Shown here: piece after piece, positions 1-32,212 of the stretch
Position numbering within the stretch: position 1 is the stretch's first letter
Layout: every line of letters starts with the position of its first letter
Source of the DNA: a virus
Virus record (IMG/VR): IMGVR_UViG_3300042691_036792
Coordinates: 1 to 32,212 of that record
Strand: one strand, 5' to 3'
Length of the DNA: 32,212 nt
Notes under the pieces: generated by a model
Database searches by the model: none
Told to the model about the DNA's origin: nothing
Seen by the model: only the letters and a program-made list of their open reading frames with translations
Made by a program: the position numbers and the translations under genes

Positions 1-36
1 GCTAAGCAGGTAGGGGGGGTGGTCCAATCTCTGGAG

Positions 37-84
37 CCCCCAGCGGCCTAGACCGGCGTGCTTTCACATTCGGGGGTTTTTTTT
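37..84 (+). terminator. Possible hairpin plus T8 tract before the terminase genes
   Basis: A C5 run at 37-41 can pair with a G5 run at 72-76, and eight T residues follow at 77-84. The loop is about 30 bases, so this is a weak intrinsic terminator at best. It lies just before the packaging genes, where a cos site or late-operon leader could also be. Nothing else is recognisable in 1-89. Confidence 0.25.
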
Positions 85-89
85 CGGGG

Positions 90-557
90 ATGGTGATGGA
101 ATCACAGGAGGCGGCTGGGGTTGACCTGTTCGGTCTGCCTGTGGTGCCGATCAGGGACAGGCGCGGGCGCCCGTCTTATGCAAAAACCAAGGAAAATCAA
201 ATGTTTGTGGCGGCGCGCGCTGCTGCGGGGTGGTCGCATGAGCGGATCGCGACAGACATGGGGATAGATGACGACACGCTGCGCAAACATTTTTCGGGTG
301 AGCTGCAGAATGGCCGCGTCTATGTCGAGGGAATGATGATCGACGTTCTGACCCAGCGGATGCGTGAGGGGCATGTGCCGTCGATGCGGATGCTGAAGGA
401 TATCATCGACCCGCATCCCGACCGCGCACCGAAGGGTGCCGGGGAAAAGAAGGGCAAGACGCCTGTTCTGGGTAAGAAGGAAGCGGCGGTTGCGGCGGCG
501 AAGCTGCCGACAAAGGGCTGGGGCGACCTGCTGGATGGTGAAGGGACTGTCCAGTAA
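90..557 (+). CDS. Terminase small subunit (putative)
   Basis: This 155-aa protein probably recognises phage DNA and recruits the large terminase for packaging. It has a helix-turn-helix-like segment at about residues 45-75 (GWSHERIATDMGIDDDTLRKHF), then a helical part at about 80-110, and ends in a basic Lys-rich tail. Size, the N-terminal HTH and position directly before terL fit a small subunit, but sequence conservation in this family is low. The stop overlaps the ATG of the large subunit by one base, indicating translational coupling. A second ATG at 96, with GGGGA just upstream, is an equally likely start. Confidence 0.75.
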   Translation: MVMESQEAAGVDLFGLPVVPIRDRRGRPSYAKTKENQMFVAARAAAGWSHERIATDMGIDDDTLRKHFSGELQNGRVYVEGMMIDVLTQRMREGHVPSMRMLKDIIDPHPDRAPKGAGEKKGKTPVLGKKEAAVAAAKLPTKGWGDLLDGEGTVQ

Positions 558-2272
558 TGGCCTTTAACTTTGCCTGTCCCGACTGGGCAGAGAAGCTGGC
601 GCGGGGTGAGACGCCGATTGCCGATTTGCCGCTGGACATGGCGAAGGCCGAACGGGCCGTCGGTATCTTCAACAAGCTGCGGCTGCCGGATGTGATCGGG
701 CAGCCGGAGCTGCGTGAGGCGGCCGGGGAATGGATGCGCGACATTGTGCGCGCCGCCTTCGGGTCGATGGCCACCAGTGCGGCGGGGCCGGAAGTGCGCC
801 AGGTGGGCGAAATCTTCATCCTGGTGCCAAAGAAGAATTCGAAGACCACCAGTGCAGCGGCCATTGCGCTGACCTTTCTGCTGCTCAACAAGCGGCGCAA
901 TGCCGACATGCTGATCATCGGCCCGACGCAGAAGATCAGCGAAGTGGCCTTTGAACAGGCGCGCGGGATGATTGAAGCCGATCCTGACGGCTTTCTGCAG
1001 AAGCGTTTCCATGTGCAGGGTGGAAACATCAAGACGATCCGGGACAGGACAACCAATGCCCGCCTGATGGTGCGCACCTTTGGCATGGATGTTCTGACAG
1101 GGGTGAAGCCGATCTTTGCCCTGATCGACGAAATCCACATCCTGGGGTCGGTGCCCTATGCGGCGGATGTGATCCGGCAGATCCGGGGCGGGATGATGCC
1201 GTTTCCGGAATCGCTGCTGGTGATGATCACGACGCAGTCCGACCATCCGCCGGAAGGGGTGTTCAGGACCGAGCTGCACTATGCCCGTGGGGTGCGGGAC
1301 GGGAAGATCACCGAGCGGGTCAAGACGCTGCCGGTGCTGTACGAATTTCCGGAAGCGATCCAGATCAGCAAGGACAAGTCCTGGCTGAACCCGGATCTGT
1401 GGCACATGGTGACGCCCAATCTGGACCGGTCGATTGCGCTCGATGCGCTGCTGGATGGCTATGCGCGGGCCAAGGAAGACGGCACCGGCGAAATCATTGC
1501 CTGGGCGACGCAGCATCTGAATGTGGAAGTCGGGCTGGCGCTGCATTCGAACCGCTGGATCGGAGCGGATTTCTGGCAGGGGGCGAAAGACCCACTGCCG
1601 GTGACGCTGGAGTCGATCCGGGAGCGGTGTGATGTGGCGGTGGTGGGGATTGACGGCGGCGGGGCAGATGACCTGCTGGGGCTGTGCGTGACCGGGCGGT
1701 GCCGCGAGACGATGGCCTGGCTGGCCTGGTTTCATGCCTGGGCGCATCCGACAGTGCTGGAACGGCGGAAAGAGATTGTGCCGGTGCTGCGCGATTTCGA
1801 AGCGGCGGGCGACCTGACGATCTGCGCCTGGCCGACGCAGGATTTCGAAGAACTGACGCAGATGATCGGCGCGCTGAACGATGACCGGCTGTTGCCGGCA
1901 GAGGCCGCAATCGGCCTGGACCCGGCCGGGGTGGCGGCGCTGGTGGATGAGTTGACGCTGGCGGGCATTGCCCCGGCACAGATGGTGGCCGTGGGGCAGG
2001 GATACCGGCTGTCATCGGCGATCTGGGGCATGGAACGCAAGCTGATGGATGGCACGTTCCGCCATGGCGGGCAGCCGATGATGGCCTGGGTGCTGGGCAA
2101 TGCCCGTGCGGAACAGAAAGGGAATGCCGTGCTGATCACAAAAGAGACGGCAGGCAAGGCCAAGATCGACCCGCTGATGGCGGGGTTCAACGCTTTCGCG
2201 CTGATGGCACGGAATCCGCAGGCGGGGTGGGCGGCGTCTTACTTGGACACCGAAGAACTGCTGGTCCTGTGA
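557..2272 (+). CDS. terL: Terminase large subunit
   Basis: This is the ATP-driven packaging motor and headful/cos endonuclease, 571 aa, full length for the HK97-like TerL family. The ATPase domain shows a Walker A-like loop at about residues 89-97 (LVPKKNSKT) and Walker B at 187-192 (IFALIDE) with the catalytic Glu. An ITTQ coupling motif follows at about 224-227. The C-terminal RNase H-like nuclease starts with GIDGGGADD at about 365-372, where Asp366 is the expected metal ligand. The start overlaps the stop of the small-subunit gene and the stop overlaps the portal ATG (TGATG), so the packaging genes are translationally coupled. Confidence 0.95.
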   Translation: MAFNFACPDWAEKLARGETPIADLPLDMAKAERAVGIFNKLRLPDVIGQPELREAAGEWMRDIVRAAFGSMATSAAGPEVRQVGEIFILVPKKNSKTTSAAAIALTFLLLNKRRNADMLIIGPTQKISEVAFEQARGMIEADPDGFLQKRFHVQGGNIKTIRDRTTNARLMVRTFGMDVLTGVKPIFALIDEIHILGSVPYAADVIRQIRGGMMPFPESLLVMITTQSDHPPEGVFRTELHYARGVRDGKITERVKTLPVLYEFPEAIQISKDKSWLNPDLWHMVTPNLDRSIALDALLDGYARAKEDGTGEIIAWATQHLNVEVGLALHSNRWIGADFWQGAKDPLPVTLESIRERCDVAVVGIDGGGADDLLGLCVTGRCRETMAWLAWFHAWAHPTVLERRKEIVPVLRDFEAAGDLTICAWPTQDFEELTQMIGALNDDRLLPAEAAIGLDPAGVAALVDELTLAGIAPAQMVAVGQGYRLSSAIWGMERKLMDGTFRHGGQPMMAWVLGNARAEQKGNAVLITKETAGKAKIDPLMAGFNAFALMARNPQAGWAASYLDTEELLVL

Positions 2273-3495
2273 TGTTCGGTTTCCTGCGCAAGAACGCGGC
2301 AGTCACGCTGAACCAGCTGGCCGGAATGGCAGGCTGGGTGAGCTGGGGCACGTCTGCTGGCCTGCCGGTGAACGAGACGACGGCGCTGGACGTGCCTGCC
2401 GTGTTCTGCGCTGCCCGCGTCATTGCCGAGGGGCTGGGGCAGATGCCGATGCGCATTGTGCGCGACACGTTTGATGCCGGTACCGGGCTGGACCGGATGA
2501 AAATTGATCGCGAGCATTGGGCGCACCGGCTGCTGGCCGTCCGCCCGAACGAGTGGCAGACAAGTTTCGAGTTCCGCGAAGGCATGGTCTTCAACGCGGC
2601 CCTGGGTGTGGCGGCCATCGCGATCAAGAACATGATCGGCGGCGAGGTGCGCGAGTTGCTGCCAGTGCCGGTCGGGTCGTGGTCGGTTGAGCAACTGGCG
2701 GACTGGTCGCTGCGCTATCGCGTTGACTACAGCGACAAGACGCATGGCTATTTTTCGCGCGACGAGGTGTTCGTGCTGCGCGGACCGTCGATGGACGGGT
2801 TCAAGGCGCTTCCGGCAGTCAGGCTGGCGCGCGAGGCCATCGGGCTGTCGAAGGCGCTTGAGCGGCAGCAGGCAAAACTTGCCGGGAATGGCGGCAAGCC
2901 TTCGGGGGTGCTGTCGTATACGCAGCCGCTGAAGCCGGAAACGAAAGACAAGCTGCGCGAAAACTGGCAGGCGCGGTTCGGATCGAACGGGGAAGGCGGG
3001 ATTGCCATCCTAGACGGGGACGCATCGTTCCATACGATGACGATGACCAGTGTCGACGCGCAGTACATCGAGACGCGGCGCATGCAGATCGAAGAGATTG
3101 CCCGGGTGTTCCGTGTGCAGCCGATCATGATGATGCAGTCCGACAAGGCGCAGACCTTTGCCAGCGCAGAGCAGATGTTCCGCAATCACGTGGTGCACAC
3201 GCTTGGGCCCTGGATTGCCCGGTTCGAAGAGGCAGCAAACCGCGACATTCTGGCCAATGAAACCGGACTTCGCGTGGACCTGGACGAGCGCAACCTGCTG
3301 CGCGGCGATTTCAAGGATCAGGCCGAGTATTACGCCAAGGCCCTGGGTGCCGGCGGCACACCGGCATGGATGACGCAGAACGAGGTCAGGGCCGAAATTG
3401 GCCTGAACCCGGTAGAGGACGACAGTGCGAACCGGCTTTCCGCCGGCGCGATGAACCCCGGCCCCGCGCCGGAAGGGGCGCAGAATGGAGTTTAA
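2272..3495 (+). CDS. Portal protein, HK97 family
   Basis: This protein forms the dodecameric portal ring at the capsid vertex. It has 407 aa from the ATG at 2272 (protein starts MFGFLRKNAAVT). The open frame extends 45 bases upstream, but that part lies within terL, and the TGATG overlap makes 2272 the likely start. Family features are the early conserved block with NETTALDVPAVFCAARVIAE, a central region ending in KPSGVLSY, and the C-terminal segment IEEIARVFRVQPIMM that is typical of HK97 portals. The last 11 bases overlap the prohead protease. Confidence 0.93.
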   Translation: MFGFLRKNAAVTLNQLAGMAGWVSWGTSAGLPVNETTALDVPAVFCAARVIAEGLGQMPMRIVRDTFDAGTGLDRMKIDREHWAHRLLAVRPNEWQTSFEFREGMVFNAALGVAAIAIKNMIGGEVRELLPVPVGSWSVEQLADWSLRYRVDYSDKTHGYFSRDEVFVLRGPSMDGFKALPAVRLAREAIGLSKALERQQAKLAGNGGKPSGVLSYTQPLKPETKDKLRENWQARFGSNGEGGIAILDGDASFHTMTMTSVDAQYIETRRMQIEEIARVFRVQPIMMMQSDKAQTFASAEQMFRNHVVHTLGPWIARFEEAANRDILANETGLRVDLDERNLLRGDFKDQAEYYAKALGAGGTPAWMTQNEVRAEIGLNPVEDDSANRLSAGAMNPGPAPEGAQNGV

Positions 3496-4102
3496 GCACC
3501 TTTCCATCGAGTGGAAAGCCGACGATCAGGGCCAGATCGAGGGCTATGGGTCGGTCTTCGACACGGTTGATTTTGGCGGTGACATCATCGCGCCGGGCGC
3601 GTTCAAGCAGTCGCTGAACAGCGGACGGCGCGTGAAAATGCTGTTTCAGCACGATGCATCTTCGGTTGTCGGCGTCTGGAACACCATGGAAGAGGACGCC
3701 AAGGGGCTGCGCGTGGCGGGCCGGATGCTGACGACCGTGCGCGCGGGTGCCGAGGCTTACGAACTGGTCAAGGCGGGTGCCATCGACGGGCTGTCGATTG
3801 GCTATCGCACGGTCAAGAGCATGGATCGCAACGGCAAGCGGGTGATCATGCAGGCGGACCTTTGGGAAGTGTCCCTGGTGACGTTCCCGATGAACGAAAT
3901 GGCGCGGATCGACGCGGTGAAGGCTGCCGGTCTAAGCGAAAGAGAGTTGGAACGGATGCTCACGCGGGACGCTGGGCTTTCCCGTTCCGTAGCTCTTGCC
4001 CTGATGGGCGGGGGCTACAACGGCATCAAGGCCATGCGGGACGCTGGCGATGATGGCGCGGAAGAAGTCGCAAGCCTGCTGAGGCTTCGCACATCCCTGT
4101 AA
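3485..4102 (+). CDS. HK97-type prohead (maturation) protease
   Basis: This serine protease (S78 family) cleaves the capsid delta domain during prohead maturation. It has 205 aa. Conserved elements are the EGYGSVFDTVD start, the invasion of PGAFKQSL, the catalytic His56 in KMLFQHD and the catalytic Ser104 in DGLSIGY, followed by the WEVSLVTFPMN block. A C-terminal extension of about 60 residues (SEREL onward, largely helical) could act as an internal scaffold or targeting tail. It overlaps the portal gene and sits immediately before the capsid gene, the canonical order. Confidence 0.93.
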   Translation: MEFKHLSIEWKADDQGQIEGYGSVFDTVDFGGDIIAPGAFKQSLNSGRRVKMLFQHDASSVVGVWNTMEEDAKGLRVAGRMLTTVRAGAEAYELVKAGAIDGLSIGYRTVKSMDRNGKRVIMQADLWEVSLVTFPMNEMARIDAVKAAGLSERELERMLTRDAGLSRSVALALMGGGYNGIKAMRDAGDDGAEEVASLLRLRTSL

Positions 4103-4124
4103 TCGCCATTAGAGGAGTTTTCCC

Positions 4125-5378
4125 ATGGCATTTGACGATCTGAAGCCCCTCATCGAGGAGGGCAACAAGACCATTGCGGCCATTCGCGCCGAAGTGGAAG
4201 GCGTGAAGCAGGCCGATGTTCTGACCGAGCAGAAGATCGCCCGCATGGAAGCCGACCTGGCGGCAACGCTGAAGGCGAAGCAGGACGCCGATCTGGCGCT
4301 GAAGGCGCTGGAAAACCGCCTGGCCGAGATCGAGACGAAGGGCAACCGCCCCGGATCGACTGCGGCAACGCAGAAAGCCGCTGAAGAGCACAAGGCGGCC
4401 TTCATCGACTTCATGCGCAAGGGCAGCAACGGCGGGGCTATGGACCGGCTGTACGACCTGCAGCAGAAGGCCGCCGACGTGCGGACGACGGTCGGTGCGT
4501 CGGGCGGTTTTGCGCTGCCCAAGGAAATCGCAGATCAGGTCTACAAGATGATCCTTGACGTGTCGCCGATCCGGTCGATTGCGCGTGTCGTGACCACCGG
4601 GACGACCGACTACCACCAGGTCGTCAATCGCGGCGGTCTGGCAGCGGAATGGGTGGGCGAAGTCAGCGCGCGGACGCTGGCAACGGCCACTTCCGATTAT
4701 GGCGATGTTGCGCCTACCTTCGGCGAACTGTCGGCTGTGCCGGAAGCAACCCGGCATTCGATCAACGACCTGTTTTTCGATGTCGAAGCAGAACTGGTGC
4801 GGGATGGGGGGGAGCGCTTCGCAATCGCGGAAGGCATCGCGTTCATCTCGGGATCTGGGACCAACCAGCCGACCGGCTTTCTGACCGGCACGCCGGTTGT
4901 CACGGGCGATGCCGCGCGGGCGTTCGGCGTGCTGCAGTACTTTTTCACCGGTGCGGCCAGCGCATTGTCGGCAAACCCCTGGGACAACCTGAAAGACATG
5001 CTGTACGGGCTGAAAGCCGGTTATCGCCAGAATGCTTCGTGGGTGATGAACAGTCTTGTTCTGGCGGCCCATGCCAAGGTGAAAGACACGACCGGGCAAT
5101 ATCTGCTGACGCCGGCCGTGCGCGAAGGTGACCCCGACACCATGCTGGGCAAGCGCATTGTGGTTGCCGAGGACATGCCGAACGTGGGCGCGGGCGCTTT
5201 TCCGATTGCCTGCGGCGACTTTTCGCGGGGCTATCTGATCGCCGACATTCCCGGACTGTGGATGGTGCGCGACGAAATCACGAAAACGGGCTGGGTGCGG
5301 TTCCCGATGGCAAAGCGCGTCGGTGGCCGGGTTCTGGATTCGGCGGCAATCAAGCTGCTGCGGGTCGCCACGTCCTGA
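4125..5378 (+). CDS. Major capsid protein, HK97 fold
   Basis: This is the main shell subunit, 417 aa, preceded by a good ribosome site (AGAGGAG, 4110s). Residues 1-105 form a charged, coiled-coil delta domain that acts as scaffold and should be removed by the upstream protease. The mature part begins near the ADVRTTVGASGGFALP block and carries the conserved N-arm/E-loop region, including RGGLAAEWVGE. The C-terminal FRVPMAKR-like stretch (VRFPMAKRVGGRVLDSAAI) fits the P-domain end. A strong hairpin just downstream separates it from the connector genes. Confidence 0.95.
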   Translation: MAFDDLKPLIEEGNKTIAAIRAEVEGVKQADVLTEQKIARMEADLAATLKAKQDADLALKALENRLAEIETKGNRPGSTAATQKAAEEHKAAFIDFMRKGSNGGAMDRLYDLQQKAADVRTTVGASGGFALPKEIADQVYKMILDVSPIRSIARVVTTGTTDYHQVVNRGGLAAEWVGEVSARTLATATSDYGDVAPTFGELSAVPEATRHSINDLFFDVEAELVRDGGERFAIAEGIAFISGSGTNQPTGFLTGTPVVTGDAARAFGVLQYFFTGAASALSANPWDNLKDMLYGLKAGYRQNASWVMNSLVLAAHAKVKDTTGQYLLTPAVREGDPDTMLGKRIVVAEDMPNVGAGAFPIACGDFSRGYLIADIPGLWMVRDEITKTGWVRFPMAKRVGGRVLDSAAIKLLRVATS

Positions 5379-5392
5379 TCAGAATTGTCAGA

Positions 5393-5413
5393 GGGGGCGG
5401 CAAAACCGCCCCC
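5393..5413 (+). terminator. Strong hairpin after the capsid gene
   Basis: There is a perfect 8-bp GC stem (GGGGGCGG/CCGCCCCC) with a five-base loop CAAAA, between the capsid stop and the next gene. It is not followed by a T tract, so it is more likely an mRNA 3'-stabilising structure or attenuator than a complete intrinsic terminator. Its position fits the need for more capsid mRNA than connector mRNA. Confidence 0.6.
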
Positions 5414-5439
5414 TTCACCATTCCGGCAAGGAGACGGCC

Positions 5440-6003
5440 ATGAAACTGGAACGCATCGTTGCGCCCGCCACGCTGTTGCTGTCGCTAAGTGAGGCCAAGG
5501 ATCAATGCCGCGTCGACAACGATGCGGAAGACGGGCTGATTTCCGACTACATTGCCGCCGCTACCGCTTATCTGGATGCCCGTGACGGTGTTCTGGGCGA
5601 GGCTTTGGTGACGCAGACCTGGAGGGTCACACTGGCAACCGCCCCGGATGGTGATTTCAAGTTGCCGCTTGGGCCTGTGCAGACAGTCGTGCAGATTCGC
5701 TATGTCGACCCTGCAGGTATTGAGCAGACATTCGCCGGCGCGCAGTATCGGCTTGTTTCCAACGTGATCGAACTGGTGGCCGGTGCGAGTTGGCCCGCCG
5801 TAGCGGATCGGGCCTCTGCATTCTGGGTGGATTTTGTGGCCGGTTATGGCGCGGCTGCGGCGGTGCCTGAGACAATCCGGCATTTGGCGCGCACGATGGT
5901 TGCCCAAATGTACGACCGCCGCATGCCAACAGGCGACGGAGAGCTTTCGCCGGTGTTCAAGCATCTGCTTGCGGCCTCGCGGTCTGATCGCGGGCTGTTC
6001 TGA
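5440..6003 (+). CDS. Head-tail connector, gp6/phiE125 gp8-like
   Basis: This protein probably forms the adaptor ring docking onto the portal. It has 187 aa from the ATG at 5440, with AGGAG ten bases upstream. The frame is open further upstream to 5323 but that part lies within the capsid gene and hairpin. The N-terminal segment (LLSLSEAKDQCRVDNDAEDGLI) followed by an alpha-helical YIAAATAYLDAR is the hallmark of this family. A beta-rich middle and a C-terminal helix with VAQMYDRR follow. It is located where connectors normally sit, after the capsid. Confidence 0.82.
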   Translation: MKLERIVAPATLLLSLSEAKDQCRVDNDAEDGLISDYIAAATAYLDARDGVLGEALVTQTWRVTLATAPDGDFKLPLGPVQTVVQIRYVDPAGIEQTFAGAQYRLVSNVIELVAGASWPAVADRASAFWVDFVAGYGAAAAVPETIRHLARTMVAQMYDRRMPTGDGELSPVFKHLLAASRSDRGLF

Positions 6004-6067
6004 TGCAAGCCGGGGCGCTGGATCGGTCCGCGCATGGATGACCCCGCCGGGCCGGTGCCCAGGGTGC

Positions 6068-6097
6068 CTGCCACAGGCATCTGACAGACCCTGCCAG
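6068..6097. repeat. 30-nt direct repeat, left copy
   Basis: It begins CTGCCACAG, then four variable bases, then the 17-base core CTGACAGACCCTGCCAG. It matches the copy at 6345-6374 at 27 of 30 positions, with all differences in the four-base spacer. The two copies flank the small gene at 6166-6318. Confidence 0.85.
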
Positions 6098-6165
6098 ACA
6101 TCTGAGATCGTCTGACGACGGGCGGCGGGGCAACTCGCCGTGTCTGTGAGCCGGTGGAGAACGCC

Positions 6166-6318
6166 ATGCTGAAGTTGCTGAAATGGTTTCTGCCGCCGCC
6201 GATGCAGGTGATCCTGATCGAGGGTTATCGGGCGAAGGGACCGTTCGGACCGCGTCCGCTGGTGCTGCCCGTGGCGAAATCTTCGGTCGTCAGGCAGCCG
6301 AACAGCCGACCTTTCTGA
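6166..6318 (+). CDS. Small protein of unknown function (50 aa)
   Basis: No family is recognised. The ATG at 6166 is preceded by GGTGGAG at good spacing. The N-terminus MLKLLKWFLPPPMQVILIEG is hydrophobic and basic, possibly amphipathic and membrane-associated. The rest is Pro/Arg-rich and lacks acidic residues. It is the only coding candidate in the 420-base interval between connector and decoration genes, and it is flanked by 30-nt direct repeats. That suggests a separately acquired moron-like cassette. It could also be a remnant of a longer gene. Confidence 0.5.
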   Translation: MLKLLKWFLPPPMQVILIEGYRAKGPFGPRPLVLPVAKSSVVRQPNSRPF

Positions 6319-6344
6319 ACCCGCCCGGCCAAGGCCGGGAGCAT

Positions 6345-6374
6345 CTGCCACAGATTTCTGACAGACCCTGCCAG
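6345..6374. repeat. 30-nt direct repeat, right copy
   Basis: This is the partner of the repeat at 6068-6097, with an identical 17-base core and identical first nine bases. Distance between copies is 277 bases. It lies 48 bases before the next structural gene. Confidence 0.85.
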
Positions 6375-6422
6375 CCCGTGACCGGCTGATGCGGGGTGCA
6401 CCCTATCATCAAGGAGACGATC

Positions 6423-6947
6423 ATGACGGTATCTGCCAAGCTTTCGGCCATTTTCGAGGCCACGCAGCTGGGGGCCCATGATTACGGGGGGCCGAATTTC
6501 AGCGCCGTTGTGCAGGATGTGCTGCAGTTTTCTATGGGTGGCGGTCCGGGGCAGGCGAACCTGCTGTTTGTCGATGAACGCACCCTGGCATCGGCGGCGA
6601 ATGATGATCTGGACCTGAACGGCACGGCGCTGCAGACGGTCTATGGGGTGAATATCGCGGCCGCGACGCTGGTGGGGGCGCTGATCATCAATGCGCCGAA
6701 GCTGGCCAGTGCGCCGCCGAACACCACCAACCTGACCGTGGGCGGCGGCACCAGCCCGATCACCACCTTCATGGGCGGCACGACCCCGACCTTCGGCCCG
6801 ATCCGTCCGGGCGGTTTCCTGTTCTTCGGCTGCGATGCGGTGGGCGGGTTCGGGGCGATTGTCGCAGGCACGGCGGATATTCTGCGGATTTCCAACTCTG
6901 CCGGGGCTGCGGCCACCTATCAGATCGCCCTGCTGCTGCGCAGCTGA
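6423..6947 (+). CDS. Putative capsid decoration / minor structural protein
   Basis: The protein has 174 aa from the ATG at 6423, with AAGGAG seven bases upstream. An earlier in-frame ATG at 6396 has no such site. It is rich in Gly, Ala and beta-branched residues. A VDERTLASAANDDLDLNG segment is followed by LIINAPKLA and PGGFLFFGCDAVG, then TADILRISNSAGAAATYQI. This pattern recurs in phage virion proteins encoded near the capsid and predicts a beta-barrel. Decoration of the head is my inference. It might instead be a head-fibre component. Confidence 0.55.
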   Translation: MTVSAKLSAIFEATQLGAHDYGGPNFSAVVQDVLQFSMGGGPGQANLLFVDERTLASAANDDLDLNGTALQTVYGVNIAAATLVGALIINAPKLASAPPNTTNLTVGGGTSPITTFMGGTTPTFGPIRPGGFLFFGCDAVGGFGAIVAGTADILRISNSAGAAATYQIALLLRS

Positions 6948-7276
6948 TGGAGGCGGGCAAGCTTGACCGGCGGGTGCAGTTCCGCCGGTTCACCCCCAGC
7001 GATGACGGTTTTGCCACGGTTGAGTCCTGGGCCGATCACGGGCCGCCGGTCTGGGCGGAACGCCGGTTCGTGTCGGACCGGGAACAGGTTGCGGCGGCAC
7101 AGGTGGCAGCCCGCATCACCGCGCGGTTTCTGGTGCGCTGGTCAGACCTGACCGGGGCGATCACGCCAAAGGACCGGCTGATCTGCGAAGGCCGGGAATA
7201 TGACATCACCGGTGTCAAAGAGATCGGACGGCACGAGGGCGTGGAGATCACGGCGGCGGCGCGGGCCGACCGATGA
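6947..7276 (+). CDS. Head closure / head-tail adaptor protein
   Basis: This is a 109-aa SPP1 gp16-like head-closure (PF05521-type) protein that seals the neck after packaging. The recognisable frame is GKLDRRVQFRRF at the start, VWAERRFVSDREQ in the middle, then RFLVRWSD and EGREYDITGVKEIGRHEGVEIT at the end, all characteristic of this beta-barrel family. Start and stop overlap neighbours on both sides (TGATG upstream, ATGA downstream). Confidence 0.88.
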   Translation: MEAGKLDRRVQFRRFTPSDDGFATVESWADHGPPVWAERRFVSDREQVAAAQVAARITARFLVRWSDLTGAITPKDRLICEGREYDITGVKEIGRHEGVEITAAARADR

Positions 7277-7698
7277 CGATGGAATTCAACGTTGCCGGGT
7301 TCAAGGAGCTGGCGGCGATGCTGGAGCGCCTGGATTCGGTGCGGCGGGAAGAGGGGGCGCTGACGCGCGCCATGATCAAGGCGGTGGAACCGACCGCCGA
7401 TCTGACCCGAGCCCTGGTGCCGGTGCGCACCGGCAATCTGCGCCGGTCGATCACGGTCAGCGACAAGCTGAAGGGCCGGACAAAGGAGGCCGGGATCACG
7501 GCGGTCTATCTGGGCACGTCCTATGGGCTGGGTCAGGGCGGGCGGCACGGGCATCTGGTGGAGTTCGGCACGAAGCATTCCCGGCCGCGCCCGTTCCTGC
7601 GGCCCGCCTGGGATCAGGACAGCCGGGCGATGCTGCTGCGGTTGGCGGATGAATTGCGGCTGCAGATTGAAAACGCGGTCAAGCGGAAGGGGCGCTGA
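7273..7698 (+). CDS. HK97 gp10-like neck / tail completion protein
   Basis: The protein has 141 aa. It contains the family signature of a helical N-terminus, LVPVRTGNLRRSI, a central beta strand ending YLGTSYGLG, and HLVEFGTKHSRPRPFLRPAW near the C-terminus. Members join the head-closure ring to the tail terminator. The ATG overlaps the previous stop and is followed by a second ATG two codons later. Confidence 0.9.
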   Translation: MTMEFNVAGFKELAAMLERLDSVRREEGALTRAMIKAVEPTADLTRALVPVRTGNLRRSITVSDKLKGRTKEAGITAVYLGTSYGLGQGGRHGHLVEFGTKHSRPRPFLRPAWDQDSRAMLLRLADELRLQIENAVKRKGR

Positions 7699-7700
7699 GC

Positions 7701-8087
7701 ATGGAAGAGGCGCTGCGCGCGATGCTGGGCGCTGTTCCGGCCATTTCGGCCCGGGTGGCCGCGCGGATCGACTGGGGGCTGGCCCCGCAGGGACAGGCCT
7801 TGCCCTGCATTACGCTGACGGTAGTGACGGACGGCCCGGTTGATCACAGCCTGGACGGGCCGGGGCTGTCGCGGGCGCGGGTGCAGGTGGATTGCTGGGG
7901 CGAAACCTATCGTGAGGCCAAGGTGCTGTCGCGGGCGGTCAGGACCGCGCTGGATGCCTGGCAGGGCGGCGTGATCACAGGGGCATTTCTGGCGGGTGCG
8001 GGTGCGCGCGATCTGCCCGACGACGACGGCGTGACGGAAATTCACCGCGTCACGATGGACTTCATCATCAACTATCACTTCGGCTGA
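7701..8087 (+). CDS. Tail terminator/completion protein (DUF3168-like)
   Basis: The protein has 128 aa and resembles the gp17-like tail completion family. Short helices at the N-terminus (EEALRAMLGAVP) are followed by a PCITLTVV strand, LSRARVQVDCWGETY, a helix with REAKVLSRAVRTAL, and a C-terminal IHRVTMDFIINY strand. It should cap the tail tube after length determination. It lies in the expected slot between the gp10-like protein and the tail tube. Confidence 0.82.
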   Translation: MEEALRAMLGAVPAISARVAARIDWGLAPQGQALPCITLTVVTDGPVDHSLDGPGLSRARVQVDCWGETYREAKVLSRAVRTALDAWQGGVITGAFLAGAGARDLPDDDGVTEIHRVTMDFIINYHFG

Positions 8088-8098
8088 GGAGAAAGCCA

Positions 8099-8542
8099 AT
8101 GACGAAACAGACAATCGCCTGGGGCGGCAAGGTCGAGCGGTCGCTCACCGGTGCTGCGAACAGCTTTACCCGCATCCCGGAATGCAAGGGGCTGCCGGTA
8201 CCGCAGGTGTCGACGGAGTACCAGGATGCGACAAGCCTGGATTCGGTCGGCGGGTTCCGGGAGTATGTGAAGGGCCTGAAAGACGCAGGCGAAATCACCG
8301 TCAATGCCGGGTACACGCCGCTGGGTTATGAACAGCAGCTGGCAGATCAGGCATCGAACACGCCGGCCTATTACCGGGTCACGATGCCGCTGTCACCGGG
8401 CCAGACAACCGGTGATCTGTTCGAATTCCAGGGCTATCCGACGCCATCCCTGCAGGCGGATGATGTCGGCGCGCTGATCGGCATGTCGGTGGTGATCCGC
8501 ATCACCGGGGCGGTCATCTGGACCAAGGGTGCCGGGGCGTGA
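8099..8542 (+). CDS. Major tail tube protein
   Basis: The protein has 147 aa, with a strong ribosome site (GAGGAG) before the ATG. The sequence is beta-rich with moderate charge. GAANSFTRIPECKGLPVP is followed by strands around EITVNAGYTPLG, FEFQGYPTPS and VVIRITGAVIW. Size and position directly before the frameshifting chaperone genes indicate the siphovirus tail tube subunit. The stop codon overlaps the GTG start of the next gene. Confidence 0.85.
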   Translation: MTKQTIAWGGKVERSLTGAANSFTRIPECKGLPVPQVSTEYQDATSLDSVGGFREYVKGLKDAGEITVNAGYTPLGYEQQLADQASNTPAYYRVTMPLSPGQTTGDLFEFQGYPTPSLQADDVGALIGMSVVIRITGAVIWTKGAGA

Positions 8543-8946
8543 GATCGGTTTCGTTTGATCACGAGGGCAAGGCTTACAGCCTGCGCCTGTCGATGGGGGC
8601 GATGGTGCGGTATCAGGACCGCAGCGGGGAAACCATCGGCGCGGCCATCGCGGCCGTTCAAAGGGATGCGTCGGACATGCGGCGGGCGGGGCGGTTGTTC
8701 TGGGCCGCGCTGCAGACAGACGCAACCGAAGCGGATGCGATGGAACTGATGGAAAAGATCGGCATCGCCCGCGCCCTGGAAATGGTTGGCCAGGTGCTGG
8801 CCATCTGCCTGGAAGACCTGACCGGCAAGAAGCCGGGGAGTGCTGAGGGAAACGCGCCGCGCCGCGCGACGGCGGCGACATCATCGGCGAATGGTGGCGG
8901 AACTGGATCGAAGCGGGGCAAGACCCCGCCGCCTTCTGGGACGTAA
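8539..8946 (+). CDS. Tail assembly chaperone, short (G-like) form
   Basis: The protein has 135 aa, initiated at GTG 8539, which overlaps the tail tube stop as GTGA. The N-terminal domain (VSFDHEGKAYSLRLSMGAMVRYQ, then helices with FWAALQTD and MELMEKIG) resembles tail assembly chaperones. After the slippery site the zero frame gives a low-complexity Ala/Thr/Gly tail, as in lambda G. It would coat the tape measure protein during assembly. A longer product arises by -1 frameshifting at 8847-8853. Confidence 0.83.
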   Translation: MRSVSFDHEGKAYSLRLSMGAMVRYQDRSGETIGAAIAAVQRDASDMRRAGRLFWAALQTDATEADAMELMEKIGIARALEMVGQVLAICLEDLTGKKPGSAEGNAPRRATAATSSANGGGTGSKRGKTPPPSGT

Positions 8947-9194
8947 CCATTGCCGAGGCGGCGCTTGTGATCCAGGCCAGCGCCGCCCGGACAAGACAGG
9001 CGTTCGAGCGGCAGCGGATTGTGGCGCATGAGCTGGCGCAGATGATCGGGCTGGCGTTCCACGACCCGAGAAAACTGCCGAAATATGAGCCGGCCGGTCA
9101 AAGCCAAACCAAGGCCGCACCACCTTCCACCGAAGCCGATGATGAGTTGGCGCGGGGGTATCTGATCCACCTTGCCCTGCGGAGTCAGCCATGA
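8539..9194 (+). CDS. Tail assembly chaperone, frameshift (GT-like) form
   Basis: The predicted fusion reads 8539-8853 in the first frame, then 8853-9194 in the -1 frame, giving about 218 aa. The second frame has no stop from 8847 to 9192 and encodes a credible T domain with EWWRNWIEAGQDPAAFW, then a helix with SAARTRQAFERQRIVAHE. The downstream part has no convincing independent start. Its stop overlaps the tape measure ATG. The fusion would contact the tail tube and recruit it to the tape measure. Confidence 0.82.
8847..8853 (+). promoter_or_regulatory. Slippery heptamer GGGAAAC for -1 frameshifting
   Basis: The heptamer fits X XXY YYZ in the reading frame of the upstream gene (codons GAG GGA AAC). 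Re-pairing one base back gives GGG AAA. It is one base different from the lambda G-T site GGGAAAG. The new frame opens at 8847, right after a TGA at 8844-8846, so slippage must occur within a narrow window, and this heptamer falls exactly there. Confidence 0.85.
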
Positions 9195-11854
9195 CGCAAA
9201 TCCCGGTCGCCGGACTGCATGCGGAGCTTGCCCTGGGCACGGCCAAGCTGCAATCCGGCGTCAGCGATGCCGACCGGCTGCTGAACCGCCTGCAGGACAA
9301 GATGACCGGCACGGGGCGGAAGGCGAAGAAGACCGGCGATGAGATTGACACCGGCATCGGCAGGGGCCTGAAAGGGGCGGCGGCATCGGCATCGGCCTTT
9401 GACCGGCGCATGGACTTTCTGCAAAAGCGGTTCGATCCGCTGTATGCGGCATCGAAACGGTACGAAAGCGAACTGCGGCTGCTGGATGAGGCGCAGAAGC
9501 GCGGCGCGATTTCCAGCGCGACCTATACGCGCAACCTGGACCGGCTGAATGCGGAACTGGCCGGGGTGGATACGGGCGTTGCCGCGGCCACGGGGCAGAT
9601 GAGCCGGTTCACCGGTGTGGCAAGCGGCATGTCGGCGCAGACCGGCAATATTGCGGCGCAGGTCCAGGACATCGGAGTGCAGCTGGCGGGCGGGCAATCG
9701 CCGTTCCTGATTGCGCTGCAGCAGGGCACGCAGCTGACGGGCGTGTTCACGCAGATGGGCGGCGGCATCCGGACGGTTGGGCCGGCGCTGGCGGCGGCGT
9801 TTTCATCGCTGCTGAACCCGCTGTCGCTGGCCACTATCGGGGTGATCGCCTTTGGCGGGGCGATTTTCCAGTGGTTCACCGGATCGCAGGAAAAAGCGAA
9901 GTCGCTGGAAGAGGCGATTGGTGAGGTTTCCACCGCTGTGGGTGATCTGCAGCGGATCACCGACCTGCTGGACGGTACCGATCTGACCGGCATCCGGGAA
10001 CAGTTCGGCGGTCTGACAGAGGATGTGGTGCAGCTTCTGAGCCTGCAGCGCGAACTGGCGCTGATGGATGCGATGCGCGGCATTTCGGACGCAATCAGCG
10101 CGGCACGGGAGAGCATGGACGGGTGGATCACGTCCGGCCTGGACGGCATCCGGGCCGCTTTTGACACGACCTATGACCGCGCCCGCGAAATCCAGATGCT
10201 GATGGATCAGGTGGCGGCGGCCACCACCCCGCAGGAGGCACTGGACCGCACCATTGCGCTGCGCAAGGTGGTTGAAGAGGTGGGCGGGCCGCTGAACAGT
10301 CTGAGCGATTCCGCCTTTGACATGCTGAAGGCGCTGGCCGAAGGCGAAAGCGCCTTGCGGCAGGTGGTGGTCGAGGCCGAACGGTCGGAAACCGCCCTGG
10401 GCAGTGCGCGGGTGGAAGCGGAGCGGCTGGCAGCAACCGCGCCGGGTGCCGGGTGGATGGGCACGGCGATCAAGGAAACCAATCTGCTGATCGGGCGGCT
10501 GATCGAGGCGCGGCAACAGCAGGATGCGCTGCGGTCGGCGGCGGCATCCCTGGCCTATGACCGGGAACTTGGCCGCACCGGGCAATCGTCTGGCCCGGAT
10601 TCGGTGCGCAGCCGCGTCCAGTTCAAGGGTGGGGCTTTTACGCCGCGCGTGACAGGTGCGGGGGCGGCATTCATCGCGCCAGATGGCGGGCGGTCGGCGG
10701 CGGCCAGAAGCATTGAAACCGGCACTGAGGCCGTAAAGGGTCTGAACGAAAGCCTGCAGAAGACCAGCCCCCTTGTCGATACCGTGGCGGATGCCTTTGG
10801 CAACTGGATTGCCGACGGGCTGGGGGATTTCAAAGACTTCACCAAGTCGATCATGGGCAGCTTCAAGAAGATGCTGGCCGAGATGATTGCAACGGCTGCC
10901 AAAAACCAGATCCTGATTGCCATTGGCGGCAAGGTGGCTGGCGGCGGGGGCGGGCTGCTTGGCGGCGGGGGCGGCGGGGGCGGGCTGCTGGGCGGGCTGC
11001 TTGGCGGCGGGGGCGGGGGCGGCGGGCTGCTTGGCGGTCTGGGCAAGATCTTTGGCGGCGGGGGCGGGGGCGGCGGGCTGCTTGGCGGTCTGGGCAAGAT
11101 TTTCGGCGGCGGGGGCGCGGGTGGCGGGCTGCTGGGCGGTCTGGGCGGCGCTGCCGTTCTGGGGCCGATTGGCGTCGGGGCGGCGCTGCTGGGCGGGTTG
11201 TTCGGGCGTCGTCGCGCCAGACGCCGCGCAGAAGCGCAACGTCGTGCAGCCGAGCAAGCGGCTGCGGCGCAGGCCGAGGCGCAGCGCGTGCAGGCCGAGG
11301 CGCTGCAACGTACCGGGCTGGAAAACCAGATTCTCGGCCTGGAAGGCAACACCGCTGAACTGCGCCGCCGGGAGTTGGAGGCCCTGGCCCCGGCGAACCG
11401 CGCGTTGCAGGAACGGATATGGAAGCTGGAAGATGAACAGCGCATTTCCGGGGAGCGCAAGGGGCTGGAAGAAGAGCTGCTGCGGCTGCAGGGTGATACC
11501 GCCGAACTGCGCCGCCGGGAGTTGGAGGCGCTGGACCCGTCCAATCGGGCGCTGAAGGAAAATATCTGGCGCCTTGAAGATGCGGCCGAGGCCACCGAGA
11601 AACTGAGCGAAGCGATGGGGCGGTTCAAGGAGGAAGACTTTGCAACGCTTCTGGACTTCAACCGGGCGCGTGGCGCGCTGGCTTATGGCGGCGTTGCGCC
11701 TTCTGTGGTGCCGTTCCCCGGGGCGGTCGACCCTGCCCGGCAGGCGGTTCGCAATGACGACCTTTGGACATCGATCAACAACCGTCTGGCGCAGATCGAG
11801 CGGTACTTTACCCGCTGGGATATTGACGGACTGCCAGCAGAGCGCGCGGCATGA
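9191..11854 (+). CDS. Tail tape measure protein
   Basis: The protein has 887 aa and sets tail length. Expected features are all present. There is a helical N-terminus, and a segment at about 155-185 typical of TMPs (NIAAQVQDIGVQLAGGQSPF). A hydrophobic stretch at about 205-235 is a candidate membrane or channel segment. From about 575 to 680 there is a very Gly/Leu-rich region with a 17-residue repeat ending in LGKIF. The C-terminus has an Arg/Ala-rich helix and two 49-residue repeats, each with TAELRRRELEALxPxNRAL. Length fits the largest gene of the tail module. Confidence 0.93.
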   Translation: MTQIPVAGLHAELALGTAKLQSGVSDADRLLNRLQDKMTGTGRKAKKTGDEIDTGIGRGLKGAAASASAFDRRMDFLQKRFDPLYAASKRYESELRLLDEAQKRGAISSATYTRNLDRLNAELAGVDTGVAAATGQMSRFTGVASGMSAQTGNIAAQVQDIGVQLAGGQSPFLIALQQGTQLTGVFTQMGGGIRTVGPALAAAFSSLLNPLSLATIGVIAFGGAIFQWFTGSQEKAKSLEEAIGEVSTAVGDLQRITDLLDGTDLTGIREQFGGLTEDVVQLLSLQRELALMDAMRGISDAISAARESMDGWITSGLDGIRAAFDTTYDRAREIQMLMDQVAAATTPQEALDRTIALRKVVEEVGGPLNSLSDSAFDMLKALAEGESALRQVVVEAERSETALGSARVEAERLAATAPGAGWMGTAIKETNLLIGRLIEARQQQDALRSAAASLAYDRELGRTGQSSGPDSVRSRVQFKGGAFTPRVTGAGAAFIAPDGGRSAAARSIETGTEAVKGLNESLQKTSPLVDTVADAFGNWIADGLGDFKDFTKSIMGSFKKMLAEMIATAAKNQILIAIGGKVAGGGGGLLGGGGGGGGLLGGLLGGGGGGGGLLGGLGKIFGGGGGGGGLLGGLGKIFGGGGAGGGLLGGLGGAAVLGPIGVGAALLGGLFGRRRARRRAEAQRRAAEQAAAAQAEAQRVQAEALQRTGLENQILGLEGNTAELRRRELEALAPANRALQERIWKLEDEQRISGERKGLEEELLRLQGDTAELRRRELEALDPSNRALKENIWRLEDAAEATEKLSEAMGRFKEEDFATLLDFNRARGALAYGGVAPSVVPFPGAVDPARQAVRNDDLWTSINNRLAQIERYFTRWDIDGLPAERAA
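10945..11160 (+). repeat. Gly-rich 51-bp tandem repeats in the tape measure gene
   Basis: The AAGAT of the LGKIF codons recurs at 11045 and 11096, giving a 51-base period that encodes 17 residues made almost only of Gly and Leu. A third degenerate unit follows. The tract is nearly pure G and C and likely to change copy number by slippage. Confidence 0.75.
11350..11570 (+). repeat. 147-bp duplicated helical unit in the tape measure gene
   Basis: The sequences starting at 11351 and 11498 are near-identical for about 60 bases and encode the TAELRRRELEAL unit. The period is 147 bases or 49 residues, matching the helical repeats often seen near tape measure C-termini. Confidence 0.7.
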
Positions 11855-12735
11855 AGATCATCACGCCCCGCGCATTCGATCCGGCGAAGATCACCACCAC
11901 CAATCTGCCGCTGTCGGAAACGCTCTGGGCGGCGGGCACGGTTGCGGCGGGGACGCGCCGGTATGTGTTGCCATCCTATGACCTGTATGAGGCGGCGGCA
12001 TCGACCGCAGATGATCCGGTAACGGGTGCGGCGAAAGACCCGGCGACATGGACCAAGGTGGGCAAGGTCAACCGGTTTGCCGCCTTTGACAATATCCTGG
12101 GCAATCCGGCCACCGGAACCGGGATCGTGATCAGCATTGCGCCGGACGGATCGGTGACGAACGGGCTGGCGCTGTTCGGGTTGAGCGGGGCCACCGCGAC
12201 GGTGACCGTGGTTGATCCGACCGATGGGCCGATCTACAGCCGGGCGCTGGCGCTGCAGGACGATTCCGGGGTGTTCGACTGGGGCAGCTATTTCTTTTCG
12301 CCGGTGATTGCGCGGCCCGACCATGTGCTGACCGACCTGCCGCTGTACGGGACGGCGACGGTGGCCCTGACGATGACGGGTGCCGGGGCTGTGGGTGAAA
12401 TGGTGCTGGGGCAGGTGACCGAGCTTGGCGTGACCGGGTTCGGGTCGCAGGTGAATATCCTGGATTTTTCGCGCAAGGACCGGGACACGTTTGGAAATGC
12501 TGTCCTGATCCGCCGCGCCTATGCCGACCGGATGACCTATGATGGCAAGGTGCTGACGGCGCGGGCCGCCTATGTGCGGCGGGTGCTGGCGGCGGTGCGG
12601 GCGGTGCCGACCGTGTATATCGGCAGCGATGCGCGCCCGGAAACCGTGGTTTTCGGGTTTTTCCGCGATTTCACGATCACGCTGTCGGGACCGACTGTTT
12701 CCGACTGTTCCCTGGAAGTTGAAGGACTGATCTGA
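11851..12735 (+). CDS. Tail tip protein, function unassigned
   Basis: The protein has 294 aa and starts with an ATG that overlaps the tape measure stop. It is largely beta-structured. It has KIITPRAFDPAKITTTNL near the N-terminus, KVGKVNRFAAFDNILGN at about 70, a GATATVTVVDPTDG strand pair, and a C-terminal helical segment with YVRRVLAAVRAVPTVY. Similar proteins in other phages lie between tape measure and fibres and are thought to be distal tail or baseplate components. I cannot assign a named family. Confidence 0.65.
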   Translation: MKIITPRAFDPAKITTTNLPLSETLWAAGTVAAGTRRYVLPSYDLYEAAASTADDPVTGAAKDPATWTKVGKVNRFAAFDNILGNPATGTGIVISIAPDGSVTNGLALFGLSGATATVTVVDPTDGPIYSRALALQDDSGVFDWGSYFFSPVIARPDHVLTDLPLYGTATVALTMTGAGAVGEMVLGQVTELGVTGFGSQVNILDFSRKDRDTFGNAVLIRRAYADRMTYDGKVLTARAAYVRRVLAAVRAVPTVYIGSDARPETVVFGFFRDFTITLSGPTVSDCSLEVEGLI

Positions 12736-12736
12736 C

Positions 12737-14023
12737 ATGGTGAAACCGACCCCGCCCATCGCGCCGGAAGCCCCGCTGCGGTCTGACGCGGCCTTTTCGG
12801 CCAAGGCGCAGGCCTTTCTGACCTGGCTGTCTGGCGGGTTTTACAGCTATGTCGGGAATGCGGTGGATTTTGTCGACGAGCGCGCGGATGAGGCGCTGGC
12901 GGCGGCAACCACTTTCGGCTTTCCGAGCATTGCAGGCAAGGCGCTGAATTTCACGCGGGTAAATCCGGCCGGTACCGCACTGGAGTTCCGCACTGCTGCA
13001 CAGGTGCGGAGTGATATTGGCGCGACAGCCATTGGAGCATCGGTGTTCACGGCTGCGGACGCCGCTGCGGCGCGGGCGGCGTTGGGCCTGAACTCCGACC
13101 CCGAAAACCGCATTATCAACGGCGCGTTCGACTTCTGGCAGCGCGGGACGAGTCTCACGAGTAACGCTTATGGCGCGGATCGGTGGTTTAACGGTGTTTC
13201 TGGCGGCACTGTCACCATGTCGCGGCAGGCATTCACCATTGGCGACACGCTCGGATCGAACAGTGCGGCGGTTTTTTTGCGGCAATCGGTAAGCGGGCAA
13301 TCGCTGGCATCGCATTATGCCGTCACTCAGCAACGCATCGAAGGCGTCCGCAGCTATGCGGGCCAGACCATTACCGTCCTTGGTTGGGCGCGGCGGTCCA
13401 GTGGCGCGGGCAACATGGCTGTGGAAGTTGTGCAAACCTTCGGCACCGGAGGAAGCCCGTCGGCAGAAGTTACAGGGATCGGCCAGCCTGTCGCGCTCAC
13501 AGGGTCGTGGGCACCGTTCGCTGTTACCGTTGCCGTGCCATCAGTAGCGGGGAAAACGCTCGGCACGGATGGGAACGATAGGCTGGAACTGTTGTTCTGG
13601 ACCTCCGCAGGATCAAACTGGAACACCCGCTCAGGTTCCCTTGGCTTGCAAACCATCGGTGTGGACCTGTGGGGCATTCATATCAAGCTGGGCGTTCATA
13701 CCACGGCGGCGGTGGAGATGTATCGCCAGCCTGAACTGGGGCCGGAGTTGTTGCGGTGTCAGCGGTATTTTAGAGTGGGGACAATTTATGGGTGGGGTCA
13801 CGCAAATAACACGACGCCGCCGTGGCGGGCTTCATTGGAAAGGTTCGGAACGGAAATGAGGGGGATACCGTCGATAGCATTTAGTGGGGCGACGTATTTC
13901 AATGCCAACAATATCGCTACAGACGGGGGTGCGCAGAGAAATGGGTTTGGCGTACGAGTGAACGTAATAGCGGTGGGGTCATATCAGGTTGATGCTGCCT
14001 ACACAGCCGACTCTGAAATCTGA
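12737..14023 (+). CDS. Tail fibre / receptor-binding protein
   Basis: The protein has 428 aa. The N-terminal 140 residues are helical and Ala-rich, with an attachment-like VNPAGTALEFRTAAQVRSDI repeat remnant. From about residue 130 the NRIINGAFDFWQRGTS motif starts a jelly-roll-like domain found in many phage fibres, which continues to PELGPELLRCQRYF. The C-terminal 90 residues look like a receptor-binding tip. The base composition becomes less GC-rich near 13750-14020, hinting that the tip has been exchanged. Confidence 0.82.
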   Translation: MVKPTPPIAPEAPLRSDAAFSAKAQAFLTWLSGGFYSYVGNAVDFVDERADEALAAATTFGFPSIAGKALNFTRVNPAGTALEFRTAAQVRSDIGATAIGASVFTAADAAAARAALGLNSDPENRIINGAFDFWQRGTSLTSNAYGADRWFNGVSGGTVTMSRQAFTIGDTLGSNSAAVFLRQSVSGQSLASHYAVTQQRIEGVRSYAGQTITVLGWARRSSGAGNMAVEVVQTFGTGGSPSAEVTGIGQPVALTGSWAPFAVTVAVPSVAGKTLGTDGNDRLELLFWTSAGSNWNTRSGSLGLQTIGVDLWGIHIKLGVHTTAAVEMYRQPELGPELLRCQRYFRVGTIYGWGHANNTTPPWRASLERFGTEMRGIPSIAFSGATYFNANNIATDGGAQRNGFGVRVNVIAVGSYQVDAAYTADSEI

Positions 14024-14034
14024 GGGGAACAACC

Positions 14035-14490
14035 ATGAACATCATCCAGACCCCCACAGGCTACCGCGCCACCATCGACGAAACCGAATGGTCCATCCCC
14101 AACGATCCGGGCAATCGGTTCTGGCAGATGGTGCAGCAGGCCATTGCCGACGGCGCGCCGGTTACGGTGGAACAGCCGCCTGCGCCCACGGCAGAAGAAC
14201 TACTTGCCGCAGAGCGGGCGCAGATGAACCCGTATGCCGCAGCGTTCTGGCAGGCCATGAAGCAAGTCTCTGCCCCAGGGTTCATTCACTTGCTGGATCG
14301 TGTGGAGAAGACCGTCACTGCCGCGCGCGCCGTTGACCCATACGCGGACATCGTGATTTGGTTCGACAGGGTTACACAGGTTTTGCGGCTGCATCCAGAT
14401 ATGGAGGCTTTCCGGGTGCAATTCGGGGCAAGGGAAACGGAGCTTGATGATCTGTTTCGTCTGGCCCTGCAAATTGAGGGGAATGTATAA
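14035..14490 (+). CDS. Tail fibre assembly-like (Tfa-type) protein
   Basis: The protein has 151 aa, with a good ribosome site GAGGGGA. The N-terminal part has the W-x-IP-x-DPGNRFWQ motif and an Ala/Pro linker that commonly mark proteins encoded next to tail fibres, often assembly chaperones. The C-terminal two thirds are helical. The direct downstream position after the fibre gene supports a fibre-specific chaperone or an accessory fibre subunit. Confidence 0.6.
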   Translation: MNIIQTPTGYRATIDETEWSIPNDPGNRFWQMVQQAIADGAPVTVEQPPAPTAEELLAAERAQMNPYAAAFWQAMKQVSAPGFIHLLDRVEKTVTAARAVDPYADIVIWFDRVTQVLRLHPDMEAFRVQFGARETELDDLFRLALQIEGNV

Positions 14491-14528
14491 TGGTGCTGGA
14501 TCCGCTTTTCGGGATCGCGGCAGAATGA
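14490..14528 (+). CDS. 12-codon peptide coupling two genes (tentative)
   Basis: The sequence MVLDPLFGIAAE starts in TAATG with the preceding stop and ends in ATGA with the next gene. Nothing beyond the geometry supports expression. It may only carry ribosomes across the junction. Confidence 0.25.
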   Translation: MVLDPLFGIAAE

Positions 14529-14947
14529 ACAGAACCGCCACCGCCCGGCCCCGTTCCGCCGATCTGATCGACCGCCATGCGCCGCTGCTGATTGCGTTCA
14601 ATCTGGCGATGCTGCTGATCGGGTCGCTGTTCATGGCTGATGCGCTGACCGGTTCGCGCGGGTTCAACCCGGATACCTGGGGGCAGTTCGCCTACAGCTA
14701 CCCCGCCCGGATGTGGGCGGGCATCATGATCTGCGGCAGTCTGATGTGCGTGATCGGGCTGGTGCGCCCGGTGCAGCGCTGGATGGTGCTGGTGGGGGCT
14801 TTGGTGCAGTTCAGCCAGTTCGCTGCCATCGGCTATTCGGCAATTTTCACCGGAGGTGAGTTCGTGGTGGGCATCTATGCCACCATCATGTTCATGCCGC
14901 TGTATTTCTGGCTTTGGGTAAAGGCGCTGCCCGGCAGCGCCTGGTAA
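14525..14947 (+). CDS. Polytopic membrane protein (140 aa)
   Basis: The ATG at 14525 precedes about four hydrophobic segments, near residues 25-45, 65-82, 88-106 and 112-132, with a basic N-terminus (MNRTATARPRS). An earlier in-frame start at 14483 exists but its ribosome site is too close. It opens the lysis cassette, so a holin-related or lysis-control role is possible but not shown by sequence. No family recognised. Confidence 0.6.
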   Translation: MNRTATARPRSADLIDRHAPLLIAFNLAMLLIGSLFMADALTGSRGFNPDTWGQFAYSYPARMWAGIMICGSLMCVIGLVRPVQRWMVLVGALVQFSQFAAIGYSAIFTGGEFVVGIYATIMFMPLYFWLWVKALPGSAW

Positions 14948-14957
14948 GGGCGCGGGC

Positions 14958-15245
14958 ATGGAAGCACAGCTTAAAGAGCTGGTGGCGATTTTCGGGCCCA
15001 CCGGCGGGGTGCTGCTGTGGCTGATGTTTCAGCAGTTCCGGGCGAAGAAAGAGCCTGCGGACCCGCTGCATGATCTGACCGAAGAGGTGCGGCGTGATGC
15101 GGCGGTGCTGCACCGCGAGTTGGCCGAGGCGCGCGACGAACAGCGGCGCGAGGTGGCCGAGCTGCGGCGCGAGCTGGCGGCGGTGCGGGAGGCCCTGGCC
15201 GGGATGCGGGCGACGGTGGAGTATCTGAAGGAGCGCGGGCGATGA
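14958..15245 (+). CDS. Single-TM coiled-coil protein of the lysis cassette
   Basis: The protein has 95 aa, with AAGGG upstream of the ATG. There is one hydrophobic segment at about residues 8-25 (LVAIFGPTGGVLLWLMF), followed by a long heptad-like charged helix from 40 to 93 (REL, EVAELRREL repeats). The layout suits a membrane-anchored lysis accessory such as an antiholin- or spanin-like protein. The stop overlaps the endolysin ATG. Function remains inferred. Confidence 0.6.
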   Translation: MEAQLKELVAIFGPTGGVLLWLMFQQFRAKKEPADPLHDLTEEVRRDAAVLHRELAEARDEQRREVAELRRELAAVREALAGMRATVEYLKERGR

Positions 15246-15964
15246 CGGTTGATCTGCTTCTGGACTTCATTGCTGATCACGAAAGCGAAGGCGCAGCGCG
15301 CCGATTGAAGATCAGTGCCTATGACGTGGTGTGGTCCGGCATTCGAAAAGAGCATCGGCCCAAAAGGCCGCTCACGACAATGACCATTGGCGAGGTGCTG
15401 GCGTGGCAGGACAGCATCGATCCGGTTTATCGCAGCGAGGCGGCGGGGCGGTATCAGATCCTTGAGGATACCCTGCGCGGCCTTTACGCCGAAGCCGGTC
15501 TGACGCTGAAAAGCCTGTTCGACAGGGCCGGGCAGGACGCGCTTGCGATTGCCCTTCTGAAACGTCGCGGTCTGGACAAATACCTGTCCGGCGCGCTGAC
15601 GGTGAAACAGTTCTGCAATGAGCTTGCCAAGGAATGGGCTTCGCTGCCCGTCGTCTCCGGCAAGGGCAAGGGCCGGTCCTATTATCACGGTGATGGGTTG
15701 AACGCGGCTTTGGTGGATGTTGCCCCGTTCCTTGCTGCTGTCGCAGCCGTAAAGCCTGAGCCGGTTGATGGCAGGAAAAGGCCGGTTTCCAAGACTCAAC
15801 CGGTTTTGGTGGCAGTGAGCGCGCCGCCACCGCCACCGCCTGCCGACGTGCCCCGGCCGCCCGCGCCGCCGCCCGATGTGGTGGGGCCCGATCCCGTTCC
15901 CGCGCCGCCTTCGGGCGGCTTTTTCATGCGCCTGTGGCGCGCCCTGTTTGGAGGATTCCGATGA
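15242..15964 (+). CDS. Endolysin, lambda R-like transglycosylase
   Basis: The protein has 240 aa. It degrades the peptidoglycan glycan strand at lysis. Residues 1-165 match the lambda R layout: LLDFIADHESEGA with candidate catalytic Glu14/16, YDVVWSGI, EAAGRYQIL at about 66-74, QDALAIALLKRRGL and EWASLPV. There is no signal peptide, so a holin is needed. A Pro-rich linker (185-215) and a short amphipathic end with MRLWRALFGGFR follow. Remarkably, a perfect intrinsic terminator is embedded in the 3' coding part (15904-15924). Confidence 0.88.
   Translation: MTVDLLLDFIADHESEGAARRLKISAYDVVWSGIRKEHRPKRPLTTMTIGEVLAWQDSIDPVYRSEAAGRYQILEDTLRGLYAEAGLTLKSLFDRAGQDALAIALLKRRGLDKYLSGALTVKQFCNELAKEWASLPVVSGKGKGRSYYHGDGLNAALVDVAPFLAAVAAVKPEPVDGRKRPVSKTQPVLVAVSAPPPPPPADVPRPPAPPPDVVGPDPVPAPPSGGFFMRLWRALFGGFR
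15904..15924 (+). terminator. Intrinsic terminator inside the endolysin gene
   Basis: There is a six-bp GC stem (GCCGCC/GGCGGC) with TTCG loop, followed directly by five T residues, about 40 bases before the endolysin stop. It is read in frame as PPSGGFF. It would reduce transcription into the holin, spanin and second tail module unless antitermination acts. Confidence 0.7.
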
Positions 15965-16173
15965 ACATCACATCTGCTGCCCGTCTGATTGCCTATGGCG
16001 TCGGGCTGGGTGCTTCGCTGCTGGCGCTGGCCGGGTATGCGACCTTTGATGCCGCAACCGGCACGCTGGACATTCTGCCGTTCAATATCTCGGTGGTGTC
16101 CACCTGGGCGATCACCGCCTTTACCAATGCGCTGGCAGCCGTGGCGCTGCTGCGCGGCTGGGGCAAGAAGTGA
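15961..16173 (+). CDS. Holin candidate, two-TM protein (70 aa)
   Basis: The ATG overlaps the endolysin stop (ATGA). Two hydrophobic segments lie at about residues 7-27 and 47-66, with a short basic C-terminus RGWGKK. The size and position between endolysin and spanin genes fit a class II-like holin that permeabilises the inner membrane. No family signature confirms it. An upstream in-frame start at 15934 lies inside the endolysin gene and is unlikely. Confidence 0.65.
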   Translation: MNITSAARLIAYGVGLGASLLALAGYATFDAATGTLDILPFNISVVSTWAITAFTNALAAVALLRGWGKK

Positions 16174-16403
16174 CCGGCCACCCTGTAGCGCGCATGCTGC
16201 TGGCGCTGTGGAAGCCGCTGGCGTGGCTGCTGGGGACGCTGGGGCTGTACGGCAAGGGCCGGGCGGATGCGGCCAGGGCGCGCGATCTGCGCGCGGCCCG
16301 CGAGTACCAGAAAACAATGGAGAAGGCCCATGACGCGCCTGTTCACACTGATGCTGCTGCTGCCCGTCGCCGGATGCGCGCCCGCAAGCCTGACCAGCGG
16401 TGA
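16170..16403 (+). CDS. Inner-membrane spanin (Rz-like)
   Basis: The protein has 77 aa, starting at GTG 16170, which overlaps the previous stop. A single N-terminal membrane anchor (about 8-27) is followed by a charged, helical periplasmic part (ARARDLRAAREYQKTMEK). That is the architecture of an inner spanin. The outer-membrane partner gene starts inside this gene in another frame. Together they fuse inner and outer membranes at lysis. It is short compared with lambda Rz (about 150 aa), as is usual in many compact spanin pairs. Confidence 0.75.
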   Translation: MTGHPVARMLLALWKPLAWLLGTLGLYGKGRADAARARDLRAAREYQKTMEKAHDAPVHTDAAAARRRMRARKPDQR

Positions 16404-16530
16404 CGCGATCTGCACGGCGACGCGGGGGGCGCGGGCCGTGCATGCGGCCGCCCTGGCGGAAACCCCGGATGACCGCGCGGCGGTCTCGGGGGCGAACCTG
16501 ATTGAAATCATCGACGCGGCCTGCCGCTGA
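16330..16530 (+). CDS. Outer-membrane spanin lipoprotein (Rz1-like)
   Basis: The protein has 66 aa. A short signal sequence ends in a lipobox LPVAGC, with lipidated Cys16, leaving a 51-residue mature lipoprotein. It begins inside the Rz-like gene and overlaps it by 74 bases in a different frame, which is diagnostic of Rz/Rz1 arrangements. It lacks the high Pro content of lambda Rz1. An ATG at 16267 in the same frame would remove the signal-peptide start and is unlikely. Confidence 0.78.
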   Translation: MTRLFTLMLLLPVAGCAPASLTSGDAICTATRGARAVHAAALAETPDDRAAVSGANLIEIIDAACR

Positions 16531-16545
16531 ACCAGGAGACGACCC

Positions 16546-16983
16546 ATGTCCAAATCTGATGCTTTTGAAACCGCGCTGCTGCAAATGGTGTTCCAGAACG
16601 CCAGCATCGCCAATATCGGCGATGCCACCGGCCTGCGCGGCTCGGTCGCGGCGGGGCAGCTGTTTCTGGCCCTGCACAGCGCCGACCCCGGCGAGGCCGG
16701 GACGCAGGCCACCAGCGAGGTGAGCTATACCGGCTATGCCCGCGTGGGCGTGGCGCGGTCGGGGGCAGGCTTTGCCGTGACCGGGAACAGCGTGTCCCTG
16801 GCGGCGGCGGTGGACTTTCCGGCCTGTACCGCAGGCTCTGTCACCGCCACCCATTTCTCGATCGGGGTGGCCGCCTCGGGCGCGGGCGTGATGCTTTACA
16901 AGGGGGCGATCAGCCCGACCATTGCCATCGCCGCTGGCGTGACCCCGCGCCTGACCTCCGGCACCACGGTGACGGAGGACTGA
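16546..16983 (+). CDS. Virion structural protein, conserved phage type
   Basis: The protein has 145 aa, with AGGAG upstream. The pattern LFLALHSADPGEAGTQATSE followed by YTGYARVGVARSG and VDFPACTAG recurs in many tailed phage proteins near tail fibre genes. It predicts a compact beta-fold. The exact role is not known. It opens the second adhesin module located after lysis. Confidence 0.62.
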   Translation: MSKSDAFETALLQMVFQNASIANIGDATGLRGSVAAGQLFLALHSADPGEAGTQATSEVSYTGYARVGVARSGAGFAVTGNSVSLAAAVDFPACTAGSVTATHFSIGVAASGAGVMLYKGAISPTIAIAAGVTPRLTSGTTVTED

Positions 16984-16985
16984 GG

Positions 16986-17438
16986 ATGTCGGTCTGGTCC
17001 GCCTTCTGGCGCGAGTTGATGACGCCCGAGCGGTTTGAAGGCAGGCCATACGAGGCTTTCATCAACCAGGTCGGGCACGTCGCGTTCGGCGCGGTGCTGG
17101 CCATGGCCGCCCTGGCGCTGGGCGACCAGGTGCTTGGAAAGGCACCGAACCCCTGGCTGGTCTGGCCCGTCGTTGCGCTGGGATATGCGATCCTCATCGA
17201 GCTTTCCCGGCAGAAGTGGTTTGGGGCTGACACCGTGCTGGACAGCGCCTTTGTGTCGCTGGGTGCGGTGCTGATCCCGGCATCGATGACCATGACCCCC
17301 TCGGGCCGCTGGTTCCGGGTAGAGGATTGGTCCGCCGGTTTCCTGTTCTGGCTGGCCTGCACCACACTGGCGCTGGCCGCCTATATCTACCCGCGACTGC
17401 GGCAAGCCTATGGAGGCACCAATGACCCTGCTGCGTGA
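16986..17438 (+). CDS. Polytopic membrane protein, copy A
   Basis: The protein has 150 aa with about four hydrophobic segments (near 34-50, 57-77, 84-105 and 118-136). Conserved polar residues are unusual for a simple anchor: NQxxH before TM1, ELSRQKW after TM2 and DTVLDSAF before TM3. The same spaced residues occur in the protein at 21153-21650 (NQGAH, ELGVQGW, DTVHDAAF), so the two are homologous. The arrangement resembles VanZ-like small membrane enzymes, but that comparison is loose. A host-surface or superinfection role is possible. Confidence 0.6.
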   Translation: MSVWSAFWRELMTPERFEGRPYEAFINQVGHVAFGAVLAMAALALGDQVLGKAPNPWLVWPVVALGYAILIELSRQKWFGADTVLDSAFVSLGAVLIPASMTMTPSGRWFRVEDWSAGFLFWLACTTLALAAYIYPRLRQAYGGTNDPAA

Positions 17439-18096
17439 CCGGCTGCTTGAGCCGGATGTGGTGAACCTGTCCGACGCGGAAGCGGCAGCGGTGCTGAATG
17501 CGCCGGATACCTCGTTGCCCGCCGTTCCGGTGGCCTTTTCCTGCCGCGCGATTGCGGAACCTGCCGTGCTTTCGGGTGAACTGGCCGTGCTGCGGATCGT
17601 GGCGCTGCGGGGGGAAATTCCGGCAGACCTGACGCCAAACAGCACCGCCATTCCATTGCCGACGCAGGCGATTGCTACGATCATGACCATGCTGGATGCG
17701 GTGGACCGTGATCTGCGCGTGGACCCGGCGACGGCTGACGGTCAGATCGAAGCGATGCTGAGCGGAATTGAGGCGATGGGTCTGCTTTCGTCGGCGACGA
17801 AGGCCACAATTCTTTCCCAGATAAGCCGGTCGCCGTCCTGGGCAGAGGCAAACGGCGTGACGGTGGACGCATTTGCCGTTGCCGTCGCGCGGGCGGGGTC
17901 GCAGGCGGTGACGTTGCTGGGATGGCAAAGCAATGGCCCCGCGCCAGGGGGCGGCGTGGAAGAACAAGCAAACCTGATGCTTCCAAACGGGGAGCAGGTT
18001 GGCGCGATCTTCAAAATGCCGATGGCCAACAATGCCGCACTTCGCACCGCCGCCCTGAACCAATGGTTGAGCAATAATGACAACATTCTTTCTTGA
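17422..18096 (+). CDS. Conserved phage protein of unknown function
   Basis: The protein has 224 aa. The ATG at 17422 has GGAGG five bases upstream. An ATG at 17410 is weaker. The N-terminal VVNLSDAEAAAVLNAPD motif, then a helical region with MLSGIEAMGLLS, recurs in hypothetical siphovirus proteins near adhesins. The C-terminal 60 residues are probably a separate module. The gene overlaps copy A of the membrane protein and the tailspike-like gene by 17 and 20 bases. I have no named function. Confidence 0.5.
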   Translation: MTLLRDRLLEPDVVNLSDAEAAAVLNAPDTSLPAVPVAFSCRAIAEPAVLSGELAVLRIVALRGEIPADLTPNSTAIPLPTQAIATIMTMLDAVDRDLRVDPATADGQIEAMLSGIEAMGLLSSATKATILSQISRSPSWAEANGVTVDAFAVAVARAGSQAVTLLGWQSNGPAPGGGVEEQANLMLPNGEQVGAIFKMPMANNAALRTAALNQWLSNNDNILS

Positions 18097-20041
18097 TCCG
18101 GTCGGGGGGAACGATGCCAACAATGGTCAATCTTTTGCCAACCGCTGGAAGACCATCGGCGGGGGTCCGACGGCGGCACGGGTGGCACCGGGCGATGAAA
18201 TCCGTTTCATCGAAAGTCCGGCCCCTACACTGATCGGCAACTGCACCTGGACCAATGGTGCGCGTACGATCACGGTGCCGTCTGGCGTTGTGAAGCTGAT
18301 CGACCCTCTGACGGCGAACACGGGCTGGGTCGCGGCTGCGAACGTCACACTCAATACGGCATCCACCACACGGCTGATCGGCGCGACGGCAGTCAGCTTT
18401 GGCGTTGCCGCAGCCTTTACCACCGGCAAGCTGGCGCATAAGCCGCTGACGATGGACCTGACCGGATTTCAGCAGGTCAACGTCTGGTTTCGGACATCGG
18501 CTGCCCTTGCGGCGGGGGCGGTTGTTCTGGACCTGTGTTCGGACGCGGCCGGCAACGTGCCGATTGTCTCGGTGCCGTTCGCTGATGGCTTGAACAACGT
18601 ATGGTTTGCGGGCCTGATCGCCCATACCGGCAGCATCGGCACGATCAATTCCATTGCCCTGCGCGCCACCGCAGACCCCGGCAGCGCGACCATCCTCATC
18701 AACAACCTTTGGGCCTCAAAAGCCCCTGGCAGTGCCGACGAGATCACGCTGGCAACAATGGTCAGCAAGACCGCCTATACTACGGCCCCGCCGCTGCGCG
18801 GCACCGGCAACGGGGACGAACCGCTGCTGGGCGTCATGGGCTTGCTGTCCGACACGAGCGTTGTGCTTAACCGAAACGCGGCCCAAAGCAATGGGCTTGA
18901 CAGCACCGGACAGACTTATGACGGGGCCACCGAAACGGTGGCAACCTATGCCCACAAGTGCTTTCCGCACACCGAAGCCCGAAACTGGACGCCCAGCGAG
19001 GCCGGGGCCGATGCCGCGCAGACGGTGTGGACGGGCGGATGGTCGGCAACGGATATGGCGACACGCACGGGCATGACCCGATATATGCTATCCTCCCGCA
19101 CCTATTCTGCGGGATCATTTACGTTCCACACGTTCCGAAACTTCATGTTCAGTTCTGCGCTTGCCGGAAACACTTTGCCGGGCAATGACGGGTGCCGCGT
19201 GGAAAACTGCCTGCTGACCGCCTGCGGCTTTGCAGCCTCCAACCAAGTGCGGGGGCTGAGTGCCGCCGATACTTGCTATTCGACGGGAACCGTTACGCTT
19301 GGCGGATCAAGCCAGCCGGTCGGCAGTGAACTGGAAAACATCTACGCTTGGGTTGGGGGTGTGACCTATGCCGGGGGCCGCAATTTCATGCGCGGCATCA
19401 CCAGCCGGAACTCCGCCACATCGGGCCTGACCTTTTCGGGCAACCCCGGAAACGAGTCCATCTGTGTAAGTGACCTGGTGACGCTTAACAACACGACGAG
19501 CGGCATTGCTGTCGGCCTCGGGGTCAATGCGCGAATCCTGGACGCGCTGGTAAATGAGGCAAACGAGTTCAGCTTCACCGGCGATGACGGGATGGTGTCG
19601 GTCGAAAGTCTGGACAATATTGCGGGCAATGACACGCTGCGCCACCCCTGGGGCCGGATGACCCGGCAAACCGCAGTGGTGGATACGCAAGCCTCGTCCA
19701 TGCGCATACAGGTGACAAGCAGCAACGCCATTTCCCGCACCCCGCTGCGCCTGCCGCTGGGGCAGTTCGAGATCACGCGCGGGGAGACGACATCAATTGC
19801 CATGCGGATGCGGCGAGACAATACCGGTCTGTCGATGGGCCTGTCCTATATGCCAACCGAGGGCTTGCCGGGGATCACGGCCGAGCAACGGGCGCTGATG
19901 ACGGCGGCGGCAAACACATGGGAAACGGTGACGCTTTCGCTTTCCCCCACGGGCAGCGGGACGCAGATCGTCAGCCTTGATCTGATCGCCTGGGGCGGCA
20001 CGACTTTCAACGGGTACGTCGAATCCATCACGGTGACCTGA
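18077..20041 (+). CDS. Tailspike-like beta-helix protein
   Basis: The protein has 654 aa. It begins FFLDPVGGNDANNGQSFANRW, a motif typical of right-handed beta-helix (pectate lyase/tailspike) proteins in phage. A central region with many short Asn/Gly/Thr strands (residues 330-520) fits repeated helix coils. The last 130 residues form a jelly-roll-like carbohydrate-binding end (TRGETTSIAMRMRR, VSLDLIAWGG). It may bind or cleave a host polysaccharide. No catalytic residues can be named with confidence. Confidence 0.75.
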   Translation: MTTFFLDPVGGNDANNGQSFANRWKTIGGGPTAARVAPGDEIRFIESPAPTLIGNCTWTNGARTITVPSGVVKLIDPLTANTGWVAAANVTLNTASTTRLIGATAVSFGVAAAFTTGKLAHKPLTMDLTGFQQVNVWFRTSAALAAGAVVLDLCSDAAGNVPIVSVPFADGLNNVWFAGLIAHTGSIGTINSIALRATADPGSATILINNLWASKAPGSADEITLATMVSKTAYTTAPPLRGTGNGDEPLLGVMGLLSDTSVVLNRNAAQSNGLDSTGQTYDGATETVATYAHKCFPHTEARNWTPSEAGADAAQTVWTGGWSATDMATRTGMTRYMLSSRTYSAGSFTFHTFRNFMFSSALAGNTLPGNDGCRVENCLLTACGFAASNQVRGLSAADTCYSTGTVTLGGSSQPVGSELENIYAWVGGVTYAGGRNFMRGITSRNSATSGLTFSGNPGNESICVSDLVTLNNTTSGIAVGLGVNARILDALVNEANEFSFTGDDGMVSVESLDNIAGNDTLRHPWGRMTRQTAVVDTQASSMRIQVTSSNAISRTPLRLPLGQFEITRGETTSIAMRMRRDNTGLSMGLSYMPTEGLPGITAEQRALMTAAANTWETVTLSLSPTGSGTQIVSLDLIAWGGTTFNGYVESITVT

Positions 20042-20751
20042 TGACGCTCAATGTCCAGCAAGGCTACGGCGGGCGGGTTTTTGTCTCGACCCTGACCGGC
20101 ACGCTGGCCGCCCAGAAGGGCTATGGCGGAAGGGTCGCGGTCTGGTCGCCTGTGGTGGCGGGTGGCGGCGGGATTGCCGCCGGAACGGGATCGGCGGCCG
20201 GAAGTGCCACCGCCCAGGCCCAAGGTGCCGCGATCCGTGCGTTTGCTGGCGCAAGTGCAGGTGCCTCAACCGCGGTCGGGCAGGGCGCGGCCATTGCTGC
20301 CGCTGCCGGATCGGCTGCAGGCGCGGCAACGGCGGCGGGGCAAAGCCCGGCGGGCGGCGGACTTGTTGCCGGTGCAGGATCGGCGGCAGGTGCTGCCGCG
20401 GCATCTGCGGGCGGCGCGTCCACCGCCGCTGCCAGCGGCACGGCGGCGAGTGCTGCGGCGGTGGCCGGGCAGGGCGCGGCCATTGCTGCAGCTGCCGGAT
20501 CGGCTGCAGGCGCGGCAACGGCGGCGGGGCAGGGCGCGTCGACGGCCAGCGCTGCGGGCGCAGCGGCGGGGGTTGCCACGGCGGCCGGGCAGGGTGCGGC
20601 CACGGCCAGTGCTGCGGGCATTGCGGCGGGGGTGGCCGTGGTGACCGGGCGAGGCCCTTCAATGATTTCCACCCGCTTTGCCTTCCCGGGTGACCAGGCG
20701 AATGGCGGCACCCTTGCCGCGTCCCGCCGGGGCGGGCGCATCATCAGATGA
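20041..20751 (+). CDS. Ala/Gly-rich 20-residue repeat protein
   Basis: The protein has 236 aa. The N-terminal 45 residues contain two YGGRV copies (QQGYGGRVFV and QKGYGGRVAVW). From about 80 to 205 there are roughly six units of about 20 residues of the type GQGAAIAAAAGSAAGAATAA, composed almost only of Gly, Ala, Ser and Thr. The C-terminal 25 residues are basic. The repeat could form a rod or helical stalk between attachment and tip, comparable to low-complexity fibre shafts. It overlaps both neighbours by stop-start. Confidence 0.65.
   Translation: MTLNVQQGYGGRVFVSTLTGTLAAQKGYGGRVAVWSPVVAGGGGIAAGTGSAAGSATAQAQGAAIRAFAGASAGASTAVGQGAAIAAAAGSAAGAATAAGQSPAGGGLVAGAGSAAGAAAASAGGASTAAASGTAASAAAVAGQGAAIAAAAGSAAGAATAAGQGASTASAAGAAAGVATAAGQGAATASAAGIAAGVAVVTGRGPSMISTRFAFPGDQANGGTLAASRRGGRIIR
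20276..20655 (+). repeat. 60-bp repeat array in the Ala/Gly-rich gene
   Basis: Units of about 60 bases recur, starting with GGGCAGGGCGCGG. The units at about 20279 and 20468 differ by only about one base over 60. The array should recombine readily and vary in length between isolates. Confidence 0.75.
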
Positions 20752-20759
20752 GGTCAGGC

Positions 20760-21077
20760 ATGGACGATGTTTTCACGATCAAGCGCGGCGATACCGCCCC
20801 GGCGATCCGCTATGCGCTTGATCCGGCTACGGTGGTTCTGACCGGGGCCACGGTGCGGTTTCAGATGCGGGCGCGCAATGGCAGCGTGATTCTGGATGTG
20901 GGTGCCGTTGTGGTGACCGCCACCGGCACACCGACGGTGGAATACAGCTGGCAGGCCGGGGATACCGCGACGGCGGGGCTGTATGAGGCGGAATTCCGCG
21001 TGACCTATGCCGATGGCAAGATCGAGACCTTTCCGAACGCCGGGTTCATTCAGGTGCGGGTGAATCAGGACGTGTGA
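20760..21077 (+). CDS. Baseplate BppU N-terminal-like protein
   Basis: The protein has 105 aa from the ATG at 20760, with a GATGAGG ribosome site. ATG 20748 overlapping the previous stop is the alternative. The sequence (FTIKRGDTAPAIRYAL, LTGATVRFQMRARNG, YSWQAGDTATAGLYEAEFRVTYADG) follows the immunoglobulin-like N-terminal domain of phage baseplate upper proteins. It likely attaches an adhesin to the tail tip. Confidence 0.72.
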   Translation: MDDVFTIKRGDTAPAIRYALDPATVVLTGATVRFQMRARNGSVILDVGAVVVTATGTPTVEYSWQAGDTATAGLYEAEFRVTYADGKIETFPNAGFIQVRVNQDV

Positions 21078-21152
21078 CGACGGGTGTGACGCGCCGGTTG
21101 CCGGGGGCCGTTTGCCCGCCTAGCCTGCACTCTAAGGGAATCGGGGGTGGGC

Positions 21153-21650
21153 ATGCTGTTATGGGGTCCGGCCGGCGCGGTGGCGCTGCTGATGCTGTGG
21201 TTCCGCGCGCCGCTGCGGGTCTGGTACAAACCGGACAATTTCGACCGGGAACCGATCAAGTGGATGACCAATCAGGGCGCGCATGCCGCGCTGGGGCTGG
21301 CGCTGGCGCTTCTGGTGTCTTGGGTGGGCTGGGCAACGCAAGGGGAGTACCCGATCCGATGGGAAATCTGGGCGGTCTGCGTGCTGCTGGTGCTGGTGTT
21401 CGAACTGGGTGTGCAGGGCTGGCATCGCTGGGACACGGTGCATGACGCGGCGTTCACCGCCGGATGGGGCGCGGGCTGCCCGCTGCTGGTGTTTCACGAG
21501 ACGGACGCGGGCGGGCTGGGGATCACCGGCAACGGCGCGCTGGCGGTGGCGCTGCTGATCGGGGCGCTGCTGCATCTGGCGTGTCGATATTGGCGATCCG
21601 CACGGTCACCGGCTCCGGGCAGGCCGCGCGGAAGGTGTCGCCGTCGGTGA
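21153..21650 (+). CDS. Polytopic membrane protein, copy B (chimeric end)
   Basis: The protein has 165 aa from ATG 21153. GTG 21147 is possible. It shares spaced NQGAH, ELGVQGW and DTVHDAAF residues with the protein at 16986-17438 (copy A) and has a similar hydrophobic profile. The last 20 or so residues (WRSARSPAPGRPRG) are unlike the rest and lie antisense to the start of a thermonuclease gene. The natural C-terminus was probably lost at about 21580 and replaced by read-through. Confidence 0.6.
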   Translation: MLLWGPAGAVALLMLWFRAPLRVWYKPDNFDREPIKWMTNQGAHAALGLALALLVSWVGWATQGEYPIRWEIWAVCVLLVLVFELGVQGWHRWDTVHDAAFTAGWGAGCPLLVFHETDAGGLGITGNGALAVALLIGALLHLACRYWRSARSPAPGRPRGRCRRR

Positions 21651-21693
21651 CGGACAGAAGGGCGCAGCTGAGTGCCAGGGCGGTGAGGGTCAT
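21523..21693 (-). pseudogene. Truncated thermonuclease (SNase-like) remnant
   Basis: From the ATG at 21693, 56 aa remain of a secreted nuclease normally about 130-150 aa. A signal-like start (MTLTALALSCALLS) is followed by VTDGDTFRA and VRIANIDTPDA, the hallmark first strands of the staphylococcal nuclease fold. The sequence then becomes Ala/Pro/Arg nonsense and stops. The catalytic Arg and Glu residues are absent, so the product should be inactive. Its ATGA overlap with the HNH gene shows it once was part of the minus-strand operon. Confidence 0.65.
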
Positions 21694-22073
21694 TGCGGCA
21701 CCTCGTTCCATTCGCGCCCGTCCAGCACGCGACCGGCGCGGCCTTTGCCGACCAGTCTCCCGGTAATTGCACAACGCCCTTTGTCGGCGTTGTGCAGTCG
21801 GTTATGCTCGGCTCGCGTCATAAGCCGTAGGTTGCCGATCCGGTTGTCAGTCTTGTCCTCGTTGAGATGGTGCAACACTTCGCCCTTCTCCGGTCGCGGT
21901 TTTCCTGCCGCCACCCAGATCAAAATGTGCTCGTAAGCCCAGCCATTCGGGTCAGCCAAAGGGTGGCCATTGCCCACGCGCACCTTGACGTGGCCGGTGC
22001 TTCCGACGCGGCTTCCTGGCTTCCAACGGTGCTGCGCCGAAGCTGTTGCATGGTTTCCGTGCTTACCGCGCAT
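21690..22073 (-). CDS. HNH endonuclease
   Basis: The protein has 127 aa. The motif EHILIWVAAGKP is followed by HHLNEDKTDNRIGNLRLM and RAEHNRLHN, giving the full HNH (beta-beta-alpha metal) active site with His-His and Asn. AGGGAG lies eight bases before the ATG. It overlaps the DUF5131 gene by 11 bases. HNH proteins of this type in phage are free-standing homing or packaging-type nucleases. Which applies here is not determined. Confidence 0.85.
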   Translation of the reverse strand: MRGKHGNHATASAQHRWKPGSRVGSTGHVKVRVGNGHPLADPNGWAYEHILIWVAAGKPRPEKGEVLHHLNEDKTDNRIGNLRLMTRAEHNRLHNADKGRCAITGRLVGKGRAGRVLDGREWNEVPQ

Positions 22074-23013
22074 GGGGAAACTCCCTCACCATCAGGTCAT
22101 CGGGGATCGGCGGCATTGATGCTTTGCGAGGCCCTGACATCTGTTTCATGAAGAACGGCACGCCCGCAGCCTGGCACTGGTCGCGCAGGGAGCGCGCCCA
22201 GTCCGGGTGCATAGGGCGCGCGCCGGGGCCAGACTCGCCGCCGACGATGGTCCAGCCAAGTCTTGCCTGCCTTCCCCCCAAACCATCGTCACCAGTCAAG
22301 GCATTGACCATCACTGTAATGTCGGGTGCAATCTTTCGGTACGGTATGTGCATCAGGTCCACCGGCGCCAGCAGCGGTTCCGCGCTGATGAAGCGCACCG
22401 CCGCAGGGGTATCCAACAGGTGCGGGATGCGGTCGTCGGCGGTGGCCTGATCCTCGATTGAGGTGCCCAGCCAGACGTTCGGCAAGGGCCATCGGGCGTT
22501 GTAATCATATCGCACATGCGGCGCGTTTCGTGTGGCATTTTCAGCGGCTCGCAACAGACGCCCACCGGCGCGAGACATAATGTCGGTGCGACCACCACCA
22601 CCAAGACCCGCCATGTATTCCCGCATCCGCTCCGGCCGTTTCGTCAGCACCTGGAAGGTGTGCTGCGGGGCCAGCGCCATGACGGCGAATACCCGGTCGA
22701 TCCATTCATCCGGCACCTTTTCGTGGAACAGGTCGGATGTGCTGTTGACGAAAATCCGGCGCGGTCTGCGCCAGCGCAGGGGCAGGTCAAGGGCCGCGTC
22801 CACCAGTTCCACCTTGCCGGTCCAGCGGTGATCGATGCCGCCGCCAGACAGCGCCACGCGCTGCGCCAGCCCGTGGCCCCACTGGCCGGGGTCGCTGAAC
22901 CGCGCGGCCATCACCTCGGCGTAGCAGTTGCGGCAGCCTTCGGAAACGCGGGTGCAGCCCTTGACGGGGTTCCAAGTGGCGTCGGTCCATTCGATCTTGG
23001 TTTTGTCAGTCAT
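22063..23013 (-). CDS. DUF5131 (phage Gp37/Gp68) three-Cys protein
   Basis: The protein has 316 aa from ATG 23013. A longer open frame to 23061 exists, but ATGA overlap with the upstream gene supports 23013. The N-terminus IEWTDATWNPVKGCTRVSEG continues to Cys20, Cys27 and Cys30, the three-Cys (Cx6CxxC) motif of PF07505, thought to bind an iron-sulfur cluster in a radical-SAM-like fold. Later blocks include FVNSTSDLFHE, QVLTKRPERM and WTIVGGESGPGARPM. The biochemical role is unknown. It is frequent in phages and mobile elements. I see no TcmP partner here. Confidence 0.88.
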   Translation of the reverse strand: MTDKTKIEWTDATWNPVKGCTRVSEGCRNCYAEVMAARFSDPGQWGHGLAQRVALSGGGIDHRWTGKVELVDAALDLPLRWRRPRRIFVNSTSDLFHEKVPDEWIDRVFAVMALAPQHTFQVLTKRPERMREYMAGLGGGGRTDIMSRAGGRLLRAAENATRNAPHVRYDYNARWPLPNVWLGTSIEDQATADDRIPHLLDTPAAVRFISAEPLLAPVDLMHIPYRKIAPDITVMVNALTGDDGLGGRQARLGWTIVGGESGPGARPMHPDWARSLRDQCQAAGVPFFMKQMSGPRKASMPPIPDDLMVREFPHAR

Positions 23014-23231
23014 CCCCGCCCCCATGTGCTGGGCCAATTCCAAAGGTCTTGCGCAAGACACCAGAGCGGCATCAGCGGCGCGGGGACCCAGAAAGGTATG
23101 GTGTTTACCGGCTCGTGAACATCGAAGCCATCAGCCCGCCAGTCTGCAGCGTCAGCTTCGGTGCCTTTGACTCGAAATCCCCATTCGTGCGATTTGCCGC
23201 GCACGATCACGATGTAGGCTCGCATCGTCAT
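23010..23231 (-). CDS. Hypothetical protein (73 aa)
   Basis: The start at ATG 23231 (MTMRAYIVIVRGKSHEWGF) overlaps the upstream gene's stop. It has a beta-rich N-terminal half with a possible ligand face and an aromatic Pro/Trp-rich C-terminus (PFWVPAPLMPLW). No family is recognised. It is one of a row of short genes with ATGA junctions on the minus strand. Confidence 0.6.
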   Translation of the reverse strand: MTMRAYIVIVRGKSHEWGFRVKGTEADAADWRADGFDVHEPVNTIPFWVPAPLMPLWCLAQDLWNWPSTWGRG

Positions 23232-23419
23232 CCCCGCCCCCTCACTGCTTCGATTACTGTCCAAGACCAATACGCTGGCCACGCTAAGGCCCCGAGGCTG
23301 GCGGTCGTCACGCGGCAAACCAGTGGCGTCTTGGACTCCCAGGCACAGCCCGGAAAGGTCGCCGCGACCCAACCGAATGTCAGGACGGCGGCGATAGTGT
23401 AGGTGTAGTTCAAGATCAT
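23228..23419 (-). CDS. Small membrane protein (63 aa)
   Basis: There are hydrophobic segments at about residues 2-22 and 38-56, with a basic C-terminus. The start lies in the shared CAGCCATGA junction with the upstream gene. The function is unknown. It could be an inner-membrane accessory protein. Confidence 0.6.
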   Translation of the reverse strand: MILNYTYTIAAVLTFGWVAATFPGCAWESKTPLVCRVTTASLGALAWPAYWSWTVIEAVRGRG

Positions 23420-23586
23420 GGCTGTTTCCCCTTGCCGCGCATCGGTTGAATGACCGGCAACAATATGCCAGCCAACACGCCAATTTCAAAGGACCACTCG
23501 GGGAAAGAAAGAGCCGCAACCTTAAATGCCGTCAGGAAAACAAAGGCGACGGCGACATACAGGACAAACGAAAGCATCCAATTCAT
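23416..23586 (-). CDS. Small membrane protein (56 aa)
   Basis: It starts at ATG 23586 (MNWMLSFVLYVAVAFVFLTAF), preceded by GGGG at suitable spacing within the upstream gene. There are two hydrophobic segments and the C-terminus is GKGKQP. The 45 bases of open frame further upstream lie in the neighbouring gene. The function is unknown. Confidence 0.62.
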   Translation of the reverse strand: MNWMLSFVLYVAVAFVFLTAFKVAALSFPEWSFEIGVLAGILLPVIQPMRGKGKQP

Positions 23587-23840
23587 GGCTGATTCCCCTC
23601 TTTCGCCCGCGCGCGCTCCGGCGCATGGCAAACGATTTTACCTACGCGCAGGGATCCGTCTGCAATGAGGTTGCGCCACGTTTTTGCGGCGACATCATAT
23701 GGCTGATTGTTGCGCAGAAATGGATCGTACCACGCTTGAATCGCCTCGCTGCGAGTGTGCCTTATTGTTTCCGGGATCGGCCATTCTGTGCGGGCGCTGC
23801 GGGCGAATACCGCCCAGCCCTTAATCGGCAACTGTCTCAT
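23583..23840 (-). CDS. Hypothetical protein (85 aa)
   Basis: The sequence MRQLPIKGWAVFARSARTEW leads to TIRHTRSEAIQAWYDPF and KTWRNLIADGSLRVGKIVCH. It is soluble and basic-acidic mixed. The C-terminus is KEGNQP, in which the last codons double as ribosome site and start for the next gene. The protein family resembles small phage proteins of unknown role. Confidence 0.68.
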   Translation of the reverse strand: MRQLPIKGWAVFARSARTEWPIPETIRHTRSEAIQAWYDPFLRNNQPYDVAAKTWRNLIADGSLRVGKIVCHAPERARAKEGNQP

Positions 23841-24139
23841 GGCTGATCCCCCTTGCGAATAGCGGTGGCGATGTTAAGGGCTGCGGTGCCATAGGCCAGC
23901 GCGGCAATGGCCTGCGCCAGTTTATCAAGCATATCGTCGTCCGGGCTGTGCGGCTGGACGCGCTCAAGATGAGCGGCAGCCACCTTCGCACACCGCTCCC
24001 GTTCCGCCTGCACAGCCGCGTCTGCGATGTCCTTGCGGATGTATTCAGAATAACCTTCCTTTGGTGTCAGGTTGTCACGCGCGCCTACAACGCCATTCGG
24101 GTATCGTTTGGCGATAATCCGTTCCGGCTGGTCACTCAT
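23837..24139 (-). CDS. Hypothetical protein (100 aa)
   Basis: ATG 24139 gives MSDQPERIIAKRYPNGVV followed by YSEYIRKDIADAAVQAERERCAKVAA, a phrase common in small early phage proteins (helical, acidic). An earlier TTG at 24202 lies in the C-terminal part of the lar-like gene and is not needed. The C-terminus is RKGDQP. The function is unknown. Confidence 0.65.
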   Translation of the reverse strand: MSDQPERIIAKRYPNGVVGARDNLTPKEGYSEYIRKDIADAAVQAERERCAKVAAAHLERVQPHSPDDDMLDKLAQAIAALAYGTAALNIATAIRKGDQP

Positions 24140-24146
24140 GGCTGTG

Positions 24147-24354
24147 TCAGTCAACGCGGCCTCCTGCGCTTGCGATGGGGGCGCGGGTGTTCCATCTGGC
24201 AATCACGCCTTCCTGTGTGGCGCGTTTAATCTCAACCCCCCCCCCCAATTATGGGGCACCTGTGGATTAAGTTGAACGTGCCAAGGATGCGCGTTGCGTC
24301 TACGATTTTGCCAGCTTCGCCCCCGCAAAACGGGCATGGCAACAGGTCACTCAT
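24147..24354 (-). CDS. Lar-like zinc-ribbon protein, frame broken at G11
   Basis: ATG 24354 starts MSDLLPCPFCGGEAGKIVDA, the Lar restriction-alleviation signature, with CxxC near the start and a Cys in HRCP. As sequenced, the frame stops at 24232 after 40 aa because of an 11-G run (minus-strand reading). With one G fewer the frame continues for 68 aa and ends ATQEGVIARWNTRAPIA, with the WNxRA end typical of this family. So the gene is either phase-variable, a pseudogene, or affected by a homopolymer error. Lar proteins modulate type I restriction in enteric prophages. The role here is inferred. Confidence 0.65.
24236..24246. repeat. 11-base C/G homopolymer in the lar-like gene
   Basis: Eleven C residues on the plus strand (G11 in the sense of the gene) mark the exact point where the Lar-like frame is lost. 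Such tracts are classic slippage sites. Confidence 0.95.
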
Positions 24355-24538
24355 GGCTGTCTCCTTTCTGCGCGCCGCCCCCGCAAATATGGGCCACCTC
24401 AGCTGCATCTTCGGCATCGTCGCGCCGCAGAACGTGGATAGCCCAAAGGATGCGATCTTTTTCGTCACGCGATCGGCGCTCGGACAGCATGTCTACCAGG
24501 TCGCGCGTATCGTATCGTCTTGTGACTGGCACCTGCAT
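24347..24538 (-). CDS. Hypothetical protein (63 aa)
   Basis: ATG 24538 overlaps the upstream stop (TGATG). GTG 24541 is the alternative. The sequence has QVPVTRRYDTRDLVDMLSER, then RILWAIHVLRRDDAEDA, a helical protein without a recognised domain. The C-terminus is KGDSHE. The start of the lar-like gene is embedded within it and uses the same CAGCCATG junction in another frame. Confidence 0.6.
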   Translation of the reverse strand: MQVPVTRRYDTRDLVDMLSERRSRDEKDRILWAIHVLRRDDAEDAAEVAHICGGGAQKGDSHE

Positions 24539-25323
24539 CACTCGCCGCCTTCCGTCGGGCCTGCGGCCCCGGCAACGGGCGTGCCGGTCCAGCGAAAGAT
24601 TTTTTGCATTTCGTCATCGCAATACTGATAAAGTTTCCAGTTGCCGATTTCCCAAGTCAAAACAATGCTGTTGCCTTCGACTAGTATACGCGGTGGTGGC
24701 CAGTTCCAGCACTCGTAGGCGTCCAGATAAGAGAGGGCGCCTAAGGCGCTTTCGAGATCGACGGCTAGAGTTTCTTCCTCACCGTAAATCTCGCAAAGGT
24801 CCACCATATTGCGAATGTCTTGTCTCAGCGCAGCGTAGTCTGCGGCCCCGGCAACCGCTTGATCGCCGGGGCCTATGTCAGGTCGTGTGTGTGTGGAATT
24901 ACTGGTTTGGTCATCTGGCATCACCTCCTTTCCGGTGCTGTCGATCAGGGCGAGGATTGCGGCTTCAATCGCACCAGCTTTCGCCGCAGTCTTTGTACTC
25001 ATGGCAGCGTGCAACTCCATTTCCACCGCGATGTTCCATGCGGTCTTTCGGATCACAGCGGCGTCGGGCTGCGCGGGGGCACCCTCGTACAGTTTTTCGA
25101 TATCTTCTGCCAAAGCCCGCTCAAACTCCGCGCCAAGCCGCCGCTGTCTGCCAGCGAAATTGGACAGGATGTCGTCAATCTGTGTCGGCCAGTCTGGCGC
25201 GGGCTGCACGGCGGGAAGGGCGGCGACGGCATGATATGCGTCAGATGTCTCGCCGAATTGAACGCCATGCTTGGCAAGCCGGGCCAGCACATCCCCGCGC
25301 CGGATCAGATCATCGTCACTCAT
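24538..25323 (-). CDS. Hypothetical early phage protein (261 aa)
   Basis: ATG 25323 (MSDDDLIRRGDVLARLAKHG) overlaps the upstream stop. The remainder of the upstream open frame (to 25425) lies inside the neighbour. The N-terminal DDDLIRRGDVL motif is common in small phage and host proteins, and may be an assembly tag. The middle is helical. The C-terminal half (YLDAYECWNWPPP, LVEGNSIVLTWEIGNWKLYQY) is probably a separate beta-rich domain. The function is unknown. Confidence 0.65.
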   Translation of the reverse strand: MSDDDLIRRGDVLARLAKHGVQFGETSDAYHAVAALPAVQPAPDWPTQIDDILSNFAGRQRRLGAEFERALAEDIEKLYEGAPAQPDAAVIRKTAWNIAVEMELHAAMSTKTAAKAGAIEAAILALIDSTGKEVMPDDQTSNSTHTRPDIGPGDQAVAGAADYAALRQDIRNMVDLCEIYGEEETLAVDLESALGALSYLDAYECWNWPPPRILVEGNSIVLTWEIGNWKLYQYCDDEMQKIFRWTGTPVAGAAGPTEGGE

Positions 25324-25703
25324 TTGGTTTCCTTTCCGGTGTCGATCAGGGCGAGGGCCTCTCTCACACCATGGCGGATATTGGTGCTTAAAGCGCCTAC
25401 AGTTTCCAAGTGAACGGCGGTCCAATCAAGCCAGTGTGTGGCTTTTGTGAGTTCGGCCCGCAGCCGCGCGTTGTCTGCCTCTGCTGCCTCGGCGCGGGCA
25501 TAGTGCTTGTTGGCCTCTTTGCACTTTTTGTCGAACTCGAGCATCGCTTGTTGCCAAGCCTCATGCTGGGCGTCACGCTCTGCCGTCAGGGCTTCAATGC
25601 GGTCGGCGGCGTCATCGCAGATACCGAAATCGCCCTGCTTCGTATTGAACAGCCATGCGCCATTGGCACAAGACCGCAGCCGCTTCACCAGATCATCGCT
25701 CAT
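25320..25703 (-). CDS. Ead/Ea22-like helical protein (127 aa)
   Basis: It begins MSDDLVKRLRS, followed by CDDAADRIEALTAERDAQHE and a long coiled coil (residues 40-90). This N-terminal phrase occurs in many early or accessory phage proteins related to Ead/Ea22. ATGA overlaps mark both ends. The function is unknown. It may interact with host factors through the coiled coil. Confidence 0.68.
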   Translation of the reverse strand: MSDDLVKRLRSCANGAWLFNTKQGDFGICDDAADRIEALTAERDAQHEAWQQAMLEFDKKCKEANKHYARAEAAEADNARLRAELTKATHWLDWTAVHLETVGALSTNIRHGVREALALIDTGKETK

Positions 25704-25792
25704 TTGTCTTCCCTTCCATCGTTCATGGCCTTTTTCAGCCGTTCGATCAGTGCCGCCAAGCGGCGCATAGGGTTATCGTCGGGGCGGGTCAT
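25700..25792 (-). CDS. Small basic-acidic peptide (30 aa)
   Basis: ATG 25792 is preceded by AAGGA about 10 bases upstream. The stop overlaps the next ATG (ATGA). The sequence MTRPDDNPMRRLAALIERLK is helical. It fills an otherwise empty gap in the operon, and the geometry of its junction matches its neighbours. It is not otherwise supported. Confidence 0.5.
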   Translation of the reverse strand: MTRPDDNPMRRLAALIERLKKAMNDGREDK

Positions 25793-25806
25793 CGCATCAT
25801 GTTCCT

Positions 25807-25926
25807 TCAAATGCGGGGTTGATCATCGTCGCGGGACGCCATCCAGACGCAAAGCGCGTGCATAGCTGCCAGGGTGATCCCCGCGCCAATGGGCACGCCG
25901 AGGAAAAGGCCAAGGGCGAAGGTCAT
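25807..25926 (-). CDS. One-TM small protein (39 aa)
   Basis: ATG 25926 lies in the CAGCCATGA junction. The sequence MTFALGLFLGVPIGAGITLA is a single membrane segment (about residues 3-32) with a short acidic C-terminus SRDDDQPRI. It resembles tiny phage membrane proteins of unknown role. Confidence 0.55.
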   Translation of the reverse strand: MTFALGLFLGVPIGAGITLAAMHALCVWMASRDDDQPRI

Positions 25927-26186
25927 GGCTGTGCGGCCTTACGGGCAAAAGCGAGCCAGTGGTCAAAGAGAGATAGGGGATCATTGATTTCAAGAAAGCC
26001 GAGGCTAAACCCGGAAATGCCGTGCCAAGTCATGTACTCATGCGGAAAACGATCAATAACGGCACCGGTCTGCAGGTAACCAAGCCGAATTTCCAAGTAC
26101 GAAGCCGCCGATTTGCTTGCCTTGTGCCGCACGTCCGCGTCCACTTCAGCCAGCGCTTCCCGCGTTTCGCGCAGGGCGCGGTCCAT
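25923..26186 (-). CDS. Hypothetical protein (87 aa), possibly 5'-disrupted
   Basis: The frame starts at ATG 26186 (MDRALRETREALAEVDADV), then VRHKASKSAASYLEIRLGY and FARKAAQP at the end. The gene upstream ends at 26228 and a better ATG at 26226 (MTDTTTLQG) is in another frame. With one base fewer in the GGGG run at 26199-26202 it would join as LQGPIEWMDRAL. So the product is either a late-started protein or a frame-damaged gene of about 100 aa. The family is not recognised. Confidence 0.6.
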   Translation of the reverse strand: MDRALRETREALAEVDADVRHKASKSAASYLEIRLGYLQTGAVIDRFPHEYMTWHGISGFSLGFLEINDPLSLFDHWLAFARKAAQP

Positions 26187-26227
26187 CCATTCGATGGGCC
26201 CCTTGCAGGGTGGTCGTGTCAGTCATC

Positions 26228-26617
26228 TTACCAGCCTTTTGTCTGTTCGGCCTGCAGCAGCGTGGCGGCGAGGCGGGCGGGGGTGTCGTAGAGGATCAGG
26301 AGCACCAGCAGGGCGGCGGCGAGGGCGGCGGCCAGCGTGACGGCGGTGTGCGGGCGACCGGGCGGCGGCGGGGCGGGGGGGCGGTTCAGGTGGGCGGTGG
26401 TCTGTGCCAGAATCAGGTCGGCCAGTTCCGCGTCACTGGGGGTGCCCAGTTCGGCCAGCGTGTTGCAGGCCATGCAGAGGGTGAAGCTGTCGTAGTGCCC
26501 GGGGTCGCGCAGGATGCGGCGGGCCGAGGCAAGGCGGGCCTCGTTCCGGGCAATCCGGTTGCTGCCGGGAAAGGGCACCACGTTGGAGTGCGGGCGGGGC
26601 AGGGGGATCACGCGCAT
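26228..26617 (-). CDS. Hypothetical protein with C-terminal TM (129 aa)
   Basis: ATG 26617 (MRVIPLPRPHSNVVPFPGSN) is preceded by CAGCC. The N-terminal 60 residues are soluble and basic, and a CMACNTLAELG segment lies near residue 50. A Pro-rich linker and a single membrane helix follow near residue 105 (TLAAALAAALLVLLILY). The function is unknown. The anchor could place it at the inner membrane. Confidence 0.6.
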   Translation of the reverse strand: MRVIPLPRPHSNVVPFPGSNRIARNEARLASARRILRDPGHYDSFTLCMACNTLAELGTPSDAELADLILAQTTAHLNRPPAPPPPGRPHTAVTLAAALAAALLVLLILYDTPARLAATLLQAEQTKGW

Positions 26618-26820
26618 GGCTGCACCAGATCCCGGCAGGCGGGGCACAGCATCAGGTCGCCCGCCCAAGGGCCGCAGGCATCGTAGATGGTGGTGGCCTG
26701 CAGCGGCCGGCCTGCGGTGCCGCAATGGTCGCAGACCGCAGGTGGTTCGGCGGCAAGGCGGGATTCGGGCAGGCCCAGCCGGGCAGCGTGACGGGCAAGG
26801 TCGGGGTCGGTAGGGGTCAT
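26608..26820 (-). CDS. Small zinc-ribbon protein (70 aa)
   Basis: Cys30xxCys33 and Cys59xxCys62 form two knuckles of a single zinc site, with aromatic and polar residues between. The C-terminus ends ...VQPCA, so the CAGCCATG of the following gene is read here as Q-P-C. Typical of small phage zinc-finger proteins. The role is unknown. Confidence 0.62.
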   Translation of the reverse strand: MTPTDPDLARHAARLGLPESRLAAEPPAVCDHCGTAGRPLQATTIYDACGPWAGDLMLCPACRDLVQPCA

Positions 26821-27140
26821 GGGGCACCTGCGTATGCGTAGGACAGTGTCACGTTGCCGCCGAAGCGCCAGTTGGCGTGACGTTTCAGGATGAAATTCAT
26901 CAAGTCGGGCGTCAGGGCGGGGTCGTCAGGATCGCGCCCAAGACGCCGGAAGGCGAAGTCGAGCCAAGGTTTGAGGCGCGTGGTCAGCATGGCAGCCTCG
27001 CGCGCAAAGTCTTCGGCTTTGTACAGCATCGGGTCGTCCTGGGTGCGTTCCGATGCCCAAAGAAACGCGTTGCGCGCAAGGTCATCGGGCAGGCCGAACA
27101 TGATGTTCTGATACAAGACCGGCAGGTTCGGTGCGGTCAT
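26817..27140 (-). CDS. Hypothetical protein (107 aa)
   Basis: ATG 27140 starts MTAPNLPVLYQNIMFGLPDD, followed by NAFLWASERTQDDPMLYKAE and a helical RLKPWLDFAFRRLGRD part, ending in beta-like WRFGGNVTLSYAY. ATGA overlap with the upstream HTH gene. The much longer open frame continuing to 27653 reads across that gene and is a shadow. No family recognised. Confidence 0.62.
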   Translation of the reverse strand: MTAPNLPVLYQNIMFGLPDDLARNAFLWASERTQDDPMLYKAEDFAREAAMLTTRLKPWLDFAFRRLGRDPDDPALTPDLMNFILKRHANWRFGGNVTLSYAYAGAP

Positions 27141-27427
27141 GCCACATGCTCTGGCCAATGGGGGATCAGGTGCTGGCCAGAGGGGCCAGGGGTGGCGGTG
27201 AAGGCGGGGCAGAGTTCGATGGCGCGGGTGCGGGCGGGCAGTTTGCGGATCAGGCCGAGGTCGGCCATCCGGTTCAGCGTGGCGTGGGCCTGACTTTTCG
27301 AGGCCATGCCCCAGACGTCGGCGCATTGCCGCACGGTGGGGCCGGTGCCGCCAAGGCTGCGCATGAGGGTGGCCAGCTGGTGAAAGCGCCGCCAGTGGCA
27401 GGGCGCGATGAGGGGGGCGGGGGTCAT
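27137..27427 (-). CDS. Winged-helix DNA-binding protein (96 aa)
   Basis: The sequence HQLATLMRSLGGTGPTVRQC leads into ASKSQAHATLNRMADLGLIR, a winged-helix arrangement resembling LexA or MarR N-terminal domains: TVRQCADVWGMASKSQAHA is the HTH and the wing follows at RKLPARTRAIEL. It is probably a regulator encoded early in the leftward operon. The start lies in the CAGCCATGA junction. Confidence 0.72.
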   Translation of the reverse strand: MTPAPLIAPCHWRRFHQLATLMRSLGGTGPTVRQCADVWGMASKSQAHATLNRMADLGLIRKLPARTRAIELCPAFTATPGPSGQHLIPHWPEHVA

Positions 27428-27783
27428 GGCTGCGCCGCCAGAGTGAAAAACATGAAGGCAATGAAGCCGACAAAGAAGACAAGGGCGACGGCGATCCGGG
27501 GAAACGGGTTTTCCGATTCCCAGCGCAGCCGGTGCGCGGTGATGTGCGGCTGGGCCGCGTCGGCGAGTGCGCCATCGGCGAGGCTGCCCAGCAGGCGCAG
27601 AATATCGCAGGCGTCCTGCAGGGTGCGGGGGTGAACGCCATCCCAGCCCGCATCGGGCTGCATCAGGGCGCGGGCGGCGGCAACGCGCGTGCGTTGCAGA
27701 TAAAAGGGGGACAGGGCAGAGATGCAGACCACGTTTGGCCCGGCATGGGCCGCTGGCCGCATGGGCATGTCGGCGGGGATCAT
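27424..27783 (-). CDS. First gene of the leftward operon; TM protein (119 aa)
   Basis: ATG 27783 has AGGGAG seven bases upstream and lies about 40 bases after the predicted promoter. The soluble N-terminal part (VCISALSPFYLQRTRVAAA, DACDILRLLGSLADG) is followed by one membrane helix (AVALVFFVGFIAFMFF) and the C-terminus LAAQP. No known family. The strong promoter position suggests early expression. Confidence 0.68.
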   Translation of the reverse strand: MIPADMPMRPAAHAGPNVVCISALSPFYLQRTRVAAARALMQPDAGWDGVHPRTLQDACDILRLLGSLADGALADAAQPHITAHRLRWESENPFPRIAVALVFFVGFIAFMFFTLAAQP

Positions 27784-27826
27784 CGGTTTCTCCCTTCGAT
27801 CCGGCGGTGTGCCGGGGTCTGTGGGG

Positions 27827-27857
27827 ATCATAAAATGGATGATACTTCCATTGTCAA
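27827..27857 (-). promoter_or_regulatory. Leftward promoter (P_L-like)
   Basis: On the minus strand a perfect TTGACA -35 (27852-27857) is followed, 17 or 19 bases later, by -10 candidates TTTATG or TATGAT (27827-27834). The operator at 27835-27851 fills the spacer, so repressor binding would block it. It drives the operon starting at 27783. Confidence 0.7.
27835..27851. promoter_or_regulatory. Operator O_L1 (17 bp, TGGA...TCCA)
   Basis: ATGGA, seven bases, TCCAT: an almost perfect dyad, matching the consensus shared by the other sites. It lies exactly in the promoter spacer. Confidence 0.72.
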
Positions 27858-27864
27858 CATGAAA

Positions 27865-27881
27865 TTGGAAAAAATGTCCAT
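27865..27881. promoter_or_regulatory. Operator O_L2 (17 bp)
   Basis: TTGGA, seven bases, TCCAT, centred 30 bp from O_L1 (about three helical turns), allowing cooperative binding. It matches the right-hand site at 28756-28772 at 16 of 17 positions. Confidence 0.72.
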
Positions 27882-27900
27882 TCAGGTTTCACGGACATTT
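27872..27900. repeat. 8-bp inverted repeat overlapping O_L2
   Basis: AAATGTCC at 27872-27879 and GGACATTT at 27893-27900 form a perfect dyad around 13 bases. Its role is unclear. It could be an independent regulator site or an RNA hairpin. Confidence 0.6.
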
Positions 27901-27946
27901 GCGGGGTGGAGAGAATCACCCGAGCCGCTGCCCCGTGCGGCGCATG

Positions 27947-27969
27947 AAAAAGCCCGCCAGGTGGCGGGC
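27947..27969 (-). terminator. Intrinsic terminator after the 53-aa membrane gene
   Basis: There is a 7-bp GC stem (GCCCGCC/GGCGGGC, loop of four) followed, on the minus strand, by five T residues. It lies between the stop at 28006 and the leftward promoter, insulating the two transcription units. Confidence 0.82.
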
Positions 27970-28005
27970 CGGGAAAGACGCAGTGGTGTGACGACGGGGG
28001 TTGGA

Positions 28006-28167
28006 TCAGGCTTCGGGTGTGACCCGGTTCATGACCAGCACAGCGATGAGGCCGAAGATGCCGGTGACGCAGCCGATCAGCAGCCAGGCGACAAAGCTGC
28101 GGCCCCGCGCCTGTGCCGCCAGGGCGGTGACAACGCCCAGACAAAGCCAGAAAATGACAAGTTCCAT
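28006..28167 (-). CDS. Two-TM small protein (53 aa) downstream of repressor
   Basis: ATG 28167 has GGAG at suitable spacing. The sequence MELVIFWLCLGVVTALAAQA gives one membrane helix, and FVAWLLIGCVTGIFGLIAVL gives the second, separated by a short RGRS loop. It follows the repressor on the same strand and is closed by a terminator, so it may be transcribed in the lysogen. Such small hydrophobic proteins may be superinfection-exclusion factors, but no family is proven. Confidence 0.7.
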   Translation of the reverse strand: MELVIFWLCLGVVTALAAQARGRSFVAWLLIGCVTGIFGLIAVLVMNRVTPEA

Positions 28168-28278
28168 CGGAGACTCCATGGGTTACAGCGCTCTTGCGGG
28201 CCTTCTGTATATGAATGCGCGGATTCTGACGGAGGTCAAGCTTGGTATTGTCGCGCGGGCCCAACAACCTGCGAATGT

Positions 28279-28287
28279 TGTGGATAA
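28279..28287 (+). promoter_or_regulatory. Perfect DnaA-box sequence
   Basis: TGTGGATAA is the complement of TTATCCACA, the consensus DnaA site. It is a single isolated copy in non-coding DNA, so a replication or DnaA-linked regulatory role is only a suggestion. Confidence 0.35.
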
Positions 28288-28369
28288 GTCTGTGTCAAGC
28301 GGAACGGGAGCTTGACCGGCCCGCCGCGTTCCAGTTTTGTTCCTGAATGTGATTGAAATGGAGGCAACC

Positions 28370-28519
28370 ATGAACCATGACACTGGCGACAGATTGCTGT
28401 TCTGGGTTTCTGACAAAACCGGGGTGTCCATTGATGTGCTTTATAGCTCGGCCCTGTTCAGGTTGGTCATGATCCTGGCGCGCAGAGCATCGTCGATGCG
28501 CGACAGGTCACCCTTGTAA
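28370..28519 (+). CDS. Small plus-strand protein (49 aa), tentative
   Basis: A strong ribosome site (GGAGG, spacing five) precedes ATG 28370. The product MNHDTGDRLLFWVSDKTGVS continues into a hydrophobic-basic helix. The last 79 bases overlap the repressor gene in antisense. The ribosome site favours translation, but the second half may be a shadow of the repressor. No family is recognised. Confidence 0.4.
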   Translation: MNHDTGDRLLFWVSDKTGVSIDVLYSSALFRLVMILARRASSMRDRSPL

Positions 28520-28737
28520 ATGTAATCCATCGACGCGCCCCACCGCTGAGAAATGATGTAGGCCCATTCCGACTTCAGCGGTTTGGCGCTTTGGATCACC
28601 TTGGAGTAGCTGGACGGGTCCAGCCCGAAGCTGGCCGCGAATTCGCCCTTCTGGATTCCGTGCGCCTCTCGCAGCGCCTCGAGCCGCTGGGCGACCCCGG
28701 CCATGTCGATCTTTGGCAGTGTTTTGTGCGTGGTCAT
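28441..28737 (-). CDS. XRE-family repressor (98 aa), CI-like
   Basis: ATG 28737 begins MTTHKTLPKIDMAGVAQRLE; the HTH continues through GIQKGEFAASFGLDPSSYSK and a second helix with WAYIISQRWGASMDYIYKGD. It is a single-domain repressor with no C-terminal peptidase domain, so SOS self-cleavage is not expected. It probably binds the operators at 28756-28813 and at 27835-27881. It is encoded divergently from the Cro-like gene, the standard immunity arrangement. Confidence 0.8.
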   Translation of the reverse strand: MTTHKTLPKIDMAGVAQRLEALREAHGIQKGEFAASFGLDPSSYSKVIQSAKPLKSEWAYIISQRWGASMDYIYKGDLSRIDDALRARIMTNLNRAEL

Positions 28738-28755
28738 GCGGTCATAGTCCCGATT

Positions 28756-28772
28756 TTGGAAAAAATGCCCAT
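28756..28772. promoter_or_regulatory. Operator O_R1 (17 bp)
   Basis: TTGGA, seven bases, CCCAT; one mismatch to the dyad in the right half-site. It is nearest to the repressor start. Confidence 0.68.
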
Positions 28773-28787
28773 CGAAGAATTTTCCAT
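28771..28787. promoter_or_regulatory. Operator O_R2 (17 bp, weaker)
   Basis: ATCGA, seven bases, TCCAT, with one mismatch in the left half-site. It abuts O_R1, centres 15 bases apart. Confidence 0.5.
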
Positions 28788-28788
28788 C

Positions 28789-28817
28789 TTGCGTTTTTGG
28801 AAGAAACGTCCATTTTG
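28789..28817 (+). promoter_or_regulatory. Candidate rightward promoter (P_R-like)
   Basis: TTGCGT (28789-28794) and ATTTTG (28812-28817) are spaced by 17 bases and enclose the operator at 28797-28813. The elements are imperfect. The expected transcript would start at or near the ATG at 28824, giving a leaderless mRNA. The lack of a ribosome site there agrees with this. Confidence 0.45.
28797..28813. promoter_or_regulatory. Operator O_R3 (17 bp)
   Basis: TTGGA, seven bases, TCCAT: both half-sites perfect. It sits in the spacer of the candidate rightward promoter, in the same geometry as O_L1 at the leftward promoter. Confidence 0.68.
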
Positions 28818-28823
28818 GTCCGC

Positions 28824-29069
28824 ATGCATGCAGAAAACCCCATTCACAGACTGATCGCCCGCTGGCCCACCCGCCGTGTCTTCGCCGGAGAGGTCGGGGC
28901 CGATGTCCAGGCCGTTCATAAATGGGCGCGCAACGGACGGGTGCCGTCCGGTTTCCTGCGGGCGGTCCAAGCCGCTGCGGCCCGGCGCGGCTTTGCCGAT
29001 GTGACTGCCGACTGGCTGCTGTCGGTTCACGATCAGGGTTCCGAAAAACCGCAGGAGGCTGCTGAATGA
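28824..29069 (+). CDS. Cro-like HTH protein (81 aa)
   Basis: ATG 28824 begins MHAENPIHRLIARWPTRRVF; the HTH reads FAGEVGADVQAVHKWARNGRV, followed by helices (PSGFLRAVQAAAARRG). This size and layout match Cro/CII-type regulators transcribed away from the repressor. No ribosome site precedes the ATG, so leaderless translation is likely. Earlier open frame (from 28713) covers the operators. The stop overlaps the next ATG. Confidence 0.75.
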   Translation: MHAENPIHRLIARWPTRRVFAGEVGADVQAVHKWARNGRVPSGFLRAVQAAAARRGFADVTADWLLSVHDQGSEKPQEAAE

Positions 29070-29155
29070 CATGTAATGCGCCGATCCGTTCCGGGGCTGT
29101 GCCGGTTTCCCCGCAGGGGCAGGCTGGCCCCGGGGCCGGGGGCCGCTGTTTATGA
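29066..29155 (+). CDS. Short Gly/Pro-rich peptide (29 aa), tentative
   Basis: GGAGG lies about eight bases before ATG 29066, which overlaps the Cro-like stop, and its own stop overlaps the next ATG. The product is MTCNAPIRSGAVPVSPQGQA plus a Gly-rich end and has no recognisable fold. It might be the replaced front part of the winged-helix gene that follows. Confidence 0.4.
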   Translation: MTCNAPIRSGAVPVSPQGQAGPGAGGRCL

Positions 29156-29295
29156 CCGTCTGGGGGCATGACAGCGAGGTCGGGGACAGGATTGTGGACA
29201 TCTACATTTCGAGGCTGCGGGCGAAGCTGGGCCGCGACGTGATCCGCACCGTCTGGGGGTCTGGCTGGGTGCTGGACCGGCAGGTGGCGGCATGA
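29152..29295 (+). CDS. Half OmpR/PhoB-type winged helix (47 aa)
   Basis: The sequence VWGHDSEVGDRIVDIYISRL continues RAKLG, then IRTVWGSGWVL. This matches the recognition helix and wing of OmpR-type C-terminal DNA-binding domains. The first half of that fold (the four-strand platform and first helices) is absent, and upstream in-frame sequence is unrelated. It is either a truncated regulator or a conserved mini-protein. Both ends use ATGA overlaps. Confidence 0.6.
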   Translation: MTVWGHDSEVGDRIVDIYISRLRAKLGRDVIRTVWGSGWVLDRQVAA

Positions 29296-29801
29296 GTCTG
29301 GCGCAGGTTTACATGGCGGGCGGGGTGCAGCGGTATCACGCCAACCCGGGGATGGCGCGGCTGGGGCAGACCACTGCCGATCATCAGGGGCGCTGTGTGC
29401 AGCTGCTGCTGGCGCTGCACCCCGATCCCTCGGTGGCGCTGATCCGGGCGGTCGCGCTGCATGATCTGGGCGAACGCTGGGCGGGTGATCTGCCTGCGCC
29501 GTTCAAGCGCGATTTTCCGCACATAGCCGAGTTGCATGCCGAGGCGGAACGGGTGTGTTCCACGCGCGCGTGGGGCGAAGCGCTGCTGGATGATCTTAAT
29601 GGCGCTGATCTGCGCTGGCTGGGGCTGATCGACAAGCTGGAAGCCTGGGCCTTCATGCGCGGCCATGCACCGGGGCAGGCGGACCGTGGCGGCTGGCCGG
29701 AGGCGCGCAAGGTTTTGGTGGCGCTGGCCTGGGCGTGCGGCCCGGCCGTGGCCGGGGCGGTGCAGCAGTTTCTGCATGATCTTGACCGGGGGGCGTGGTG
29801 A
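29292..29801 (+). CDS. HD-domain phosphohydrolase
   Basis: The protein has 169 aa, similar to YfbR/5'-deoxynucleotidase-type HD proteins. Metal ligands are visible: His31 (TTADHQG), His57-Asp58 (AVALHDLGE) and Asp114 (GLIDKLEAW). It may remodel nucleotide pools during replication. Neighbours are early replication genes. The stop overlaps the next ATG by one base (TGATG). Confidence 0.85.
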   Translation: MSLAQVYMAGGVQRYHANPGMARLGQTTADHQGRCVQLLLALHPDPSVALIRAVALHDLGERWAGDLPAPFKRDFPHIAELHAEAERVCSTRAWGEALLDDLNGADLRWLGLIDKLEAWAFMRGHAPGQADRGGWPEARKVLVALAWACGPAVAGAVQQFLHDLDRGAW

Positions 29802-30100
29802 TGCTGGCGGAAGAGCGGGTGGTCATTCTGGCGATGACGCTGATGGTGATCAACTGGCAGTTCGAAGACGAACGCGAAACGCTGCTGGCGCTGATCGACG
29901 AGGCCCTGCCACGGGTGCCGCACCACAGCAAGGCGGCGCAGCTGGTGCGGCCGGCGCGGGCGATGCTGGCGGCGAAAACCCCGGCCGAGCGGACGCGGGC
30001 GGCGGTGGATGCGGGCCATGTGCTGGGCGGGATCATCCGGTCTGATCTGACGGAAGCGGTGACGGGCCGGGTGGCGGCAAAGCTGCGGGTGCCGGCATGA
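29801..30100 (+). CDS. Hypothetical helical protein (99 aa)
   Basis: ATG 29801 is preferred. In-frame GTGs at 29795 and 29798 are alternatives. The protein is helical, with LALIDEALPRVPHHSKAAQL and AVDAGHVLGGIIRSDLTEAV. No domain is recognised. It lies between the HD protein and a small HTH in the rightward early operon, coupled by ATGA. Confidence 0.65.
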   Translation: MLAEERVVILAMTLMVINWQFEDERETLLALIDEALPRVPHHSKAAQLVRPARAMLAAKTPAERTRAAVDAGHVLGGIIRSDLTEAVTGRVAAKLRVPA

Positions 30101-30342
30101 GGCGTGACTGGACTGACCGCGAGGTGCTGGAAGTCCTGGACCTGACCGAACGGCAGGGCCTGTCTGCCGCCGTGGTGGCGGTGCGCATGCGCTGTTCCCG
30201 GTCGGCCATTCTGGGCCTGCGCTTCCGGGTGAACAGCGACAGCGACAAGGTGGCCGACAAGGCCAAGCGCCCGGAAAACCGGGATGGCGGAATGCCGGCG
30301 CGCTGGTGGGATGTGCCGACGCAGCACAGGCGGCGGGCATGA
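30097..30342 (+). CDS. Small HTH-like protein (81 aa)
   Basis: The N-terminus MRRDWTDREVLEVLDLTERQ is followed by LSAAVVAVRMRCSRSAILGLRFR, a helix-turn-helix like that of GcrA-type or SANT-like phage regulators. The C-terminus is charged with ARWWDVPTQHRRRA. It could regulate late genes. The role is inferred from fold and position. Confidence 0.6.
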   Translation: MRRDWTDREVLEVLDLTERQGLSAAVVAVRMRCSRSAILGLRFRVNSDSDKVADKAKRPENRDGGMPARWWDVPTQHRRRA

Positions 30343-30569
30343 GAGCGCACACGACGCGGGTGACCCAGCGCGGGGTGTTTCCGCTGGGCACGCACCAGGT
30401 TTCGGTGGTCGAGGTTGCGGGCGCGGTGCAGCTGCATCTGGGCATCGACGGGTTTCCGGCCGGGGAGTTGTTGCTGGCCAATATCTTTGTGGGGCCTGAC
30501 ACGGCGCAGCAGCTGCGCGCGCTGGCCGATGCGGTGGACCGGGCAATGCAAGACAGGTTGGAGGGGTAA
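30339..30569 (+). CDS. Hypothetical beta-rich protein (76 aa)
   Basis: ATG 30339 overlaps the upstream stop. The sequence has TRVTQRGVFPLGTHQVSVVE, then VQLHLGIDGFPAGELLLANI and a C-terminal helix ADAVDRAMQDRLEG. It resembles small phage proteins of unknown function located before primase genes. Confidence 0.62.
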   Translation: MRAHTTRVTQRGVFPLGTHQVSVVEVAGAVQLHLGIDGFPAGELLLANIFVGPDTAQQLRALADAVDRAMQDRLEG

Positions 30570-30571
30570 GG

Positions 30572-31363
30572 ATGGACCAGAGCCGGATGTCGCTGGATGA
30601 TCTGATCGCCCTTGACCGCGTCTTGCAGGGGCTGATTGCCGCCGGGCGGTCGCTGAAGGCGGACGGCATTTCGTGCGTGTTCGACATGACGCCGGGCTGG
30701 AACGTGACCATCATCACCGACGCGCCGGTACCGGGGCTGCACGATGCGGCGGGCGTGGCAGCCGCGCCCGCCGCACGGGTTTCGGGGGCAGGCGGTGCGG
30801 TTGCCGCACCGGGCCCTGTGGTGCCCGCCCGCGCCGCGGCGGTGCCGGCCGCCGAAGGCAGGGTGACCGGACCGTTCAGCGAGGATGAAAAGGCGCGGAT
30901 TGCAGCAATGCAGGGAACGCAGACCGTGCAGCAGATGGCCGCCGTGCTGAACCGCAAGGTTCAATCGGTGGCGCTGTATCTGAACGGGCAGACGTATTTG
31001 AAAAAAAATGCGCAGGAGAAGCTGCCGCCCGTCCCCGCCGCGCCGGTGCCGGAGCCGGTTGGCGCGGTGATGGAGCACCCAGTGCCGCCTGCGCCGCCGT
31101 TCGATCCGGGCGTGCCGGTCTGGCGGCGTGAGGTTGAAGACCGGCTGAACAGCTTGGGCAACGCGGCCCCGTTCACGCCGCAGGTGGATCTGGCGCTGCT
31201 GGAAAGGCTGGCCAGGGGGCACAAGCTGGGCTGGATTTCCACCGACCTTGACATCGATTTTAACGCGCTGAGGGCGCGGTTTGCGCGGCTGGTGCTGGAG
31301 CCGGGGATTGTGGCGCAGGAGCGGGTGCTGACCGTGCTGCGGGCGCGGGCGACGGCGGGCTGA
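30572..31363 (+). CDS. Hypothetical protein with internal HTH-like segment (263 aa)
   Basis: ATG 30572 follows GGAGGGG. The N-terminal 45 residues are helical-beta with DLIALDRVLQGLIAAGRSLK. An Ala/Pro linker precedes a helical region (FSEDEKARIAAMQGTQTVQQ, MAAVLNRKVQSVALYLNG) resembling a DNA-binding HTH. A Pro-rich stretch separates a C-terminal domain with WRREVEDRLNSLG and LGWISTDLDIDFNALRARF. It is directly before the primase, so a replication-initiation or helicase-loading role is possible. Confidence 0.6.
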   Translation: MDQSRMSLDDLIALDRVLQGLIAAGRSLKADGISCVFDMTPGWNVTIITDAPVPGLHDAAGVAAAPAARVSGAGGAVAAPGPVVPARAAAVPAAEGRVTGPFSEDEKARIAAMQGTQTVQQMAAVLNRKVQSVALYLNGQTYLKKNAQEKLPPVPAAPVPEPVGAVMEHPVPPAPPFDPGVPVWRREVEDRLNSLGNAAPFTPQVDLALLERLARGHKLGWISTDLDIDFNALRARFARLVLEPGIVAQERVLTVLRARATAG

Positions 31364-31365
31364 CC

Positions 31366-32212
31366 ATGCGTTTTCCGGATGATCCCCGTCGCGCCGAGGC
31401 GCTGGCCAAGCCGATTGCGGATGTGGCCGCGATGCTTTGCATCGAAGGGTTGCGGCGGGCCGGGGCGGAACTGGTCGGACCCTGTCCGCAGTGCGGCGGC
31501 GATGACCGGTTCGGAATCAACCCGCGCAAGGGGGTGTTCGGCTGCCGGAAATGCGGGGCGAAGGGCGATGGGATTGCGCTGGTGATGCACGTGCGGCAGG
31601 TCAGCTTTCCCGAGGCGCTGGACTGGCTGTGTGGCCCCCGGCAGGAGATCAGCGCCGGGGAACGGGCGCAGCGGGACCAGGCGGCAGAGGCCAACCGCCA
31701 GGCGCGGGCGGCAGAGGCGGCGCAGTACCGGGCGCGGGCCGTGGCCGATGCGGGGCGGGTGTGGAGCCAGGGCGTGGCGGCGGAAGGCACTGCGGTGCGG
31801 GACTATCTGACGCGGCGGGGGATTGACCCGGGGCTGTACCCAAGGCTTGCGCCCGCGCTGCGGTTTCACCCGGCGTTGCCTTACATGGTGAGCAACGGCG
31901 GCGGCAGGTGGCGGCAGGTGCATTGCGGCCCGGCGATGCTGGCGGCGATTCAGGGGGCCGACAACCGGTTCTGCGCCGTGCACCGCACCTGGCTTGATCT
32001 GGATCAGCCCAAGGGCAAGGCGGTGATCACCGACCCGGTGACGGGTGAGGTGCTGCAGGCGAAAAAGGTGCTGGGCGCGAAGAAGGGCGGGGCGATCCGG
32101 CTGTTCCAAGGGGACAACCTTCGCGCGGTGCTGGTGATGGGCGAGGGGATTGAAACCACGCTGTCGGCCTGTGTTGCCGGGGCGGTGGCGGGGGCGAGTT
32201 ACTGGGCCGGGG
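31366..32212 (+). CDS. Primase, P4-type zinc ribbon plus Toprim (partial)
   Basis: ATG 31366 opens a frame that runs off the window, 282 aa visible. A zinc ribbon has Cys40xxCys43 and Cys60xxCys63 in CPQCGGDDRFGI and FGCRKCGAKGDGI, like P4 alpha primase. A helical Ala/Arg region follows, and a Toprim-like start at about residues 254-268 reads VLVMGEGIETTLSA, with Glu as metal ligand. It should synthesise RNA primers for phage replication. A C-terminal helicase may lie beyond the window. Confidence 0.85.
   Translation, partial: MRFPDDPRRAEALAKPIADVAAMLCIEGLRRAGAELVGPCPQCGGDDRFGINPRKGVFGCRKCGAKGDGIALVMHVRQVSFPEALDWLCGPRQEISAGERAQRDQAAEANRQARAAEAAQYRARAVADAGRVWSQGVAAEGTAVRDYLTRRGIDPGLYPRLAPALRFHPALPYMVSNGGGRWRQVHCGPAMLAAIQGADNRFCAVHRTWLDLDQPKGKAVITDPVTGEVLQAKKVLGAKKGGAIRLFQGDNLRAVLVMGEGIETTLSACVAGAVAGASYWAG

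Follow-up and report, generated by a model that had tools for sequence, protein, structure and literature searches.

Why should a phage endolysin gene carry, within its own codons and ahead of the putative holin and spanin genes, what reads as a complete intrinsic terminator? The site lies at positions 15904-15924 (plus strand) of a 32,212-base virus record, the whole of which was analysed and is referred to here as the window. Its left arm (15904-15909), TTCG loop (15910-15913, with a C-G closing pair) and right arm (15914-15919) make a 6-bp all-GC stem, GCCGCC-TTCG-GGCGGC (15904-15919), and a T5 tract (15920-15924) follows. The stem is read as the codons (GC)G CCG CCT TCG GGC GGC and the tract as TTT TT(C), giving (A)PPSGGFF in the ORF at 15242-15964. 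An earlier note, made from the sequence, had described a GC stem, TTCG loop and T5 read as PPSGGFF near the endolysin C-terminus. Its sequence, coordinates and frame proved exact, and the terminator-like signal that it placed in the endolysin frame ahead of the putative holin and spanin is real. The GC-rich stem with a T run directly 3′ has the anatomy of an intrinsic terminator, and, as in the brfA class, the site is wholly within the frame and 5′ of the stop codon (15962-15964), which lies 37 nt 3′ of the end of the T tract.

The gene itself (15242-15964, plus strand) is homologous to lambda lysozyme (phrog_90, 1.2e-24; PDB 1am7, E 5e-4, and 3d3d, also about 5e-4); Pfam gave no match at E 1. 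It encodes a lambda-R-like catalytic domain (about residues 5-170), a Pro-rich linker and a hydrophobic C-terminal tail, GGFFMRLWRALFGGFR. Two runs of proline codons precede the hairpin on the same strand, PPPPPP (15824-15841), 62 nt 5′ of it, and PPAPPP (15857-15874), which ends 29 nt 5′ of it. Downstream, a GGAGG (15950-15954) inside the endolysin codons for FGG is, judging from the sequence, the likely ribosome binding site of the putative holin (15961-16173, 70 aa), whose start overlaps the endolysin stop (ATGA). This gene was named from position and hydrophobicity, and family searches returned no match that counts for it. A putative inner-membrane, Rz-like spanin (16170-16403), recognized by its position and N-terminal hydrophobic segment, likewise had no family match; nested in its gene is a putative outer-membrane spanin, an Rz1-like lipoprotein (16330-16530), and the longer ORF at 16267-16530 has a weak match to the Rz-like spanins of phrog_456 (E 0.025). 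All of these genes are on the plus strand, and the gene 3′ of the putative nested spanins encodes a fibre (Pfam Gp80, E 1e-15). Elsewhere in the window, the large terminase (557-2272) is 76-77% identical to those of Pan4, Mae-JY02 and Mel-JY03, which are labelled as cyanophages, unlike the named relatives of the endolysin, which are alphaproteobacterial; it may be worth checking the host labels.

The short stem (15904-15919) folds at -11.2 kcal/mol. An alternative, longer stem pairs 15868-15876 with 15911-15919 and is predicted in the window and in three of the relatives described below (L014, L015 and L016); it is absent in a fourth, L010, which folds into the short stem only. In the four records with a polyproline linker the longer stem is favoured when the upstream RNA, including the polyproline codons, is free, and the predicted probability of the short stem falls to 0 once at least 45 nt of upstream RNA are included. 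The right arm is predicted to be paired with a probability of about 1 in all five records. Because the longer stem uses the same 3′ arm adjoining the T5, it is in these models also compatible with termination, and an antiterminator role for the upstream pairing was rejected on the same ground. A second small perfect hairpin, GCGCC-TGT-GGCGC (15928-15940, plus strand), sits just 3′ of the T tract and is predicted when 15926-15975 is folded; one of its pairs is a G-U wobble in L016, owing to a C-to-T change. Rfam and tRNA searches returned no matches.

Could such a site arise by chance? Under a strict definition (a stem of six or more pairs, all of them GC, and then T5), 15904-15924 is the sole site on the plus strand of the window, and the minus strand also has a single one, at 27951-27970, which is intergenic. 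A loose consensus scan found 19 sites against 16.8 +/- 4.7 expected from shuffles, so a general excess of terminators in the window was rejected. Unusual overall folding was rejected as well, since the 46-nt region has a minimum free energy ordinary for its composition (z -0.47). A stem with T5 has P = 0.054 when the peptide and the codon usage of the window are given, and the exact hairpin codons have a probability of 0.0008 given the peptide. When the codons of 28 plus-strand ORFs (a gene list of our own choosing) were shuffled synonymously 500 times, at least one strict site appeared in a fraction of 0.022. The strict site is real, and it is moderately unlikely by chance, with P about 0.02-0.05 under synonymous-codon models. 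Third codon positions are variable at 0 of 8 sites in the hairpin against 7 of 27 outside it, a comparison of four related records that is underpowered (Fisher p 0.13). Sequence comparison makes a stronger case for the hairpin than do these chance statistics.

At least 120 viral stretches contain the identical 21-mer, usually as an intergenic phage terminator. A ribosome-binding-like site and a start codon follow within 55 nt 3′ at 64 of 122 sites, against 522 of 4000 random positions (13%). Extended by its 3′ flank to 28 nt, the sequence is an exact match to an intergenic terminator in one Rhodobacterales genome, located 23 nt 3′ of the stop codon of a 489-codon gene, and the sense ORFs over that hairpin have at most 25 codons. 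With up to three mismatches, the 28-mer was detected in 10 of 390 genomes of the order to which the Roseivivax locus L003 belongs, and a reversed-pattern control in none of the 390. Sites of this type are infrequent (4 of 100 genomes in one family, including the centre, which was chosen for having a match). The phage has a related terminator of its own: the minus-strand intergenic site at 27951-27970, which follows a small gene, has 14 nt, CTTTTTCATGCGCC, in common with the endolysin site, and within the window TTTTTCATG was found at these two places only. What the two sites share 3′ of the T tract may be characteristic of certain terminators in Rhodobacterales. The DNA at the endolysin site looks like a host-type intergenic terminator, 3′ flank included, that is now translated.

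Translated copies were also sought among the other 21-mer sites. Long sense frames over the 122 sites made up 15 rows; 12 long frames were extracted and 10 of them, from 9 loci, were scanned against PHROGs (L050 and L069 were left out). Among the frames scanned, the sole convincing copy is in L040, where a gene at 135-1460 encodes a P22-type portal protein (Pfam E 1.4e-113) with the C-terminus PPSGGFFMPDPGAPAA. The same 21-nt terminator lies at 1409-1429 of that locus, in the same frame as in the endolysin, with 49 nt from hairpin start to stop codon. Judged by these matches, the L040 portal gene contains a second, unrelated translated terminator. L053 was rejected as a candidate, its family match lying 3′ of the hairpin.

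An endolysin search found 13 viral loci, four of which (L010, L014, L015 and L016) have the tail; a degenerate-codon search for GGFFxRLWR returned 17 stretches, and the endolysin tails among them were those same four. With the window, this makes five viral records that have the tail, and they do not differ at any of the 21 nt of hairpin and T5. L014, L015 and L016 show synteny with the window and match its endolysin in the tail only. The catalytic domain of their endolysins is another one, chitinase-like (the Glyco_hydro_19 matches for L014 and L015 are weak, at E about 0.002, and miss the curated cut-off), and homology to all three resumes at 15825-15843 of the window, after the unrelated catalytic domain. 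Homology to L015 and L016 stops again at 15963, where another downstream gene starts. L010, from a distant phage, aligns over 62 bp around the hairpin at 92% identity, and the directly adjoining DNA does not align; an Ala-to-Glu change there preserves the stem and adds an A-U pair, for a total of 7 bp. PPAPPP is at equal spacing from the hairpin in four of the five records, and L010 has no polyproline stretch. Three of the tail records have another catalytic domain than the window, and three have another downstream gene. Because the tail occurs across the five records with two kinds of catalytic domain and ahead of three kinds of downstream gene, the alignments place the hairpin in an exchangeable C-terminal tail module.

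Two of the loci call for separate remarks. In L010, a strong terminator at 4579-4593 lies just 5′ of the lysis cassette, the start of which is therefore flanked by this terminator and by the in-frame one in the endolysin; the upstream site had been considered as a second in-frame terminator and was rejected when it proved to be intergenic. L002 is a contig whose title describes it as a Novosphingobium MAG; its 4923 bp match the window with 99.9% identity, and it counts as non-independent. It is probably the same phage or a near twin that was binned with a bacterial genome.

The endolysins of L003 to L009, L011 and L012 end without the hairpin (the scan sought at least five pairs and T4; L013, a tail lysozyme, was left out). 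Except for L009, whose protein ends tailless, these relatives combine a linker with a C-terminal segment that is hydrophobic and often amphipathic. The two features occur together in 8 of the 9 endolysins aligned with that of the window, 7 of the 8 being hairpin-less, and PPSGGFF is not preserved in the hairpin-less relatives. These alignments divide the earlier suggestion that the Pro-rich tail was made by fusing a former terminator region to the enzyme. For the GGFF...GG end the idea is partly borne out by the 28-nt Rhodobacterales match, the 14 nt shared with the phage's own terminator and the mobility of the tail; it leaves the Pro-rich linker, common as this is in relatives without a hairpin, unexplained. 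Among 26 further loci with L015-related endolysins (a subset of the 79 other loci returned, and including L180, which was discounted as being in the wrong frame), none has a terminator in the endolysin 3′ end, and two have one 400-600 nt downstream of the endolysin. The endolysins of L006 and L007 are similar and so, by the first codons read, is the gene downstream; because both loci do without the hairpin, the comparison indicates that the hairpin is dispensable as well as lineage-specific. The late regions of Pan4, Mae-JY02 and Mel-JY03 had no terminator with a stem of at least 5 and T4 in the stretches read. A prophage search of host genomes for GGFFxRLWRA gave 0 of 394, apart from the near-identical MAG contig L002. 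GenBank phages gave no match by DNA and weak terminase matches only by the 22-residue tail, and no plasmids matched.

The reading that we prefer, with a probability of about 0.42, is that a genuine terminator was captured in a translated, exchangeable tail, where it may serve as an attenuator ahead of holin and spanin, leaky and masked by ribosomes. Jointly with this, and at the same estimate, the last ~20 endolysin codons would hold three messages: a protein tail, a host-type intrinsic terminator and the holin ribosome binding site. A ribosome close behind RNA polymerase would cover the hairpin, allowing read-through and the production of holin and spanin. If endolysin translation lagged, for example in the polyproline stretch, the hairpin would form and transcription would stop at about 15920-15926, with loss of the holin and spanin RNA and an endolysin message left without a stop codon. 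Since the stopped transcripts would have no stop codon, every termination event would come at the expense of endolysin in addition to holin and spanin; the product would be short of its final ~13 residues and subject to ribosome rescue. We infer termination in vivo, ribosome masking of the hairpin and an effect on lysis timing. The earlier note had proposed that the signal could set a lower level of holin and spanin mRNA than of endolysin mRNA, or else might be a target of antitermination. Such a difference in mRNA level is possible, but the terminated RNAs would be ones without the endolysin stop codon. Because the site is 5′ of that codon and a terminated RNA loses endolysin too, termination offers no simple route to an excess of endolysin over holin, and the dosage idea needs changing.

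Published measurements bear on this mechanism. In E. coli, ribosomes mask terminators near or inside genes, the masking ends beyond about 27 nt, and a terminator with its U tract 38 bp 5′ of the stop codon retained 40% efficiency (PMC4824070); earlier work cited there indicates that a tightly coupled ribosome can fully abolish such a terminator. The 29 nt between PPP and the hairpin compare with the limit of about 27 nt in that text (PMC4824070). In a translated reporter with PPPPPP 5′ of an intrinsic terminator, downstream expression was strongly reduced without EF-P (PMC5021804). It is because of the masking, the PPPPPP-reporter data and the local spacing of PPPPPP/PPAPPP that we think a leaky attenuator the most likely role. 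In its favour we would count the match to a common phage terminator, the Rhodobacterales match, the identity in 5 of 5 records, the L010 stem and the published geometry. Against it we count the chance P of 0.02-0.05, the third-position p of 0.13, the hairpin-less L006 and L007, the L010 tail without polyproline and the prospect of full ribosome masking. A more specific claim, which we think quite unlikely, is that slowing at PPPPPP/PPAPPP, 29-80 nt 5′, unmasks the terminator as a switch governed by translation speed, with holin and spanin made only if endolysin is translated briskly. If true, lysis would sense the translation state of the cell (EF-P, proline supply) via the endolysin coding sequence.

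A relic silenced by translation would account for the same facts nearly as well. Here the endolysin frame ran through an intergenic terminator and its ribosome binding site to the holin start, translation has silenced the terminator since, and the signal persists as part of a recent tail exchanged as a block between phages. The 28-nt match to a host intergenic terminator, the 14-nt flank in common with the phage's own terminator at 27951-27970, the order of hairpin, T5, ribosome binding site and ATG seen at intergenic sites, and the sharing of the tail as a block with sharp edges all suit this account, which we regard as a substantial possibility, held tentatively. Its difficulty is that all 5 records preserve the stem, which in L010 is even stronger, though single synonymous changes would break it; the five records may be too close to tell. 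The sharp edges also suit an account in which 15838-15963 is a shared join for swaps of endolysin and holin modules and the hairpin has no transcriptional role, the DNA identity serving recombination or resulting from it. Homology to L014, L015 and L016 that resumes at 15825-15843 past an unrelated catalytic domain, the L015/L016 boundary at 15963 and the 62 bp shared at 92% with L010 are as such a hinge would predict. It is nevertheless unlikely, as it leaves unexplained why the shared core should be a full terminator with a host-type 3′ flank.

That same flank weighs against coincidence at the peptide level, the idea that selection acted on the protein tail only and that PPSGGFF codons readily form such a stem. 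The stem and T5 do arise in 5.4% of codon draws given the peptide, and hydrophobic C-terminal tails are usual among related endolysins. An exact 28-nt identity to an intergenic terminator, specific codons with a probability of 0.0008 given the peptide and the loss of PPSGGFF in hairpin-less relatives nonetheless make it very unlikely. We consider least probable, and indeed highly improbable, a switch between isoforms, in which the stop-less message yields a rescued endolysin without the hydrophobic tail and the tailed and untailed forms act differently. The anatomy is like that of brfA, where a terminator in the coding region removes 9 codons (PMC6881298), and the loss here would be 12-13 codons and the stop. 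Rescue by tmRNA, however, tags its product for destruction, and a stable short form would be unexpected barring another rescue route.

If the leaky attenuator is functional, a signal embedded in the endolysin codons would link the timing of lysis to how well the enzyme is translated, and in-frame terminators, known in a ribosome rescue gene and in a nucleotide-synthesis leader, would have a further setting in phage lysis cassettes. The locus would also provide a natural test of polyproline pausing coupled to termination. If non-functional, it remains a clear example of terminator sequence that became protein-coding.

In-frame terminators are a known kind of signal, as in brfA and pyrBI, and some arfA genes also have one; the location in a phage endolysin is new within the literature that we searched. 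That search, with subscription journals mostly outside its scope, found no in-frame terminator in a phage endolysin. The ordinary intergenic phage terminators with the 21-mer have an identical stem, loop and T5, often followed by a ribosome binding site and ATG; they usually lie between genes, whereas the endolysin copy is translated. An anatomical parallel is brfA of Bacillus subtilis, in which an intrinsic terminator likewise lies inside the 3′ end of the frame and the RNA ends 5′ of the stop (PMC6881298). Unlike the phage gene, brfA is a ribosome rescue factor with strong termination that regulates brfA itself; in the phage, the frame is that of an endolysin followed by a putative holin and spanin, and the terminator is predicted. 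The pyrBI leader and tR2 placed in coding regions offer a parallel in mechanism, in that a translating ribosome near the polymerase blocks the hairpin, and in construct W38p the gap from U tract to stop is 38 bp (PMC4824070), compared with 37 nt at the endolysin site. The pyrBI system acts via a short leader peptide, whereas the phage frame is a full enzyme gene. The EF-P-sensitive polyproline reporter resembles the locus in having PPPPPP codons 5′ of an intrinsic terminator in a translated frame (PMC5021804); that construct was engineered, whereas the arrangement in the phages is natural and absent in one of the five.

Follow-up and report, generated by a model that had tools for sequence, protein, structure and literature searches.

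The DNA analysed, referred to in the following as the window, is an entire virus record of 32,212 bases, held in IMG/VR as a single contig. It encodes a terminase and, on the minus strand, a block of small genes around a Lar-like gene. The terminase (557–2272) is 76–77% identical to those of Pan4, Mae-JY02 and Mel-JY03, phages recorded from Pseudanabaena and Microcystis, and 48% identical to that of RcapNL of Rhodobacter.

The Lar-like frame (24232–24354, minus strand) is opened by an ATG at 24354, preceded by a strong Shine–Dalgarno sequence, AAAGGAG. The coding sequence, starting with MSDLLPCPFCGG, enters a tract of 11 G (24236–24246, minus strand; C11 on the plus strand), and the assembled reading, MSDLLPCPFCGGEAGKIVDATRILGTFNLIHRCPIIGGGG, ends after 40 amino acids at a TGA (24234–24232). 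The remainder of the gene lies in the neighbouring frame (24147–24236, minus strand), which contains no stop codon from 24236 until the one at 24149–24147. Its 29 codons, VEIKRATQEGVIARWNTRAPIASAGGRVD, followed by TGA, include the sequence ARWNTRA with the invariant W-N-x-R motif. An earlier note on this DNA had claimed that the frame is lost exactly at G11 and that a shift by one base restores a Lar-type ending; both claims hold, positions included.

The G tract is the only run of more than 8 bases in the record, and the frame break coincides exactly with it, so that the long homopolymer within a gene that is looked for at contingency loci is present here. A first-order Markov estimate predicts 0.006 C-runs and 0.14 G-runs of at least 11 bases in the window. 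An unplanned control was provided by 1.26 Mb of IMG/VR loci chosen by protein similarity alone, which contained two G/C runs of at least 10 bases, one of these of at least 11; by this count, a G/C run of such length is a ~2–5% event per window. Apart from the break at G11, no further lesions were seen in the gene, suggesting that the break is either recent or merely apparent.

Two halves of one Lar-like protein

The N-terminal part alone matches positions 1–31 of the Lar profile TIGR03655 with 24.8 bits, whereas the read-through of both parts matches the whole profile (1–55 of 55) with 35.3 bits, a gain of ~11 bits. Likewise, the score against PHROG 599 rises from 21.2 bits for the N-terminal part to 33.3 bits for the read-through. 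Against a Lar profile of 105 relatives, the joined halves scored 50.1 bits, compared to 32.3 bits for the N-terminal part, the C-terminal part thus adding 18 bits; none of 500 composition shuffles of the C-terminal part reached 50.1 bits, and their maximum was 39.5. When equal-length stop-free stretches from all six frames of the window were scored, the 30 best of 40,234 all overlapped the Lar-like gene. Random frames that seemed to score higher were rejected, since these stretches contained the gene's own CPFC motif. The CPFCG knuckle, the second Cys knuckle and the C-terminal W-N-x-R are all present, in columns that are invariant or nearly so across 25 sequences, and the W-N-x-R is encoded in the second frame, beyond G11. 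The N- and C-terminal parts form one Lar-type protein, and the earlier identification of a Lar-like gene with its frame lost at the G tract is borne out by TIGR03655, PHROG 599, the relatives' profile and the frame scan alike. The phage setting that the note assumed is likewise supported.

The read-through nevertheless falls short of both curated cut-offs by about 4 bits, scoring 35.3 against 39.6 bits for TIGR03655 and 25.0 against 28.6 bits for PF14354. For this reason, Lar-like is the right name for the gene, which is not a certified member of the Lar family. Its predicted function, judged from the family that it resembles, would be restriction alleviation.

A fold was predicted on the read-through, made with the four-letter code ATAA read as I and with one residue changed (I36L); the code GGGG read as G was set aside, as it altered the reading at further sites. 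The prediction is modest (mean pLDDT 72) and supports the layout of strands and helix only. The G tract encodes Gly37–Gly39, and in the predicted fold the glycine triplet opens the last strand (residues 37–42), followed by a helix (47–55) with the invariant W-N. The assembled 40-residue product would be without most of the last strand and without the W-N-x-R helix. Comparison of the predicted fold with viral proteins annotated for restriction alleviation gave a weak match (best E 0.0065), and a search of solved structures returned weak zinc-ribbon matches only.

Cassette junctions and the ancestral frame

The Lar-like gene is flanked on the minus strand by two genes without assigned function, a 64-amino-acid gene upstream (24347–24541) and a 100-amino-acid gene downstream (23837–24139), which starts with an ATG at 24139. 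A further gene of the same accessory operon lies upstream (24538–25425). At the 5' junction, AGAAAGGAGACAGCCATGAGTGA (24347–24369, minus strand), the Shine–Dalgarno sequence and the start of the Lar-like gene overlap the end of the upstream gene, QKGDSHE and its stop codon. The 3' junction, CAGGAGGCCGCGTTGACTGA (24147–24166, minus strand), contains the end of the Lar-like gene, GGRVD and its stop, just ahead of the next start.

Both junctions recur around other genes. The 5' junction, AGAAAGGAGACAGCCATGARTGA, is identical in six other IMG/VR contigs, always joining an upstream gene that ends in QKGDSHE to a downstream one that starts with MSD. The pairs of neighbours that flank it differ among contigs, and five kinds of gene were seen on the downstream side. 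In L180 (the same as L352), another gene, beginning MSDRRPTMQDEAD, sits between the identical two junctions. In L178 and L179, the counterpart of the 64-amino-acid gene, 91% identical to that in the window, directly precedes a homologue of the downstream gene, and the slot of the Lar-like gene is empty. From these comparisons, the Lar-like gene is a cassette, exchanged at short shared start and stop sequences, and is dispensable, since L178 and L179 have the flanking genes without it. This cassette nature, seen from synteny, is evidence beyond that of the earlier note.

The 3' junction also bears on the reading frame. Its sequence CAGGAGGCCGCGTTGAYTGA is common to L352 and L358, where it closes other genes as GGRVD and a stop, in the same frame as the C-terminal part in the window. 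The ancestral frame is thereby fixed independently of the similarity to Lar. The ATG and the CPFC motif define the N-terminal frame, and the proper end of the gene is at 24147; the one-base discrepancy has to fall between the two, with G11 as by far its most probable site. The break also changes the distance to the downstream gene, whose ATG lies 7 nt past the full-length stop, compared to 92 nt past the premature one. It is conceivable that coupled translation of the downstream gene would be lower from the G11 allele.

Several other rearrangements were observed among these phages. The gene at 24538–25425 contains a linker, DIGPGDQAVAGAA, that recurs inside otherwise differing proteins of L178, L180, L181 and L354, as if it were a recombination point within genes too. 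L353 has a short remnant, MSDQPGIAEAVVAHIRKGDQP, at its minus-strand junction at 8800, resembling an internal deletion of the operon's downstream gene. In L347 (contig 3300042502_001783), from a phage without a Lar cassette at this slot, two adjacent Lar-like genes lie at 962–1686, and the Lar-like function may be supplied from that other position.

Origin of the frame break

When patterns from either flank of the tract were searched for in 2.9 million IMG/VR viral contigs and in 84,980 GTDB species genomes, no near-identical copy turned up, so no length variant of the tract is known. The best relatives of the gene are ~40% identical, and blastn found no match to the region among GenBank phages. 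None of the aligned Lar relatives has a G tract at the site, which, with the closest being ~40% identical, is a weak test of tract conservation. Nearly all of them have fewer glycines there, which suggests that the tract expanded locally. Among 106 distinct CPFCGG-type sites, a run of 9 was found only in L334 and a run of 6 only in L240, both of them in phase. Two viral contig scans for CPFCG-type codons followed by at least G9 gave 78 pattern matches, of which one was Lar-like, again L334. This is an intact, unrelated Lar-like gene on the minus strand, with its in-frame G9 encoding part of a Gly-rich stretch between two zinc knuckles.

A break of the same pattern was found in another contig of the collection, L094, where a G10 at 4107 splits an unrelated gene (approximately 4003–4282) by a one-base frame change. 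This G10 is one of the two long G/C runs counted in the 1.26 Mb of loci. The homologue of the split gene in L160 (2856–3113) lacks the tract and is read in a single frame. Long G runs that are out of phase are therefore not peculiar to anti-restriction genes; either neutral slippage or an error of assembly may lie behind them.

These observations bear directly on the earlier proposal of a contingency switch at the G tract that would make anti-restriction phase-variable. In such a case, slippage would toggle the Lar-like protein on and off in the phage population and might also, by translational coupling, alter the downstream gene. A length of 11 G is within the range of known poly-G switches, which have 7–11 G in Campylobacter (PMC9311878), and phages with hypermutable poly-G tracts have been reported (Sorensen et al. 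2021). The otherwise undamaged gene, the spacing of the downstream start and the in-frame G9 of L334 would also fit such a switch. However, the proposal was not borne out: no length variants are known, the comparison with homologues that the earlier note suggested showed Lar relatives without the tract and none out of phase, L334 was the only Lar-like gene among the matches with at least G9 in the two scans, and the unrelated gene of L094 is broken likewise. We consider an evolved phase-variable anti-restriction gene unlikely. A literature search for Lar together with phase variation found nothing relevant, and a lone homopolymer that is out of phase, as in this metagenomic phage contig, argues only weakly for a switch. 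If the switch were real, a single phage stock would hold particles that differ in their ability to establish in restricting hosts.

The main rival explanation is an error of length in sequencing or assembly, in which case the tract of the true phage would be in phase and the gene intact. The record is one IMG/VR contig without a second copy, its sole defect lies at its longest homopolymer, where length errors concentrate, and L094, from the same collection, has the same break pattern. On the other hand, the strongest effect of homopolymers has been placed above 14 bases (PMC8808543). Moreover, a comparison with proteins from related contigs showed no further gene of the window split across frames, save at this cassette and at shuffled neighbours, so the general quality of the sequence looks good. 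With a single contig and one sequence, such an error fits the observations nearly as well as a true allele made by slippage; we regard it as a real possibility, and a more probable one than the switch.

A full-length protein might also be made from the G11 allele by recoding, either through transcriptional slippage or through programmed +1 ribosomal frameshifting, consistent with the long homopolymer at the frame change and the stop codon close behind it. Transcriptional slippage was rejected on published E. coli data, in which every homopolymer insertion during transcription fell in an A or T run and runs of G or C showed no tendency to slip (PMC5574713). The shift required would be +1, and the relatives read the site in one frame. 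Recoding of either kind is thus highly improbable.

Our preferred reading, to which we give about an even chance, is that the exchangeable accessory gene is present in the window as an allele shifted in length by ordinary slippage, presumably inactive, and not evidently a switch that is kept as such. The Lar-like zinc-ribbon gene is an exchangeable cassette in the accessory operon of a tailed phage, and the tract within its coding sequence, at Gly37–Gly39, would have been put one base out of phase in this genome by ordinary slippage as the mutable homopolymer was replicated. Translation would then end at 40 amino acids with the loss of the last strand and the W-N-x-R helix, and the dispensable gene would be left with an OFF allele, presumably able to revert. 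Placing the slippage allele ahead of an assembly error is a matter of judgement, and should the tract have evolved as a switch, ordinary slippage would be an incomplete account.

Comparison with known systems

Like members of the Lar family (TIGR03655 anti_R_Lar, PF14354, PHROG 599), the protein encoded in the window has a CPFCGG knuckle, a second knuckle ending in Cys33 and the C-terminal W-N-x-R. Unlike them, it has its frame broken at G11 and scores below the curated cut-offs, and its second knuckle appears as H-R-C, as it does in L003. A neighbouring family is represented by the model NF007260 for RalR, a protein of the Rac prophage of E. coli. The model was matched by 7 of 25 aligned Lar-like proteins but not by that of the window. 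RalR reportedly acts as a DNase toxin, kept silent by the RNA RalA (PMC4147584), which calls for caution over the predicted anti-restriction function.

The hypermutable poly-G tracts of Campylobacter phages resemble the present case in that a long G tract lies inside a phage reading frame. The Campylobacter case reportedly rests on observed phenotypic diversity, whereas the window is one sequence, from another host group and with another kind of gene. With this reported precedent, the switch reading, even if true, would apply a known mechanism to a new target; a truly variable tract would add counter-defence to the functions switched by poly-G in phages.

A parallel to the cassette is found in the N4-like phages JWAlpha and JWDelta, one of which has a Lar-like gene that is absent from the same position in its close relative (PMC3915230). 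That paper mentions no homopolymer, and the boundaries in the window differ in being short shared start and stop sequences. They reveal a group of phages that shuffles small genes between short, almost invariant start and stop junctions.
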